Source: Lactobacillus sp. ESL0677 (lineage in GTDB: Bacteria; Bacillota; Bacilli; Lactobacillales; Lactobacillaceae). From it: a stretch of 64,000 nt of DNA. Where the stretch lies: positions 1,488,001 to 1,552,000 of the forward strand of contig NZ_CP113946.1 of the NCBI RefSeq assembly GCF_029392875.1, read 5' to 3'. Numbering within the stretch: the first letter of the stretch is position 1; every line of letters begins with the position of its first letter. Below, piece after piece: positions 1-64,000 of this stretch. The notes under the pieces were generated by a model. That model was not told the DNA's origin. It was given only the letters and a program-made list of their open reading frames with translations, and ran no database searches. Made by a program: the position numbers and the translations under genes.

Positions 1-82
1 TTATCCTAACATTTTTTTTTGATGAGTTTTCCTCAATAACTTTTATTGTTCTACTAAATTAATAAAAGTAGCAAATATTAAA

Positions 83-406
83 TCATCTATTTTCCATTAA
101 TTGATATGCTTGAGCTAAAACTTTTGCACCATCCATCATTCCATATGCTTGCATATCAATTACAGCTAATCCAACATTTTTTCCTTCTATTTTTTTCTTA
201 AAGTCATCTTCCATATATCGAACCTGAGGTCCAAGTAAAATACAATCAATATTCTTTTCAGACATTTTACTATCAGCTTCAGATGCTGGAGCAGCGAAAA
301 TTGCAACATCCTTATTTTGCTCTTGAGCTGCTTTTTGCATTTTTGTTACTAACAAACTAGTACTCATTCCAGCAGCACAGCACAACATAATTGTTTTTTT
401 AGCCAT
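83..406 (-). CDS. PTS lactose/cellobiose-family IIB component
   Basis: Cytoplasmic phosphocarrier of a cellobiose-type phosphotransferase system; it takes phosphate from IIA and passes it to the sugar bound by IIC. The 107-residue product has the short IIB fold and the phosphocysteine loop C-A-A-G-M-S-T-S near residue 10. I chose the ATG at 406 because GGAG lies about 8 nt upstream; a longer reading from 451 runs back into the GH1 gene. It follows the GH1 gene by one base and is the third gene of the IIC-GH1-IIB operon. No IIA gene is visible, so IIA is either left of the window or elsewhere. Bases 1-82 downstream hold no gene I can support. Family assignment is firm; the sugar is inferred. 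Confidence 0.9.
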   Translation of the reverse strand: MAKKTIMLCCAAGMSTSLLVTKMQKAAQEQNKDVAIFAAPASEADSKMSEKNIDCILLGPQVRYMEDDFKKKIEGKNVGLAVIDMQAYGMMDGAKVLAQAYQLMENR

Positions 407-407
407 T

Positions 408-3111
<2,704 letters not shown>

Positions 3112-3133
3112 TTTTGTACTCCTAACTAAACTA

Positions 3134-3184
3134 ATTCGCTTTCATTTGTGATTTTAGTATATTAGTGTTGTTCATAGAGCACAA
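3134..3184 (-). promoter_or_regulatory. Candidate promoter with partial cre site for the PTS operon
   Basis: On the minus strand TTGTGC (3179-3184) and TATACT (3156-3161) are 17 bp apart. About 12 bp downstream, TGAAAGCG (read across 3144-3134) matches the left half of a CcpA cre box, while the right half is poor. The position fits catabolite repression of the PTS operon. This is pattern matching only. Confidence 0.4.
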
Positions 3185-3245
3185 TATTCAAAAGCCAGAA
3201 AAAATATGTTCATTTTACAGATTAGTATTTAAATAATCAAAAATT

Positions 3246-4277
3246 TTAATATCGAGAAACACCGCTTGATCTAGTATTTAATCGATACTCAGCCGGTGAC
3301 ATTCCAAAGTATTTTTTGAAAATTTTATAAAAGTATGATGGATTTTCATAACCGACTTTATTAGAAATTTTTGCAATAGACGCATTCGTATAACTTAAAT
3401 ACCTCGCTGCTACATTCACTCGTTGCAAATGAACTAGGTTGATAAAGGTTTTACCAGTATGCTTTTGCAAATAATCAGACAAGTAATTGGGATTAAAACC
3501 AAAATTAGCTGCCATCTTGGTAAGAGTAATGTCTTTATAATTTCTTTCAATATATAGCAGCAATGAAAGAAGGTTGTTCTTTTGGTGCTGATTGCTTTTT
3601 ATCTTAATGTCAGAGTAATTGACTTGTCGAATTAGGCGAGAAAACAACGTCAATATTTCTAATTTAATAATTTGATCTGATTGAATCTCTGGAAAATAGT
3701 ATTCGCCGATAATGTCATAAACTAGATCAACTATCTTTTGATTATGATTTATTTCAAATAAGCTGTAACGCCCTTCCCCATATTCTTCATCTGATAATAA
3801 AGAAAACAGCAGGTTAGAAATTGCTGAGCCACTCTCTTTTGCCTGCAAAAAATTCAATTCATTTAAAGAAAAGGCCGAGGTTTTTAAAGCTATATTTACA
3901 ACAATTCCCTTCTTGCTAATCGGTTTAACCTGATGAATTGTCTGATTACCCATAAAAATAATGTCCTCTTGCTTCACTTTAATCTTAGTATGCTCTAAAA
4001 CAATCTCACAATCTTCAACTAGTGGAATCATAATTTCCACATAATCATGGATATGAAAAGGAATAAATGATCCAACTGGTTGGACAGAAATAGTAATTGC
4101 ACTACTATTCAAAATCAAATCATCCGAATACGTATCATAAAATTGATATACTGGCTCACCATCAACCATTCGTACTTTATGAGCTATTTTCCCGTTATCT
4201 TTAATTTCTGCGAAAACATCATCCCAGCTTCGCTGATGATTTTTTGTACGTAAATAATTAATTAGCTTATTAGTCAA
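3246..4277 (-). CDS. AraC-family transcriptional regulator with cupin sensor
   Basis: A 343-residue regulator. The N-terminal half resembles a cupin ligand-binding domain (F-H-I-H-D-Y-V-E near residue 75). The C-terminal 90 residues are a clear double helix-turn-helix: the second helix pair includes I-S-N-K-V-G-Y-E-N-P-S-Y-F followed by F-K-K-Y-F-G-M-S-P-A-E-Y-R. It starts at a TTG codon with AGAGGAAG just upstream; no nearer in-frame ATG fits. Lying between the PTS operon and the divergent GH3/GH78 operon, it is the natural regulator of both. The inducer is unknown. Confidence 0.93.
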   Translation of the reverse strand: MTNKLINYLRTKNHQRSWDDVFAEIKDNGKIAHKVRMVDGEPVYQFYDTYSDDLILNSSAITISVQPVGSFIPFHIHDYVEIMIPLVEDCEIVLEHTKIKVKQEDIIFMGNQTIHQVKPISKKGIVVNIALKTSAFSLNELNFLQAKESGSAISNLLFSLLSDEEYGEGRYSLFEINHNQKIVDLVYDIIGEYYFPEIQSDQIIKLEILTLFSRLIRQVNYSDIKIKSNQHQKNNLLSLLLYIERNYKDITLTKMAANFGFNPNYLSDYLQKHTGKTFINLVHLQRVNVAARYLSYTNASIAKISNKVGYENPSYFYKIFKKYFGMSPAEYRLNTRSSGVSRY

Positions 4278-4341
4278 ATTGCTTCCTCTTTAGCCATACT
4301 ATAAATCTGTGAAATAAACACAGTTCTTATGTTTTTTAACG

Positions 4342-4353
4342 ATAGTATACTAT
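4342..4353. promoter_or_regulatory. 12-bp palindrome in the divergent promoter region
   Basis: ATAGTATACTAT is a perfect palindrome in the 138-bp gap between the AraC gene and the GH3 gene. It carries a TATACT -10-like hexamer on both strands. A second small inverted repeat, CTGTG-7-CACAG, lies at 4307-4323. Either could be an operator for the AraC protein, or the palindrome could simply be a promoter element. Confidence 0.35.
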
Positions 4354-4415
4354 TAAACAGTAAGATAAACTAAACCTAAATTCAATAATTATTAAACAAT
4401 GGATAGAGGTAAACC

Positions 4416-6119
4416 ATGACAGATTTAACTAAAAAGCCTTACAACTTAACCACTGAGCAAATTGACTTTGTTCAAAAGAAAGTTGCAAGCATGACAATAG
4501 ATGCTAAGATAGGTCAGTTATTTTTCGTAATTGGGCAAGATGAAGATACAACTAATCTAAAAGACTTCATCAATAAATATCAACCAGGTGGAATTATGTA
4601 TCGACCTGATAAAGCCCAAAAATTACAACATGAAATTGAAACTATCCAAAAAGAAAGCGAAATTCCACTATTTATTTCTGCTAACCTTGAAGCTGGTGGC
4701 AATGGCCTAATCAGCGAGGGTACTTGGTTTGCTCGGCCAATGCAGGCAGCTGCAACCAATGACCCGCAATCAGCTTACAATCTTGGCGATGTTTCTGGAT
4801 ATGAAGCCAAACAAGTTGGCGGAAACATGTCATTTTCACCAATTGTTGACCTTGATGAAAATTTTCGTAATCCCATTATGAATACACGTACCTTTGGCAG
4901 TAATGAAGATACTGTTACCAAAATGGCTGATGCAGAAATTAACGGCTTGAAAAACAATAACATTATTCCTGTTGCTAAGCACTTCCCTGGAGATGGTGTT
5001 GATGAACGCGATCAGCACTTACTCAGTTCAATTAATTCTTTATCTGCTGAAGATTGGATGGAATCTTATGGTCAAATTTATCATCATTTGATCGAAAATG
5101 GCCTGCCAAGTATCATGATTGCTCACATTATGCAGCCTGCTTGGGAACGAAAATTAAAACCAGGAATTGAAGACAAGGATTTACGACCTGCCACTACTTC
5201 TAAATTGCTGATTAATGGGTTATTACGTAAAGTTTTAAAATTTAATGGTTTAACAATTACTGATGCAACACCAATGATTGGTTACAATGTCATCATGCCG
5301 CGTTCTAAAGCTCTGCCAACAACAATTAATTCCGGAATTGATATGATTTTATTTAATAAAAACATTGATGAAGATTATCAGTTTATCAAAGATGCAGTAA
5401 ATGATGGCACTCTTTCAGTAGAGCGAATAGATGAAGCAGTCACACGAATAATCGCCACCAAAGTTGCTCAAAAAGTAATGGATACCAACTGCAAATTACT
5501 CGAACCAGCGCCAGCTAAGTTTGATTTGAAATTAGCTGAACATGAAAAGCTTGCTGCTGAAGTTGCCAGAAAATCTGTAACTTTAGTTAAAGATCGAGAC
5601 AAAATTCTACCTATCACTCCTCAAAAATATCCACGCTTACGCCTTGTTGTCTTAGGCGACACTGATGATGGTGGCTTTAAAGAAGGCGGCCAAGTTACTG
5701 CTAAGTTCAAGAAGAAATTAGAAGCACTTGGCTTTCAAGTTTCAGTATTTGATCGTCAAAATTTAGACTTTTATGAAGTGTTTGAAGGCGGTCTGCAAGA
5801 TGAAAAGGACAAGTTCGACCTTGCCTTATACATTGCAAATGTAGAAACAGCTAGCAATCAAACCACAACCAGAATTGATTGGATTCACCTAATGGCGGCT
5901 GATGCACCTTGGTTTATGCGCAGCATACCAACTGTCTTTGTATCAATGTGCAATCCATATCACCTGTTCGATATTCCAATGGTTTCCACTTATATCAATG
6001 CTTATACCGGAAATGATGTAACCATTGATGCAGTTCTGCGAAAATTAATGGGTAAAGAAGAATTCTTGGGTCACAGTCCCGTCGATCCATTCTGTAGTCG
6101 CTTTGAAACCAGACTATAA
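4416..6119 (+). CDS. GH3 family glycosidase (beta-N-acetylhexosaminidase/beta-glucosidase type)
   Basis: A 567-residue family 3 glycoside hydrolase. The N-terminal TIM barrel carries K-H-F-P-G-D-G (188-194) followed by D-x-x-D-Q-H, the loop that holds the NagZ-type catalytic His (H201). The nucleophile Asp is in I-T-D-A-T (D283). Residues after about 370 form the second alpha/beta domain of longer GH3 enzymes. There is no signal peptide, so it acts inside the cell. It is the first gene of the plus-strand operon GH3-GH78-pgmB, starting 138 bp from the AraC gene, with AGAGGT before the ATG. NagZ-like motifs favour N-acetylglucosaminidase or glucosaminide phosphorylase activity, but the neighbours favour a plant-glycoside role. 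Confidence 0.88.
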   Translation: MTDLTKKPYNLTTEQIDFVQKKVASMTIDAKIGQLFFVIGQDEDTTNLKDFINKYQPGGIMYRPDKAQKLQHEIETIQKESEIPLFISANLEAGGNGLISEGTWFARPMQAAATNDPQSAYNLGDVSGYEAKQVGGNMSFSPIVDLDENFRNPIMNTRTFGSNEDTVTKMADAEINGLKNNNIIPVAKHFPGDGVDERDQHLLSSINSLSAEDWMESYGQIYHHLIENGLPSIMIAHIMQPAWERKLKPGIEDKDLRPATTSKLLINGLLRKVLKFNGLTITDATPMIGYNVIMPRSKALPTTINSGIDMILFNKNIDEDYQFIKDAVNDGTLSVERIDEAVTRIIATKVAQKVMDTNCKLLEPAPAKFDLKLAEHEKLAAEVARKSVTLVKDRDKILPITPQKYPRLRLVVLGDTDDGGFKEGGQVTAKFKKKLEALGFQVSVFDRQNLDFYEVFEGGLQDEKDKFDLALYIANVETASNQTTTRIDWIHLMAADAPWFMRSIPTVFVSMCNPYHLFDIPMVSTYINAYTGNDVTIDAVLRKLMGKEEFLGHSPVDPFCSRFETRL

Positions 6120-6137
6120 AAGAAAATGTGATCGTCA

Positions 6138-8960
6138 ATGCAAATTTTAGAAATTTCAATTAATCATATGCATGAACCAATTGGTTTTGATTTTAGTAAT
6201 AGAGTTCGAATAGAATTTAGTGCTGAAGTTGAAAACAAAGTTGATTCAGTTCAAAAAAGATTAATTATTAAAACGGATAGTCCAATTTTTGATTCATCTT
6301 GGCAAAGCTACGACAATAATGTTTTTGATGAAGCTATTCCTCTAGAACCTCGCACTCGCTACACAGTAATCATTCAATTAAAGCAAGCCGATGAAATTAG
6401 CGAAGGTTCAACATTTTTTGAAACAGGAAAAATGTCCGAAGCTTTTAAAGGTAAATGGATTGGTAACTCAAACAGTGATTTACAAAATACACTATTGCGG
6501 AAACATTTTAAAATTGAAAAGCCAATAAAAAGTGCTCGGTTATACATTACTGGTCTTGGTTTATATGAAGCCTACCTTAATGGTGAAAAAATTGGTAATG
6601 AATTTCTCGGTCCTGGTGTAACAGCCTACGATAAATTAATTCAAGTCCAAACTTACGATATCAACAATTTTTTAACTAATAACTCACAACAAGAACTGCT
6701 GATTTCCCTTGGTGATGGCTGGTATAAAGGAAACTTCGGCTTCGATGGTGGCAAAGACAATATCTATGGCTCAAGACAAATGGCACTAGCTGAATTACAC
6801 ATTAACTACCAAGATGGTACAAGTGACGTGATATTAAGCGATCATTCATGGCAAACAACTGCTGGAAAAATTACTAAATCAGCAATTTATTATGGTGAAG
6901 ATTATGATGACAGAATTGCCATCACTAATTGGCAGCCAGCAGTAGAAATTGATCATTCATTTGCGCCTTTGCATGATCGACTAAGTTTACCAATTAAGAA
7001 TCATGAATTTTTGCCAGTTAAGAAAATCATTCATACTCCAAAAGGAGAAACTGTTTTAGACTTTGGTCAGAACCATGCAGGTTGGCCAGAATTTTTAAAT
7101 CATGAACCTACTGGAACGACTGTTAAATTGCAGATGGGAGAAATATTGCAAGACGGCAACTTCTATCGTGACAATTTACGTGAAGCCAGAGCTGCTTTTG
7201 TTTATACATCGGATGGCAAAGAAAAATGGGTGCGGCCCCACTTTACTTACTATGGTTATCGCTATGTCAAAGTTACAGGTTTGACCAAACCAATTTCTGC
7301 AGCCGATTTCCGTTCAAATGTTATATACTCTGATATGAAAGTCACTGGCGGCATTACTACAAATAATTCAAAAGTTAATCGTCTGTTTCAAAATGTTCTT
7401 TGGGGACAAAAGAGCAACTTTATGGATGTACCAACAGATTGCCCTCAACGTGATGAACGCTTAGGCTGGTCTGGAGATGCGGATGTCTTTTCAGGAACAG
7501 CTGTTTTAAACATGAACAGTTATGCTTTCTTTAAAAAATATGCTAAAGATATACTGATTGAACAAAAAGAACATCATGGCATGTTAACGATGTACGCTCC
7601 AGCTATGGGTGTCGATGATGGTGGTGCTGCCGTTTGGGGCGATGCCGCGACTATTATTCCGTGGACAGCATATTTGTCTACTGGTGATCCTGCAATTTTA
7701 AGACAGAATTATTCAGAAATGAAAGCATGGGTTGACTGGATTAGTGCTCATAGTTCAACACCGAATCTCTGGACTGGACAATTTCAATTTGGAGATTGGC
7801 TTTCACTAGATGGTGAAAATCCTGCACTTCCAACTGGTAAAACAGATGAGGATTTTATTGCTTCAGTATATTACTATTATTCAACCTTAATTGTCTCTAA
7901 AACTGCTAAAGTACTTAAACTTAAAACAGACGAGGCTGATAAATATTTAGTAAGGGCTAAAAAAATAAAAGAAGCAATTCGTAAAGAATACATTACTCCA
8001 AATGGTCGGTTAGCAATTGATACTCAAACTGCTTACGCGTTAGCTCTGTACTTTAATTTAATTCCAGAAAGCCAAAAGAAGCGCGTAGTAAATGACTTGG
8101 TTACTAGACTAGATAAAGATAATAATCATCTTAAAACAGGCTTTGTTGGTACGCCAATAATTTGTCAGGTCTTATCAGATAATGGGTATCATAAGCTGGC
8201 AACACAGATTTTCTTAAATGAAGATTTTCCAAGTTGGCTATATGCAGTTAACTTAGGAGCAACGACGGTTTGGGAAAGATGGAATTCTGTATTACCTGAT
8301 GGTTCGATGAATCCTGAGGTAATGAACTCGTTAAATCATTACTCTATTGGAGCAATTATGCAGTGGGCATACAAATATGTTTTGGGGCTTAAAGAACAAA
8401 CAAATGGTTATCAAAAGGTTCTACTTTCACCACAATTTGACTACCGCTTAAAGCATGTTACTGGCTTTTATGAAAGTTCATATGGTCAATTAAAAGTAGA
8501 TTACCAATTGGAAACTGATGAAAATCATACCGTAAAGATAAAACTTGAAGTTCCGTTTGGTCAAACCGTTAATTTAGAGCTTCCTAACTATCAAGAAGGT
8601 AGTATTAAAGTTAATGGATTACAGACGGATGACAAATTAACTTTAACAAACGGCATATTTAATATTACCTTTATACCTCAAACTAGCTATATTGAACATT
8701 ATTCTTTAAATATGCCGGTTAAACTATTAATGAGTGATTCAGAGTTACTTACACAGCTGACGCCAATTAATTCAGTATTTTCATTTTTTAAAGACAAGAC
8801 AAACTTGGACAATTTAGGTTCAATGTCATTAAAGCAACTAAATACCATGTTACCCTTTATTAATATTTCCGATACTGACTTCAGTAAAATTGAGCAGATA
8901 TTAAAACAAACACCATTATCAGAAGAAAGGAAGTTTTTGCATGAAAGGCGTTCTCTTTGA
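6138..8960 (+). CDS. Alpha-L-rhamnosidase, GH78
   Basis: A 940-residue enzyme expected to remove terminal alpha-L-rhamnose from glycosides such as rutinosides. The N-terminal beta domains are followed by the (alpha/alpha)6 barrel, whose hallmark D-C-P-Q-R-D-E-R-x-G-W-x-G-D-A lies near residues 434-448. Further barrel residues include G-D-W-L-S near 553. A beta domain closes the typical enzyme near residue 850, and about 85 further residues form a helical, polar tail. No signal peptide is present, so substrate must be imported. The ribosome-binding site is weak; the gene begins 18 nt after GH3 and its end overlaps pgmB by 20 nt, so all three are probably co-transcribed. Confidence 0.94.
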   Translation: MQILEISINHMHEPIGFDFSNRVRIEFSAEVENKVDSVQKRLIIKTDSPIFDSSWQSYDNNVFDEAIPLEPRTRYTVIIQLKQADEISEGSTFFETGKMSEAFKGKWIGNSNSDLQNTLLRKHFKIEKPIKSARLYITGLGLYEAYLNGEKIGNEFLGPGVTAYDKLIQVQTYDINNFLTNNSQQELLISLGDGWYKGNFGFDGGKDNIYGSRQMALAELHINYQDGTSDVILSDHSWQTTAGKITKSAIYYGEDYDDRIAITNWQPAVEIDHSFAPLHDRLSLPIKNHEFLPVKKIIHTPKGETVLDFGQNHAGWPEFLNHEPTGTTVKLQMGEILQDGNFYRDNLREARAAFVYTSDGKEKWVRPHFTYYGYRYVKVTGLTKPISAADFRSNVIYSDMKVTGGITTNNSKVNRLFQNVLWGQKSNFMDVPTDCPQRDERLGWSGDADVFSGTAVLNMNSYAFFKKYAKDILIEQKEHHGMLTMYAPAMGVDDGGAAVWGDAATIIPWTAYLSTGDPAILRQNYSEMKAWVDWISAHSSTPNLWTGQFQFGDWLSLDGENPALPTGKTDEDFIASVYYYYSTLIVSKTAKVLKLKTDEADKYLVRAKKIKEAIRKEYITPNGRLAIDTQTAYALALYFNLIPESQKKRVVNDLVTRLDKDNNHLKTGFVGTPIICQVLSDNGYHKLATQIFLNEDFPSWLYAVNLGATTVWERWNSVLPDGSMNPEVMNSLNHYSIGAIMQWAYKYVLGLKEQTNGYQKVLLSPQFDYRLKHVTGFYESSYGQLKVDYQLETDENHTVKIKLEVPFGQTVNLELPNYQEGSIKVNGLQTDDKLTLTNGIFNITFIPQTSYIEHYSLNMPVKLLMSDSELLTQLTPINSVFSFFKDKTNLDNLGSMSLKQLNTMLPFINISDTDFSKIEQILKQTPLSEERKFLHERRSL

Positions 8961-9606
8961 TTTGGACGGCGTTATTGCCGATACCTCAATTTATCATTTT
9001 CAAGCATGGCGCAAATTGATTAAGGATCATTTTTCATTAAACTTGCCTAATGAATTAGAACAACAAACTAAGGGTGTTAGTCGCACAGATTCCTTAAAAG
9101 CTATCCTGAATTTTTTAAATATTGATGTCAGTAAAGAGCAATTTGAACAATTAGCCGCTGAAAAAAATCAAACATACCAAAAATTACTAAACAATTTAAC
9201 TCCAAAAGATATTTTACCGGGAATCCAAAAATTAATTAGTGATTTTAAGAGCCATGATGTCAAGCTTTCACTTGCTTCTGCAAGTTTAAATGCTCCTTTA
9301 ATTTTAGAAAAATTAGATTTACGGCAAGACTTCGATGCCATAGCTAACCCGAATGAAGTTAAGCTTGGAAAACCTGCACCAGATATTTTTCTTCAAGCTG
9401 CAAAAGAAATTGGTGTGCCGCCAAAAGATTGCGTTGGCATTGAAGATTCCATTGCCGGAATCGATGCAATCAATCGTGCTGGCAGCCTATCAGTTGGTGT
9501 TGGCGCAAAAGAAGAATTAAGTAAAGCAAAGTTACTATTTCCAACAACAGCAGATCTAAATTACAATCAAATTGAAACAGCTTGGGAACAAGCATCAATT
9601 AAGTAA
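8941..9606 (+). CDS. pgmB: Beta-phosphoglucomutase (HAD superfamily)
   Basis: A 221-residue HAD enzyme interconverting beta-glucose 1-phosphate and glucose 6-phosphate. Motif I is F-D-L-D-G-V-I-A-D-T, with nucleophile D7 and acid/base D9. The cap domain contains the T-K-G-V-S-R-x-D-S-L segment diagnostic of beta-PGM. Motif II is S-L-A-S-A-S, and the motif III/IV region is K-L-G-K-P-A-P-D-I-F followed by G-I-E-D-S. AAAGGAAG precedes the ATG inside the end of the rhamnosidase gene. Beta-PGM usually accompanies a maltose-, trehalose- or kojibiose-type phosphorylase; none is recognised in this operon, unless the GH3 enzyme is phosphorolytic. Confidence 0.93.
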   Translation: MKGVLFDLDGVIADTSIYHFQAWRKLIKDHFSLNLPNELEQQTKGVSRTDSLKAILNFLNIDVSKEQFEQLAAEKNQTYQKLLNNLTPKDILPGIQKLISDFKSHDVKLSLASASLNAPLILEKLDLRQDFDAIANPNEVKLGKPAPDIFLQAAKEIGVPPKDCVGIEDSIAGIDAINRAGSLSVGVGAKEELSKAKLLFPTTADLNYNQIETAWEQASIK

Positions 9607-9628
9607 ATATTTTGAAATAACAAAAAAA

Positions 9629-9653
9629 CCCTAAGAATTTTCTTAGGAGTTTT
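9629..9653. terminator. Bidirectional terminator between pgmB and the MFS gene
   Basis: CCTAAGAA (9630-9637) pairs with TTCTTAGG (9640-9647). A run of A lies on the left and T on the right, so it can end transcription from both converging operons. It overlaps the last codons of the minus-strand MFS gene. Confidence 0.8.
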
Positions 9654-11025
9654 TGCGTTGCATCATCAGATAAACAACAGCTAATAAAACTTGCAATCCT
9701 GCCAAAAAGCTTAAAATGATAAATGATTTATTAATGCCTGCTAATGTCACTTTCCCATGACCAACGCTAGTCATAATTCCTGTAAAAGCAACCATACTAA
9801 TCGCACCAGCATATGTCCGCATTGCACTGATTAAAGCCGACCCGTGCGCTGTCAAACCGCTATCAATCTTCAGCATCCCCCAAGTAACTAATGGCATCAT
9901 CAACATCGAAATCGCTAGCATCCGAAAGGCATAAACAATTGAAATATACCATGTGGGTGTCAAAGCGGATAGATTTGCCAAACCCACGCAACTAATAAAT
10001 AGAGCAAGACTACCCATGATTAAAATCGGTTTAATACCATATTTATCAAACAATTTTCCTGCAATTGGACTAAAAATCATCATGACAATTGATCCCGGCA
10101 GAGTAATCAATCCCGTTGCTGTCGAAGAAAAGCCTTGAATGTTTTGTAAAAATAGCGGCAAAATTAGTGAGCCTGCCATCATCACAGCATACAAGATCAT
10201 GCTTGCTAGCAATGCTAAGGTAAAATCCGCATTTTTTAATGGTTGTAAACTTAAGAACGGATTTTTAGCTTTGACCTGCCGATTGCAAAATACAATAAGT
10301 GCGATGCAGGCAATTAAAAGTAGCAGTACAGCAAATTTGCGATAATCGTAACTGCCGAGTTGGTCAATTCCAAGCGTTAAACCACCAAAGCCAATAACTG
10401 ATAACAGTAATGAAACGTTATCCAAACGCAACTTTTCACCAGTTGATACGTTACTGACACTTCTTAAGCTAATCAACAAAACAATTAGTGTAACTACTAG
10501 AACAAAACCAAAGATTGCGCGGTATCCTAATTTGTCCGTTAAATAGCCTGACAAGGTTGGCGAAAATACAGGCACACCACCTACTGCTAACCCATAAATT
10601 CCCATGTACGTTCCTACAGATTGTGCAGGGAAAATTTGAACAATTACAACTTGCGTTAATGATACGAAAATTCCACAACTAATTGCTTGGAACACGCGTC
10701 CTAAGATCATTATCGTCAAAGTATTGGCAACAGTACAGACTAGTAACCCCATGCTGAAAAGTATCAAAGAGGTAATCACAATTTTACGCGTTGAAAAACG
10801 TTTAAGTAAAAATGGTGTTACTGGAATCATAATTCCCATAGTCAGAGTAAACGCACTGGTTAGCCATTGACCCTGGCTAGCATTAACTTTTAAACTTTTC
10901 ATAATCACTGGTAAAATCGTTGTCATCGATGTTTGCATCAGTGAACTCAGAATGCAGCATAGCAGTAAGACGACAAACAAACAATTGGCTTGTTTAGTCG
11001 TTAACTTATTTTGTTTAGTTGACAT
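9643..11025 (-). CDS. MFS drug exporter, EmrB/QacA (DHA2) type
   Basis: Integral membrane proton antiporter of 460 residues with about 14 predicted membrane segments. Segment 1 is followed by T-T-I-L-P-V-I-M, and the DHA2 motif G-x-x-x-G-P-x-x-x-G is represented by G-G-V-P-V-F-S-P-T-L-S-G near residue 150. AGGAG precedes the ATG. It lies 98 bp downstream of a TetR gene on the same strand, across a large inverted repeat, the usual arrangement for a repressor-controlled multidrug pump. Substrates are unknown. Confidence 0.88.
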   Translation of the reverse strand: MSTKQNKLTTKQANCLFVVLLLCCILSSLMQTSMTTILPVIMKSLKVNASQGQWLTSAFTLTMGIMIPVTPFLLKRFSTRKIVITSLILFSMGLLVCTVANTLTIMILGRVFQAISCGIFVSLTQVVIVQIFPAQSVGTYMGIYGLAVGGVPVFSPTLSGYLTDKLGYRAIFGFVLVVTLIVLLISLRSVSNVSTGEKLRLDNVSLLLSVIGFGGLTLGIDQLGSYDYRKFAVLLLLIACIALIVFCNRQVKAKNPFLSLQPLKNADFTLALLASMILYAVMMAGSLILPLFLQNIQGFSSTATGLITLPGSIVMMIFSPIAGKLFDKYGIKPILIMGSLALFISCVGLANLSALTPTWYISIVYAFRMLAISMLMMPLVTWGMLKIDSGLTAHGSALISAMRTYAGAISMVAFTGIMTSVGHGKVTLAGINKSFIILSFLAGLQVLLAVVYLMMQRKNS

Positions 11026-11086
11026 AAAACAGCTCCTTAATTAAATATTGGACTATTTCATGCTAACAACCTCAGAAAACTAAAAC

Positions 11087-11115
11087 AACCAACATTTTTT
11101 ATCAAAATGTTGGTT
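11087..11115. promoter_or_regulatory. 12-bp inverted repeat between tetR and the MFS gene
   Basis: AACCAACATTTT (11087-11098) and its exact complement (11104-11115) flank 5 bp. It may be a TetR operator controlling the exporter or a terminator ending the tsaBD-tetR transcript. The minus-strand sequence after it is T-rich but interrupted, so termination would be weak. I favour an operator or dual role. Confidence 0.5.
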
Positions 11116-11123
11116 GACATCGG

Positions 11124-11672
11124 TTATGCATTCTTATTAATTTTATTAAGCAAAATCGTTACTAGACTTGCAACAGGTGTTTGGCAATCATTTTTTAGCC
11201 ATAATTTGATTATTGCCGCCATCCCTCCATTAAAGAAATTAAGATCATAAATAAATTCTTCTGAACCACAGCCATTATTTTGCTGTTTAAGTTCTTCTGC
11301 AATGACAGAATTGTCAAGAACATTCAATGTAGTTGCCTGATTTTTAGTAACAAAATAATAGTAATAAAAATTCTGCTCCTGCTTGATTAAGGTCAAAATT
11401 TTGGTTAACGCCTGTTTGAGATTTTGGTGTTTGATCGCGTCATCAGCTAAGATTTTTTGCAATGCATTCATATGAGCTACTTGCAGTTCTTCTAAAACTT
11501 CATCTGCATCATAATAATATGAATAAAATGTGCTACGATTAATTCCCGCTCTTTTACATAAATCAATTATTTTTACCCGTTGATTTGGCGTTTCATTAAT
11601 CATCTTAAGATAAATTTGCTGGATTTTCTGCTTTGCATATTTATTAGCTTGATTACAATTATTTTTCATCAC
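11124..11672 (-). CDS. TetR-family transcriptional regulator
   Basis: A 182-residue DNA-binding protein. The N-terminal HTH is visible as V-K-I-I-D-L-C-K-R-A-G-I-N-R-S-T-F-Y-S-Y-Y, the classic TetR recognition helix; the C-terminal half is the ligand and dimer domain. Its GTG start overlaps the tsaD stop by one base, with ATG as the second codon, and there is no clear ribosome-binding site, so translation probably depends on coupling to tsaD. The downstream MFS exporter is the likely target. Confidence 0.88.
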   Translation of the reverse strand: MMKNNCNQANKYAKQKIQQIYLKMINETPNQRVKIIDLCKRAGINRSTFYSYYYDADEVLEELQVAHMNALQKILADDAIKHQNLKQALTKILTLIKQEQNFYYYYFVTKNQATTLNVLDNSVIAEELKQQNNGCGSEEFIYDLNFFNGGMAAIIKLWLKNDCQTPVASLVTILLNKINKNA

Positions 11673-12721
11673 TAATTAAGCATACTATTTGCGTACGGCA
11701 ATTCCAATGACGGATCAGCATTGAGTGTCATATCAGCAAACTTGCCTTCGTTATAAAGATTATAAGCAGCTGCACCAATCATCGCCGCATTATCGCCGCA
11801 CAACTTCAGGTCAGGCAAAATCACTTTAGGCCGCATACTCTCTGGCAAGGCCGCAATCTCTTGACTCATGCGATCACGTAACCCGTGATTGGCTGCAACC
11901 CCACCACCCATAATAAAGGTCTTTGGTTGATACTCTTTAATTGCCCTAATAGTTTTGTGCGCTAATACATCAACAACAGCGGCTTGGAAGCTGGCTGCTA
12001 GATCATACTTGTTCAATTCCTGGTGAATTTGGTCAGCATGGTGACAAGTATTAATAAAAGCACTCTTCAGACCAGAAAATGAAAAGTCATAATCGGCATC
12101 TTCCATCATTGCCCGTGGGAAGTTAAACGTGTCCTGACCCTGATGTGCCCAGTCATCAATGGTTTTGCCAGCCGGATATTGCACGCCGAGAACCCGACCA
12201 ATCTTGTCATAGGCTTCTCCCGCAGCATCATCACGAGTATCACCCACAATTTCAAAATGAGTTGGATCCTTCAATAAAACAATTTCGGTATGACCACCAG
12301 AAACTTGCAAGGCAAGAGCAGGATATTCAATTTCATCCGTTAATTGAGCTGCCATAATATGACCCATGATATGATCAACACCGATTAAGGGAATTCCCGT
12401 CGCCATCGATGCTGCCTTAGCCGCACTAACACCGATTAAGAGTGCGCCAACAAGTCCGGGACCATAAGTTACAGCAATGGCATCAATATCATTCCAAGTT
12501 GCATTCGCCTGCGCCAATGCCTCTTTGGTAATTTGGCTAATCACCTCAATATGATGGCGACTGGCAACCTCGGGAACTACCCCACCGAAACGTTGATGAC
12601 TCTTAATTTGCGTTGCCACAATCAAACTCTCAATTTTACGACCATTTTTAATAACTGCTGTCGAAGTTTCATCACAGGAACTCTCATAAGCTAAAATTCG
12701 AATATCTTTTTGTTTGCTCAA
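11672..12721 (-). CDS. tsaD: tRNA N6-adenosine threonylcarbamoyltransferase TsaD
   Basis: Cytoplasmic enzyme that transfers threonylcarbamoyl to A37 of ANN-decoding tRNAs, acting with TsaB. The 349 residues contain the metal-binding His pair in H-H-I-E-V-I and H-I-M-G-H-I, the Y-G-P-G-L-V-G-A-L segment and G-G-V-A-A-N near residue 275. The start is TTG, preceded by AAAGGG about 8 nt upstream, and overlaps the rimI stop. Third gene of tsaB-rimI-tsaD. Confidence 0.97.
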
Positions 12722-13293
12722 AACTTAATCCCTTTCTTATCTTGCTTTTGTGTTAATTTCAGCACCATATTTAAGCCATCTGTCTGCGTTTCTTGATAAT
12801 AATTTGGTCGTACAAAAGTTGTACTGAAGCCTAACTGGCGGTACAGCTTTTGCGCTACCAAGTTATCTATCCGAACTTCGAGGCTGACATATTCACAGCC
12901 CCACTTTTGCACTAAATCAATCATTATCCGCATTAAATGTGTTCCCAATCCTTGACCCTGCCAATTAGGCGCAACCGTCAAGTTAGTTATGTGCCCTTCA
13001 AGCTTATTAATGCGCACACCGCAATAGGCAATCAAGGTTGAAGACTGATAAACAACTAAATATAACAAGTTAGGCTTGGCTAGCTCTGATTGAAACACCT
13101 CGGCGTTCCACGGCGTTTCTCCATCATAAGCCTGAGTTTCAAGCAGCAACATATTGGAAATATCATCAGGCTTTGCTCGCATAACTTGAACAGTCTGACC
13201 AGCAACGACAAACACAAATGGCTGAAATTCTATCTTAAGTGGCTGTTTTTTAAAATGAGAAAAATAATTATGCTGCTTAAACTTCTTCCACAT
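12718..13293 (-). CDS. rimI: Ribosomal protein S18-alanine N-acetyltransferase RimI
   Basis: GNAT acetyltransferase. The acetyl-CoA loop reads [16 protein letters not shown], followed by V-S-L-E-V-R-x-D-N-x-x-A and Y-R-Q-L-G-F, the RimI signature. It sits between tsaB and tsaD and overlaps both. The start is uncertain: ATG at 13293 or TTG at 13311, neither with a strong ribosome-binding site. About 40 residues precede the GNAT core, which is longer than a minimal RimI. Confidence 0.9.
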
Positions 13294-14017
13294 AATTACT
13301 GTCTGGCTCAAACGGCTTGCCCGTCTTCTTATGCCAATCGACCTCTGCCTGCGTCCGCCGTAAATAATTTGGCAGTAATTGGTCGGGATCTGTTGGTGTT
13401 GCTGCTAGTGCTAATTTACCAATCAAGCCAGCGTGAATGACATTTTGGTCATCAGTACCATAACTAAAAGGGACACCCAGTGCCTTAATTAATTCTTCTT
13501 GCTTAGTAAAGCCAGACCCAACAAAAATAATTTTATTAAGCGGCTTAACAGCCAAATATTCCTTAACTGCTTCGAGTAAAGCTGAAATATGATAGTGACC
13601 GTCAGCCAGCACATTAACGGGTTGACCGTCTTCATTAACATACCCACCAGCAAAGTAGTTATCATTGCGGGCATCAATTCCAGCCACAATCAACGTATCT
13701 TCATCAATACAGCTGGCAGCCAAAGCTTGCAAGGTTGAAATGCCAACAACTTCCTTATTTAAAATGCTAGCAAACATCTTAACCGTGGTAATGCCAATCC
13801 GCAATCCCGTATAAGAACCCGGCCCAATCGCAACAGCAAAGCGATCAATATCTTTTAATTGCAAGTTATTTTCTTGCAAAATTTCATTAATTAACGGATC
13901 AAGATGCTCACTATGATTACGCTCATCCTGCTCACTTTTTTCAATAATAACTGATTGGCCGTCATTTAAGGCTACACTCAAGTGATTGGTAGCTGTTGAT
14001 ACACTTAAAATTTTCAT
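13277..14017 (-). CDS. tsaB: tRNA threonylcarbamoyladenosine biosynthesis protein TsaB
   Basis: A 246-residue inactive TsaD-like partner that builds the t6A synthase complex. It begins M-K-I-L-S-V-S-T-A-T and has the conserved I-G-P-G-S-Y-T-G-L-R-I-G motif near residue 66. First gene of tsaB-rimI-tsaD-(tetR). AAAGGGAAAAG lies upstream at a somewhat long spacing. Confidence 0.96.
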   Translation of the reverse strand: MKILSVSTATNHLSVALNDGQSVIIEKSEQDERNHSEHLDPLINEILQENNLQLKDIDRFAVAIGPGSYTGLRIGITTVKMFASILNKEVVGISTLQALAASCIDEDTLIVAGIDARNDNYFAGGYVNEDGQPVNVLADGHYHISALLEAVKEYLAVKPLNKIIFVGSGFTKQEELIKALGVPFSYGTDDQNVIHAGLIGKLALAATPTDPDQLLPNYLRRTQAEVDWHKKTGKPFEPDSNYVEEV

Positions 14018-14046
14018 TTCAAATTACTTTTCCCTTTTTAAAAAAT

Positions 14047-14565
14047 CTACCTTTTTATTTTAACACGAGAAAGGGCCTGCAAAACAAAGTAGGTAACAAA
14101 CATTTGCACCCAAGGAGTAATTAATTCTTTAGGCAGCCGCTGAACCAGGGCCGCGTTAAAGTTTAAGCCGTACAAAATATGCACCCACAGAGTATTTAGG
14201 CCAAGATTAACAATGATCGTAACTAGCAAAGTTGCCAAGATAATCCGCCAAATTTTAACTGGTCGATGATAAAAAAACAGTCCGTAAATTAGTGGCCCGA
14301 CCATTGCGCTGATTGTAAAACCAATGAAAAAGCCACCTTGATTACCAAAAATTGCAGAAGAAGCCAAATCACTAATTGCGCCGCCAACACTTCCCCATAT
14401 GGGGCCAAAAATAAAGCCAAGCATCACGCTGCCGATAAAATCTAGACTGACATGAACAACTGCCGTACCAATACTAAAGCGATGCAAAATTATTTTGATT
14501 GCAATTACGACTCCAAGCAAGATTAAGTCACGCAGTTCTAGTTTCAGAGCTTTCTTTGAAATCAT
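14047..14565 (-). CDS. folT: ECF transporter S component, folate-type (FolT)
   Basis: Membrane substrate-capture subunit of an energy-coupling-factor importer; 172 residues with about six membrane segments. The sequence L-H-R-F-S-I-G followed by G-P-I-W-G-S-V-G-G-A-I-S-D-L matches the folate S-component family. The shared ATPases and EcfT are not in the window. The ATG at 14565 has GGGGAAG upstream; a GTG at 14574 is the alternative. The gene begins 20 bp after the terminator of the acyl-ACP thioesterase gene. No tetrahydrofolate riboswitch is visible. Confidence 0.85.
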   Translation of the reverse strand: MISKKALKLELRDLILLGVVIAIKIILHRFSIGTAVVHVSLDFIGSVMLGFIFGPIWGSVGGAISDLASSAIFGNQGGFFIGFTISAMVGPLIYGLFFYHRPVKIWRIILATLLVTIIVNLGLNTLWVHILYGLNFNAALVQRLPKELITPWVQMFVTYFVLQALSRVKIKR

Positions 14566-14584
14566 AGCCAACACTTCCCCTCAT

Positions 14585-14611
14585 TAAAAAAGCATGACGA
14601 CCAGTCATGCT
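14585..14611 (-). terminator. Hairpin and U-tract between the thioesterase gene and folT
   Basis: On the minus strand AGCATGAC and GTCATGCT pair around a 5-nt loop and are followed by six T. It would stop transcripts from the upstream thioesterase operon. Confidence 0.8.
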
Positions 14612-14622
14612 CAATTAATTAT

Positions 14623-14651
14623 ATTATATTTTGCGCCAAGTTAGTTCACAA
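14623..14651 (-). promoter_or_regulatory. Candidate promoter for folT upstream of the terminator hairpin
   Basis: On the minus strand TTGTGA (14646-14651) and TATAAT (14623-14628) are 17 bp apart, inside the last codons of the thioesterase gene. Transcription from here would copy the hairpin at 14591-14611 before reaching folT. Confidence 0.4.
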
Positions 14652-15361
14652 ACGGCTCTAGACTTGTTTTCATCATCCTCAATCACGTGATAGGACTTAA
14701 TGTCTTGGCCATCATCCTCAACCTTAACCAAGGCAAATACTTCCTGACCGTAAGTTACTTCTTGATTAAACTTGATGTCAACACTCTGAATGAGGTGCTG
14801 TTGTAAAAAGTCCCGATCCAAAGTATCAATGAACCAGCTAAAGTAATGACCATTGGTCATGTGATGATTGGTATCTAAGTCATCATAGCGAACACGGTAC
14901 TGCCGCTTAGTTTGATATTCCGGTTGTGGCCGCAAGCGCGGAAAGTGAGGCAGCTTTTTCAATAACGGAATACCTAAATCAGCCATCATTTGTTCATCCG
15001 TTGACACCATCTTGCGCTTTTTCAAGTCAAACAAAACCCATTCACTCTTGACCGTAATGAGCACATTGCCTTGTTCATCAGCAAAATTAAAGTCCCGATA
15101 CTCCAAAAAACGATTATAGCCAATGGCATCAGTAGTCACCGTAATCTTATCATTCGGTTGCGGCAAAGACTGAACATCAATATGATATTGCGTGACAACC
15201 CAGCCTAAGCCACGTTCAGTCAAAGAATTAGTGCTTGCCTCACCACCACTTAATTGGTGTTCGGAAACACTCATCATCAAGTCAACCATTGCTGGCAGCT
15301 TTAAATGTTTATTTTCATCACATTCATAAAATTCAATTCGTTTTTGTTCACTATATTTCAT
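14624..15361 (-). CDS. Acyl-ACP thioesterase
   Basis: A 245-residue double hot-dog enzyme that releases fatty acids from acyl carrier protein. The N-terminal domain starts with the ligand-facing segment R-I-E-F-Y-E-C-D, and the second repeat carries Y-D-D-L-D-T-N-H-H-M-T-N, containing the catalytic Asp/Asn/His set. Its ATG overlaps the rsmI stop (TAATG), so it is coupled to that operon. Confidence 0.9.
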   Translation of the reverse strand: MKYSEQKRIEFYECDENKHLKLPAMVDLMMSVSEHQLSGGEASTNSLTERGLGWVVTQYHIDVQSLPQPNDKITVTTDAIGYNRFLEYRDFNFADEQGNVLITVKSEWVLFDLKKRKMVSTDEQMMADLGIPLLKKLPHFPRLRPQPEYQTKRQYRVRYDDLDTNHHMTNGHYFSWFIDTLDRDFLQQHLIQSVDIKFNQEVTYGQEVFALVKVEDDGQDIKSYHVIEDDENKSRAVCELTWRKI

Positions 15362-16224
15362 TAATTGCCTCTGTTTTGGTGATATTGATCGTAAAGTTCG
15401 TTTTTCGAAACATTGTTTAGCTGCGCCACCTTTTTAATGGCGAATTTTTTGCTTTCACCCTGCGCCACTTGCTCATCGACCAGCTTAATTAATTCCGGCC
15501 ATGTTAGTTTTTTAGTTTCAGCTGTACTTGGTGATACCAGCATGACGAATTCGCCCCGTGGTGCATTTTCAGCAAAATAATCATTCAGTTCGGCAACCGT
15601 CCCCCGAACAAACTCCTCGTGAATTTTAGTTAATTCACGGGCTGCCACAATCTGCCTGTCAGGTGCAAACACCGTCGCCATGTTTTTCAACGTCTTAACC
15701 AACCGATGTGGTGCTTCATAAAAAATTGAAGTCGCATGGGCTGCAGCCATTTTTTCAAAATATGGTTTTTGTTCTCCAGCCTTGCGCGGCAAAAAGCCAT
15801 AATATGTAAATGGTTGTGCATCAAAACCAGACGCAATCAGAGCTGTTGTAAATGCTGACGGTCCTGGCAATGGGACAACTGGAATATTATTTTTGATACA
15901 TTCTTGAACCAAAATATAGCCAGGATCAGAAATGACGGGCATCCCCGCATCACTGATTTCCGCAATTACCGCTCCCTCTTGCATTAATTGAACTAATTCA
16001 GGCGCGCGCTGTTTGGAATTATATTTATGAAAGGACAGCATGTGATTGTGCACACCAATCTTTTCCAGTAAAATACCGCTAGTTCTCGTATCTTCTGCCG
16101 CAATATAGTCCGCATCTGTTAATACTTTTTTAGCCCGAATCGTAATATCTTCCAGGTTACCAATCGGTGTTGGTACCAAGTAAAGCTTACCTTTATCATC
16201 TGCATAACTACTTTGCCGCTGCAT
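15361..16224 (-). CDS. rsmI: 16S rRNA 2'-O-ribose (C1402) methyltransferase RsmI
   Basis: A 287-residue tetrapyrrole-methylase-fold enzyme modifying the decoding centre. Markers are L-V-P-T-P-I-G-N-L-E-D-I-T near residue 16, A-A-E-D-T-R-T-S-G near 43, I-S-D-A-G-M-P-V-I-S-D-P-G near 92, and P-L-P-G-P-S-A. AAAGGA precedes the ATG. It follows yabA by 12 bp. Confidence 0.97.
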   Translation of the reverse strand: MQRQSSYADDKGKLYLVPTPIGNLEDITIRAKKVLTDADYIAAEDTRTSGILLEKIGVHNHMLSFHKYNSKQRAPELVQLMQEGAVIAEISDAGMPVISDPGYILVQECIKNNIPVVPLPGPSAFTTALIASGFDAQPFTYYGFLPRKAGEQKPYFEKMAAAHATSIFYEAPHRLVKTLKNMATVFAPDRQIVAARELTKIHEEFVRGTVAELNDYFAENAPRGEFVMLVSPSTAETKKLTWPELIKLVDEQVAQGESKKFAIKKVAQLNNVSKNELYDQYHQNRGN

Positions 16225-16236
16225 TATATCCGTCCT

Positions 16237-16587
16237 TTAACGTACTTTCTTTTTCTTCTTTTCACCGAAATTATCAAGAATGTCTAAACAAAACATGCAG
16301 TCAGAACTCGGATCACGATGTGAGCCATAATACATGTTGCAAATATGATAACCCGAGTTATAAATCTGCCGTAAAGATTCCAAGCCGCTCTGCGTCTTAA
16401 CGGTGCCATTATGAGCATTCGCGTTTGTCATTTTGTCCATTTTTTCGCGTAAAAGTTGATTTTCAACCTTTAACTCGGTATTTTCCTTGAGTGTATCTAA
16501 AATATCATTTTCCAGGCTTTCGATTGTCTTGGTCATATTCATCATCGAATCGTGAAGCTGTTGTAACTTTGAATAAGAATCCACCAT
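16237..16587 (-). CDS. yabA: Replication initiation control protein YabA
   Basis: Binds DnaA and the DnaN clamp and restrains initiation. The 116 residues form an N-terminal coiled coil (about 5-60) and a C-terminal zinc module seen as G-Y-H-I-C-N-x-x-Y-G-S-H-R and C-M-F-C-L. I chose the ATG at 16587 because GGTAGGTGG is well placed; a GTG at 16608 is less likely. It overlaps nothing and follows holB by 8 bp. Confidence 0.95.
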   Translation of the reverse strand: MVDSYSKLQQLHDSMMNMTKTIESLENDILDTLKENTELKVENQLLREKMDKMTNANAHNGTVKTQSGLESLRQIYNSGYHICNMYYGSHRDPSSDCMFCLDILDNFGEKKKKKVR

Positions 16588-16595
16588 CAAACCAC

Positions 16596-17462
16596 CTACC
16601 GTTTCCACTGCAAAGCCAGATAATCCAATAAGTTACGGAAATTAACATTACTATAACGCATTTTGTCAATTTTTAATAAATTTTTGAGCATTTTAGCTCC
16701 TGCCTGCTGATCTTTACTATTCAACTCTGCCTGCGCCATCTGCTTCAGCATTAACCAGACATAATCCTGACCGATTTTACTTTTAGCCATATCTGCCAAT
16801 TGGTGCGCGCTAACGATTGATAAAAGATCGTATTCCAGCATTTCCTGATAAAAATATTTAATCGCTTGATCAAGTTTACGCGTGTCGCCAAGCTCAATAA
16901 TTTGGTCATTGGTAAACCCATTCTGAACTAAAAATGCGGTTTTACCATCAGCTTGATCGTCAGACACAAAATTAATAATCTGGGTTCTGGAACGCACTGT
17001 TGGTAAAATTTGGTCCACATTATTGGTAATCAAAATTGTCACAACGGGAGCAATTGGTTCTTCCAAAAGATTAAGCAGCGCGTTGGCCGCTGGCAGTGTT
17101 AATTTTTGTGCTTCATTAATAATGAAAAAGCGGCAACTACTCTGAACTGGGCTTTTAGCCAGTTCTTCCTTTAATGGCCGAATCTGGTCAATACCTAAGC
17201 TCTGCTTGCCGGCGGTTGTTACCAGCAAGACATCCGGATGGTTACCCGAAATAATCTGCTGGCAATTTTGGCAAGTACCATCAGGCCGGTTTTCACTTTC
17301 GCCAGTACAATTAAACAAACAGGCAAGCCAATATGCCGTATTTACAGCCTCATCTTCATCACGGTCAACAAACAAATAGCTATGAGCCAACTGTTTCTGC
17401 TCAAAGGCACGTCTTAAAAAGGCTGCCTCTTTAGCACCCTTCTGGGTAAGATCAGTAGCCAT
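16596..17462 (-). CDS. holB: DNA polymerase III subunit delta'
   Basis: Clamp-loader subunit of 288 residues. It shows the AAA+ layout without a functional Walker A, Cys residues C-x-x-C (T-C-Q-N-C near 65), the I-D-Q-I-R-P-L segment, L-L-N-L-L-E-E-P, and the sensor motif T-V-R-S-R-T-Q. Its ATG overlaps the darA stop (TAATG). Confidence 0.94.
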   Translation of the reverse strand: MATDLTQKGAKEAAFLRRAFEQKQLAHSYLFVDRDEDEAVNTAYWLACLFNCTGESENRPDGTCQNCQQIISGNHPDVLLVTTAGKQSLGIDQIRPLKEELAKSPVQSSCRFFIINEAQKLTLPAANALLNLLEEPIAPVVTILITNNVDQILPTVRSRTQIINFVSDDQADGKTAFLVQNGFTNDQIIELGDTRKLDQAIKYFYQEMLEYDLLSIVSAHQLADMAKSKIGQDYVWLMLKQMAQAELNSKDQQAGAKMLKNLLKIDKMRYSNVNFRNLLDYLALQWKR

Positions 17463-17785
17463 TAAAATTGTTTAAACGCTTCTACTGGTAAAACAAAACA
17501 GGTTGCGCCGCCAACAGTAATCTTAATTGGCTGGCTGTTCATGTCAAAGCCGGTCACTACCATATTGGAGTTCATATATTCCTCGCGCGCCTTGGATTCC
17601 TCTTTAATAATCTGCAAAACTTCTTTTACATGGTCATCATCAATCCCAATAAGGAACGTTGTATTTCCTTGGCTTAAAAAGCCACCAGTTGTGGCTAATT
17701 TAGTCGCACGAATATTTTCTTTAACAAAAGTGTGCTGCAGTCGATTAGCATCTTCTTTTTGCACAATTGCGATTATTAACTTCAT
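17462..17785 (-). CDS. darA: PII-like cyclic-di-AMP receptor (DarA/PstA, YaaQ)
   Basis: A 107-residue PII-like protein of the YaaQ/DUF970 family that binds cyclic di-AMP in related Firmicutes. Seen are the N-terminal I-I-A-I-V-Q strand, the T-T-G-G-F-L ligand loop near residue 33 and G-G-A-T-C-F-V-L near the C-terminus. ATG at 17785 has AAAGGA 8 nt upstream. Standard position between tmk and holB. Confidence 0.93.
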   Translation of the reverse strand: MKLIIAIVQKEDANRLQHTFVKENIRATKLATTGGFLSQGNTTFLIGIDDDHVKEVLQIIKEESKAREEYMNSNMVVTGFDMNSQPIKITVGGATCFVLPVEAFKQF

Positions 17786-17790
17786 CAAAA

Positions 17791-18438
17791 TCAGTCCTTT
17801 AGCAATTCTTTTGGTAAACGGTTTGCAATAATTTTAACACAATCTGATACTACTTGACTAAGAGGTCTATCAGCATTCACAACCGCAATTCGGTCGGAAT
17901 ACTGCTGATTGACCTGCTGATAACCCTGATAAACTTTTTGGTGAAAAGTTAATTTTTCTTGTTCCAAGCGGTCTTCTTGTCCGCCGTGATCTTTGGCAAT
18001 CCGTGCTAAGCCTACCTCAGGCTGCACATCTAAGAAAATCGTTAAATCAGGTTCAATACCGCTCGTTGCAAAATCATTAATTGACTTAACAGCTTCAACT
18101 CCCAAATCTCGCCCAACACCTTGATAAGCTAACGAACTATCAACAAAACGATCAGAAAAGACAACCTCTCCCCTTTTTAATGCGGGGATAATCGTTTCTG
18201 CCATATGTTGACTTCGCGAAGCTGCGTAAAGTAAGGCTTCAGTCTTAGCACTCATCGCGGTATTGGCCGGATCCAAAATAAATTGGCGAATTTGTTCCGC
18301 TATTTTCGATCCACCGGGTTCACGAGTCACAAGATATTGTGGCGCTAATTTAGGAGCGATTTGACTAACAACTTGCTCTAAAACGGTACTTTTGCCGGAC
18401 CCATCTGGCCCCTCAAAACTAATAAAAAAACTTTTCAT
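17791..18438 (-). CDS. tmk: Thymidylate kinase
   Basis: Phosphorylates dTMP to dTDP. The 215 residues contain P-loop [15 protein letters not shown], the [12 protein letters not shown] motif and a lid region near E-D-R-L-E. ATG at 18438 has GGAG 6 nt upstream; the longer start at 18450 is less likely. It lies 70 bp after the yaaL terminator. Confidence 0.97.
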
Positions 18439-18508
18439 AAAACTCTCCATGCCTCTATTTTACAGAAGTTCTTTCTATATTAACACCCCAACGTACTTTT
18501 AATTTTCA

Positions 18509-18538
18509 CAAAAATAAAAAAGCCTACGCTAGTAGACT
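18509..18538 (-). terminator. Terminator after yaaL
   Basis: On the minus strand AGTCTAC pairs with GTAGGCT (one G-T pair) around TAGC, followed by six T and an AT-rich run. Confidence 0.8.
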
Positions 18539-18540
18539 TT

Positions 18541-18771
18541 TTATTCAGAAATGGCATTCGTGTAACCACTAAATCTTGTATGCCTGTGGCGTGCCTCATT
18601 ATACAAAAAGGAATACTTAGCCTGTAAAATTTTGTTAGCAATAATATTGTCGTCCGACATATCAAGCGTTGTCGAATCCAAGCTTTTCTGCACAGCCATT
18701 TCATCCTGCAACTTTTCAATCACGCCAATTAACTTATCGTCGCCCATTTGTTTAACTTTAGTTCGTGCCAT
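18541..18771 (-). CDS. yaaL: YaaL family protein (DUF2508)
   Basis: A 76-residue cytoplasmic protein of unknown function. It is recognised by its place between recR and tmk and by the segment A-K-Y-x-F-L-Y-N-E-A-R near residue 52. Starts immediately at the recR stop and ends at a terminator, closing the dnaX-ybaB-recR-yaaL operon. Confidence 0.85.
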   Translation of the reverse strand: MARTKVKQMGDDKLIGVIEKLQDEMAVQKSLDSTTLDMSDDNIIANKILQAKYSFLYNEARHRHTRFSGYTNAISE

Positions 18772-19370
18772 TAGATTGATGTTCTCCCTTGGACTGCTCG
18801 TTTTAAGGTAATTGAATTGGCATACTCAATGTCGCTACCGACTGCCAATCCAGCTGCCAGCCGTGTTACCTTAATTCCCGCTGGTTTAATCAACTTGCTG
18901 ATATACATCGCCGTTGACTCACCTTCTGGAGTTGAGTTTAATGCTAAAATCACTTCTTTAACACTATCCTGCTTTTGCAAGCGGACAATTAGCGACTTAA
19001 TATTGACTTCTTCTGGGCCAATCCCATCCATTGGCGACAAGACACCATGTAGCACGTGGTAAAGGCCATTATATTCACCCATTTCCTCAAAAGCCATCAC
19101 ATCTTTAGGCTGCTCAACAACCATAATTGTTGACTGGTCGCGCTCGGAATTAGCACAGATTGAGCATGGATCTTGCTCAGTAATATTGCCGCAGATTGAA
19201 CAACGCCGTAATTTTTCTTTAACATCTTTCAAAGCTGCACCAAAATCATAAACATCATCATCCGGCATGTCTAAAGTATAAAAAGCCAACCGAGTCGCTG
19301 TTTTTTCACCAATACCCGGTAATTTCATATATGAATCAATCAAATGCGCAATCGGTGTTGGATATTGCAA
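18771..19370 (-). CDS. recR: Recombination mediator protein RecR
   Basis: A 199-residue DNA-repair protein acting with RecF/RecO. Visible are the helix-hairpin-helix L-P-G-I-G-E-K-T-A, the C4 zinc finger (C-x-x-C near 57 and C-x-x-C near 69) and a Toprim domain ([21 protein letters not shown]). The only sensible start is TTG at 19370, directly abutting the ybaB stop. Confidence 0.96.
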
Positions 19371-19709
19371 TTAAATCATGCCCTTCGTGTACTTACCTAA
19401 ACTAGCTTGGGTGGCTTGGTCAATTGCTGACAAGCCCTTATTAACAGCATCAATGACTAAATCCTGCAACATATCTGGATCATCAGGATCAATCGCTTCT
19501 TTGTTAATTGTAATTTCTTTTAATTTGCGATCGCCGCTAAAAGTTGCAACAACCAAGTCATCAGCAGACTTACCAACAAATTCTTGAGCAGTAATTGTTT
19601 GTTGTTCCTGCATCATCTGCTCTTGCATCTTCTTAGCTTGCTTCATCATTTGCTGCATATTCATTCCACCCATGCCGCCCATTGCGCCAAAGTTAGGTCT
19701 CTTACTCAT
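19371..19709 (-). CDS. Nucleoid-associated protein YbaB/EbfC
   Basis: A 112-residue DNA-binding protein. Its Met/Gln-rich N-terminus ([12 protein letters not shown]) precedes the conserved core [19 protein letters not shown] precedes the ATG. Located between dnaX and recR as usual. Confidence 0.95.
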
Positions 19710-19724
19710 CTTATTCTCCTTAAT

Positions 19725-21542
19725 TTAATCTTTAATATTAACTGCATCGCCAAACAAGTCTTTGGCTTTCTGAACAACTTCATCATTTGCGGTTTCAATA
19801 GACTCACCAGCTGGTTCGTGGCTCGCGCCTTCTTTTTTCTTAGCCAGCAGCTCTTTACCATGCGTTTGTAAAAAGTCCTTGCGTACCTTGAGCCAATCCT
19901 CATCTGGTACCAAGACAATCTCATAGTCATGCTTGGTGAACTTTGCAATCTCACTAGTTAACTTGGTCAAAAAGTCATCATCCGCGCTCGCATTTTCAAA
20001 CCACAAAGTGTACTTGCACTTCATCACCACTTGGTCGGGACTGGCTGCAACTGGCTGCAAAACATCAAGCAAAGCACGCTGAGAGACTGACAAGACTGAT
20101 TGTAAGTCCGGCCAAACATCTTTCAGCGCAATTAAATCATGCTTAGTGGCATTTTCTAGCACATGATACACTTGCTTACGATTTTGCTCATTAGCACGTT
20201 TGGTATTTCGCACGCGTGGCTTCTTCTTAGGCTTTTCAACTATCGAATTAGCCTGTGATGTTTTCTTAACGGGCGCTGATGCTGAGTCAATATGGTAAAC
20301 CTGATCACGACTATTGCTGCGCGGCTGACTAGATAATTTAGAAAATTTTTCGGTTAAATCGACCACTTGCTTTTTTAAAGCAGTAATTTCAGCTTGTAAA
20401 TCGCCATTCTTACCAGTAGTTAAAGCAGCTGGACTTGAAGCAGCAGCCGGTAAAGCAGCACCTGACTGTTGCTCGTTAGTACTTGCAACCAGGAACACTT
20501 CCAGCGGAATCTGCTGCTGATTAGTATAACGCAAATCATTTAGTGCATCATTAGCCGCCGCAATCAGTTGAAAATAACGCTGCGCAGGAATGGTCGCAAT
20601 CTGTTGCACAAAATCAGCACTTAAAAAGTTACTCTTGTTCTGCCCGTCAGCCTTGACTACTAGCAAGGCATTAGTCGCCATATCAATCAGTTCGTCCAAA
20701 ATGTTTTTGGAAGTGGCACCATTTTGCAATTCTGCTTGAGCTAAGGTCAGCGCCTTAGCCGCGTCTTTTTCTAATAATGCTAGCAAAATTTCTTCGATTT
20801 TTTCTTTAGCAGCAAAACCGGTAATTTGCAGTGCATCATCGTAATTAACCGTATCTTTTTCATAGCTAAGTAGTTGGTCCAAAATGCTCAACGCATCCCG
20901 CATCCCGCCGTCAGCGACCTGCGCAATGACAGCTAATGCCTTGTCCTCATACTTAATCTGCTCTTGGTCCAAAATATACTTCATCCGCTGCTCAAGATCA
21001 GCTTGAGCAATTCGCTTAAAATTATAGCGTTGCGTCCGCGAAATAATTGTGGCTGGTACCTTCTGCAATTCGGTTGTCGCTAAAATGAAGACAACATGCT
21101 CCGGCGGTTCCTCCAAGGTCTTAAGCAAAGCATTAAACGCTCCCATCGACAACATATGAACCTCGTCGATAATGTAGACCTTGTACTTGCCTTGAGTTGG
21201 TGCATATTTAACCTTATCGCGAATTTCACGAATCTCATCGACACCGTTATTCGAAGCGGCATCAATCTCCATAATGTCGGGCATTGCACCCTTATCGGCA
21301 GCTAAACAATTAGCACATTCATTGCAGGGCTCGCCGTCTTGCAGATTAGTACAATTCAGAGCTTTGGCAAAAATTTTGGCACACGAAGTTTTACCAGTTC
21401 CCCGGGGACCGGCAAACAAAAAAGCGTGCGAAATCGTACCGCGCTTAATCGCATTTTTCAAAGTATTCGTAATATCTTCTTGGCCAACAACACTATCAAA
21501 AGTGCGTGGCCGCCATTTGCGGTATAACGCTTGATAAGCCAT
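19725..21542 (-). CDS. dnaX: DNA polymerase III subunits gamma/tau
   Basis: Clamp-loader ATPase of about 605 residues. Walker A is G-P-R-G-T-G-K-T-S near residue 47, the zinc module is C-N-E-C-x-x-C near 75, Walker B is I-I-D-E-V-H-M-L, and the sensor is T-I-I-S-R-T-Q. The C-terminal third is the tau extension after a low-complexity linker. I use M3 (M-A-Y-Q-A-L-Y-R-K-W-R-P) because AGAGAAAG is better spaced; 21548 is possible. No obvious programmed-frameshift slippery run was seen. Confidence 0.96.
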   Translation of the reverse strand: MAYQALYRKWRPRTFDSVVGQEDITNTLKNAIKRGTISHAFLFAGPRGTGKTSCAKIFAKALNCTNLQDGEPCNECANCLAADKGAMPDIMEIDAASNNGVDEIREIRDKVKYAPTQGKYKVYIIDEVHMLSMGAFNALLKTLEEPPEHVVFILATTELQKVPATIISRTQRYNFKRIAQADLEQRMKYILDQEQIKYEDKALAVIAQVADGGMRDALSILDQLLSYEKDTVNYDDALQITGFAAKEKIEEILLALLEKDAAKALTLAQAELQNGATSKNILDELIDMATNALLVVKADGQNKSNFLSADFVQQIATIPAQRYFQLIAAANDALNDLRYTNQQQIPLEVFLVASTNEQQSGAALPAAASSPAALTTGKNGDLQAEITALKKQVVDLTEKFSKLSSQPRSNSRDQVYHIDSASAPVKKTSQANSIVEKPKKKPRVRNTKRANEQNRKQVYHVLENATKHDLIALKDVWPDLQSVLSVSQRALLDVLQPVAASPDQVVMKCKYTLWFENASADDDFLTKLTSEIAKFTKHDYEIVLVPDEDWLKVRKDFLQTHGKELLAKKKEGASHEPAGESIETANDEVVQKAKDLFGDAVNIKD

Positions 21543-21556
21543 GTTCATCTTTCTCT

Positions 21557-21595
21557 AGTAAAAAACTCTTAACTCTTTTAAAGAGTTAAGAGTTT
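21557..21595 (-). terminator. Long hairpin terminator after the SRP RNA gene
   Basis: AAACTCTTAACTCTTT (21563-21578) pairs perfectly with 21580-21595 around a single central base, and the minus strand continues with five T. It separates the SRP RNA gene from dnaX. Confidence 0.88.
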
Positions 21596-21606
21596 ATTGA
21601 TATCTA

Positions 21607-21686
21607 ATAAAAGGCACATGCCTGAGCAACCTTAGTGCTGCTACCTTCCGGTCCTGACACGCTTCAGAAGTCAAACATTGCCCAAT
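21607..21686 (-). ncRNA. ffs: Signal recognition particle RNA, small bacterial type
   Basis: The minus strand carries the universal SRP helix-8 sequence: GTCAGGACCGGAAGG, then TAGCAGCACTAAGG. The flanking arms GGGCA and TGTGCC can close the stem. A TATCAT -10 (21691-21696) lies just upstream and a strong terminator downstream. Exact ends are estimated to within about 5 nt. Confidence 0.93.
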
Positions 21687-21719
21687 AGATATGATACCGT
21701 ATTTAGTGTGAATTTTCCA

Positions 21720-22217
21720 CTACTTTGCCGAATTTTTTGCTAATTTTTGCTGGCGCCGAATTTCTTGAAAAAAGTCCTTCAGCATCCTGCTTGCCTCCTC
21801 GCGATACAAGCCGCGCACGACATTCGGGTGATGGTTAAACTTCTCTACGCTAAACAAATCAACTACGCTGCCAGCAGCGCCGGCCTTAGGATCAAGTGCC
21901 CCGTAAAAGACGTTCTTAATGCGCGAGTTGATAATTGCGCCGGCACACATCGAACATGGCTCCAAGGTTACAAACAAACTGCAATCGATTAACCGCCAGC
22001 TATTCAGTTTCTGACAAGCCTGCCTAATCGCCATCATCTCAGCATGCTGCGTGCCATCTTGGTCAAGTTCACGCCGATTATAACCAACGCCAATCACTTG
22101 ACCTTCAGAATCAATTACTACCGCACCAATCGGTACTTCACCTAAAGTCTGCGCCTTCTTCGCTTGGTCAAATGCCAGTTGCATGTACTTCTTCTTATCT
22201 TCACTAGAAAAATCCAT
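21720..22217 (-). CDS. tadA: tRNA-specific adenosine deaminase TadA
   Basis: Makes inosine 34 in tRNA-Arg. The 165 residues carry zinc and catalytic motifs T-Q-H-A-E-M and E-P-C-S-M-C-A-G-A. The ATG at 22217 overlaps the stop of the upstream methyltransferase gene (TAATG); the longer reading from 22274 lies inside that gene and is rejected. Confidence 0.95.
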   Translation of the reverse strand: MDFSSEDKKKYMQLAFDQAKKAQTLGEVPIGAVVIDSEGQVIGVGYNRRELDQDGTQHAEMMAIRQACQKLNSWRLIDCSLFVTLEPCSMCAGAIINSRIKNVFYGALDPKAGAAGSVVDLFSVEKFNHHPNVVRGLYREEASRMLKDFFQEIRRQQKLAKNSAK

Positions 22218-22837
22218 TAGCTGTTTACTGCCTGCAAAATATAGTAACCCTTGTCCCGCGTTACAACAGTACAATTGCCAAAAGTAGCATTAAGCAGCTT
22301 ACGAGCACTTGGCTCCCCCTGCTTCTTCTGAATAACAACCAGCAAGACGCCATTAGCTACCAAATGATCCTTGGCTCCGGCTAAAATACCAGAAACCACC
22401 TTCTTACCGGCGCGAATTGGCGGATTAGTTACAATAAGACCAAACTTCTTTTCTTCAGGAACATTTTGATAAATATCAGACTTGTAAATCGTGACATTGC
22501 TAATATGGTTTAGTTCCGCATTTTTACGGGCTAATTCTAACCCGCGCTCGTTAACATCAACTAAGTCAACCATTTGCTTGGGCCAAAATTTTGCCGCAAA
22601 TAAGCCCAACGGGCCATAGCCTGCACCAACATCTAAAATATTGCTTGCTGGGAAAGTCACATCTGCCATTGCCTTAATTAAAACACCAGACCCATAATCA
22701 ACCCGCATTTTTGAAAAAACACCAGCGTCGGTGTTAAACTTTAAATCCACGCCGCCTATATGATAGTCAACAACATGCTCGTCATGCTTGGCCGTTGGAT
22801 TAGCAGCAAAATACATTTGATTTTTTTCGTTAGCCAT
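22217..22837 (-). CDS. RsmC-like class I SAM methyltransferase (YbxB type)
   Basis: A 206-residue methyltransferase. Motif I is D-V-G-A-G-Y-G-P-L-G near residue 69, and N-P-P-I (about 136) marks an amino-group-modifying enzyme. The family methylates guanine in rRNA in E. coli (RsmC); the target in this lineage is unproven. It forms a two-gene unit with tadA. Confidence 0.88.
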   Translation of the reverse strand: MANEKNQMYFAANPTAKHDEHVVDYHIGGVDLKFNTDAGVFSKMRVDYGSGVLIKAMADVTFPASNILDVGAGYGPLGLFAAKFWPKQMVDLVDVNERGLELARKNAELNHISNVTIYKSDIYQNVPEEKKFGLIVTNPPIRAGKKVVSGILAGAKDHLVANGVLLVVIQKKQGEPSARKLLNATFGNCTVVTRDKGYYILQAVNS

Positions 22838-22906
22838 TATTCGCTCATTTCTAAATTAAACTCTTTACTAATCATTTTACTACCATAACAACCGATAGTT
22901 AAAATG

Positions 22907-24046
22907 TTACTTTGGCAAAAATGTCCCCGGCGCAATATGTTGCAAAATACTGTAACCAACTTTCTTTTCCTTGGCTGCACTATTATTAGTTTGGTTCAAA
23001 AACATGACAATCCCAGTTTGATTATCAGAAGTTAATTGCACCCACATGCCAAAGTGTGTGCCGTGCAGATTACCATAAGCAATCTTCAGCTTACCAGATT
23101 TTTTAATATGCAGCCCGCCGGAATATGCCGTCGTCTTACTTGCCAGATTAGTTAAATATTGAAACTGCTTCTGCGTCAAAATCGTGCCGTTAGTTAAACC
23201 GCATTGAATTTGGTAATATTCCATTGGCGTCGTTAGCAGATTACCAGCACCCAGCATTTGTGAAGCAAATGCCTTCGTCAAGTAAACAGGATTGCGGTAA
23301 TTGGCACCACCATTAGAATAGTATGATCCCGCAATCAACTTGGATTTAGGCAAGGATGCTGCCGTAAATGTACTTGTGAGGCCAAGTGGCTTAACAATTC
23401 GCTTACGTAAATTAGTCTGGTAAGATTGCCGCGTCTCCTGCCGGATAATTCCAGCCAGCAAGATATAATTCGCGTTATTATAATGATATTTACCAACCTT
23501 CGCAAACGAAAATTGATTGGCATTTGCGATCGTCATCTTAATTGCTGCACTTTCGGAATAATTATGATGCCGCCAAACTTCAGTATTTGGCGGTTTAATC
23601 CCCGAAGTGTGCGTCAATAAATTGCCCACCGAGATTTTCTGAGCATTCTTTAGGCTAGGAAACCAACGATCAATTTTTGTATTTTGGTCAAACTCCTGAT
23701 TGGTTTCTTTTTTCTCATCCATAATTTGCACAATCATTGCACCCGTAATCACCTTTTGCAATGAACCAGTTGGGTACACGACTTTACGATTGCCGTTGCC
23801 AATTTTACGATTGCTCAAGGCATAGCCATAGCTAATCTTTTGGGGCACGCCATTTTTAATCACGACAATTGACCCGCGCACATGGTGCTTAGCCATGGTT
23901 TTTCTAACAAACTGGCGCAGCGCCTGTTTCTGAGACGTTGCCGCTTGAACCCGAACTGGCTGCACTGTCTGAAAGCTCAAGACACCAGCATTAAGCGTCA
24001 TCACTAAGCCAATTATTCCAATTTTAAAAATATTTTGCTTCTTCAC
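22907..24046 (-). CDS. Exported serine hydrolase, beta-lactamase/class C PBP-like
   Basis: A 379-residue protein with a signal peptide ending near V-Q-A-A-T (about residue 36). Active-site motifs are S-L-Q-K (S-x-x-K, about 96) and Y-N-N (Y-x-N, about 193); H-G-T-H near 330 replaces the usual K-T-G-like box. N-L-L-T-H-T-S-G-I is a family landmark. It may trim peptidoglycan peptides or act as an esterase. First of a run of eight exported proteins. Confidence 0.85.
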   Translation of the reverse strand: MKKQNIFKIGIIGLVMTLNAGVLSFQTVQPVRVQAATSQKQALRQFVRKTMAKHHVRGSIVVIKNGVPQKISYGYALSNRKIGNGNRKVVYPTGSLQKVITGAMIVQIMDEKKETNQEFDQNTKIDRWFPSLKNAQKISVGNLLTHTSGIKPPNTEVWRHHNYSESAAIKMTIANANQFSFAKVGKYHYNNANYILLAGIIRQETRQSYQTNLRKRIVKPLGLTSTFTAASLPKSKLIAGSYYSNGGANYRNPVYLTKAFASQMLGAGNLLTTPMEYYQIQCGLTNGTILTQKQFQYLTNLASKTTAYSGGLHIKKSGKLKIAYGNLHGTHFGMWVQLTSDNQTGIVMFLNQTNNSAAKEKKVGYSILQHIAPGTFLPK

Positions 24047-24146
24047 AGTTCTTCGTTAATATTCCCATTCATTCTTTTTAAACTTTTATTGCCAAACGCA
24101 TACTCAAATAACAATAATGTTTTTGTTCCTGTTATTCAAGTTTAAC

Positions 24147-24185
24147 AAAAGAGATAAACAGGTGTTTTACCATTTTATCTCTTTT
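24147..24185. repeat. 12-bp inverted repeat in divergent intergenic region
   Basis: AAAAGAGATAAA (24147-24158) and its complement (24174-24185) flank 15 bp in the 192-bp gap between two divergent genes. It could be an operator, or a terminator for an unseen short transcript. A TATAAT -10 for the plus-strand gene follows near 24206. Confidence 0.4.
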
Positions 24186-24238
24186 CAGTGACAAAAGATG
24201 AGCTTATAATGAAGCTAATTGAATATGGGAGATAGAAA

Positions 24239-24784
24239 ATGAAATTAAAACACACTTTATTAATCGTAACGGCTTTGATTACATTGGGCACCAGTTCGGC
24301 AATTACGCCACAGCCTGCTGCAGCAACTACTGTCAAAGCTAAAAAAATCAAATCTTATCCTAAAAATATGCGGGGCACTTGGTATTACTATGATACTTAC
24401 ACGAAAAAGCTCGACAAGGAAGTTTTCACTAAAAAGACCGCTAAGTTTTACGTTGGCAAAAAGAAGGTCGGCTACACCAAATTGCACGCTTATGTTAAGC
24501 ATGACCCAGATACCAATGATAAGGCAATCTTAAAAAAGACAGCTCGCTGGGTTTATGCTGACGACACGACTACCGTAAATGGTATTATTTGGCTTAACAT
24601 CCGTGGTTGGAATCAAGGGATGGGCGACGGTGAATACTATAACGTGGCCACCTTTGACGATAACGAAGTGCTGACCAGTGCTAGTGGCGCTAAAATCTGG
24701 GTTGACCATCATGCATACCGCACACCTGAACTGGCCAAAGCCTTGAAGAACAAGCATTATCAATATTTTAGTTATCAAAAATAA
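24239..24784 (+). CDS. Secreted protein of unknown function
   Basis: A 181-residue exported protein I do not recognise. A signal peptide ends near residue 30 (P-A-A-A-T-T). The mature part is basic and Tyr/Trp-rich (M-R-G-T-W-Y-Y-Y-D), a pattern common in small Lactobacillus secreted proteins. No transmembrane anchor, LPxTG or SLAP repeat is visible. GGGAGAT precedes the ATG. It is monocistronic, ending at a strong terminator. Confidence 0.75.
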   Translation: MKLKHTLLIVTALITLGTSSAITPQPAAATTVKAKKIKSYPKNMRGTWYYYDTYTKKLDKEVFTKKTAKFYVGKKKVGYTKLHAYVKHDPDTNDKAILKKTARWVYADDTTTVNGIIWLNIRGWNQGMGDGEYYNVATFDDNEVLTSASGAKIWVDHHAYRTPELAKALKNKHYQYFSYQK

Positions 24785-24786
24785 AT

Positions 24787-24813
24787 AAAAGCACTTCGCA
24801 ATGAAGTGCTTTT
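24787..24813. terminator. Bidirectional terminator
   Basis: AAAAGCACTTC (24787-24797) pairs with GAAGTGCTTTT (24803-24813) around GCAAT. The same stem recurs at 28633-28659. Confidence 0.85.
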
Positions 24814-24861
24814 ATTATTGTCCAAGATTAACTTGTTTCCTAAATCTGTCGTCATTTTAAT

Positions 24862-25830
24862 TTAATACGTTACCCCAACAGATGAATAAATATAATCGTC
24901 TTCGGTTGCTGCACCAACGCCGATTGTCTTGTCATTTGCGTTAAGCAAAATATCCCGGTGACCCCAGTTGGAGTCGGCATCATTATAAATGTATTCATAG
25001 ATTGCAACATCGGCAATTTCTACTGACGTACCACCAGTTGGTGATTGCTCTAGCTCGTTATTATTATGGTTTACAATCCAGCCCCACGGATCCATTGCGA
25101 TACATTCGGCAATACTATGATAGTTAATACCTGCATTATCAAAGTAATTTTCCAAAATAAAGTTTCCAGCTGCATCTACGTGGTCAAAATTGCTTGGCAA
25201 TAATGCAGACCGTTGCTGTACAACTTCGTCATAATGTGGATCTTCTGTTACTGGTGATAGATTGCGCTTCGCACGTTCTGCATTCAGATCCTTTAAAAAT
25301 TCTGCCCGAAACTCACCAATTGAAAAGTCATCAATTGTATGTTTCTTGGGCTTTTTTGCTGGCTTAGTTGGTGCAGGCTTGGTTGGTGCCGGTTTCGTTG
25401 CATCAGCTGGTTTAATTTCACTTGGCTTAGTTGGAGTAGGATTTTCAACTGGTACAGTACTTGAACCTTGATTAGTTGAATTATTATTAGCTGGTGCTGC
25501 TGGCTTTGCTTTCAGCAGCTTAACCTTACTAATTAAGACATATCTACCGTGCCCAATTGCATAATACTTCTTGCCCCGAATCTTTTTCGTGCCATAAATT
25601 GTAATTTTCTTACCCTTTTTCAGGACTTTTTTACCAACACGATGACCTTTTTTATTGTAGACACGAGCATTTTTCTTAAGCTTAGCTTTCTTAGTTAATG
25701 CTGGAACATTCAATGTGGTCTTTGCAGTCACCGTATCGGCATTTACAGCATCATTGCTCAGAGCCAAACTTCCCCAAGTACACCCAAGAGCAACTGTTGC
25801 AATCATAATTTTGCGATAATTAATTTTCAT
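24862..25830 (-). CDS. SLAP-domain surface protein with CAP (SCP/PR-1) domain
   Basis: A 322-residue exported protein. The signal peptide is about residues 1-32. A SLAP repeat (about 45-95; L-K-K-N-A-R-V-Y-N-K-K-G, then K-K-Y-Y-A-I) should hold it on the cell wall. A Pro/Thr/Lys linker with repeated A-P-T-K-P follows, and then a CAP domain (about 165-322) beginning L-N-A-E-R-A-K-R-N-L-S and ending with W-G-H-R-D-I-L-L. CAP proteins of bacteria have no settled activity. ATG at 25830 has GGAG 5 nt upstream. A related SLAP gene and a decayed copy lie near 51-53 kb. Confidence 0.88.
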   Translation of the reverse strand: MKINYRKIMIATVALGCTWGSLALSNDAVNADTVTAKTTLNVPALTKKAKLKKNARVYNKKGHRVGKKVLKKGKKITIYGTKKIRGKKYYAIGHGRYVLISKVKLLKAKPAAPANNNSTNQGSSTVPVENPTPTKPSEIKPADATKPAPTKPAPTKPAKKPKKHTIDDFSIGEFRAEFLKDLNAERAKRNLSPVTEDPHYDEVVQQRSALLPSNFDHVDAAGNFILENYFDNAGINYHSIAECIAMDPWGWIVNHNNNELEQSPTGGTSVEIADVAIYEYIYNDADSNWGHRDILLNANDKTIGVGAATEDDYIYSSVGVTY

Positions 25831-25911
25831 TTTTCTCCATCCTTTTAAATACACAATATACTAAATATCATAGTTTTAATTTGGAATTTAGGCAATTTCC
25901 TGCAGCAATAT

Positions 25912-26463
25912 TTATTTAATAATCACGCGCATCCCCGTTGGCGCATTGTGATAAAACCACCGCGCGTCACTGGTGCTTAAATGAATACAGCCATGAGAAG
26001 TCGGCTTTTTACCCAAACTTTTGGCAACCGACTTAATCGTTTTATGTTGCAAAGTGCACGGATTTTCATGAAACAGATATAGCCCACCTTGCAGCCAACC
26101 AACCGCATATCTGGCGCCCATTCCTTCACTAGCTGAATAAAACCACGGTGCGCGATAAGTATTTATCTTGTAATTGCCCCGTGGCGTTTGGTGATGTGCA
26201 CCAGTAGAAACATAAAATTCATAGCGCGTCTTTTTGCCCCGCTTCAAATATGCCCGCTGCTTCTTAAGAGAGACAATGATGCGGTCCTTTTTGGCACTTA
26301 AGTGCTTGGGATACGGCTTAACTTCAGATGATTTTGTGTAGCTAATCGGCTCGCGCATATCCGCCTGTGGCACTTCATCACTAGCAGTGACTGACAATGG
26401 TCGACTCAATGCAAGACCGCCAATTACCAAGCTGACGCCTAGCAACCAAACTTTTTTAATCAT
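25912..26463 (-). CDS. L,D-transpeptidase (YkuD family)
   Basis: An exported 183-residue enzyme forming 3-3 peptidoglycan crosslinks or attaching proteins. The signal peptide ends near residue 27. The catalytic motif is S-H-G-C-I-H-L with C159, preceded by R-I-I-V-S-L-K-K-Q-R and T-P-R-G-N-Y. It follows the D,D-carboxypeptidase gene by 13 bp, so the two are likely co-transcribed; the carboxypeptidase would supply the tetrapeptide donors it needs. Confidence 0.93.
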   Translation of the reverse strand: MIKKVWLLGVSLVIGGLALSRPLSVTASDEVPQADMREPISYTKSSEVKPYPKHLSAKKDRIIVSLKKQRAYLKRGKKTRYEFYVSTGAHHQTPRGNYKINTYRAPWFYSASEGMGARYAVGWLQGGLYLFHENPCTLQHKTIKSVAKSLGKKPTSHGCIHLSTSDARWFYHNAPTGMRVIIK

Positions 26464-26476
26464 TAATTTTTCTTTC

Positions 26477-27460
26477 CTAATTATTTACATTCCGATAAGC
26501 AAAACGCATTAACTTAACTGTATCGGAAAATTCATTTTCATCATTTAGCACAACTGTAATCAAGCCATCGCCTTTGCGGCAACTGCCAACAAAGCAGTAG
26601 CCAGCTCGCGGCGTCCAGCCAGTCTTCATCCCGTCAAGCTCAAAAGACTTATGGTAGTACTTGTGCCCCGGCAACATTCGGTTCTCGTTGACCAGCCATT
26701 GACCCGCAACCTTCATCGACCCAGTGGCAAAATACTTCATCAAACTGGGATAATCATGAGCGACGTGGTAAGCCACAATTGCTAAACTCTTAGCCGATAA
26801 CAAATTGCCCGAAGTCCTGCCACCCTTGACGTAATAACCGTAACGAGCTAAGTCGTCATTTTCAAGCCCCGATGCTGAGACAAAGCGAGCCTTAATCTGC
26901 CACAACTTAGCCTGTTTGTTCATCATCGTAATAAATTTACGGTTTGACCCAGCAACCCACTGCCCTAAGCGAATTGCTGAATTATCGTCAGAGTCAATAA
27001 TCGCCGATTCTAGTAACTGCTTAACCGTATACTTGCGGCCTTTTTTAGCATGAAAGCCGTCAAATCCAGGGTCAGCCCCCATTTTAATTAATGACTTGGA
27101 AAAGCTAAGCCGCTGCTTCCAATCTTGAGGGTAACTGGCCAACTTGCGTCTGGCTAAATAAATCGTCATTAATTTTCCTGTTGATGCAATTAAACGTTGT
27201 TTATTGGCATTTTTTTGCAATAAAATCGCACCAGTTTTGCGATTAAGCACAATATATGCCTTTGCTTTAGTCTTCGGCTTTTTAGCTTTTATTTGGTCGC
27301 CGCTCTGGCCAACTGTTGCAGCTTGATGATGACTATGACTATATAGCTGTGGATTATTCTCATCAGTTAATCCTGTACTAGTAGCCTTAACAGGAATAAC
27401 TATGAAAATTAACAAACAAAATATTACAGCTATTCCAAGAGAGTAGCGCCTAGTTTTCAA
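26477..27460 (-). CDS. D-alanyl-D-alanine carboxypeptidase (PBP5-like)
   Basis: An exported 327-residue serine peptidase removing terminal D-Ala from stem peptides. Signal segment 1-27. S93-T-G-K96 is the nucleophile motif and K279-T-G the third box. The second box aligns to S157-D-D, where many relatives have S-x-N. It lacks the C-terminal amphipathic anchor of full-length PBP5 enzymes. It precedes the L,D-transpeptidase gene in the same direction. Confidence 0.9.
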   Translation of the reverse strand: MKTRRYSLGIAVIFCLLIFIVIPVKATSTGLTDENNPQLYSHSHHQAATVGQSGDQIKAKKPKTKAKAYIVLNRKTGAILLQKNANKQRLIASTGKLMTIYLARRKLASYPQDWKQRLSFSKSLIKMGADPGFDGFHAKKGRKYTVKQLLESAIIDSDDNSAIRLGQWVAGSNRKFITMMNKQAKLWQIKARFVSASGLENDDLARYGYYVKGGRTSGNLLSAKSLAIVAYHVAHDYPSLMKYFATGSMKVAGQWLVNENRMLPGHKYYHKSFELDGMKTGWTPRAGYCFVGSCRKGDGLITVVLNDENEFSDTVKLMRFAYRNVNN

Positions 27461-27577
27461 GATTAAATTCCTCCTCCACGACTATCTATTAATATTTATT
27501 TTTAAAAATCAATTCATGTAGTTTATTATAGTATAAAATACTAACTGTGTATCGTATTTTTAAGAAAGGATTCCAAT

Positions 27578-28624
27578 ATGTCAATTAAAGTCAAACACTT
27601 CTTGACTGCTCTGTTAATCGGCGCGGCCTGTATTTATAGTGCCAACGTCAAAGTCATGGCTGCTACTCAAGAACCAGCACCAACTAATACTCCTAGTCAA
27701 TCGTCACAAGATAATAACCAGCAACCTGCGCCAGCGAATCCAGCTGCTGCAAGCTCTGAACCTATTATTTATCAGCAACGGGGATCAGGCGTTATCTTTC
27801 AAACGCATTATGGCTTCAGCAAAAAGCTAAACAAAAAGGGCAAATCAGCTAAGGACTACTATAATAAGCATGTCAGCTATTCTAAAGTTGCCCAAACTGC
27901 TAAGGGGACTTTTGTTAAAACAAAATATGGCTGGCTAAATAAAAAGGCCTTCAATCAATATTTAATTACTAAAAGCAAATTAAATTACAAGATGAAAGTT
28001 GTTGCCAATGCTTCCCTGTACAACAAGCCAGCGCATACTAATGGTGCACGTAAAATCTGTAGTATCAAGGAGCTAGGACTGAAAAATAAATGGGTACATG
28101 TCAATATGATTGCGCACACTAATATCAACAGTGCTTATTATCGGTTTAGCTTTAATCAACAAAATTATTGGATTCAAGGAGCAAAATTAAAGTTCAATCT
28201 GAATGCATTAAAAGGCAGTAATCACCAGTTAGAGCGAGCTATTACCAAGGGTGAAAAGATGATTGGCCATTCTGTTTATAACGAAAACACACGCCATTAT
28301 GATTGCTCAAGCTTTGTTAATTATCTCTACTCAAGCATTGGTCACCATTTAGGTTCGACAACTTTTAGCCAATGCAATAATGGTCGTAGTGTCAGCTACA
28401 AACATAAAAAGCGCGGTGACTTGATTTTCTTTGATGACCAATCTGACGGTCACTTAGCACACGTTGGAATTTATCTGGGCAAGGGACTTTTCTTACACGA
28501 CAGCCCTTATACAATTACCAGCGGCGTTGATGTTTCTAGTTTACATGACGCATTTTGGAGCTCTCGTACTGCTAAATCCAAGATTGTCCATCATCCTGAT
28601 GGTATTGTGAGAAGAATTGTTTAA
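27578..28624 (+). CDS. NlpC/P60 peptidoglycan endopeptidase
   Basis: A 348-residue exported enzyme. A signal peptide (to about residue 29) is followed by a Pro/Gln/Ala/Ser linker, a basic Tyr-rich region (about 65-215) that looks like wall-binding SH3-like repeats, and a C-terminal NlpC/P60 domain. The catalytic Cys is in Y-D-C-S-S-F (C243) and the His in L-A-H-V-G-I-Y (H295). Expected to cut gamma-D-Glu-diamino acid bonds. AAAGGA precedes the ATG. Monocistronic with its own terminator. Confidence 0.92.
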   Translation: MSIKVKHFLTALLIGAACIYSANVKVMAATQEPAPTNTPSQSSQDNNQQPAPANPAAASSEPIIYQQRGSGVIFQTHYGFSKKLNKKGKSAKDYYNKHVSYSKVAQTAKGTFVKTKYGWLNKKAFNQYLITKSKLNYKMKVVANASLYNKPAHTNGARKICSIKELGLKNKWVHVNMIAHTNINSAYYRFSFNQQNYWIQGAKLKFNLNALKGSNHQLERAITKGEKMIGHSVYNENTRHYDCSSFVNYLYSSIGHHLGSTTFSQCNNGRSVSYKHKKRGDLIFFDDQSDGHLAHVGIYLGKGLFLHDSPYTITSGVDVSSLHDAFWSSRTAKSKIVHHPDGIVRRIV

Positions 28625-28631
28625 AAGCAAA

Positions 28632-28660
28632 CAAAAGCACTTCGATTTGAAGTGCTTTTG
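28632..28660. terminator. Bidirectional terminator
   Basis: CAAAAGCACTTC (28632-28643) pairs with GAAGTGCTTTTG (28649-28660) around GATTT, serving two converging NlpC/P60 genes. Same stem as at 24787. Confidence 0.87.
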
Positions 28661-28667
28661 TTAATTA

Positions 28668-29711
28668 TTAATTTCTTTCGTGAACTGTCTTAGAATGAGT
28701 CACTGGGAAAATCCGTTTAGCATAATAATATTGTTGGAAGTTAGCAGCAGTTACCGTTACACCCCAATTAGGCCATGAATGCAAAGCCTTGTTATTACCT
28801 AAGTAAATACCAACATGATAAACATCTGGTTTTGGTCGACCATAGAAAATAATGTCCCCACGTTTCAAGTGATTAAGACTTACTGTTTGCAAAGTACTGC
28901 TTTGGACAAATGAGCGGCAACCCCATTCGTGAGTTGAATGCCATTTTGGATTGGCCGGTGATGGGTCAATTCCAGTTGCATACATACATTGCATAATTAA
29001 GCCTGAACAGTCAACTGAAGTTCCCGGCTTCTTAGAAGTAAAGTCAATCCAAGCAGTGCCGGCATTTTTATATTGATAACCGCGTTTGATAAATGCCTTA
29101 ACATAGTCACTTCTAGTTGATGCATAATTCAAACTCTTATCAAATGGACTAGTATAGTAGCCCTTTAAATGCAAACTCTTCATGTGCAATTGCCGATATT
29201 TCTTAGGAATTTGGTAACGACGCACTGTTGAAATGCCGATTTTATCACTCTTAGCTGAAGTTGCATTATCAGTTTCAGGAGCATACAAACGCCAAGTCGT
29301 ATGTAAGTGGTGATACCAAACTGCAGGATAAGTTACCGTAACTTTACCATCGGCAGTAGTAGTGAATTTCTTTTCATCAACATACTGCTTGCCGTCCCAC
29401 TTTTGTAAATATACTGGCCGAACTTCCTTACTATTTAAAGAAATTTGGTCTTCAATCTTATCTCCAGCAGTCCACTTATATTTAGTACTTACCCCACTAA
29501 AAGCAGTCACTGTTTTGCTAGGTTGAGAAGCATTACTATTGTTATCGGCTGGAGTAGTTGCAGGCTGAGTAGTGTTAGTACTGTCTTGACCCGAATTACT
29601 TGTTAGATTGGTTGAACTGACACTATCAGCTTCAACAACTGTTCCCGTTGTTAAACCCCCTAATAACATTACTGCTGCAACACCAGCAAATAATCGTTGG
29701 CTATATTTCAT
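28668..29711 (-). CDS. NlpC/P60 peptidoglycan endopeptidase
   Basis: A 347-residue exported enzyme. The signal peptide ends near V-V-E-A-D (residue 29); a Ser/Thr/Asn-rich linker and a central region (about 70-190) of unknown fold follow, then an NlpC/P60 domain with V-D-C-S-G-L (C235) and Y-H-V-G-I-Y-L-G. GGAGGG precedes the ATG at 29711; the upstream extension to 29783 is non-coding. It is not a close copy of the 27.6-kb enzyme: the N-terminal halves differ. Confidence 0.92.
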   Translation of the reverse strand: MKYSQRLFAGVAAVMLLGGLTTGTVVEADSVSSTNLTSNSGQDSTNTTQPATTPADNNSNASQPSKTVTAFSGVSTKYKWTAGDKIEDQISLNSKEVRPVYLQKWDGKQYVDEKKFTTTADGKVTVTYPAVWYHHLHTTWRLYAPETDNATSAKSDKIGISTVRRYQIPKKYRQLHMKSLHLKGYYTSPFDKSLNYASTRSDYVKAFIKRGYQYKNAGTAWIDFTSKKPGTSVDCSGLIMQCMYATGIDPSPANPKWHSTHEWGCRSFVQSSTLQTVSLNHLKRGDIIFYGRPKPDVYHVGIYLGNNKALHSWPNWGVTVTAANFQQYYYAKRIFPVTHSKTVHERN

Positions 29712-29796
29712 CTTTTTCCCTCCAAAATACAAATTTAAACTAACTAAAAAAATAATAGCATTAATTTTACAATAAGAAAACACTAATTTTGATATT

Positions 29797-30732
29797 TTAG
29801 TAACTTAATGCTCTTAAACCATCTCCGCGCCAGTGCTTAAGAAAGCTGCCATCACTCATTGCAGACTTTTTGCCTGTCCAAGGATCATTATAAAAAATTT
29901 GTCCATTATGATAGCCAGTCAGTGCCAAGGCATGATTAGAAAAGCCATCAACATCCTTAACCCAAGCAACAACTAAATGTGAATGTAGCAGTTTATTTTT
30001 AACGGCCGTTAAACTATCACCGGTCATGACCTTGGCTTTACCCAAGTAATGCTTAACAACACCCTTAATGCCATTCGGTGTTACCCAATAGCCACCTGGA
30101 TATTCCTTATAAGGCGAACCAATAAAGCCTTTATCTGGATTACTGCTGCGCGGGGTTTTCTTGGCAACCGTAAATTTAGAAACCTTGACACCAGCGAAGT
30201 TCAACATCATTGTCACGGCAGTCATCTCGCAACCTGTTGGCAATTCTGGTCTTTGGCTAACTACCTTAGCATTATTTTTAATACCAGTAATCTTACCCTT
30301 TTTAATCCAATAATATGCTTTTTTAGTTGAAGCAGAATTTTCGCTCCGTTCACCATTTGCCTTGTAATAGCTATACGTTGTTTTATGTGGCGTCTTGCGA
30401 ACACCCGTTAGCATCACACCATTTTTATTAAACAAATAATGGCTTTGCCCAATCTTAACGACGCCTTTAGCCTTTTTACCGGATTGATAGTAATATGTGC
30501 TCTTACCCTTGACTACCCAGCCCTGCTTTTGTGGCTTAGGCTTTGCAGGAGTAGTCGTCACGCTATTTTCACTAGTAGTGCTATCTTGCTCAGTATCATC
30601 AGTTTTACTTGTTTGTTCAACAGTATTCTGACTGTTAGCTGGGTCTATAGTGGCAGCCTTAACTGATGTTGTCGATTTCCAGCCCATTAATGACAAAGCA
30701 GCAATCATTGCAAAAATGAGTTTTTTATACAT
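29797..30732 (-). CDS. Exported C39-like cysteine peptidase with wall-binding repeats
   Basis: A 311-residue protein. A signal peptide to about residue 27 and an acidic Thr/Ser linker are followed by two or three glucan/choline-binding-like repeats (about 70-150; G-W-V-V-K-G-K-S-T-Y-Y-Y) and a peptidase C39-like domain. C168 (P-T-G-C-E-M-T-A), H267 (N-H-A-L-A-L-T-G-Y) and D283 (Y-N-D-P-W) form the expected triad. No transporter fusion, so it is not a bacteriocin-leader protease. Substrate unknown. Confidence 0.86.
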   Translation of the reverse strand: MYKKLIFAMIAALSLMGWKSTTSVKAATIDPANSQNTVEQTSKTDDTEQDSTTSENSVTTTPAKPKPQKQGWVVKGKSTYYYQSGKKAKGVVKIGQSHYLFNKNGVMLTGVRKTPHKTTYSYYKANGERSENSASTKKAYYWIKKGKITGIKNNAKVVSQRPELPTGCEMTAVTMMLNFAGVKVSKFTVAKKTPRSSNPDKGFIGSPYKEYPGGYWVTPNGIKGVVKHYLGKAKVMTGDSLTAVKNKLLHSHLVVAWVKDVDGFSNHALALTGYHNGQIFYNDPWTGKKSAMSDGSFLKHWRGDGLRALSY

Positions 30733-30857
30733 AATTTCCTTTCTGTAATCCTTTAAATAAAATTTAATACTAGTATAATTTACACTTTTATAAATTCAGT
30801 TTCAATATAGTTTTTTTAAATTATCATGTGTGCAATTAAGATTTTAATTACAAATAA

Positions 30858-30887
30858 AAATCCCTCGTGCATTAGCGCGAAGGATTT
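30858..30887 (-). terminator. Second hairpin downstream of rplL
   Basis: AAATCC..TCGTGC (30858-30870) folds with GCGCGA.GGATTT (30875-30887) over an ATTA loop, and the minus strand continues T-rich. It lies about 55 bp beyond the first rplL terminator. It may be a backup terminator or the end of a small RNA. The rest of the 277-bp gap 30733-31009 holds only promoter-like AT-rich sequence for the C39-like gene. Confidence 0.6.
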
Positions 30888-30942
30888 AATGCTAATTATT
30901 TAGCACTGGGAACACATTTGGGCTACAAATTGGCAAAAATAA

Positions 30943-30980
30943 AAACCGTACAAGCTCTAAATGTTGAGCTTATGCGGTTT
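30943..30980 (-). terminator. Terminator of the rplJL operon
   Basis: AAACCGTACAAGCTC (30943-30957) pairs with GAGCTTATGCGGTTT (30966-30980), with two mismatches; the minus strand ends in a T-rich run. Confidence 0.85.
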
Positions 30981-31009
30981 CTTATGAGCTTTGTCCAGTT
31001 GGACTGTAA

Positions 31010-31372
31010 CTATTTAAGGGTTACAGTAGCTCCAACTTCTTCAAGCTTAGACTTAATGTCGTTAGCTTCGTCTTCAGAAACGCCTTCCTTAACGTTCTTA
31101 GGAGCACCATCAACCATGTCCTTTGAGTCCTTAAGGCCAAGACCAGTAATGTCACGAACAGCCTTAATAACCTTAACCTTTTCTTGACCTGCTTCAGTCA
31201 ATTCAACATCGTAAGTTGACTTAGCAGCAGCTTCGGCACCAGCACCTGCAGCAGCAACTGGAGCAGCAGCAGTAACATCAAATTCATCTTCAATAGCCTT
31301 TACAAGGTCATTTAATTCAAGAATTGAAGCACCTTTTAAGTCTTCAATAATCTTTTCAGTATCTAAAGCCAT
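31010..31372 (-). CDS. rplL: 50S ribosomal protein L7/L12
   Basis: The 120-residue stalk protein that recruits translation factors. It has the N-terminal dimer helix, the Ala-rich hinge (A-A-P-V-A-A-A-G-A) and a C-terminal domain ending [10 protein letters not shown]. Follows rplJ by 48 bp. Confidence 0.98.
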
Positions 31373-31420
31373 ATTTAAGTATCCTCCGAAAAATTAGTAT
31401 TAGATATAATTACAATCTTT

Positions 31421-31930
31421 TTATTCTGCAGCCTCGTCTTTTGAATCAGCAACAGCTTTAACAACACATGCGAAGTCGCGAACTGGAGCTTGCAATACAG
31501 ATACAAGCATTGACAGTAAGCCTTCGCGGCCAGGAATAGCAGCAAGTTCCTTGATTTCTTCTTTAGAAGTCAATTTACCTTCAAGCATACCACCCTTAAT
31601 GTTCAAAACATCAAAGTTATCTTCAAATTTAGAAACGATCCGTGCAGGTTCTGTAATGTCATCGGCATTATCAGTGTAAACAACAGCAGTAGGACCAACA
31701 AAAGTATCATCTAAGCCTTCGATACCGGCCTTAGCAGCAGCACGTCTCAAGAAAGTGTTCTTGATAACCTTCATCTTAACGTCGTTTTCACGAAGTTCCT
31801 TACGCATAGCAGTAACTTCTTCAACAGTTAAACCAAGGTAATCAATTACCAAGATGGCCTTTGCAGCTTTAAGTTCTTCAGCAAAAGCATCAACAAGCTT
31901 TTCCTTTGCAGCAATAGCAGCTTTACTCAA
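31421..31930 (-). CDS. rplJ: 50S ribosomal protein L10
   Basis: A 169-residue stalk-base protein. Recognisable segments are K-A-I-L-V-I-D-Y-L-G-L-T-V-E-E and V-I-K-N-T-F-L-R-R-A. The start is TTG, with a strong GGAGGTGA upstream, unusual for such a highly expressed gene. Preceded by an L10 leader and attenuator. Confidence 0.97.
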   Translation of the reverse strand: MSKAAIAAKEKLVDAFAEELKAAKAILVIDYLGLTVEEVTAMRKELRENDVKMKVIKNTFLRRAAAKAGIEGLDDTFVGPTAVVYTDNADDITEPARIVSKFEDNFDVLNIKGGMLEGKLTSKEEIKELAAIPGREGLLSMLVSVLQAPVRDFACVVKAVADSKDEAAE

Positions 31931-31964
31931 TCGAATTCACCTCCATAAAATTCATTAATAAATC

Positions 31965-32085
31965 CTAAAAGGCCTAAAAAACTCCATGCCACAAAGACAT
32001 GGAGTTTCGAAAAAATCTTCATTATCTTCTGGCCTCGGCGGGAAATTAAGGCATGATGCCACCCGAGTCTTAGGTAGAATTTACT
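31965..32085 (-). promoter_or_regulatory. L10 leader with attenuator hairpin
   Basis: The roughly 150-nt untranslated region before rplJ ends in a terminator-like hairpin: AACTCCATG (31980-31988) pairs with CATGGAGTT (31998-32006) and the minus strand continues with T. Upstream are GC-rich arms (GGGTGGCATCATGCC and CCCGCCGAGGCC on the minus strand) typical of the L10-L12 binding leader. L10 binding would favour termination. Position and shape fit the known Rfam L10 leader; not folded computationally. Confidence 0.75.
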
Positions 32086-32091
32086 TTATTA

Positions 32092-32120
32092 AGTATAGCA
32101 GGCCCAATTAAGTTAAGCAA
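32092..32120 (-). promoter_or_regulatory. Promoter of rplJL
   Basis: On the minus strand TTGCTT (32115-32120) and TATACT (32092-32097) are 17 bp apart, with an extended TGC before the -10. It lies immediately downstream of the phoU stop, so rplJL does not depend on pst transcription. Confidence 0.7.
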
Positions 32121-32124
32121 GTAT

Positions 32125-32793
32125 TTATTCTGCTTTTGGGTCAGCCAGTTCAAATAATTCCCCAGAAACCTTGTAAATAACCCAACTAGCCAAGTTGATA
32201 ATGTGGTCGCCAATTCGCTTAAGCAATCTAATAATGACAAAATAACTGGCAGAAGCAACTGCCGCATTAGAATCCTTTTCAACGCCGTCAATGATAACTT
32301 TTCGAGCCTTTTGATAATTGGCTGTTACCACTTCCTGGCGATCAACCATCGCCCGTGCCGTCTTTTCGTCTTCTTGAACGTAAGCTGTCAAGACTTCGAT
32401 TAACATTTTGCGAACTTCATGAGTCATCTGCGAAATGATTTTTTCAACCTCAGGAATTCGCGGATTGCCCTTCACTCTAACCGTTTCAACGGCCAAACTA
32501 ATTGCGTTTTCGCCAATTCGTTCTAGGTCTGTGGCTGCCTTTAAAATACTGATGACAACCCGAAAGTCTGTGGCCACTGGCTGCTGGAGGGCCATTAGAT
32601 CCAGCGCCTTTTTTTCAATTCTAATGGCCTCTTTTGGTACCACGTAGGCCTCTTTAATCATTTCTTGAGCTGTTTTTTTGTCGTGAGCGACAAACGAACG
32701 TGTCCCCTGATCAATCTGATCATTAACTAAGACGCCCATTTCCATAAATTGCGTATTCAGCTTTTTTAATTCATCTAAAAATATTTCGTGCAT
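32125..32793 (-). CDS. phoU: Phosphate transport regulator PhoU
   Basis: A 222-residue all-helical protein that couples Pst transport to phosphate signalling. It has two three-helix PhoU repeats; E-R-I-G-E-N-A (about 92) and K-R-I-G-D-H-I-I-N (about 195) are the metal-binding E-R-x-x-D/E-N/H-x-x-N motifs. Last gene of pstSCAB1B2-phoU. No PhoR/PhoP pair is in the window. Confidence 0.95.
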   Translation of the reverse strand: MHEIFLDELKKLNTQFMEMGVLVNDQIDQGTRSFVAHDKKTAQEMIKEAYVVPKEAIRIEKKALDLMALQQPVATDFRVVISILKAATDLERIGENAISLAVETVRVKGNPRIPEVEKIISQMTHEVRKMLIEVLTAYVQEDEKTARAMVDRQEVVTANYQKARKVIIDGVEKDSNAAVASASYFVIIRLLKRIGDHIINLASWVIYKVSGELFELADPKAE

Positions 32794-32807
32794 GGTTTTC
32801 CCTCGCT

Positions 32808-33563
32808 TTAGCCAAACCGGCCGTTTAGGTAATTACTTGTGATTTCTTTTTTAGGCGCTAAAAACATTTCTTCAGTTGTTCCTGACTCAATTAAATTACC
32901 ATTCATCAAAAACGCAACTTGATCTGAAACCCGACTCGCCTGCTGCAAGTTATGCGTTACCATGATGAAAGTATACTTCGTTTTGAGAGTCATCAAGGTT
33001 TCTTCAATTTCAGAACTAGAAATCGGATCTAGAGCAGATGTTGGCTCATCAAGCAGCACTACTGCGGGTCTAACTGCAAGTGCTCGCGCAATACAGATGC
33101 GCTGCTGCTGACCGCCGGAAAAGGCCAACGCATTTCGATTCAGGCTATCCTTAGTTTCTTGCCAAATTGCCGCTTGTTTCAAACTTTCTTCGACGCGCTG
33201 CTGGATTAATTCTTTATTCTTAATGCCAGCAACTTTCAAGCCATAAGCTACATTATCAAAAACAGAAAACGGAAACGGTGTTGGCTGTTGAAATACCATA
33301 CCCACATTTTTTCGCAGTTCAACTAAATCAAGGTGTGGCCGATAAATATCTTGCCCAGCCAGTAAAATATCTCCCGTAATCTTAATGTTCGCAATATTAT
33401 CATTCATCCGGTTAAGACACCGCAGTAATGTTGACTTACCACAGCCTGAAGGTCCAATTAAAGCCGTCAGTTTTTGCTCCGGAAACGCTAGATTAATACC
33501 ATGCAGCGCCTCAAAATCGCCATAATTTAATTTGACATTTTTGACTTCCATAATGTTCTTCAT
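32808..33563 (-). CDS. pstB: Phosphate ABC transporter ATP-binding protein (second copy)
   Basis: A 251-residue ABC ATPase. Walker A is G-P-S-G-C-G-K-S-T, the signature is F-S-G-G-Q-Q-Q-R, Walker B is V-V-L-L-D-E-P-T, and [12 protein letters not shown] is typical of PstB. It is a paralogue of the upstream gene; lactobacilli commonly carry two pstB genes in tandem. Confidence 0.95.
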
Positions 33564-33575
33564 CGTTACACTCCT

Positions 33576-34376
33576 TTAGCCAAAACTGCCCTGGATGTAG
33601 TTCTCGGTAATTTCGCCCTGTGGATTAGTGAAAATATTGGTCGTTGTATCATATTCAAGAGCACGTCCTAAATGAAAGAATGCGGTATAGTCGCTAATTC
33701 GCGAAGCCTGCTGCATGTTGTGCGTCACCATAATCATGGTGTATTTACTGCGCAGCTGCTTGAGCGTATCTTCCAATTTCGCCGTAGATACCGGGTCAAG
33801 TGCACTAGCCGGCTCATCTAAGAGCAAAATTTCTGGCTTTAGCGCAATTGCCCGCGCAATACACAAGCGTTGCTGCTGACCGCCAGATAATGCTAAGGCA
33901 CTGTTATCCAGCTTATCCTTGACTTCATCCCACAAGGCAGCAGCTTTTAGGCTTTCCTCAACAAGTTGATTAAGCTTGGCTTTATCCTGCTCACCATTGG
34001 CCCTTAGCGCGTAAGTGATATTTTCCTTAATCGACTTTGGAAAAGGATTAGGCTTCTGGAACACCATGCCGATTGCCTTTCGCAATTCATAAACGTTAAT
34101 TTTTTTCTGGTTAATGTCAAGTTCATGAAACATGATATTGCCATCAACTTTGGCAACACGATCATTCAGCCTGTCTAAAGAACGTAAAAATGTGGATTTC
34201 CCGGAACCCGAGGCACCAATCAAGGCCGTGATGGTGTTCTTTTTAAAGCCCAAACTGACATCAAATAGTTTCTGCACCGTGCCACCATAAAAAACACTTA
34301 AATTGTGAGTATAAAGCGCACAATCATCATTATTGAAAGTTTTAATATATTTCGTTTGGTTTTGCCAATTTTCCAT
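33576..34376 (-). CDS. pstB: Phosphate ABC transporter ATP-binding protein (first copy)
   Basis: A 266-residue ABC ATPase. Walker A is G-A-S-G-S-G-K-S-T, the signature L-S-G-G-Q-Q-Q-R, then L-L-L-D-E-P-A-S-A-L-D-P and T-H-N-M-Q-Q-A-S-R-I-S-D. Its N-terminus is longer than that of its paralogue by about 17 residues. GGAAT precedes the ATG. Confidence 0.95.
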   Translation of the reverse strand: MENWQNQTKYIKTFNNDDCALYTHNLSVFYGGTVQKLFDVSLGFKKNTITALIGASGSGKSTFLRSLDRLNDRVAKVDGNIMFHELDINQKKINVYELRKAIGMVFQKPNPFPKSIKENITYALRANGEQDKAKLNQLVEESLKAAALWDEVKDKLDNSALALSGGQQQRLCIARAIALKPEILLLDEPASALDPVSTAKLEDTLKQLRSKYTMIMVTHNMQQASRISDYTAFFHLGRALEYDTTTNIFTNPQGEITENYIQGSFG

Positions 34377-34385
34377 ATAAATTCC

Positions 34386-35279
34386 TTATTTTACTTTAGC
34401 AGCAGTTAAATTCTTATAGAGCCAGTTGCCCAACAAGCGCGCACCAAAATTAAAGATAATCACAACAATTACCAATAATGCCGATGTCGCTGCTGAAACA
34501 AGATTCACATCAGGAATAATCCCCTCGGTGTTCACCTTCCAAATATGAACTGCCAAGGTTTCTGCTGGGCGCATCACATTCAAAAAGCTAGTTGAGCTGA
34601 ACATGTTCCAGTTAGAATAATCAACGGTTGAACCGCTTTGTCCAGCAGTATAAATTAGCGCGGCTGCTTCACCAAAAACACGCCCAGCACTTAAAATAAT
34701 TCCCGTAATAATCCCAGGTAATGCCGACGGCAAGACAACGCCGCGAATTGTTTTCCAATTTGATAGTCCCAGCGCCCAGCCTGCTTCGCGCTGTGCTTGC
34801 GGCACCCCATTAATTGCCTGCTCAATATTGCTAGTTAAGATTGGTAAATTGAAAAAGGTTAGTGCTAACGCACCGGCAATAATTGAAAAGCCTAGCCCAA
34901 ACTGAACTACAAACAAAAGATAGCCGAACAAGCCAACAACAATTGATGGCAGCGAGCTTAAAATTTCAATCGTCGTTCTAATTAGTCGCGTTACCCATGT
35001 GTCCTGGGCATATTCAGCTAAATAAATGGCCGCTCCTAATGCAATTGGAAGTGAAATCAGCAGCGTTAAAACGAGTAAGTAAAGTGAATTGAATAGTTGG
35101 TCACGAATCCCGCCGCCAGCTTCAAATGATGATGAGGCAGATGTTAAAAAATGCCATGATAAATGTGGCACACCAGCAATTAAAATATTGCCTAAAATAC
35201 CAATTAATACCAGAATAATAATCGCAACTAGCAGGTAAATTACCCCCGTAGCCAGTCGGTCGGTTCTTTTTGAATTCAT
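34386..35279 (-). CDS. pstA: Phosphate ABC transporter permease PstA
   Basis: A 297-residue permease with six membrane segments. The cytoplasmic EAA loop is E-A-G-W-A-L-G-L-S-N-W-K-T. Its ATG overlaps the pstC stop (ATGA). Forms the channel with PstC. Confidence 0.95.
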   Translation of the reverse strand: MNSKRTDRLATGVIYLLVAIIILVLIGILGNILIAGVPHLSWHFLTSASSSFEAGGGIRDQLFNSLYLLVLTLLISLPIALGAAIYLAEYAQDTWVTRLIRTTIEILSSLPSIVVGLFGYLLFVVQFGLGFSIIAGALALTFFNLPILTSNIEQAINGVPQAQREAGWALGLSNWKTIRGVVLPSALPGIITGIILSAGRVFGEAAALIYTAGQSGSTVDYSNWNMFSSTSFLNVMRPAETLAVHIWKVNTEGIIPDVNLVSAATSALLVIVVIIFNFGARLLGNWLYKNLTAAKVK

Positions 35280-36274
35280 CAGCTACCTCTTTTTCCAATA
35301 AGGCGAACTAGGAAGTTAAACGCCAATGACATGATTAACAATAGTAGTGCCAATGACCACAGAGCATTGTTAGGCAACGTGCCCATAACCGTGTTGCCCA
35401 TTTGACTAGTCAATTGACTGGTCAATGTTGCTGATGGGCTAACTAGGTTATATGGCATTAAGACGGCATTACCGATAACCATTTGTACGGCTAAGGCTTC
35501 ACCGAAGGCTCGCGCCATACCAAAAATTATTGCGGTTAAAATGCGTGGCCGCGCAGCTCGCAATACAACATGAAAAATTGTCTGCCAGCGCGTTGCTCCT
35601 AAAGCTGCAGACGATTTTCGCAAGTCTTGCGGAACAGCCTTAAAGGCATCAACCGTTAGTGAAGTAATTGTTGGTAAAACCATGACAAATAAAATTAACG
35701 TTGCAGCTAAAATACCAAATCCCGTGCCACCAAAAATACTGCGAGTGACTGTAACAATCACTGTCAAGCCCAAAAAGCCATAAACAACTGATGGAATACC
35801 AACAAGCAGTTCCATAACTGATTGTAAAAACTGTGCTTGCCTACCGGATTTATATTCGGTCATGAACAAGGCGATAGCAATGGCAAATGGCGTTGCTACT
35901 AAGGCAGCTAATAACGTCACCGCAAAAGAAGTAACAATCATTGCTGCAGCACCAACATGATCTTTGCCAGCACTAGGGTTCCAATTACTCGTCAACAAAA
36001 AGTTAAAAATGTTCACTTTATCGTCGACAAAAGTTGCAAGGCCTCGCACCCCAACAAAACCAATAATTGCTACAATTAAAATTCCAATAACTGCAATTGC
36101 TAGCGATGTCAAGCCTTTACCCCAGTGTTCTTGCCGCGTTTCCTTAGATGGACTAGTTAAGCGGGCAATATCAACACTTTCGGGAACAATCTTTTTAAAC
36201 TTAACATGTGGTACCTTCTGCTCAGCAATCGCTTGGTCAACAACTTCTTGTAAGTCTTGTTCGTGTTTATTCAT
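35279..36274 (-). CDS. pstC: Phosphate ABC transporter permease PstC
   Basis: A permease of about 331 residues. A hydrophilic N-terminal region of about 50 residues precedes six membrane segments. The EAA loop is S-S-A-A-L-G-A-T-R-W-Q-T. I favour the ATG at 36274 because TAGGT lies 7 nt upstream; ATG at 36280 is only 2-3 nt from it. Overlaps the pstS end. Confidence 0.94.
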   Translation of the reverse strand: MNKHEQDLQEVVDQAIAEQKVPHVKFKKIVPESVDIARLTSPSKETRQEHWGKGLTSLAIAVIGILIVAIIGFVGVRGLATFVDDKVNIFNFLLTSNWNPSAGKDHVGAAAMIVTSFAVTLLAALVATPFAIAIALFMTEYKSGRQAQFLQSVMELLVGIPSVVYGFLGLTVIVTVTRSIFGGTGFGILAATLILFVMVLPTITSLTVDAFKAVPQDLRKSSAALGATRWQTIFHVVLRAARPRILTAIIFGMARAFGEALAVQMVIGNAVLMPYNLVSPSATLTSQLTSQMGNTVMGTLPNNALWSLALLLLIMSLAFNFLVRLIGKRGS

Positions 36275-37142
36275 GTGCATTACCTATTTTTGTAATTCGA
36301 TTTTGACTGTCGCGAGTAACCTTCATTTCATTAATGCTTAGATAACCAATTTTAGGTACCAGGTCACGTTGCACTTTTTTACTCAAAATATAAGTAATAA
36401 AAGCAGCAGTTTCCTTATCTGGCTTACCTTTGGTATACAGATGCTCATAGGACCAGAGCTGCCATTTATTAGTCGGGATATTTTGATTTGTTGGTCTTGT
36501 ATGATCAATACTTATTTTTTGAATATTGGGATCATTTGCATAAGGAAAAGAAATATACGAAATTGTGCCTGGCGTTGAACTGACAATCTTTTTAACCGTA
36601 CCGTTAGAATCCTGCTCTTGCGAATTGACGGCATCCTTACCCTTTAAAATTAAGTCTTCAAAAGTTGTCCTAGTACCACTGCCACGAGAGCGATTAATAA
36701 CAATAATCTGTAAATTCTTACCACCAACTTGGCGCCAGTTCGTAATTTTACCGGTAAAAATTTCCATGAGTTGTTTTGAAGATAGATTACTAATACCAAT
36801 CCCCTTATTAACAATCGGAGCAATCCCGACAACTGCTACTTGAAAGTCATGAAGCTTGGCTGCATTTATTCCTTTTTGCGTATCAGCAAACACATCGGAG
36901 GTGCCAACTTGCACCGCTCCAGCTTGCACCTGACTTAGACCAGTACCAGAGCCGCCACCTTGAACAATAATATTGCTATCAGGATTAGTTAAGTGATAAT
37001 CATTGCCCGCTTGTTCAACAAGCGGCTGCAAGGCACTTGACCCCACAATCGTTATTTTGTTGCGGTCTTTACTGCAACCAACCAAAAAAATTGGTAACAC
37101 CAAAATCAGAGCCATCAATTTACCTAAATGTAATTTATGCAT
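36267..37142 (-). CDS. pstS: Phosphate-binding lipoprotein PstS
   Basis: A 291-residue extracellular solute-binding protein. The lipobox is F-L-V-G-C, with the lipidated Cys near residue 23. Phosphate-site motifs are V-G-S-S-A-L-Q-P-L, G-G-G-S-G-T-G and N-R-S-R-G-S-G-T-R-T. ATG at 37142 has GAGGAAA upstream; a TTG at 37154 is rejected. First gene of the pst operon. Confidence 0.95.
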   Translation of the reverse strand: MHKLHLGKLMALILVLPIFLVGCSKDRNKITIVGSSALQPLVEQAGNDYHLTNPDSNIIVQGGGSGTGLSQVQAGAVQVGTSDVFADTQKGINAAKLHDFQVAVVGIAPIVNKGIGISNLSSKQLMEIFTGKITNWRQVGGKNLQIIVINRSRGSGTRTTFEDLILKGKDAVNSQEQDSNGTVKKIVSSTPGTISYISFPYANDPNIQKISIDHTRPTNQNIPTNKWQLWSYEHLYTKGKPDKETAAFITYILSKKVQRDLVPKIGYLSINEMKVTRDSQNRITKIGNAHE

Positions 37143-37176
37143 ACGTTTCCTCAATTTATAAATTAGATTTTGCTAT

Positions 37177-37226
37177 AGTTTAACAAATAATGCGTAGCAT
37201 ACCAAATGATATCTACCTTTAAGGTA
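37177..37226 (-). promoter_or_regulatory. Candidate pst promoter with upstream palindrome
   Basis: On the minus strand TTGGTA (37200-37205) and TAAACT (37177-37182) are 17 bp apart. Just upstream is a palindrome, TACCTT-T-AAGGTA (37214-37226), and a TTTAACA run overlaps the -10. PhoP-type control is expected but no clear pair of PhoP boxes is visible. Confidence 0.45.
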
Positions 37227-37234
37227 TACGAAAA

Positions 37235-37266
37235 AAAAGCAATTTACAGAAATGTAAATTGCTTTT
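37235..37266. terminator. Terminator of rplKA
   Basis: AAAAGCAATTTACA (37235-37248) pairs perfectly with 37253-37266 around GAAA; A and T tracts flank it. Confidence 0.9.
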
Positions 37267-37287
37267 AATTGATTAATCTATATTAAA

Positions 37288-37980
37288 TTAGTCCAAGTTT
37301 AATGGATCAAGCTTGATCCCTGGGCCAAAGGTTGCTGCAACAGCAACACTCTTAATGTATTGACCCTTGGCTGCTGCTGGACGTGCACGTAAGATAACGT
37401 CACGTAAAGCGTCAAAGTTTTCTACTAATTGTTCATCAGTAAATGAAACTTTACCAATAGCTGTATGAATAGCAGCTTGACGGTCAACACGGTATTCAAC
37501 TTGACCAGCTTTAACGTTCTTAACGGCCTTTTCGATGTCCATTGTAACTGTACCAGTCTTAGGGTTAGGCATTAAACCCTTAGGCCCTAAAATACGACCT
37601 AAACGTCCAACCTTAGCCATCATCATTGGTGTAGCAACAACAACGTCAAAGTCCAAGTAACCGTTTTGAACTTTTTCTACTAAGTCGTCTGAACCAACTT
37701 CGTCAGCACCGGCAGCCTTAGCTTGTTCAGCTTGTGGGCCTTCAGCAAAAACAACAACCTTTTGGGTCTTACCAGTACCATTAGGCAATACAAGTGAACC
37801 ACGAATTTGTTGATCAGCTTGCTTAGGGTCAACACTCAAGTTGTATGAAACTTCAACTGAAGCATCAAAACCTGCGTATGAAGTTTCTTTAACTAACTTC
37901 ATTGCTTCAGCAACTGAATATAATTTCTTTGAATCTACTTTTTTAGCAGCTTCGACATATTTTTTACCATGCTTTGGCAT
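37288..37980 (-). CDS. rplA: 50S ribosomal protein L1
   Basis: A 230-residue L1-stalk protein that is also a translational repressor of its operon in many bacteria. Landmarks are the [15 protein letters not shown] segment and [13 protein letters not shown] precedes the ATG. Confidence 0.98.
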
Positions 37981-37998
37981 GTGATTTCCTCCTTAATA

Positions 37999-38031
37999 TG
38001 TGGTCAAACAAGCCCGAGCAGCTCTCCCACC
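37999..38031 (-). promoter_or_regulatory. Putative L1-binding element before rplA
   Basis: In the rplK-rplA gap the minus strand reads GGTGGGAG, a short stem-loop segment, then TGACCACA, followed by the rplA ribosome-binding site. The paired boxes GTGGGAG / ACCACA are repeated before rplK. Confidence 0.5.
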
Positions 38032-38053
38032 TAAATTGTTATAAATAACAGGA

Positions 38054-38479
38054 TTAGTCTTCGACTTCGATACCCATGCTTCTAGCAGTACCTTCGATCA
38101 TCCGCATAGCAGCTTCGACATCAGCAGCGTTAAGGTCCTTCATCTTTGTTTCAGCGATTTCCTTAACTTGGTCCTTAGTTACCTTACCAACCTTCTTGGT
38201 ATTAGGTTCACCAGAAGCCTTGTCGATCTTAGCAGCTTGCTTCAATAATACTGGAGCTGGTGGAGTCTTAGTAATGAATTCGAATGAACGATCTTCATAC
38301 ACAGTAATGACTACAGGGATAATCATGCCTTTTTGATCAGCAGTTCTAGCATTGAAGTCCTTAGTAAAACCAACAATGTTAATACCTGCTTGACCTAAAG
38401 CTGGACCAACTGGAGGTGCGGGTGTTGCAGCACCAGCTGGGATTTGTAATTTGACAACGTTAATAACTTTCTTTGCCAC
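38054..38479 (-). CDS. rplK: 50S ribosomal protein L11
   Basis: A 141-residue protein of the GTPase centre, beginning [11 protein letters not shown] after a GTG start with AAGGAGG 8 nt upstream. A longer reading to 38542 would add 21 residues foreign to the family and is rejected. Contains [11 protein letters not shown]. Confidence 0.97.
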
Positions 38480-38503
38480 GGTCAAAACCTCCTTGATTCC
38501 GTG

Positions 38504-38542
38504 TGTGGTTAAAATGGAGAAGTTACCTACTTCTCCTCCCAC
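38504..38542 (-). promoter_or_regulatory. Putative L1-binding element in the rplK leader
   Basis: The minus strand reads GTGGGAG, an 8-bp hairpin GGAGAAGT/ACTTCTCC, then TTAACCACA. It matches the element before rplA, supporting feedback by L1. Confidence 0.5.
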
Positions 38543-38562
38543 AATAATAAAAGTACGTTAGT

Positions 38563-38591
38563 ATCTTATCATCGTTTAGCGATAATTGCAA
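38563..38591 (-). promoter_or_regulatory. Promoter of rplKA
   Basis: TTGCAA (38586-38591) and TAAGAT (38563-38568) on the minus strand are 17 bp apart, between nusG and rplK. Confidence 0.65.
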
Positions 38592-38603
38592 TACTAACTT
38601 ATT

Positions 38604-39152
38604 TTAATCAATCTTTTTAACTTGGTCGTAGTCTAGTTCAGTTGTAGTTGCGCGACCAAACATATCAACAGAAACAAATAACTTGTACTTATCTGGTTGA
38701 ATTTCAGTGATTTTACCTTCAACACCGTTAAAGGCACCATCGATAATTGTAACTGTTTCGCCAACTTCAAAGTCAATTTGTGGCCGTTTAGCTGGTTCAC
38801 CTTGTTGACGCAATAAGCGGTTAACTTCTTCATCAAGTAATGGTGACGGCTTAGAACCACCACCGTGGGAACCAACAAAGCCCGTAACGTTTGGTGTGTT
38901 TCGAACAACAAACCAACTTTCGTCAGTCATAACCATTTCAACTAAAACGTATCCCGGGAAAATCTTTTCTTCGACTTCCTTTTTCTTATCGTGGACAGTT
39001 TCAATCTTTTCTTGTTCAGGGACCATTACCCGAAAAATATAGTCTTGCATCCCCATACTTTGCGCACGTGACAACAGGTCAGACTTAACTTTATCTTCAT
39101 AACCTGAATAAGTATGCAATACATACCATTGCTTCTTTGTTGTTTCAACCAT
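38604..39152 (-). CDS. nusG: Transcription termination/antitermination protein NusG
   Basis: A 182-residue RNA-polymerase-binding factor. The NGN domain starts with W-Y-V-L-H-T-Y-S-G-Y-E-D-K-V, and the KOW domain carries E-V-G-E-T-V-T-I-I-D-G-A-F. GGAGAAA precedes the ATG. Confidence 0.97.
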   Translation of the reverse strand: MVETTKKQWYVLHTYSGYEDKVKSDLLSRAQSMGMQDYIFRVMVPEQEKIETVHDKKKEVEEKIFPGYVLVEMVMTDESWFVVRNTPNVTGFVGSHGGGSKPSPLLDEEVNRLLRQQGEPAKRPQIDFEVGETVTIIDGAFNGVEGKITEIQPDKYKLFVSVDMFGRATTTELDYDQVKKID

Positions 39153-39191
39153 TTAACACAATTTCTCCTTTTGATTTTTGGCAAACAAAAA

Positions 39192-39207
39192 AACCTCGAC
39201 TGAGGTT
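39192..39207 (-). terminator. Hairpin between secE and nusG
   Basis: On the minus strand AACCTC-AGTC-GAGGTT is followed by a T run. It partly separates nusG from rpmG-secE; the short stem suggests partial read-through. Confidence 0.65.
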
Positions 39208-39253
39208 CTTTCAACTAATGTCCATTATAACACGGATTCAAAATTATTTCTAT

Positions 39254-39424
39254 TTACATCACTATCTGTGTCAAACTACTAAATGCTAAGTCAAGTAGAC
39301 CCAAATATGCCGCAAATAAGATTGAAGTTACGATAACAATTGCTGTATCGTGACGGTTTTGTTTAGCAGTTGGCCAAGTAACTAACTTCATTTCTTGGAC
39401 AACACTCTTAAAAAACTTAATCAT
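39254..39424 (-). CDS. secE: Preprotein translocase subunit SecE
   Basis: Read directly from the minus strand, a 56-residue protein: M-I-K-F-F-K-S-V-V-Q-E-M-K-L-V-T-W-P-T, then one membrane segment (about 28-46). The E-M-x-x-V-T-W-P motif is diagnostic. AGGAG lies just before the ATG. It begins 7 bp after rpmG and precedes nusG, the conserved order. Confidence 0.95.
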   Translation of the reverse strand: MIKFFKSVVQEMKLVTWPTAKQNRHDTAIVIVTSILFAAYLGLLDLAFSSLTQIVM

Positions 39425-39430
39425 TAACTC

Positions 39431-39580
39431 CTACCTCGTTTCCTTATGCACAGTCATTTTACCGCAATGCTTACAAAACTTTTTTAGTTCAAGCCGCTGA
39501 GTGCGATTTTTACTTGCCGTGATTGAGTAGTTACGCGAGCCGCAGACGCTGCAGGCCAAAGATGCTTTTTTCACTGCCAT
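39431..39580 (-). CDS. rpmG: 50S ribosomal protein L33
   Basis: A 49-residue protein from the ATG at 39580. It has C-S-V-C and C-K-H-C pairs, so it is the zinc-binding form. GGAAGTGAG precedes the start; the longer reading to 39631 is rejected because it covers the promoter. Confidence 0.95.
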
Positions 39581-39602
39581 AATCTCACTTCCAAACTCTT
39601 TT

Positions 39603-39631
39603 ATTCTAGCAAAAAAATACGGCATGAGCAA
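39603..39631 (-). promoter_or_regulatory. Promoter of rpmG-secE
   Basis: TTGCTC (39626-39631) and TAGAAT (39603-39608) on the minus strand, 17 bp apart with TGC before the -10. Confidence 0.65.
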
Positions 39632-39813
39632 TTAATATTGGCCAACAAATTTATTCACTGCGTAACTTTTTTTAAAAAATATCTGGCGCAAGTAGCTTGG
39701 TTGAGCAAAGATTTTGCCATCAAAACTAGCTGTATTACGCGATTTTTCAATTATCAATCTGATAAATATCACTATAAACGTTATTCGGTTCACAATATAA
39801 TGCTGCAAAAGTA

Positions 39814-39844
39814 TTGGTAAAAGCGGTTTCGGTAGCTGTATAAT
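39814..39844 (+). promoter_or_regulatory. Promoter of the DXS-like gene
   Basis: A perfect TATAAT (39839-39844) lies 31 bp before the ATG; TTGGTA at 39814-39819 is a slightly distant -35 (19-bp spacer). Nothing else is seen in 39632-39813. Confidence 0.5.
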
Positions 39845-39875
39845 CTAATTGACACCAACATAAGGAGTATACATT

Positions 39876-41612
39876 ATGAATAAACATCCACATTATTTAT
39901 TAAACCAAATTTCTGGCCCCGATTACCTTAAAAAGTTAACGTTGCCGCAACTGGAAACGTTAGCCGAAGAAATTAGAACACTAATTATTGAAAAGGACAC
40001 GGCTGTTGGCGGACACTTCGGCCCAGACCTAGGCATTGTTGAAATGACCATTGCCTACCACTACATCTTTGATGCACCAAAAGATAAACTAATCTGGGAC
40101 GTTTCTCACCAGACTTATCCTCATAAAATGCTAACGGGGCGTGCACAAGCTTGGCTTGATCCCGACCATTATGAAGACGTGTCACCATATACAGACCCAA
40201 ACGAAAGTCCCTACGATTATTACGCCGTGGGCCATACCTCAACCTCCATTGCCTTAGCAACAGGAATGGCAAAGGCTCGCGACCTTCTTGGCAATCACGA
40301 AAATATCACGGCGTTAATCGGTGATGGAGCAATGACTGGTGGTCTTGCTTATGAGGGCTTAAACAACGCGGCAATTGAGCCGCATAATCTAGCCATTGTT
40401 GTTAACGATAATCAATGGTCGATTGATAAAAACGTGGGCGGCCTGGTTACTGCTCTAAAGAAATTACGCGACACAAATGGCAAGTCACCAGAAAATCCTT
40501 TTACAGCAATGGGATTTGACTACCATTATGTTGCAGACGGCAACGATATTGCGACAATGATTGCAGCTTTTCAACAAATTAAAGACGTTGATCATCCGAT
40601 TTTATTACATATTAATACGCTCAAAGGTAAGGGCTACACACCTGCGCTTAAAGATGAAGAAGCTTATCACTGGGCTTCTGCTGATCTGCTGTCAGGTAAA
40701 GACAAGGCTGCTACTAGTCCGACAGCTAATTCGGTTGCCATTACTACTGTTGAAGATGAAATTAAGGCTGGCAAGCAAGCAATGATTATCAATGCCGCAA
40801 TTCCACGCAGCTTTGGTCTTGATGAATTTAAAAATAACTATCCTGACCACTACACTGATGTCGGAATTGCCGAGCAAGAGTCCGTTGCCTTTGCCGCTGG
40901 CTTTGCTAAAGAAGGCGCAATTCCAGTTTTATTTGAAAACTCAAGCTTCTTGCAGCGTGCGTTCGACCAACTGTCACATGATGTAGCCGCCAACGATTTA
41001 CCCGTTGTAATGGTCATCGGCAATAATGGCATCACTACCCAATCAAAAACTCACCTTGGATTATTTGATCAAGTGCTAGTAGCCAACTTACCTAACTGGA
41101 TTTACCTTGCACCAACGTCCCTTACTGAAGAACGGGCCATGCTCAAGTGGGCAATTAGTCAACGCCAACATCCCGTTGCCATTAAGCTGCCAACTAAGCC
41201 AGTCCCAGAAGATAGCACTAATATTTTAACTGATTATAGTACCATCCATTACCAAGTAACTCCTGGTAAAAATGTTGCTGTGATCGCACTTGGTGACTTT
41301 TACCAGTTAGGCCATCAAGTCGCCGCTAAAATTGGCGCTACTTTAGTTAATCCACTTGCAGCCAATATTTTAGACAAAGCTACACTGGATAAACTAGCAC
41401 AAGAAAACCAAGTCATTGTCACAATCGAAGATGATCTAATTGACGCTGGCCTAGGACAAAAGATTGCTTCATACTTGGGTAACAAAGACGTTAAGGTTTT
41501 AAATTATGGACAAAAGCGCGTCTACACCGATCAGTTGCCGCTTGAAACCAATTACCACGATAACCATCTTACTGCTAACCAAATTATTAGCGACTTAAAT
41601 TCCTTATTATAA
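39876..41612 (+). CDS. 1-deoxy-D-xylulose-5-phosphate synthase-like thiamine enzyme
   Basis: A 578-residue transketolase-fold protein closest in layout to DXS. The thiamine-diphosphate motif is G-D-G (149) to N-D-N (177), and G-G-H-F-G-P (H47), K-G-K-G-Y and L-Q-R-A-F-D-Q are DXS-like. However, the D-R-A-G stretch reads G-N-N-G, the following D-G-P-T-H box reads Q-S-K-T-H, and the phosphate-binding R-Y-P-R-G reads K-L-P-T-K. It is also shorter than typical DXS (about 620). True DXS activity is therefore doubtful; lactobacilli generally make isoprenoids through mevalonate. Monocistronic, with TAAGGAG before the ATG. Confidence 0.85.
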   Translation: MNKHPHYLLNQISGPDYLKKLTLPQLETLAEEIRTLIIEKDTAVGGHFGPDLGIVEMTIAYHYIFDAPKDKLIWDVSHQTYPHKMLTGRAQAWLDPDHYEDVSPYTDPNESPYDYYAVGHTSTSIALATGMAKARDLLGNHENITALIGDGAMTGGLAYEGLNNAAIEPHNLAIVVNDNQWSIDKNVGGLVTALKKLRDTNGKSPENPFTAMGFDYHYVADGNDIATMIAAFQQIKDVDHPILLHINTLKGKGYTPALKDEEAYHWASADLLSGKDKAATSPTANSVAITTVEDEIKAGKQAMIINAAIPRSFGLDEFKNNYPDHYTDVGIAEQESVAFAAGFAKEGAIPVLFENSSFLQRAFDQLSHDVAANDLPVVMVIGNNGITTQSKTHLGLFDQVLVANLPNWIYLAPTSLTEERAMLKWAISQRQHPVAIKLPTKPVPEDSTNILTDYSTIHYQVTPGKNVAVIALGDFYQLGHQVAAKIGATLVNPLAANILDKATLDKLAQENQVIVTIEDDLIDAGLGQKIASYLGNKDVKVLNYGQKRVYTDQLPLETNYHDNHLTANQIISDLNSLL

Positions 41613-41626
41613 TTAATTGCCAAACA

Positions 41627-41658
41627 AAAAGCAGCTGCTCAAATAAGCAGCTGCTTTT
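41627..41658. terminator. Terminator after the DXS-like gene
   Basis: AAAAGCAGCTGCT (41627-41639) pairs with AGCAGCTGCTTTT (41646-41658) around 6 nt. Confidence 0.9.
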
Positions 41659-41714
41659 CTAGTGGTCAAACTTAATGCGTAACCACCGGGCGTAGAACAT
41701 TGTGATAGTCGGAT

Positions 41715-41930
41715 TTACTTCTTAAGATTTTCGTTTACAAAGGATTCGATTTTATCATCAGTATCTTTTAGGAACGGAAGCATATCTGCCTCTGTCTTCA
41801 TGGTATCTCTACCATTCTTTTCCATAAAATAGTCCCAAAGTGCATCTCTAACTGGAATATCAGAATCACTCCAGTCAAAAACTTCCTTCATGTGACGATC
41901 CAACAATGCAGTCTTTTCAATCTCTGCCAT
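41715..41930 (-). CDS. Small acidic protein of unknown function
   Basis: A 71-residue soluble, acidic protein I do not recognise. It has no membrane segment or known motif; Trp-Asp-rich W-D-Y-F and F-D-W-S-D-S-D segments stand out. A very strong AGGAGG ribosome-binding site precedes the ATG, so it is probably expressed. It lies downstream of the sigma-factor gene on the same strand, about 80 bp away. Confidence 0.6.
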
Positions 41931-42009
41931 CTTAATTACCTCCTAAAAATTAATTCTACAAGGTCTATTATACCGCATTTTTACATAATTATATAATACT
42001 ATTATTTTT

Positions 42010-42573
42010 TCACAAAAGTGTCTTACGCATTTTTTGCATTAATCGTGAGCGCGCACGCACTAGAGCCACCCGCTCTATTTGCAATTTCTGTAAAACCTCC
42101 TCTTGATGCCAAACACCCAAAACAATTAATAAAGTCTTAATTTCTAAATCCGATAGCTGAGCAAATAATTCGGTGAATTTTTCACTAACTGGAATTTCCG
42201 CCAGTTGCGTTGTCTTCTGGTGCAATTGCTCGATTCCCTTTTCCGTTGCTGCCTCAAGCGAGGTTGCCTGCGCAAGCGCGCGCCGCCTATATGCCATATC
42301 ATGACGAAGCAGTGACCTAGCATGATTATAAAGTCTAGTCTTGAAGTAACTGCCAAACTTACCCTTGCTCTGCTCATAACTTATGGCCGCTTGGTAGCAC
42401 ACAATCAGCGCATCCTGATCCCAATCCTGACCATCATAACAACGCACAAAGTATTTTTGCTTAATACTATTAATTAACGGCCGATAAAAGTAACATAATT
42501 CTACCAATAAATCATCATTACCAGCTTGAATCTGCTTAATTAATTTTTGTTCGTATGCTTCTGTTAATTGCAT
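42010..42573 (-). CDS. SigH/ComX-like sigma-70 family factor
   Basis: A 187-residue sigma factor in the position sigH occupies in Firmicutes (rlmB-sigH-rpmG-secE-nusG). Region 2 is visible as D-W-D-Q-D-A-L-I-V-C-Y-Q-A-A-I-S-Y (about 50-66) and F-G-S-Y-F-K-T-R-L-Y-N; region 4 near the C-terminus is weak but has V-L-Q-K-L-Q-I-E-R-V-A-L-V-R-A-R-S-R-L. In related bacteria it drives competence genes. GGAGAAAG precedes the ATG. Confidence 0.8.
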   Translation of the reverse strand: MQLTEAYEQKLIKQIQAGNDDLLVELCYFYRPLINSIKQKYFVRCYDGQDWDQDALIVCYQAAISYEQSKGKFGSYFKTRLYNHARSLLRHDMAYRRRALAQATSLEAATEKGIEQLHQKTTQLAEIPVSEKFTELFAQLSDLEIKTLLIVLGVWHQEEVLQKLQIERVALVRARSRLMQKMRKTLL

Positions 42574-42756
42574 CTCTTTCTCCTTATATTAATTCAAAAA
42601 ACTAATTAAGGTGAGAATACTGACTTTTTTAATCGCAAAATATCGAACGTGCGTTCAGGCAGCGCAATCATATTTATTTGCTCAGAGCAGCAAAAACAAA
42701 AAATAGCTTTTGTTGAAAGCGCGTTAATTCAGAAAAAATTATCAATTTAAACAAAA

Positions 42757-42781
42757 AAACAGCTGCAATTACAAGCTGTTT
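42757..42781 (-). terminator. Terminator after rlmB
   Basis: AAACAGCT (42757-42764) pairs with AGCTGTTT (42774-42781); the minus strand continues with T. It splits rlmB from the sigma-factor gene. The rest of 42574-42756 shows no other feature. Confidence 0.75.
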
Positions 42782-42788
42782 AACTATA

Positions 42789-43544
42789 TTATTTAAGTGG
42801 ATTGCGACTATTTAGCATCTGATACAGTAAGACCCCAGTTGCCACACTAGCATTCAGTGACTGAACATGGCCCACCATTGGTAAAGTGAGCATCTGATCC
42901 ATTTGCTCTTTCAAAAGTCGAGCAATACCCTTGCCCTCATTACCAATGACGAGCACTGTTTTCCCCTTAGCATTCCACTCACGATAATCAGTGCCCCGCA
43001 TATCAGTGCCAAATAACCAATAGCCGCGTTTTTTCAACAACTGACTGGTTTGAACAAGATTATTAACGCGCGCAACTGGCACATAATCAATTGCTCCCGT
43101 TGATGTCTTAGCAACAACAGACGTTAAACCGGTCGCGTGCCGTTTAGGGATAATAATCGCATCAACGCCCGTTGCATCAGCTGACCGTAAAATTGAACCC
43201 AAGTTATGCGGATCTTCAATCGAATCAAGCATTAACAAAAACGGTTCTTTGCCTTGCTCATCAAATTGATCAAGTAGTTGCTCTAGGTCTGCATATTCAA
43301 AGCTGGCAACAGTCAAGACCAAGCCTTGGTGATTGCCCCCCTGCACTAACCGGTCAAGCTTAGTTTTAGGGACAGTTTGAATAACAATCCCCTTCTTTTT
43401 AGCCAAGCCATAGACCTCATTGGCAAAGCTATCCTGCACACCTTGCTGTAAAAACACCTTGTTAATTCGATCAGCATCCTGTGTCTTTAAGAAATCAACC
43501 CCAGCATGCCGACCGAAAACAAAATCTTTATCAATTGAAGTCAT
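42789..43544 (-). CDS. rlmB: 23S rRNA (guanosine-2'-O-)-methyltransferase RlmB
   Basis: A 251-residue SPOUT enzyme. The N-terminal substrate domain starts V-F-G-R-H-A-G-V-D-F-L; the knot carries D-P-H-N-L-G-S-I-L-R-S-A, V-I-G-N-E-G-K-G-I and L-N-A-S-V-A-T-G-V. The ATG at 43544 lies in the end of mrnC; an upstream TTG at 43568 is less likely. Confidence 0.95.
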   Translation of the reverse strand: MTSIDKDFVFGRHAGVDFLKTQDADRINKVFLQQGVQDSFANEVYGLAKKKGIVIQTVPKTKLDRLVQGGNHQGLVLTVASFEYADLEQLLDQFDEQGKEPFLLMLDSIEDPHNLGSILRSADATGVDAIIIPKRHATGLTSVVAKTSTGAIDYVPVARVNNLVQTSQLLKKRGYWLFGTDMRGTDYREWNAKGKTVLVIGNEGKGIARLLKEQMDQMLTLPMVGHVQSLNASVATGVLLYQMLNSRNPLK

Positions 43545-43974
43545 AGTTATCAATCCCGCCTTCCTCAACAGTCTGGATGCACCACGTTGTCAATTCACGG
43601 ACGCGGTCTTTTTTCTCTAACAAATCCAAATAACCCCATACAGCTTCAAAGCCCGTTGACAACTGGTAAGTTGCTAGGCTCGTGTTTTTGGCCTTAGTAT
43701 GAGTCTTCGCATTTCGTCCCCGGCGAAAAGTTGCCAGTTCATCTTCAGTAAGTAGCTGCTCATCCTGCAACTTGGTAATCAGCGCTGCCTGCGCCTTAGC
43801 CGAAACATAATGTGTTGCTTCGCGCTGCAATACCTGCGGCTTCACAATGCCGCCTTTTAATAAATGTCGTCTAATAAATAACTCGTATACAGCATCCCCT
43901 AAATACGCCAGCGTCTGTCCACTAAGCGTATCTGGATTAACTTTTTCTTCCGTTAACTTTTTAATTTTAGTCAC
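43531..43974 (-). CDS. mrnC: Mini-ribonuclease 3
   Basis: A 147-residue RNase III catalytic domain without dsRNA-binding domain, which matures 23S rRNA. It has [10 protein letters not shown] near residue 22 and the C-terminal E-A-V-W-G-Y-L. GTG start overlapping the cysS end by 8 bp, with AAGGTGG just upstream. Confidence 0.95.
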
Positions 43975-45391
43975 GTGTCCACCTTGTTCCCTGTGGGGTA
44001 TCCTGAATTGTAATCCCCAGCTCTTTTAATTGATCGCGCAATTGGTCGCTCTTAGCCCAATCCTTGTTTTTGCGTGCCTCATCGCGTGCCTTAACTAATG
44101 CCGTAATTTCCTTATCATCACTTGTTTGCGACTTTTGAATTAATTTAGCCGTATCAATGCCAAAAATGCTGAGCCACGCACCCAATAATTCTTTAGCTTG
44201 TGCCAACGCCTCTTTATCAGCTTTCACGCTATTGGCATTAGCGTTAACTAGCGGCAACAAATCATAAATCGCTGCTAAAGCATTTTGCACATTAATATCG
44301 TCATCCATTGCGGTAACAAACTTCGTTTGCGTTTCTTGGATAGCCTGCCGCAATTGGGTTGAAGTGCTTTCAGAAGTGGCATCCTCTAAGCGATAGTTAA
44401 TATTAATTAGCGTATTTTTAAAACGCTGCAAAATATTCTTCGCCTGCTCCAGATTCTCCTGTGAGTAATTAATTTGCTTGCGGTATTGCACACTTGCCAT
44501 AAAGAAGCGTAATACCTGTGGGTCAACTGTTTTAAGCAAGTCATGCACCGTCACAAAATTATGCAGCGACTTCGACATTTTTTCTTCATCATGACCAACA
44601 GTTACAAAGCCATTGTGCAACCAATAATTGACAAACTTTTGACCTGTTGCGGCTTCACTCTGCGCAATTTCATTTTCATGATGCGGAAATTCCAAGTCTT
44701 GACCGCCACCATGAATATCAATTGTCTTGCCCAGATATTTAGTCGACATTACTGAACACTCAATATGCCAACCTGGTCGACCTAGTCCCCACGGCGATTG
44801 CCACGCAATCTCATCAGGCTGCTTCTGCTTCTTCCACAGGGCAAAGTCGATTGGATCTTCCTTGCGCTGCTGCTCCTCATCATTGACATGCTCAGAGGCA
44901 CCTTCTTCAAGTTCGGCAATGTTCTGACTGCTTAATTCACCATAATGCTTGAACTTTTTAGCACGGTAATAAACATCACCATCAGCTTCATAAGCATAAC
45001 CATTTTTAATTAATTGTTCAATAAATTCGATAATTTCAGGAATTTCATGAGTTGCTCGGGGATGCTTAGTTGCTGGCTCCACATTTAGCGCCGTTGTATC
45101 TTCAAGGTAACATTTAATATAGCGAGCAGCGAGTTCTGGCACAGTAATGCCCTCAGTTCGCGCTTCATTAATCATCTTGTCATCAACATCTGTAAAGTTA
45201 GAGACGTAGTTCACCTTATATCCGCGATACTCAAAGTATCGCCGAATTGTATCAAATGCAATCACACTGCGTGCATTCCCAATGTGAATGTAATTATAAA
45301 CTGTTGGGCCACAGACATACATCGAGATTTGTCCTGCAACTAGTGGCTTAAATTCTTCTTTTCTCTTTGTCAAAGTATTATAAATTTTCAT
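43967..45391 (-). CDS. cysS: Cysteinyl-tRNA synthetase
   Basis: A 474-residue class I synthetase. Zinc and ATP motifs are [13 protein letters not shown] and K-M-S-K-S. AGAGG precedes the ATG. In relatives gltX lies directly upstream; here 10 kb of accessory genes intervene. No T-box leader is evident in the 180 bp upstream. Confidence 0.98.
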
Positions 45392-45586
45392 GGCTAAGCC
45401 TCTCTTCTGTTAATAGCTATTCCCATTTTAGCAGAATCCAACCAACTTGCTAACCTCCAGGCAGGAATTGCCATCAATTTTGCTTTAATAGTTATTAAAA
45501 AATTATTTTGACTATTATTTTGAATTTTTCTGACTATAATATTAGTATCGAAACTAAATAACATATAGTATATGAAGGTGATAGAT

Positions 45587-45889
45587 ATGAAAATTACAAT
45601 TACTAGATTTTTTCATCAACATTATTTTGTTTCATGCATGATTCTATATACAATAGCTAATTTTATTTTTGACACCATTGGTTTGGCTTTAGGTCACTCG
45701 CCTAAGATGTTTTTAGCTGATGCAATATCTGCATTAGTAATGATTGTTGGCGGCTTTTGGGTAGAAAAGCGCATCGATCCTAATAAGAACGAATGGAGCG
45801 AATTATTTACAATGGCTGGCTATGCTGTTGTTTATATTGTCATTTGTGTTGCTGTGCGACTTATTAGTATGTATCTTTTGCACGTCTGA
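45587..45889 (+). CDS. Small membrane protein, tandem family copy 1
   Basis: A 100-residue protein with about three membrane segments and a hydrophilic loop E-K-R-I-D-P-N-K-N-E-W-S-E-L-F between the second and third. No family recognised. AAGGTGAT precedes the ATG (45587), chosen over an upstream ATG at 45572. It is one of three genes whose start codons are exactly 312 bp apart; copies 1 and 2 are very similar from the L-G-H-S-P-K-M motif to the end. Confidence 0.75.
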   Translation: MKITITRFFHQHYFVSCMILYTIANFIFDTIGLALGHSPKMFLADAISALVMIVGGFWVEKRIDPNKNEWSELFTMAGYAVVYIVICVAVRLISMYLLHV

Positions 45890-45898
45890 GGTTAGATT

Positions 45899-46201
45899 AT
45901 GAAAATCGCAATTAAGAACTTTTATTATCGCCATCGAATCGTTTCAGGTATGACATTATATGCCATAATGAATATTATTTTTGACATTATCGGACTATCC
46001 TTAGGACATTCACCCAAGATGATTTTAACTGATATGATAACTGCAATTGCATTGATTATCGGCGGTTTTTGGGTAGAAAAGCGCATCGATCCTAATAAGA
46101 ACGAATGGAGCGAACTATTCACAATGGCTGGTTGCGCTCTACTTTATCTTGTAGTTTGTGGTGCTGTACGGCTTATCAGTATGTATCTTTTACACGTTTG
46201 A
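45899..46201 (+). CDS. Small membrane protein, tandem family copy 2
   Basis: A 100-residue paralogue of copy 1 with the same three-segment layout, the G-L-S-L-G-H-S-P-K-M motif after segment 1 and the identical E-K-R-I-D-P-N-K-N-E-W-S-E-L-F loop. GAGGT lies 7 nt before the ATG, 10 bp after copy 1. No known domain recognised. Confidence 0.75.
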   Translation: MKIAIKNFYYRHRIVSGMTLYAIMNIIFDIIGLSLGHSPKMILTDMITAIALIIGGFWVEKRIDPNKNEWSELFTMAGCALLYLVVCGAVRLISMYLLHV

Positions 46202-46210
46202 GGTTAGATT

Positions 46211-46507
46211 ATGAAAATTATAATTAAGAATTTTTATCATAAACATCAAACTATTTTGGTTGTTTTAATAATTGGCCTTTGTAGTTTAGATACATATTGG
46301 AAATATTTGTTCTCTAACTCAATTAGGGCAACGATTTGTAGTGCTGTCCTTACAGCGCTAACAATGCTAATTGCGTATTGCGCCCATTTCTTTGCCTTTG
46401 ACATCAACAATGCCACTTGGAAACAATTACTTTCTGCTGCGGGAATCTTTTTCCTGTGGCTAATTGTCGAATTTGGTGGTCAAGCCTTCCTAATACTAAA
46501 TTTTTAA
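46211..46507 (+). CDS. Small membrane protein, tandem family copy 3 (divergent)
   Basis: A 98-residue protein with the same start, length and about three membrane segments. It lacks the L-G-H-S-P-K-M and E-K-R-I-D-P-N-K-N motifs; the loop reads F-D-I-N-N-A-T-W-K-Q-L-L-S-A-A-G, aligning with the E-W-S-E-L-F-T-M-A-G stretch of the others. Same GAGGT ribosome-binding site as copy 2. Last gene of the small operon, ending at a terminator. Confidence 0.7.
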   Translation: MKIIIKNFYHKHQTILVVLIIGLCSLDTYWKYLFSNSIRATICSAVLTALTMLIAYCAHFFAFDINNATWKQLLSAAGIFFLWLIVEFGGQAFLILNF

Positions 46508-46513
46508 CAAATA

Positions 46514-46549
46514 AAAATGCTACTTCAAATTAAATTGAAGCAGCATTTT
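46514..46549. terminator. Terminator of the tandem membrane-protein operon
   Basis: AAAATGCTACTTCAA (46514-46528) pairs with TTGAAGCAGCATTTT (46535-46549), with one mismatch. Confidence 0.87.
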
Positions 46550-46597
46550 ATTTTACATTCCATGTACTTATTTACACCCACTCTATAAAGTCTGCTA

Positions 46598-46867
46598 CTA
46601 AAACCAAGTTGCCGAACTTCGAGCAACATCTTCATTGATGTTTGGCTTACTCAACTGAATCAGCAATTGTACTCCTGCTTTAGATAATTGCCTTTTAAGG
46701 GCAAGCTCAGTCAAAGCAGATTGCACATTAGTTTTAACCAAATATAGATTTTCGTGCTGGTTTAATTTAATAATTGCTTGTTTAATAATGAACTGTTCAT
46801 TGGTATTGGTAAGTTGCTGTTGTTGCAATAATTTAAGTAGCTCAAAGTTATGTTTAGATTTTTTCAT
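46598..46867 (-). CDS. Small helical protein, possibly bacteriocin immunity
   Basis: An 89-residue soluble, helical, Gln/Leu-rich protein (L-L-K-L-L-Q-Q-Q-Q-L). Length and the heptad-like pattern resemble the four-helix EntA-type immunity proteins, but I see no diagnostic motif and no bacteriocin structural gene nearby. AGGAG lies 10 nt before the ATG. It converges on the tandem membrane-protein operon. Could equally be an unrelated hypothetical. Confidence 0.5.
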   Translation of the reverse strand: MKKSKHNFELLKLLQQQQLTNTNEQFIIKQAIIKLNQHENLYLVKTNVQSALTELALKRQLSKAGVQLLIQLSKPNINEDVARSSATWF

Positions 46868-47005
46868 TATCGCTCATGCTCCTACTCTTATTTATTAATA
46901 ATATAACACTATTTTTTGTTTCGATTACAATATTTTGTTTTATAATATTCTTATTAAGATTAAAAACGTATAGTATAAATATAAAGCAAAGTGAAGTAAT
47001 TACTG

Positions 47006-47380
47006 ATGTTTGAAATTAACTTGACTAAAAAACAAATAATGTGGTTAATAGCAATTTTACAAGTAGCATTTGCCGGAATTGATTATTACATTAATCGTCC
47101 AAATGCAGATTTAACCAGTGTTATTGCTTACCTAGCAATTGGTCTTCTATTCTTAGGCTTATCTTTTTCCAAACGCTTAACTTCTGGAGAAACTATTAAA
47201 AAAGCCGACATGACCAAAAATCAAAAACTTGAACAAAAATTTGAACTTGGCTTTTTAGTTTTTATATTATTGATGACAATTATCGACTATTCGGATATTG
47301 GCTTTAATTTATTGATGATCGATTGCAGCATAATGGATTTACTAATGTCACCTCTACCTGATAAATCAATAGCAAAATAA
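47006..47380 (+). CDS. Small membrane protein of unknown function
   Basis: A 124-residue protein with about four hydrophobic segments in two pairs (about 11-28, 40-54, 78-96 and 99-115) separated by a Lys-rich loop. No family recognised; it does not resemble the 312-bp family. Both hydrophobic hairpins contain an I-D-Y motif (G-I-D-Y-Y and I-I-D-Y-S), hinting at an internal repeat. Ribosome-binding site weak (AAGTGAAG). Confidence 0.6.
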   Translation: MFEINLTKKQIMWLIAILQVAFAGIDYYINRPNADLTSVIAYLAIGLLFLGLSFSKRLTSGETIKKADMTKNQKLEQKFELGFLVFILLMTIIDYSDIGFNLLMIDCSIMDLLMSPLPDKSIAK

Positions 47381-47383
47381 CAT

Positions 47384-47418
47384 AAAAACGTATTATCTTC
47401 ACCAGATAATACGTTTTT
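47384..47418. terminator. Bidirectional terminator
   Basis: AAAAACGTATTATCT (47384-47398) pairs perfectly with 47404-47418 around TCACC, between converging genes. Confidence 0.9.
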
Positions 47419-47430
47419 CATTGCCTTTTT

Positions 47431-48651
47431 TTAATTTCTTCTAAATAAACTAAGCTTGCGTTTTGACCAGTCTTGTTGCAACATCAATCTGCCATAACTC
47501 TTGCCAATATAATAGACGGCTAGAATAATTGCTACCATTAACAGCAGCAATGAACCTATAATTTCTATCACATTGACATTGCCGCCAAATACCCGCAAAG
47601 GCATAAAGTAAGATGAAAATAATGGTACATAGGACAAAATTTTAACCAAGACTGCATGAGGTTGCGTTGCGTATGTCAGTGCCAGAATAAAGGCAACAAC
47701 ACAAATCATTGTTGGCCATTGTGCCGCCTGAGACGCATTTGCACTAGACTTAGAAATGGCGCCGAAATACGCTGCCAGAATAACATAAGCAGTCACGCCC
47801 AAAATAATATACAACATTGCCGACCCTAATAAATTATGCAAAATTTGTCTAATCAAGCTCTGATTAGTAGTTAACCAATTGCGTGCAGACTTTATATGCT
47901 GTGCAAAAGGCCATGCAATAAAGCCAAAGGCAATATAAGATACCATTTGGGTAATAATCATTAGTAAAATAGCAATTACTTTGCCACAAAAGTATTTTTC
48001 AGGTGTAGTGCTCGAAAAGATAATTTCGATAATCTTATGTCCCTTATCGGCAACAACTTCCTGGGCCATAATTGAGGAATAAATTAAGATCACGAAATAC
48101 ACTACAAAAGTAACTACCATAAACGTAATCATTTTAATCGTCGTGTCATTAGCCTTGCCCGTAACCTGTTTGATTTTAAGCTGAGGCCGCGTTTGCAGTT
48201 CTTTGATTTGCTTAACAGTTAAACGAGCCTGCTGAACATTTACTGCAGTCTGCAACGCATTAATACTTGGAGCTAAATCCTCCTTATCAGGCGCATTATC
48301 AGAGTCGCCTTGATAAAATTCCGCTTGCAACCTGCCCTGTTTTTCATTAAGTACAAGATAGCCCTGCAGATCGTCTTTTTTAGTTAGCTTTTCTGCTTGT
48401 TTACTTGAAGTAACTGCACTTTTAACCTTCAATTTCTTATTTTGGCTAATGAACGCCTGTTTCAACGCCGGCTGCGAACTAACTACCGCAATTTTAGCGG
48501 TGCTGGAATCGCCGTTACTTGCCGTAAAGTAGCCTATTCCCATCCCAATAGCCAGAATTAAAAACGGCCCAAAAATTAAGGACAGAAAACTCCATGACTT
48601 AACTTGTCTTGAGTAGGTTTCGCTAATAATCGTCCATAATTTACTCATCAT
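47431..48651 (-). CDS. ABC-2 type exporter permease (NatB/YhaP-like)
   Basis: A 406-residue membrane protein. An N-terminal membrane segment (about 20-43), an extracellular domain (about 45-175) and then about five segments match NatB-type permeases. Its start overlaps the ATPase gene by 11 bp. With the ATPase it would form an exporter for ions, peptides or toxic compounds; the substrate is unknown. Confidence 0.85.
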   Translation of the reverse strand: MMSKLWTIISETYSRQVKSWSFLSLIFGPFLILAIGMGIGYFTASNGDSSTAKIAVVSSQPALKQAFISQNKKLKVKSAVTSSKQAEKLTKKDDLQGYLVLNEKQGRLQAEFYQGDSDNAPDKEDLAPSINALQTAVNVQQARLTVKQIKELQTRPQLKIKQVTGKANDTTIKMITFMVVTFVVYFVILIYSSIMAQEVVADKGHKIIEIIFSSTTPEKYFCGKVIAILLMIITQMVSYIAFGFIAWPFAQHIKSARNWLTTNQSLIRQILHNLLGSAMLYIILGVTAYVILAAYFGAISKSSANASQAAQWPTMICVVAFILALTYATQPHAVLVKILSYVPLFSSYFMPLRVFGGNVNVIEIIGSLLLLMVAIILAVYYIGKSYGRLMLQQDWSKRKLSLFRRN

Positions 48652-49531
48652 TCTTACCTGCCTTCATCCGGAAAATCTCGTCCAAGCTAAGTGCTTCTTG
48701 ACTGAACTGCTCAATATATTGTCCTTGTGTTAGCTGAATAAAAATTTGCTTACCGGCTTCTGGCGTTGTCAGTTTAAGTAAATAATGTTGCGGCGACAAC
48801 TTTCTCACACTTTTCACACCAGTAAGCTCAGCTAATTGCTGCTCAGTCCAATCTGTCGTCACAAACAAATTAATTTTACCGAACTGATTGCGCACCTCAT
48901 TAACGTTGCCACGCAGCACTATCTCCCCTAGGTTGAGCATCACAAGCTGGTCACAGACTTCTTCGACATTAGCCATATTATGACTAGAAAAAATAATCGC
49001 GGCGCCATTTTCTTTTGCCGATAAGATTGCTTGCTTGAGCAATCCCGCATTTACCGGATCAAGACCGCTGAAAGGTTCATCAAGAATAATTAGTTTAGGC
49101 TGATGAATCAAGGTACAAATTAGCTGCACTTTCTGCTGATTACCCTTAGATAGCAGCTTAATCTTGGTCTTACGATCACCTTTAACTTCAAAGCGCTTGA
49201 GCCAATCATCAATTAAGCTCGAGCTAGCATTAAAGTCCTTCAATTTTGCCAGATACTTAATTTGCCGCTCAATTGTCAAATTAGGTAGCAGACTTCTTTC
49301 TTCTGGCAAGTAACCGATTTGATCAAAAGCTGATTCAGTAATCATCTGGTCCTGCCAAGTGATATTGCCTTCATAAGAAAATAAATTTAAGATACTGTGA
49401 AATAGTGTTGACTTTCCCGCACCGTTTTGCCCGATTAAGCCCAGAATTTGCCCTGGCTCAACAGTAAAAGAAACATCTTTCAGCGCGGCCAGTTCACCGA
49501 AATTTTTACTAACATGGTCAATTTTTAACAT
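48641..49531 (-). CDS. ABC transporter ATP-binding protein (NatA-like)
   Basis: A 296-residue ATPase. Walker A is G-Q-N-G-A-G-K-S-T, the signature L-L-S-K-G-N-Q-Q-K, and Walker B L-I-I-L-D-E-P-F-S-G-L-D-P. The S-K-G-N-Q-Q-K signature and a C-terminal extension of about 80 residues are typical of NatA/YhaQ exporters. AGGAG precedes the ATG at 49531. Confidence 0.92.
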   Translation of the reverse strand: MLKIDHVSKNFGELAALKDVSFTVEPGQILGLIGQNGAGKSTLFHSILNLFSYEGNITWQDQMITESAFDQIGYLPEERSLLPNLTIERQIKYLAKLKDFNASSSLIDDWLKRFEVKGDRKTKIKLLSKGNQQKVQLICTLIHQPKLIILDEPFSGLDPVNAGLLKQAILSAKENGAAIIFSSHNMANVEEVCDQLVMLNLGEIVLRGNVNEVRNQFGKINLFVTTDWTEQQLAELTGVKSVRKLSPQHYLLKLTTPEAGKQIFIQLTQGQYIEQFSQEALSLDEIFRMKAGKNDE

Positions 49532-49607
49532 ATTATCTCCTTTCATGACTTATATCAAAATTATATAAAAGTTAATATGTAAATACTAGGCTATTTTTGC
49601 TAATATC

Positions 49608-50216
49608 TTAATATTTATGATGGCGATATAACCAAGCTCCTACTAAAAATCCGGTGCCTAATCCTACCGACATGACAACGCCTCTAACTTGGCCAATAAT
49701 TAGGCTCAACCCGATTGTTAGCCCAATTACCAATATGACTTCCACGTATTTTCCTTTATTGCTTGTCAAAAATTTCTGCCAGCCATATTCCAAGCCTAAA
49801 GATTGTGATTGATCAAAGCTATTTACGTCCATCAAGGCTGAGCACAGCGTCAGGTCGCTAATCCAGAATAAAATCATTGCTATAGTTGAAACATCATCTT
49901 TTGCAAGTACTGCACTTAAGCCAACAACTAACATTCCGATAACAGCAATCACCAGTTTTTTCTTAATTTGTTTCAGATTATTAACAACTTCACGCTTTTC
50001 CAGATTTTCGCGCATCCCAGAATCCTCTTTCAGCAGTTCATCAAGTGTAATCTGGTAATAATCGCTTAGCTTAATCAAGCTACCAATGTCGGGATAGGAT
50101 TTTTCATTCTCCCAATTTGAAAGTGTCTGTCTAGTGATGGCAAATTCTTGTGCTACTTGTTCCTGCGTTAAATTTTTAGCGAGCCGCGCTTGCCTTAGAT
50201 GTTCACCGAACCTCAT
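49608..50216 (-). CDS. XRE-type HTH regulator with membrane domain
   Basis: A 202-residue protein. Residues 1-65 are a Cro/C1 helix-turn-helix (R-L-A-K-N-L-T-Q-E-Q-V-A, then T-R-Q-T-L-S-N-W-E-N). A charged linker is followed by about four membrane segments (from residue 95), so the DNA-binding domain is tethered to the membrane. GGAGGAG precedes the ATG at 50216. It sits 76 bp before the ABC exporter genes on the same strand and probably senses the exported or membrane-damaging agent. Confidence 0.88.
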   Translation of the reverse strand: MRFGEHLRQARLAKNLTQEQVAQEFAITRQTLSNWENEKSYPDIGSLIKLSDYYQITLDELLKEDSGMRENLEKREVVNNLKQIKKKLVIAVIGMLVVGLSAVLAKDDVSTIAMILFWISDLTLCSALMDVNSFDQSQSLGLEYGWQKFLTSNKGKYVEVILVIGLTIGLSLIIGQVRGVVMSVGLGTGFLVGAWLYRHHKY

Positions 50217-50319
50217 TATTTGCTCCTCCATTACACCATTAATTTTGCTTAATTTTTGATGAAAGTTCAAGCAAAGATTCTTTGCATGCTGATTTATCAA
50301 GGTTTTTGCCAATTAAAAA

Positions 50320-50343
50320 AGGTCCTATTATTTAATAGAACCT
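50320..50343 (-). terminator. Terminator after the SLAP surface gene
   Basis: AGGTCCTATT (50320-50329) pairs with AATAGAACCT (50334-50343), with one G-T pair; the minus strand then has six T. Confidence 0.8.
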
Positions 50344-50393
50344 GAATATAAAATCTATTTTGCAATCGTTAAGATAGTAATTAAAATTATACA

Positions 50394-51683
50394 TTAATTT
50401 TCATTATAATAGTTAATCCACTCACTACTATTTCCTGCAACTTCAATAAAAATTAAGCCAACAGAGGAGCGCTCTCCTTTAAAATTATACCTTAATCCAA
50501 CAGAAGCAAAAGAATAATTGTCTTTATATCCTTTTATAATTTTTTGGCCTTCAGTACTTTCTACTAGTCCATCAAACATTTGTTGTGCAACGTGTTCTGG
50601 TTGACGATCCTTAATATTAAATGAAATAGGAACAGTAACCTCATTTGCATTGTAATACGTAGGTTCAACAAAACCTCTTGTTCTAGACATTCCGTGTTTA
50701 TTGAGCTCTGGTAAATAACCAGCTAAATTATCAGTATCTTCAGAGTCAACAGCATATTGGCAATCATATAAACCGTTAGGAGAAGATACTGCATTATTTA
50801 CAAAATTATCCAACTCTTTATTTACTTTGTAAGCTTTATACCCAGCCTGTTCCCGATAATCTTGAATTTTTTGCCATAGATAACTCTTAATTTGACCCAA
50901 TTCAGTATTATTAAAGTAAACTGCATAACCTAACTTATCGTTGCTATTTGATAACAAATAATTAATCTGATCTTGCGTTGGTTTATCTCCACCAATTCCA
51001 TTTTCGAAATCGTTAGTAAAACTAGTGTTATTACTATTTGTCACACCATTGGTATTACCGTTATCAATTTCATTTTTGAAATTATTATTACTATCTATCA
51101 CACTATTGGTATTGCCATTATCAATATCACTAACTAAAATATAGTGATTACCATCAATCAAATAATACTTCTTATCATTAATCATCTTAGTGCCATAGGT
51201 CATTTCCTTTAGCCCCTTTTTCAAAGTAATACCTGTTGACTTGCCTTTGCTGTCATAAACAGACGTTGGTTTATTGACAGTTACATAAAAGTTCTTTGTA
51301 GTTGATGCTGTAACACTAGAGCTAGTATTAAATGAAGAACTAGTATTAACTGGCGTTGGATTGCTTACTGTTATTATCTTGGCTTTTTTAGCTGTTGTCG
51401 CCTTGATATAGCGTCCTTTGCTAAGGCGGTAATACTTTCTACCATGAATGGTTACTTTGGCGTAGGCGGTGTAATAATGGCCCTTTTTCAAGACCTTCTT
51501 ATCCTTGCGCTTACCACGCTTAGTGTAGACTTTAGCGTTCTTCTTGAGTTGAATTTTGAAAGTCTTAGCCTTTTTGGCAGCCTGCACCATTTGCGGCTGA
51601 ATGTTACCATCATTAACAACTGCAACTGTACCAACACTTAATAAAGCTGCTGATGCTAAACTAATTAATACTCGCTTTTTCAC
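50394..51683 (-). CDS. SLAP-repeat surface protein with CAP-like C-terminal domain
   Basis: A 429-residue exported protein. The signal peptide ends near V-Q-A-A-K (about 36). Two SLAP-like repeats follow (about 40-98 and 128-188), then an Asn/Thr/Ser linker with a repeated D-N-G-N-T-N unit, and a C-terminal domain (about 240-429) whose first helix I-K-S-Y-L-W-Q-K-I-Q-D-Y-R-E-Q-A-G resembles CAP domains; that last assignment is weak. Start is GTG, with AGAGGT about 9 nt upstream. It begins only 15 bp after the toxin stop, so it may be read from the toxin-antitoxin promoter. A decayed paralogue lies at 52.5-53.7 kb. Confidence 0.82.
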   Translation of the reverse strand: MKKRVLISLASAALLSVGTVAVVNDGNIQPQMVQAAKKAKTFKIQLKKNAKVYTKRGKRKDKKVLKKGHYYTAYAKVTIHGRKYYRLSKGRYIKATTAKKAKIITVSNPTPVNTSSSFNTSSSVTASTTKNFYVTVNKPTSVYDSKGKSTGITLKKGLKEMTYGTKMINDKKYYLIDGNHYILVSDIDNGNTNSVIDSNNNFKNEIDNGNTNGVTNSNNTSFTNDFENGIGGDKPTQDQINYLLSNSNDKLGYAVYFNNTELGQIKSYLWQKIQDYREQAGYKAYKVNKELDNFVNNAVSSPNGLYDCQYAVDSEDTDNLAGYLPELNKHGMSRTRGFVEPTYYNANEVTVPISFNIKDRQPEHVAQQMFDGLVESTEGQKIIKGYKDNYSFASVGLRYNFKGERSSVGLIFIEVAGNSSEWINYYNEN

Positions 51684-51698
51684 AGATAATACCTCTAA

Positions 51699-51977
51699 TC
51701 ACTTTTTGTAAACATCGTTACGTTTAGCAACTTTTATAACCAAAACAATAAATTCCTGATCATGAATTTCAGCTAATATTCGATATTTACCTACTCTATA
51801 TCTCCAATATGTCTGTAGATTACCTTCTAAAGCTTTACCCTGAAGCCTTGGATCACTTGTACCCTGAATATGTTCTTCAAGCCATTTTGCAATTCTCTTC
51901 TGTACAGACTTATCTAATTTTCTAAACTTATTAAAACCACGTTTAGAAAAAGTCCACGAAAACTTATTTGTCTTCAT
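51699..51977 (-). CDS. RelE/ParE-family toxin
   Basis: A 92-residue RelE-fold protein, an mRNA interferase or gyrase-poison type. It has F-S-K-R-G-F-N-K-F-R-K-L-D, L-x-G-x-L-x-x-x-W-R-Y-R-V-G-K-Y-R-I-L-A and a C-terminal V-A-K-R-N-D-V-Y. Overlaps the antitoxin end by 14 bp; ATG at 51977. Confidence 0.9.
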   Translation of the reverse strand: MKTNKFSWTFSKRGFNKFRKLDKSVQKRIAKWLEEHIQGTSDPRLQGKALEGNLQTYWRYRVGKYRILAEIHDQEFIVLVIKVAKRNDVYKK

Positions 51978-52188
51978 CGCCAAAAACTTCTTTCATCACT
52001 TCTTCTCGTGATACCGTTTCTGTCATGTTCTGGGCTTCCTTAACGCACTCGGCATAATCTTCTTGATCTTCTATTTTTTCAATAATAGCATCTCTCATAT
52101 ATGCCGTAACATTCAATCCTGAAAAATCTGCCGCCTCTTTAATTTTATTGTACACATTTTCTGGAAAACGTATTGATGTAACTGTCAT
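51964..52188 (-). CDS. RelB/RHH-type antitoxin
   Basis: A 74-residue antitoxin. The N-terminal ribbon-helix-helix reads T-V-T-S-I-R-F-P-E-N-V-Y-N-K-I-K-E-A-A, and the acidic C-terminus would wrap the toxin. AAGGAGGG 8 nt before the ATG at 52188. Likely represses its own promoter just upstream. Confidence 0.88.
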   Translation of the reverse strand: MTVTSIRFPENVYNKIKEAADFSGLNVTAYMRDAIIEKIEDQEDYAECVKEAQNMTETVSREEVMKEVFGDEDK

Positions 52189-52333
52189 TAGCAATTCCCT
52201 CCTTGTTTATATTATAACTCATATTAGACTTCAAATGAAGTCTAATTAATAAAATAAACAGTATAAATTACTTAGTCTTAACTTTAGAAGGAATTTGAAA
52301 ACTTACAACAAACGCTTTAGATTAAGTTCAAAA

Positions 52334-52461
52334 CTATTTCGTAATCTTAAAAATCTTATTCAGCTTTTCTTTAAAGCCATCATTTTTCTTGTACAAGTAG
52401 GTAATTATTCCACCAGCACCGACCAAAAGAACAGCTACAATCCAACCGGCATACTTAAACT
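52334..52461 (-). pseudogene. Remnant: C-terminal membrane anchor of a lost gene
   Basis: On the minus strand an open frame of about 40 codons, ending TAG at 52334, encodes a membrane segment (K-Y-A-G-W-I-V-A-V-L-L-V-G-A-G-G-I-I) followed by a basic tail (Y-L-Y-K-K-N-D, ...I-T-K). It has no start codon or ribosome-binding site and an upstream in-frame TGA. It looks like the 3' end of a deleted membrane or surface-protein gene. It occupies most of the 333-bp gap 52189-52521. Confidence 0.5.
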
Positions 52462-52471
52462 CTCAAATCAA

Positions 52472-52500
52472 AAAAGCATTGCAATATATGCAATGCTTTT
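52472..52500. terminator. Terminator after the SLAP pseudogene
   Basis: AAAAGCATTGCA (52472-52483) pairs perfectly with 52489-52500 around ATATA. Confidence 0.87.
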
Positions 52501-52521
52501 TATATTACTTATTTTCAATTT

Positions 52522-53727
52522 TTAATTTACATTATAAAAGCTTTCCCATTTTGAACTGCTACCAGAAACCTCGATAAAGACCACTCCTACACTAGTTTTC
52601 GGAGAAGTACCATGCCAATTATAATGTAATCCTATAGCAGCAAAAGCTAATTGATCATTATCACCCAAAATCATACTATTATAGTCTTTACTTTCTTTAA
52701 AACTATTAAAGATTTGTGTTGCAACATGTTCAGGATCTCTGTCTTTAAAATTAAATGAACTTGGTTGACTACTTCCAACTTCACCATGTCCATAATAATT
52801 TGGAATATCAAATGAATCAGAAATATCCATACCATTTTTAGACAGACTAGGCAAATACATTGCCAACTGATCAGCAGTTACAGCATTTAAATTGCTTTCA
52901 TATTTCCATAGATTAGTTTCTGTAGAAGTAACATTGCCTACAAAATCTTCTAACTCCGTATTAGTTTTATAAGCCGGAAGTCCTTTTTCAATTCTATAAT
53001 TTTGAATATCTTGCCACAAATATTTCTTAATTTTAGTTAATTCATTATCGCTAAAATAAACTGTATATCCTAGCTTATCATTATTAGCCAAAAGATAATC
53101 AATTTCTGCTTGCGTAGGTTTATCTCCACTTTCAGGACCATCAGTAGAATTAGGCTTATTATTAGAAATAGTACCAGTATTAACGTTACTAATATCCCTA
53201 ACTAAAATATAATGATTGCCACCAATCAAATAATACTTCTTGCCATTAATCTACTTGTGCCATAGACTACTTCCTTTAATCCTTTTTTCAAAGTAATACT
53301 TGTTGGATTACCTTTACTGTCGTACACAGTTGTCGGCTTAGTTACTGTTACAAAAAAATTCTTTGATGTTGAAGTATTAGTGCTAGAAGAAGAACCAGTG
53401 TTAATCGAAGTTGGATTACTTACCTCAACTATATTTGCCTTTTTAGCATTTACAGCCTTGATATAACGCCCTTTACTAAGGTGATAATACTTCTTACCGC
53501 GAATAGTTTTTTTACCATAGGCAGTAGACCCTTATTTAAAAGCTTCTTACCCTTACGTTTACCATGCTTAGTAAAAACTTTAGCGTTCTTTTTAAGCTTA
53601 ATCTTAAATGTTTTAGCTTTTTTGGCAGCCTATACAGTTTGTGGTGCTAAATTCTTCATTAGTAATTCCAACCGCACCAACACTTAGTAATGCTGCAGAT
53701 AAACCAATTATTATTCTCTTCTTCATA
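52522..53727 (-). pseudogene. Decayed SLAP-repeat surface protein
   Basis: Paralogue of the intact gene at 50.4-51.7 kb. The start (GGGGAG then ATG at 53727) and signal peptide (M-K-K-R-I-I-I-G-L-S-A-A-L-L-S-V-G-A) are intact. Four lesions follow: a frameshift near 53651-53657; a CAG-to-TAG nonsense codon at 53630-53632; a net loss of about 7 nt near 53527-53533; and a 1-nt loss near 53250-53256. The last 235 codons (52522-53229) remain open and align with the C-terminal domain of the intact gene. The SLAP region is readable only by switching frames. 53728-53905 upstream shows no other feature. Confidence 0.88.
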
Positions 53728-53905
53728 ATTTTTTCTCCCCACTTTCTCTAACATCATCTGTTAACAATGTTTCAGTAGATCCTTTTACCATTTTGATGAG
53801 CCTTTAACCTTACGCTTTTTAAAAAATTAAATATTTGCATACATCGGAATAATTTCTCTCAAAATATTATAACTCGATTAACCAAAAATTTATTCCAAAA
53901 AAATA

Positions 53906-53935
53906 ACACGATTCTGATAAATATCAAAATCGTGT
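53906..53935 (-). terminator. Terminator after the amino-acid permease gene
   Basis: ACACGATTCTGATA (53906-53919) pairs with TATCAAAATCGTGT (53922-53935), with one mismatch; the minus strand ends in a T run. Confidence 0.83.
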
Positions 53936-53955
53936 GTTAATAATATATAGAACAT

Positions 53956-55359
53956 TTATTCTGCGTTTTGCCATTCTCGCCGAGAAATCAAATACATCAA
54001 TAATGGCAAAATCACAAAGCCAAAGACAACTGCTAAAATTGCGTACCAGTTAATGCCAACTACTTGACCATTTACGATTATGCCAAATTGCACGCGCCAG
54101 TTATACTCGACTAACATAAATAGCACAATGATGACGGACAATACCGATGCCACCACATCGGTCAGCAAATTCTTATTTGCCGGCAAAATTTCACCTTTAT
54201 TATGACCACGATAAAATTGAATGACCGCAACTGGCACGACCGCAAATTCCAAGAATCTGACGATAGACCCCAAAGTGACTAAATTAGTCAAATCATACTG
54301 GAAGGCCATCGGAATCAAAGTCGTGATTGCTGCTGAGATAAAAAACGTTCTAATTGGAAAATTACGCTTAGTTCTCTTGGTCAAATGCGTTGATAGTTGG
54401 TGCTCACGTGCCATTGCCTCCAAAAATCGCGGTGCACTAAAGCTATAAGCAAAATTTATTCCTAGCATTGAGATTAGTGCCCCAGCCAACACAATGTTGT
54501 TCAACAATGGACTGGCAAAAATTGTTGCCAGTGCTACCACTTGATTCGTCTTCATTAAAGCATTTGGATTTAGCAGCATAGCCACTGCTAAAACGCCAAT
54601 GTAGATGAAAGCAATTAAAATTACGGCTAACGGAATTGCCCGTGGCAAATTTTTCTCGGGTTCTTCCATATCTTCAGCACCCGATGCCACGGCTTCAAAA
54701 CCCGAAAAAGCATATAGTGCCGAAACGACTGCCATCATAAAGGTGCTAATAGTTACCGTCGGAACGATAACTTTGCCACCCTCACGAATGCGATCAACTG
54801 CGCTCAAATCATAATTACCACCAGTAGTCATTAAGATAATCGCTCCAGCAACAATTAAAACTACTAATGATAAAGTCTTACAAACTGTTGATAAATTCAT
54901 AACGTACTTAGTGATCTGCTGACCAAATAAATTGATGATTAAATTCAATAACATTAATAACAATAAGCCAGCAGTAATCGACATAAAACGATTGGGATTG
55001 CCACCTAAAATTGCAATAATTGCCTTAACAATGCCAACCGAACTTGTGCACCACACGGCATCATTGGCAAAATAACAGGTAATACCAATATAAAAGCCAA
55101 ATTTATCACCAAATGCGGCTTTAGCATAAGCATAGGAGGAGCCGGATTTATTAACGTATTTAGATGCGGAGGCAAATGGCAATGCTAGTACAGCTGCAAA
55201 AACTGCAGCTAAAAGATAGACCAGCAGTGACTTACTCCCCACCTGTCTAACTATCGTACCAGGAGTTAAAAAGATTCCTGACCCGATAATTAAGTTAATT
55301 GTTAAAAAGACAATCGCAATAAATCCTAACTTATCGCTTATTTGTTTATGCTTGCTCAT
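53956..55359 (-). CDS. APC-family amino-acid permease
   Basis: A 467-residue transporter with about 12 membrane segments. The unwound helix-1 motif is G-S-G-I-F-L-T-P-G, and G-F-E-A-V-A-S-G-A-E-D-M appears in helix 6. Substrate not assignable. Ribosome-binding site weak (GGCGGGAT). It forms the right end of the accessory island, next to gltX. Confidence 0.9.
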   Translation of the reverse strand: MSKHKQISDKLGFIAIVFLTINLIIGSGIFLTPGTIVRQVGSKSLLVYLLAAVFAAVLALPFASASKYVNKSGSSYAYAKAAFGDKFGFYIGITCYFANDAVWCTSSVGIVKAIIAILGGNPNRFMSITAGLLLLMLLNLIINLFGQQITKYVMNLSTVCKTLSLVVLIVAGAIILMTTGGNYDLSAVDRIREGGKVIVPTVTISTFMMAVVSALYAFSGFEAVASGAEDMEEPEKNLPRAIPLAVILIAFIYIGVLAVAMLLNPNALMKTNQVVALATIFASPLLNNIVLAGALISMLGINFAYSFSAPRFLEAMAREHQLSTHLTKRTKRNFPIRTFFISAAITTLIPMAFQYDLTNLVTLGSIVRFLEFAVVPVAVIQFYRGHNKGEILPANKNLLTDVVASVLSVIIVLFMLVEYNWRVQFGIIVNGQVVGINWYAILAVVFGFVILPLLMYLISRREWQNAE

Positions 55360-55485
55360 TATCCCGCCCCATTTCTTGAGTATATTGTTAATATTATATT
55401 AGATTAATAAAATAATTGCTAGTTAAATATAATATTTTATCATCTTAATTTTGAGTTATATCTATTGCTTTCGAATTACAAAACA

Positions 55486-55520
55486 AAAAGCTGACCTACT
55501 TTAACAGTAAGTCAGCTTTT
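55486..55520 (-). terminator. Terminator after gltX
   Basis: AAAAGCTGAC (55486-55495) pairs with GTCAGCTTTT (55511-55520), extended by TACT/AGTA across one mismatch. Confidence 0.87.
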
Positions 55521-55534
55521 CATTTATTAATAAA

Positions 55535-57034
55535 TTAAAGACCATTTTCGCTCATTTGCTTTAAGGTCAAGTCAAGGTGTTCAACCACTCTTGCTTTACC
55601 CAAAAGTTCCATAGCTTCCCCTACTCCAGGGCCAACCATTGATCTAGTTGTAGCAATTCGAATTGGCATAAACAAGCGTCTGCCCTTAATTCCAGTTTCA
55701 CGTCGAGTTGCTTGAACGGCATTCATAATTTGTGGCGCCGTAAAGCGTGAAATCAAATTAATCTGCTTCTTAAATTCTTCAATTACAGGACGAGCTTCAT
55801 CCTTACGGATTTCATCAATTTCTTCATCGCTCAAATCCTTTGGTGCATCAAAGAAAATTTTAGCCAAGTCAACGATCTGCTTAGTATAAGACATTTGTAC
55901 TGAATAAATGTTAACTAATTGACGAACCCATTCCATCTTTTCTGGTGTCGGGTCTTGCTCAACTAAGCCAGCTTCTTGCAAGTTGTTCAATGACAAGTCT
56001 AGCAAGGTATCACGATCAGCCTTCTTGATGTACTGGTTGTTAATCCATTCCAACTTCTTTTGGTCAAAGGTAGCTGGGGACTTGGACAACCGTTCTGGAT
56101 CAAATTGCTTAATCAATTCAAGTTGATTAAAGATTTCGTTTTCACCACCCGGTGACCAGCCAAGCAAAGTAATGAAGTTAAACATCGCATCTGGTAAGTA
56201 ACCAAGGTCACGATATTGCTCAATAAATTGCAAGACTGATTCATCACGCTTAGATAATTTCTTACCCGTATCAGCACTGATAATTAAAGTCATATGACCA
56301 AACTTTGGTGGTTCCCAGCCAAGAGCTTGGTAAACAGCTAACTGCTTAGGTGTGTTTGAGATATGGTCATCCCCACGCAAAACATGCGTAATCTCCATCA
56401 AGTGGTCATCAATAACAACTGCAAAGTTGTAAGTTGGCATGCCATCGCGCTTTTGAATAACAAAATCGCCACCGATAGTGTCAGATTCAAAACTTAAATG
56501 GCCCTTAACAATATCGTCCCAAGCATAAGTAACCATTTCTGGAATATGAATCCGGACAACTGGCGTTAAGCCCTTAGCTTCAGCCTTTTCTTGTGCCTGC
56601 TTGATTTCATCAGCAGTCATACCTTCATATTCATAAGTGTAGTGCGGAGCAATTCCCATTGCTCGCTGCTCTTCACGTTGCTCTTCAAGCTCTTCTTCAG
56701 TCTTGTATGAGTAATATGCCTTACCTTCATCAATTAATTGCTTGATGTACTTGTTATAGATGTCTTTACGTTCAGATTGACGATACGGGCCAAAGTCGCC
56801 GCCCTTGTCTGGACCTTCATCCCAGTCAATACCTAACCAGTGCAGATTCTCCATCTGTGACTGTGAACCACCCTTAACGTTACGCTTCTGGTCTGTATCT
56901 TCGATTCTTAACACTAAAGTTCCCTTAGTGTGCCGCGCAAACAAGTAATTGAACAGCGCGGTCCGTGCGTTACCGATGTGCAAGTGTCCCGTTGGACTTG
57001 GGGCATATCTTACACGAATCTTTTGTTTAGCCAA
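55535..57034 (-). CDS. gltX: Glutamyl-tRNA synthetase
   Basis: A 499-residue class I synthetase. It has the [18 protein letters not shown] signature and K-L-S-K-R-D. In lactobacilli it usually also charges tRNA-Gln for amidation, but that cannot be told here. Follows radA by 76 bp. Confidence 0.98.
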
Positions 57035-57110
57035 AATTCATGCCTCTTTCAAAAATAGTAAATTCAAACAATTTTAGTTTACCCGTAATCAGCAAAAAGT
57101 TCAATATTTC

Positions 57111-58487
57111 CTAGCCTAAAACCAACTTTAATGCTTGCGGAATGCTAGAAACAGGAATTACTTCAATTCCTAAGTCCTTCAAGCTAGTCTGCATATTGTG
57201 CCGCGGAATAAAAATCCGCTTGAAGCCGACTTTGGCTGCTTCCTTAATTCGAACTTCAATTTTATTAACCCGGCGGACTTCGCCAGTCAGACCAACTTCA
57301 CCTACAAAACAGTCGGTTGGTAAAATTTCTTGATTCTTATAACTGGATGCAATTGCCATCACAACAGCTAGGTCAACTGCTGGCTCATTCAAACGAATAC
57401 CACCCGTTGCAGTCAGATAAACATCCTGATTTTGCAGCATTAAGTTGCCACGCTTTTCCAAAACCGCCAATAACAATGCGGCACGATTATAATCAATTCC
57501 CGATGTTGTTCTTTTGGCATAACCAAAGGCTGTCGGGGTTACCAACGCTTGAATTTCTGCTAATAATGGCCTTGTGCCTTCAAGCGAAACAACAATCGCC
57601 GACCCCGTGGATTTAGGCAACCGCTCATCTAAGAAAATTGCCGATGGATTAGTGACTTCTTGAAGGCCTTCATTGACCATCTCAAACATGCCAATTTCAT
57701 TAGCAGCACCAAAGCGATTTTTAACAGAATGCAAAATACGATAGGCATGATGCTCGTCGCCTTCAAAATACAGAACGGTATCAACCATATGTTCCAAAAT
57801 TTTGGGCCCAGCAATTGCCCCTTCTTTGGTTACATGGCCAATCACAAAGACTGTAATTGCATCCATCTTGGCAATTTTCATTAATTCACTAGTAACCTCG
57901 CGCACCTGCGAAGCTGACCCCGTCATCGAATCAAGGCTTGGCTCATTCATCGTTTGAATTGAATCAATGACTACAAAGTCAGGCTGCACGTCCGCAATTT
58001 GCTGGCGAATATCTTCCATGTCAGTTTCGGGAAACAGCAACATATCACTAGTGCCTAATCCCAAGCGATTAGCACGCAACTTAATCTGGTTAGCCGATTC
58101 TTCACCGGAAACATACAGTACCTTATGATCTTTGGCCAGATCACTCATAATCTGCAGCATTAGCGTTGACTTACCAATTCCGGGATCGCCGCCAATTAGA
58201 ACTAGTGATCCGGGAACAATGCCGCCGCCAAGCACCCGATTTAGTTCCTCGGATTTAGTCTGGATGCGTTCCTCTTTTTCTGCTTTAACACTATTAAGTC
58301 GTACCGGCTCATTAACCCCGGTTTTTTTAATCAACCTACTAGGGCTGGCCTTACTTGACCGTGCTACTACCTGTTCAGTTTCTTTTTCAAACTGGTTCCA
58401 CGCCCCACAATTGGGACAGCGTCCTAAGTAACTAGCCGAGATATAGCCGCACGACCGGCATTTATACTTAGTTTTGATTTTTGCCAT
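57111..58487 (-). CDS. radA: DNA repair protein RadA
   Basis: A 458-residue branch-migration helicase. C4 zinc motif C-R-S-C-G and C-P-N-C, Walker A G-D-P-G-I-G-K-S-T, K-N-R-F-G and a Lon-like C-terminal domain. ATG directly abuts the dut stop. Confidence 0.97.
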   Translation of the reverse strand: MAKIKTKYKCRSCGYISASYLGRCPNCGAWNQFEKETEQVVARSSKASPSRLIKKTGVNEPVRLNSVKAEKEERIQTKSEELNRVLGGGIVPGSLVLIGGDPGIGKSTLMLQIMSDLAKDHKVLYVSGEESANQIKLRANRLGLGTSDMLLFPETDMEDIRQQIADVQPDFVVIDSIQTMNEPSLDSMTGSASQVREVTSELMKIAKMDAITVFVIGHVTKEGAIAGPKILEHMVDTVLYFEGDEHHAYRILHSVKNRFGAANEIGMFEMVNEGLQEVTNPSAIFLDERLPKSTGSAIVVSLEGTRPLLAEIQALVTPTAFGYAKRTTSGIDYNRAALLLAVLEKRGNLMLQNQDVYLTATGGIRLNEPAVDLAVVMAIASSYKNQEILPTDCFVGEVGLTGEVRRVNKIEVRIKEAAKVGFKRIFIPRHNMQTSLKDLGIEVIPVSSIPQALKLVLG

Positions 58488-59039
58488 TTAGTTTCCTTCC
58501 TTATTAGTTGAGCCAAAGCCATTGGTCCGCTGCCGGCTAACCGGCAAGTCATTATCAGTTTTTAGATATTGGACAAAAATCCCCTGTCCAATCCGGTCAC
58601 CCTTGTGAATCTGCAGCGGCCGAACGCCATAATTAATCACCTGCATAAAAATTTCGCCCTCGTTATTGGGATTATTGTAATAGTCAGAATCAATCACACC
58701 AATCCCATTTGGCAGGCTTAAGTTACGCTTGAAAGTATTGGACGACCGGTTGGCTAACAACAACACCTCATTGTCAGGCATATAGGCTTTAACGCCAGTC
58801 GGAATCAGCAGCGGCTGCAAGATTTGGTCTGCTAGTTGATAATCAGGTTCATATAAGTGATGCCCGTTTCTAATTAAGCGAAAAATCCGCACAAAATTCA
58901 ACCGCCAAATGCTAGGAATAATCATGTCCTTAGCGGCTTCTAAGTCATAACCAGCACTGGCGATCGTTTGTCGCCGCGGCAAATTAATATTTTTATTTTC
59001 ATAACTCGATACGATCTCAAACCCCCGTGTTTTATTCAT
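58488..59039 (-). CDS. dut: dUTP diphosphatase
   Basis: A 183-residue trimeric-type dUTPase. Motifs are S-A-G-Y-D-L-E-A (I), A-N-R-S-S (II), G-V-I-D-S-D-Y-Y (III), G-D-R-I-G-Q-G (IV) and N-G-F-G-S-T-N (V). An insert near residues 48-75 makes it longer than the E. coli enzyme, as in other lactobacilli. First gene of dut-radA. Confidence 0.95.
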   Translation of the reverse strand: MNKTRGFEIVSSYENKNINLPRRQTIASAGYDLEAAKDMIIPSIWRLNFVRIFRLIRNGHHLYEPDYQLADQILQPLLIPTGVKAYMPDNEVLLLANRSSNTFKRNLSLPNGIGVIDSDYYNNPNNEGEIFMQVINYGVRPLQIHKGDRIGQGIFVQYLKTDNDLPVSRQRTNGFGSTNKEGN

Positions 59040-59153
59040 TATTTACTCCCTTTAACCTTTGTAAAACTATTTTACAATAGATTGCGAGCTTTAATTAAAA
59101 TCTTCTATAATAAATACGTAAAAAGTCAAATTTATTTTGTAAAGGATACACCA

Positions 59154-59456
59154 ATGGATAAGATTAACAATCCACACCAATTTTGTGAAATTTATGATGA
59201 GAACGACGTTCTTCTTTGTCACTGGACAATGGATAAGATTGAGCGCCAAGATGCCACTGTCTGGGTTATGAACCACTTTTTTATCAATCCCGCAGTAGAC
59301 AGTAAGCAAATTTTAGCAGAGCAAATGGCGTCAGTCTTAGAAATTGCTCAAGAGTCACAACTGCCTGTTTGGCCGCTCGACCCGCTAGTAATTGACTACT
59401 TTAATCAGCATCCCGAATTTAACAAAGTTTGGTATCACAAGCCAGCGCAAAAATAG
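59154..59456 (+). CDS. Small GNAT-like (YjdJ-type) protein
   Basis: A 100-residue protein beginning at the ATG at 59154, with AAAGGA 8 nt upstream. The strand order and the ending P-L-D-P-L-V-I-D-Y-F-N-Q-H-P-E-F resemble the minimal YjdJ-type acetyltransferase domain, but the acetyl-CoA loop G-x-G-x-A is absent (reads D-S-K-Q-I-L-A). It may be inactive as an acetyltransferase. Divergent from dut. Confidence 0.65.
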   Translation: MDKINNPHQFCEIYDENDVLLCHWTMDKIERQDATVWVMNHFFINPAVDSKQILAEQMASVLEIAQESQLPVWPLDPLVIDYFNQHPEFNKVWYHKPAQK

Positions 59457-59486
59457 CTGTGCCTGTTAAAATTTAACTAACCCAAA

Positions 59487-59519
59487 AAATCTCGCAAGTA
59501 TGATTCTTACGAGATTTTT
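59487..59519. terminator. Bidirectional terminator
   Basis: AAAATCTCG.AAG (59487-59499) pairs with CTT.CGAGATTTT (59507-59519), with one mismatch. Confidence 0.85.
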
Positions 59520-59535
59520 CAGTAAAAATATTCTA

Positions 59536-60729
59536 TTAATTACAGGAATTCTTGATTAAATTCTTTTGGAACTTAAATAGCAGACAGCAGCAACTGATTA
59601 TGATTGCCAAGATGCCACTAACCGAGAAGACATTAATTCCGATATTCTTAACCATTGCTGTCAACGGATTAACGACAAACGGGCTAACAACACCGCCAAC
59701 TGAATAAATGGCAACATAAACGCCTAATGCCATCGATACACTACTATCATCAACGGCAAGTGAAATCAGATAAGGGAACTGTCCCATTGCAATACTCATG
59801 GCTGCACCAACTAAAAAGCTGCCAATAAAGACAATAATTAATGAATGGATAAAGCCAATTAATAAATATGCTATGCCATAAAGTAAAAATGAAAGTGCAA
59901 TTGACGAATATCTGAATTTCTTACCGATGATTCCCACAATTAAGCCACAGAGCATCCCACCAATTAGGGAAATTGTCGAAGTCAATGCGGCTTGCGATGT
60001 GGCACCTAAGTGCTGTTCGACAACAAATAATGAGATATTGTTATTTAAGACATTATTTAGCAGCATTGTTAAAAACGCCCATGATGCACAATAAAACACA
60101 TACTTGTTTAGCTTAATTTTACCCGGTTCTTGATTTTGACTGGTATTACCAGAAACATCTTTGGGATGCAGCGGCAATAACAAGATAACGACTAACAGAA
60201 TTAACAATGAAAAGAGATAAATCCAATAATTATTAACCCAACTACTTGCGGCGGCTAACTGACCACCACCCATGATGAAGACAACACCGCCAATGTTAAT
60301 GAAGGTGGTTGAGATGCCCATCGTTGATTCGCGTTCTTTTTTAGGTAAAATTTGTGAAATCAAAACTTGCGTCAAATTAGTACAAGCTCCTTGACCCAAA
60401 CCAACTAAGCAAGAACAAATTATTAAAAAAGCAAAACTTTCATGGAAGAATACCGGCAATAAGCCACCGATTACAACTAGTAGAATTGAGCCAATAGTTA
60501 AATTTTTTAAATTAATCTTGCTGGCTGTTAATTTACCAATGATTAAGCCAGCAACCATCATAAACAGGTTAGGCAGCGAGGTCAGCATCTGTACACTGGT
60601 ATTGTTTAAAGCAAAATGCTGGGCAATCGCCGCATACGACGGGGTAATGGCTAAGGCTGCCATGCCGATCATACTAACTGCTAAAACACCAATACGCGTT
60701 TTAGTAACATATTGTTGAGAAACTTCCAC
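59536..60729 (-). CDS. MFS transporter
   Basis: A 397-residue carrier with about 12 membrane segments. GTG start with GGGAAG about 9 nt upstream, 3 bp after the flavoprotein stop. Its place at the end of a flavoprotein-SDR-flavoprotein operon suggests uptake or efflux of that pathway's substrate or product. No family-specific motif fixes the substrate. Confidence 0.85.
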   Translation of the reverse strand: MEVSQQYVTKTRIGVLAVSMIGMAALAITPSYAAIAQHFALNNTSVQMLTSLPNLFMMVAGLIIGKLTASKINLKNLTIGSILLVVIGGLLPVFFHESFAFLIICSCLVGLGQGACTNLTQVLISQILPKKERESTMGISTTFINIGGVVFIMGGGQLAAASSWVNNYWIYLFSLLILLVVILLLPLHPKDVSGNTSQNQEPGKIKLNKYVFYCASWAFLTMLLNNVLNNNISLFVVEQHLGATSQAALTSTISLIGGMLCGLIVGIIGKKFRYSSIALSFLLYGIAYLLIGFIHSLIIVFIGSFLVGAAMSIAMGQFPYLISLAVDDSSVSMALGVYVAIYSVGGVVSPFVVNPLTAMVKNIGINVFSVSGILAIIISCCCLLFKFQKNLIKNSCN

Positions 60730-60732
60730 TCT

Positions 60733-62178
60733 TTACCGCTTCCCTTTACAAATACTCAAGACTGCATTGCGACCAGAAAAGGCAGCATAGCCAGCTGTAC
60801 TTCCCGGCAAAGTAACGGCGTAAGTATCACCAACTAGCATGCCAGCAGCGTCATTACCAACAGCATAGAGTCCTTCAAGAGGGTAACCATAGCTGTTTAA
60901 GACTTCGTTATCATTGTCAACCCGAATACCGCCAAGCGCACATGCCATCCCAACGCCGAGTTCAACAGCATAATATGGGCCCTTTTTAAGTGGTGTCAGA
61001 TAATCTGCAGCTTTACCGAAGTCACTATCCTTACCTTGACTGGCAACTTCGTTATAGCGCTCGATTGTCGATTCCAAGTTAGGCAAGTTAAGCTTGTCAG
61101 CAAGTTCTGCAATTGAATTAGCTTTGGTTAAGTATTTCTCGTTATTTTTAAGATCGCGCTCAATTTCCGCGGTTAAATTATCTAACTTTTCTGGTGAAAC
61201 CGGTGAGTTACCCAGTTCCTTATATAAGCCAACATTAGTCAAATGGTCCACGGCAGCTTGATCCAAAATTGAAAATATTCTCGCCTGCGTTAAAATACTG
61301 CTCCCGGCATGGCACATGTTGTCATTAACATCTTCATTGACGAACCGGTCACCACGCTCATTAACCCATAAGATCGCTTCTTGCGTAGCAGCTGCTGCCA
61401 ATTGCGAAGCCATGTGCATAAACGGTGGTCTTGTTTTATCAAAAATGGCACCACCACCGTATTGGATTGCGCCCATTTGATAATGTTCAGCTCCTGCCTG
61501 CCATGCAAGCTGCATCCCATCACCAGTCGACTTGCCATCACTAACGGATAACAACCGACTGTTAAGTGGCGTCCGCTTCTTAACTAATTCTGGATTATCG
61601 ATATAGCCACCTGTGGCAAGAATCACATCATCTGCTGCTAATTCGCGCATTTGACCAGTTGCTTCGTTCTTAATCATCAATCCAGAAACATGCCCATTGT
61701 GTTGCAAAATCTTTTGCGCACTGATACTTGTTACAATTTCGATTCCAAATTCATTAACTTTAGCTAGTAAAGTCGCAATTGCAGCCATACCACCACCAGT
61801 AAAGGTGTGAATTGTAGGCCAGCTCTTTCCTTGCGGACCAACTTTAACAAAGTCAACACCTAAATCATGCAGCCAATCAATGATTGCACCACTTTGGTTA
61901 ATAAACTTCTTTAAGTGTGGTGCATTAGCTTCATAATGAGAATAATTTAGTTCATCTTGTAAAAGCTGAGTAGGATCAATTTCAATTCCCTCTTGCTTTT
62001 GCAAATAACTATCTACACCCATGGCGCCTTCAACATAATTGCCGTCGCCGCCTAATGTCCGGCCTTTTTCAATTATTAAAGTATCAAGATGGTTTTCACC
62101 AGCACTGACTGCCGCAGCTAGGCCCGACAGGCCACCGCCGACAATCACTAAATCATAGTGTGCTTTCTTAGGAAACAT
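60733..62178 (-). CDS. FAD-dependent oxidoreductase, fumarate reductase/FAD_binding_2 type
   Basis: A 481-residue soluble flavoprotein. Dinucleotide-binding G-G-G-L-S-G-L-A-A (about 14-22), E-K-G-R-T-L-G-G-D-G, W-V-N-E-R-G-D-R-F-V-N-E-D near residue 270, and G-N-D-A-A-G-M-L-V-G-D-T-Y in the C-terminal FAD region. No FMN-binding or haem domain, so the electron donor is separate. Relatives reduce C=C bonds of fumarate, urocanate or cinnamates, or are steroid dehydrogenases; the substrate is open. Distant paralogue of the flavoprotein at the right edge. Confidence 0.88.
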   Translation of the reverse strand: MFPKKAHYDLVIVGGGLSGLAAAVSAGENHLDTLIIEKGRTLGGDGNYVEGAMGVDSYLQKQEGIEIDPTQLLQDELNYSHYEANAPHLKKFINQSGAIIDWLHDLGVDFVKVGPQGKSWPTIHTFTGGGMAAIATLLAKVNEFGIEIVTSISAQKILQHNGHVSGLMIKNEATGQMRELAADDVILATGGYIDNPELVKKRTPLNSRLLSVSDGKSTGDGMQLAWQAGAEHYQMGAIQYGGGAIFDKTRPPFMHMASQLAAAATQEAILWVNERGDRFVNEDVNDNMCHAGSSILTQARIFSILDQAAVDHLTNVGLYKELGNSPVSPEKLDNLTAEIERDLKNNEKYLTKANSIAELADKLNLPNLESTIERYNEVASQGKDSDFGKAADYLTPLKKGPYYAVELGVGMACALGGIRVDNDNEVLNSYGYPLEGLYAVGNDAAGMLVGDTYAVTLPGSTAGYAAFSGRNAVLSICKGKR

Positions 62179-62189
62179 TAATCTGCCTC

Positions 62190-62924
62190 CTATTTCAAAC
62201 CAACTGAAACACCACCATCACTCAGAATGGTTTGACCAGTCATAAAGGTTGCTTCACTAGCGACAAAGACATAGACTTTTGCGACTTCTGCTGCGGTTTC
62301 GTAGCGTTTCATTGGGACAGTCGGCAAAATCTTCTCAAGGAAGCCACCATCGTTTAATGGTGTCTTGGTTAAACCAGGGGCAACACAGTTTACGCGAATA
62401 TTGTTTTCTGCATAATCAATCGCTGCTGCTTGAGTCATCCCCATAATACCGTTCTTGGCAGCGTTATAAGCGCCCATGCCACCTGGATTGTAGATACTAC
62501 CTAAAGCACCAGCGTTAACAATCGAACCATAACCTTGCTTTAAGAAAAGCTTGATTTCTTCACGCATACATAAGAATGTCCCACGCAAGTCAAGGTTGAT
62601 GGTCTTATCAAAATCGTCATCGGTTAATTCAGCAAATGGCTTAAGCACACCACCACCGGCATTATTAACGGCATAATCCAGCTTGCCATAAGTGTCGATG
62701 ATTTTATTTAAACTGTCTACAATACTGTCAGTTTTCATGACATTTAAAACCAAGCCAGTAATTTTACCATCATATTTTTGGTTCAACTCTTTTGCTGCGT
62801 CGATAACGCTTAGGTTGTAGTCTGTTAATACAACATTTGCACCCTGAATCGCAAATTCTTCACTAATTGCATAACCAATTCCTTGAGCAGCACCTGTAAC
62901 CATCGCAACTTTATCTTTTAACAT
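62190..62924 (-). CDS. Short-chain dehydrogenase/reductase with altered catalytic triad
   Basis: A 244-residue SDR. Cofactor motif T-G-A-A-Q-G-I-G (10-17), N-N-A-G (87-90), Y153-x-x-x-K157, and the C-terminal T-G-Q-T-I-L-S-D-G-G. The position 13 residues before Tyr, normally the catalytic Ser, is Ala (A140, in V-N-A-G-A-L-G-S). Acidic D35 after strand 2 favours NAD. TAGGAG precedes the ATG. Lies between the two flavoprotein genes. Confidence 0.9.
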   Translation of the reverse strand: MLKDKVAMVTGAAQGIGYAISEEFAIQGANVVLTDYNLSVIDAAKELNQKYDGKITGLVLNVMKTDSIVDSLNKIIDTYGKLDYAVNNAGGGVLKPFAELTDDDFDKTINLDLRGTFLCMREEIKLFLKQGYGSIVNAGALGSIYNPGGMGAYNAAKNGIMGMTQAAAIDYAENNIRVNCVAPGLTKTPLNDGGFLEKILPTVPMKRYETAAEVAKVYVFVASEATFMTGQTILSDGGVSVGLK

Positions 62925-62934
62925 TTTTCTTCTC

Positions 62935-64000
62935 CTAATTTAAACTCTTAATTGCTTCTTTAGCGGCAATCCAACCTGAAACAAAGGCAAAACCATTCGC
63001 AATTCCTTCATAACTTGGATAACCATCTGAATAAAGGCCATTAACATTATTACCAACAATATACAAATCCTTGATTGGTGAGCCATCTTCTCTAACCGGC
63101 TCGCAATTGCGATTGACATTCACGCCATCCAAAGTTCCCAAAATTGCACAATGTTCAATAATTGCGTAGAACGGACCATCATGAACACCAAAAAGCAGTT
63201 CGTCAGCTGGCTTTAAGAAAATATCGTCAGTTTTATTTTCAACCGCCTTGTTATATGAAGCTAGGCTGCGCTTCAAAGCCGCAACTGGCACATTTAACTT
63301 TTGTGCTAATTCTTCAAGCGTATCTGCCTTAACAACCTCACCGGTTTTAATAGCAGCATCAAAATCTTGTTGAATATTTGGCAGTGGGCCAACAGCAGTC
63401 CGTGGTTCTTCACCAACATCACAGAACTGTCTTTCAAATGTATCTTCTAACTCAACTTCATGATTCTTGAAGTAATCAAGTGTTGCTTGATCAAGAACAA
63501 CATAATACTTACCATGAACGTTGTGTGCCGCATTAGCCCACATTGCAAAATCATAAACAACATCTTCATTGACAAAGCGGTTAGCCGTTTGGTCTAACCA
63601 CAATAACGGCACGTTAGTTAGAGTCTCGACGCCGCTATCACGTTTCATTGGATTAATTTGCATACTTGGTGCACAACCATGAGCAAACAAGACTGGACTA
63701 TGACGCAAATCAGCACCCAGCTTTTGCGATAACCGAATACCAACACCGGTTGACTTGTGTTCGCCCAAGTTTAGTAACTCGTCAGTGTCTGAATAGCGCT
63801 CACGCATCATTTCGTCGCTGCCGCAATATCCACCATCGGCAAAAATAACTTTGCTAGCTTCAATTCTGATTTGCTTACCAGTGCTGTCTTTGGCAATGAC
63901 AGCCTTTAAGCCATTGTCATAGTCAAGGTCAACAGCTTCGGTTTCTGTTAACACAGAATTCCCCGCTGCTTCAAATTTGGCAGGTAATTTATCCCAATTA
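62935..64000 (-). CDS. FAD-dependent oxidoreductase, partial (cut by window edge)
   Basis: The frame is open to the right edge, so the N-terminal FAD-binding part is outside. The visible part of about 354 residues has I-F-A-D-G-G-Y-C-G-S-D, the L-D-Q-T-A-N-R-F-V-N-E-D motif shared with the other flavoprotein, and G-N-N-V-N-G-L-Y-S-D-G-Y-P-S-Y-E-G near the end. The capping-domain motif L-N-V-P-V-A-A-L-K-R-S-L-A-S-Y-N matches fumarate reductase/urocanate reductase relatives. First visible gene of the operon with the SDR, second flavoprotein and MFS. Confidence 0.87.
   Translation of the reverse strand, partial: NWDKLPAKFEAAGNSVLTETEAVDLDYDNGLKAVIAKDSTGKQIRIEASKVIFADGGYCGSDEMMRERYSDTDELLNLGEHKSTGVGIRLSQKLGADLRHSPVLFAHGCAPSMQINPMKRDSGVETLTNVPLLWLDQTANRFVNEDVVYDFAMWANAAHNVHGKYYVVLDQATLDYFKNHEVELEDTFERQFCDVGEEPRTAVGPLPNIQQDFDAAIKTGEVVKADTLEELAQKLNVPVAALKRSLASYNKAVENKTDDIFLKPADELLFGVHDGPFYAIIEHCAILGTLDGVNVNRNCEPVREDGSPIKDLYIVGNNVNGLYSDGYPSYEGIANGFAFVSGWIAAKEAIKSLN

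Follow-up and report, generated by a model that had tools for sequence, protein, structure and literature searches.

What is the role of three consecutive genes for small membrane proteins, here called A, B and C, in the genome of Lactobacillus sp. ESL0677? We analyzed the 64,000-nucleotide stretch of DNA in which they lie (hereafter the window, whose own numbering is used), together with related loci and sequence collections. We propose that the segment from cysS to position 47380 is an orphan bacteriocin-immunity island, and that A, B and C, joined in one relative by a fourth copy, D, make up a new family of membrane immunity proteins, restricted to this lineage and directed against membrane-permeabilizing peptides of neighboring lactobacilli. 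We put the probability of this reading at about 0.5. It is the best reading because two immunity-type genes adjoin the array, no exporter was found, and the proteins have a small multi-helix form.

The tandem array

A preliminary description of this DNA had reported three genes spaced at exactly 312 bp that encode membrane proteins of 98–100 residues, and the open reading frames bear this out (Table 1). Both start-to-start distances, A to B and B to C, are 312 bp, and hydropathy shows three hydrophobic peaks apiece, indicating small integral membrane proteins. The exact spacing is less remarkable than it first sounds, because it results from two genes of 100 codons plus a stop, each followed by an identical 9-bp spacer, GGTTAGATT. 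C is shorter than A and B, and in one related genome (G055) the step from C to copy D is 330 bp. An alternative start for A at 45572 would give a protein of 105 residues; the RBS-like AAGGTGA precedes 45587.

Table 1. Features of the array and its flank, in window coordinates.
Feature	Position	Strand	Basis
Gene A, 100-aa membrane protein, three hydrophobic segments	45587..45889	+	ORF, RBS-like AAGGTGA, hydropathy
9-bp spacer A/B, GGTTAGATT	45890..45898	+	sequence read; identical nine bases at 46202-46210
Gene B, 100 aa, paralog sharing 71% identity with A	45899..46201	+	ORF, direct repeat, protein alignment
9-bp spacer B/C, GGTTAGATT	46202..46210	+	sequence read
Gene C, 98-aa diverged paralog	46211..46507	+	ORF, protein alignment
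15-bp hairpin between convergent gene C and 89-aa gene, probably a shared terminator	46514..46549	.	listed on - strand only; A/T-rich both sides
89-aa helical-bundle protein, probable bacteriocin-immunity (LciA/PedB/EntA_Immun) fold	46598..46867	-	predicted fold
124-aa membrane protein, family beside GG-leader peptide genes elsewhere in genus	47006..47380	+	genus search, loci scan
15-bp hairpin after 124-aa gene, island end on that side	47384..47418	.	listed on both strands

A and B form a 300-nt direct repeat that is 78% identical, far beyond a chance match. The loop EKRIDPNKNEWSELF, previously thought to be almost unchanged between two of the copies, is in fact fully identical in A and B. 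The third copy has diverged as described: C is 26% identical to A and 21% identical to B, and it retains the MKIxIKNF start of B and the signature D-x-N-x3-W-x2-L-x3-A-G. Across 13 aligned copies (14 were seen, and the broken C of genome G054 was left out) the invariant positions are M1, K2, I5, F8, S38, D64, W70, L73, A77, G78 and L98. A low-confidence structure prediction for B (pLDDT 60.4, pTM 0.33) shows three helices.

A narrow family

With A, B and C as queries, Pfam and NCBIfam gave sub-threshold matches only, none over a curated cut-off; PHROGs gave only weak matches of unknown function, and PADLOC gave nothing. The earlier statement that the proteins carry no known domain therefore holds, and since the profile searches gave no match to a housekeeping family, we reject a housekeeping or otherwise known family for them. 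Searching solved structures by sequence yielded three weak, unrelated matches, none of note, and plasmids, phages and viral contigs contained no relative of A, B or C. A single-sequence search of about 5.8 billion proteins returned four proteins, two of which are the window's own A and B; a profile search on that scale returned nine at E up to 10, from the same lineage only. Those with names come from Lactobacillus sp. ESL0679, ESL0680, ESL0701, ESL0703 and ESL0731, and two of the nine (P0010 and P0013) are encoded on a 66-kb contig. The ESL strains are presumably bee isolates; a literature search found nothing on five of these strain names.

Full-length relatives occur in five of the 75 genus genomes searched (G000, G049, G051, G054 and G055), consistent with the narrow, undescribed family that had been suggested. 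Ten further genomes, with matches of E 0.003 or worse only, were not counted as carriers. The five carriers also have the closest CysS proteins (97–100% identity within G000, G049 and G055, and 92% for G051 and G054). Profile searches at the family level (match at E up to 0.05 in 30 of 397 genomes) and the order level (E up to 0.005 in 5 of 395) gave, beyond the window's three genes, matches of E 8e-4 or weaker only. Judging from the tables, we took these distant matches as noise, as they mostly cover part of the profile, and several sit inside far longer frames or are interrupted by stops. By title and the start of the abstract, no paper listed in searches of mainly non-subscription literature concerns the family. 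The family is undescribed in the libraries searched, and its proposed kind, small membrane immunity proteins, is already known.

Copy number and genomic place

Copy number had been proposed as a check across strains, and it proved variable, at two to four genes in each of the five carriers rather than invariant single copies. G000 and G049 have A-B-C, G055 has A-B-C-D with D placed 3′ of C, G051 has A and C, and G054 has A and a C broken by two internal stops. An A-type gene is thus present in all five carriers, and B accompanies it in three. Every carrier has the array between cysS on one side and the 89-aa gene on the other; this co-location counts as a single inherited event, observed five times. 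Among relatives without the array, G052 is the closest by CysS (85%); its similarity to the window covers 45380-45459 and resumes from 46772. It still carries 36 residues from the beginning of the 89-aa gene, so this gene was formerly present there and has been mostly lost.

The neighboring genes

What do the neighbors suggest about the array? The predicted fold of the 89-aa protein resembles the LciA, PedB and mundticin immunity proteins, and we regard a bacteriocin-immunity fold as probable from this model, for which the best Foldseek E-value is 0.21. The protein has no Pfam match at E up to 1, EntA_Immun (PF08951, curated cut-off 22.1 bits) included, and it is not listed in a PF08951 search of the genome; a paralog in the same genome scores 29.4 bits, above that cut-off. 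Its profile matched no solved structure by sequence, and one relative from its family had no match among plasmids. GG-leader matches occur at one of 12 loci of the 89-aa family. Locus L098 of genome G043 (6044-11632) contains a C39 ABC exporter, a partial accessory protein, small membrane proteins and an EntA_Immun-like gene, with two GG-leader peptide ORFs in overlapping frames in the region 7966-8326 and a third beyond the exporter; judged by its gene content, this stretch looks like a bacteriocin gene cluster.

The 124-aa protein belongs to a family with no match above the Pfam or NCBIfam cut-offs. Relatives occur in 18 of the 75 genus genomes (E up to 0.01, some of the weakest in long frames), and we read the context of the family at six further loci. 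In G007, three members are interleaved with two GG-leader peptides and a piece of a Peptidase_C39 gene (L125 4519-6335); one of the peptides overlaps the end of a 124-aa member by 4 bases, and the two score 24.4 and 24.5 bits against Bacteriocin_IIc, below the cut-off of 27.1. G042 has one GG-leader peptide, without a Pfam match, beside one family member and the remnant of another; over 48 residues this remnant is 60% identical to a G007 member. In G033, two members lie side by side. Besides that of G007, the stretches noted for the family are the window at 47006-47380, L130 3772-5116 and L126 4852-5667. By eye, L126 and L127 have housekeeping surroundings, and at L128 and L129 an ABC transporter gene is near. 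A GG-leader match at L126 1819-2130 was rejected as spurious, being antisense to a 424-codon gene. From their sequences, two of the six loci look like bacteriocin loci, and the 124-aa family looks bacteriocin-linked. Every Pfam match obtained for the peptides stays under its cut-off. One relative from this family had no match among plasmids.

Several observations concern the flank itself. The 124-aa gene has an internal stop in G051 (L029 near 4040) and gives two matches, apparently split, in G042 (L091 6459-6740), so this neighbor also decays in some strains. Beyond it, G000 and G049 have an ABC transporter pair and an HTH regulator (window 47431-50312, by eye), and G051 and G054 have the regulator without the ABC pair (by eye). 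In G055 there is instead a cluster with mannose-family PTS IIC and IID (PF03609, PF03613; L031 4745-9286), and the mannose-family PTS is the receptor type of LciA-linked bacteriocins. The AT-rich stretches before A (45557-45572) and before the 124-aa gene (46962-46977) are alike, with a 16-nt match of 88%, and appear conserved in the relatives compared by eye; they are possibly a shared promoter or operator. Promoter-like sites are no commoner than in shuffled sequence (13 vs 11.3).

This immunity-type setting agrees with the comparison to immunity proteins in the preliminary description. In sequence, Pfam, NCBIfam, the protein profile search and solved structures gave no similarity of A, B or C to an immunity protein. 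Similarly, neither two small membrane proteins adjoining 89-aa relatives nor, by profile comparison, the 124-aa family shows any similarity to them. The lack of a sequence match says little because the membrane immunity proteins of bacteriocins are described as structurally very varied (PMC8538875). The step from the island to A, B and C as immunity proteins is one of neighborhood and form only.

That step invites an alternative in which A, B and C are lineage-specific small membrane proteins of other function, such as envelope stress, partnership with a transporter or modulation by a small protein, that landed by chance beside immunity-type genes. The missing homology favors it, as does the convergent orientation of the array, a unit with its own hairpin. 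So does G042, where an 89-aa gene and a 124-aa gene stand together at another place without A, B or C, and the array is therefore not needed by that pair. Against it, chance would have to account for two immunity-type neighbors in a genome that yielded two members of either family in our searches, and the copy-number changes and the pseudogene would be unusual for a core envelope function. We consider this alternative possible, if on the unlikely side.

Exporter and leader searches

Is there a bacteriocin, or an exporter for one, at the island? At E up to 0.01, neither the five carriers nor the outgroup G052 gave a match to Peptidase_C39, the hallmark of exporters for GG-leader peptides; a control search was positive in 8 of 14 known genomes, including that of Lactococcus lactis. 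By pattern, no GG-leader ORF of 30–120 aa occurs in the window or at four island loci, and the same pattern found none at 24 scanned cysS loci (24 of the 30 fetched). The array therefore has no bacteriocin structural gene beside it by this pattern. Orphan immunity genes lack such a neighbor by definition; our claim is that A, B and C work like immunity proteins and not that they are proven members of that class. A and B were themselves considered as GG-leader precursors, as a loose pattern matched a GG inside TM2, and this was rejected because the stretch taken for a leader is a hydrophobic helix, C lacks this GG and no C39 was found.

These searches also bear on the idea that A, B and C are membrane-active toxins, leaderless bacteriocins or holin-like proteins, with the 89-aa protein as the immunity partner. 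The genes are indeed small, hydrophobic and multi-copy, and they adjoin a gene of probable immunity fold. However, no C39 exporter was found in the carriers or G052, the stricter pattern finds no GG leader in A, B or C, and G042 retains the supposed antidote without the toxin. Leaderless bacteriocins of about 100 residues with three membrane helices would, moreover, be long. We regard the toxin idea as improbable.

Age, selection and gene conversion

When did the copies arise, and what maintains them? The preliminary description had inferred recent amplification and selection for variation from first segments that vary beside a nearly unchanged loop. The segments do vary: in a tree of codons 1–55, the three A genes and the three B genes of G000, G049 and G055 form separate clades (support 98/96 and 100/100), so the 5′ halves are paralog-specific. 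The amplification is not recent. A-B dS in these codons is 0.70-0.99, much like cysS dS between the two species groups (0.85-0.98), which places the duplication at about the time of that split.

The 3′ half behaves differently. In a tree of codons 56–100 the copies are mixed, with none of the five inner branches starred. Ortholog dS is 0.23-0.81 in the 3′ half versus 0.03-0.22 in the 5′ half, and in every one of the seven pairs the 3′ value is above the corresponding cysS dS (0.21-0.29). For example, the A genes of G051 and G054 have 8 differences over 165 sites in the 5′ half against 23 over 135 in the 3′ half (Fisher p 0.0009). Over the seven ortholog pairs, which are not independent, uncorrected p ranges from 0.0009 to 0.62, with five under 0.05. 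Stretches of unbroken A-B identity, 48 nt in G000 and 55 nt in G049, have different starting points, and runs of such length arose in 0 and 3 of 10,000 shuffles, respectively; the longest run in G055, 20 nt, is unremarkable (P 0.41). For the 3′ half, AU tests of the expected clades returned p of 0.122, 0.077 and 0.118, none under 0.05. Local gene conversion in the 3′ half is thus supported by these comparisons and not proven, because the AU tests miss 0.05 and G055 has no long run.

Selection also differs along the gene. The dN/dS ratio is 0.28-0.37 for the 5′ half as a whole and 0.03-0.11 for the 3′ half. When the three within-genome comparisons of A with B are pooled, loop 2 (codons 59–75) has pN 0.008 and pS 0.54. 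In G055, 8.0 of 8.3 synonymous sites in this loop differ and only 1.0 of 42.7 replacement sites does; as nearly all synonymous sites have changed, the conservation of the loop reflects purifying selection and not recent copying alone. In G000, 2.0 of 9.0 synonymous sites differ, and local conversion may add to the conservation of the loop there. The N-tail (pN 0.32, pS 0.26; 13 codons) and TM2 (pN 0.24, pS 0.29; 17 codons) are near neutral, and TM1 is intermediate (pN 0.17, pS 0.68). On so few codons, near neutrality does not demonstrate positive selection, and selection for variation is accordingly not shown. Finally, a decaying family without selected function, maintained by duplication and conversion only, could draw on the C pseudogene of G054, the near-neutral N-tail and TM2 and the deletion over the corresponding place in G052, and it is the least probable of the alternatives given the strong purifying selection on loop 2.

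A possible mechanism

How might A, B and C confer immunity? From the pattern of constraint and charge we infer a candidate mechanism. Each protein would be embedded in the membrane, its N-tail and the charged loop that joins helices 2 and 3 facing the cytoplasm. This loop, conserved and bearing the D-x-N-x3-W-x2-L-x3-A-G signature, could contact a common partner, for example a bacteriocin receptor or its pore, and the paralog-specific N-tail, TM1 and TM2 may determine which peptide is countered. We tentatively extend this to a two-module family, a proposal that we would expect to prove wrong more readily than right, in which the paralog-specific N-half recognizes the bacteriocin and a common C-half, whose cytoplasmic loop is under constraint, stays alike among the copies, and is in part exchanged between them, through gene conversion.

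Comparison with known systems

The likenesses to class IIb and leaderless immunity proteins follow descriptions in PMC8538875. The class IIb two-peptide immunity proteins LagC, LciM and CbnZ are small, lie in the membrane and vary in sequence, as A, B and C do. By that account, four transmembrane domains are present in LagC and LciM and one in CbnZ, whereas A, B and C have three predicted segments, and for them neither a sequence link nor an adjoining bacteriocin gene was found. AurI and AucIA, which give immunity to leaderless bacteriocins, are also membrane proteins; both are cationic, and AucIA has three putative transmembrane regions (PMC8538875). The likeness to EntA_Immun (PF08951), LciA and PedB is one of the predicted fold of the 89-aa neighbor and not of A, B or C. 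Closest to hand, the 124-aa family resembles the array in being small membrane proteins with several copies close together (G007 and G033), and differs from it in having no profile similarity.

Implications

Membrane-type immunity proteins vary so much that many are named by position. Intact paralogs with different N-halves and a common C-half would offer a test of which part of such a protein sets specificity. If the two-module proposal is true, new copies would protect against new peptides. More broadly, whether a strain survives beside bacteriocin producers depends in part on orphan immunity genes.
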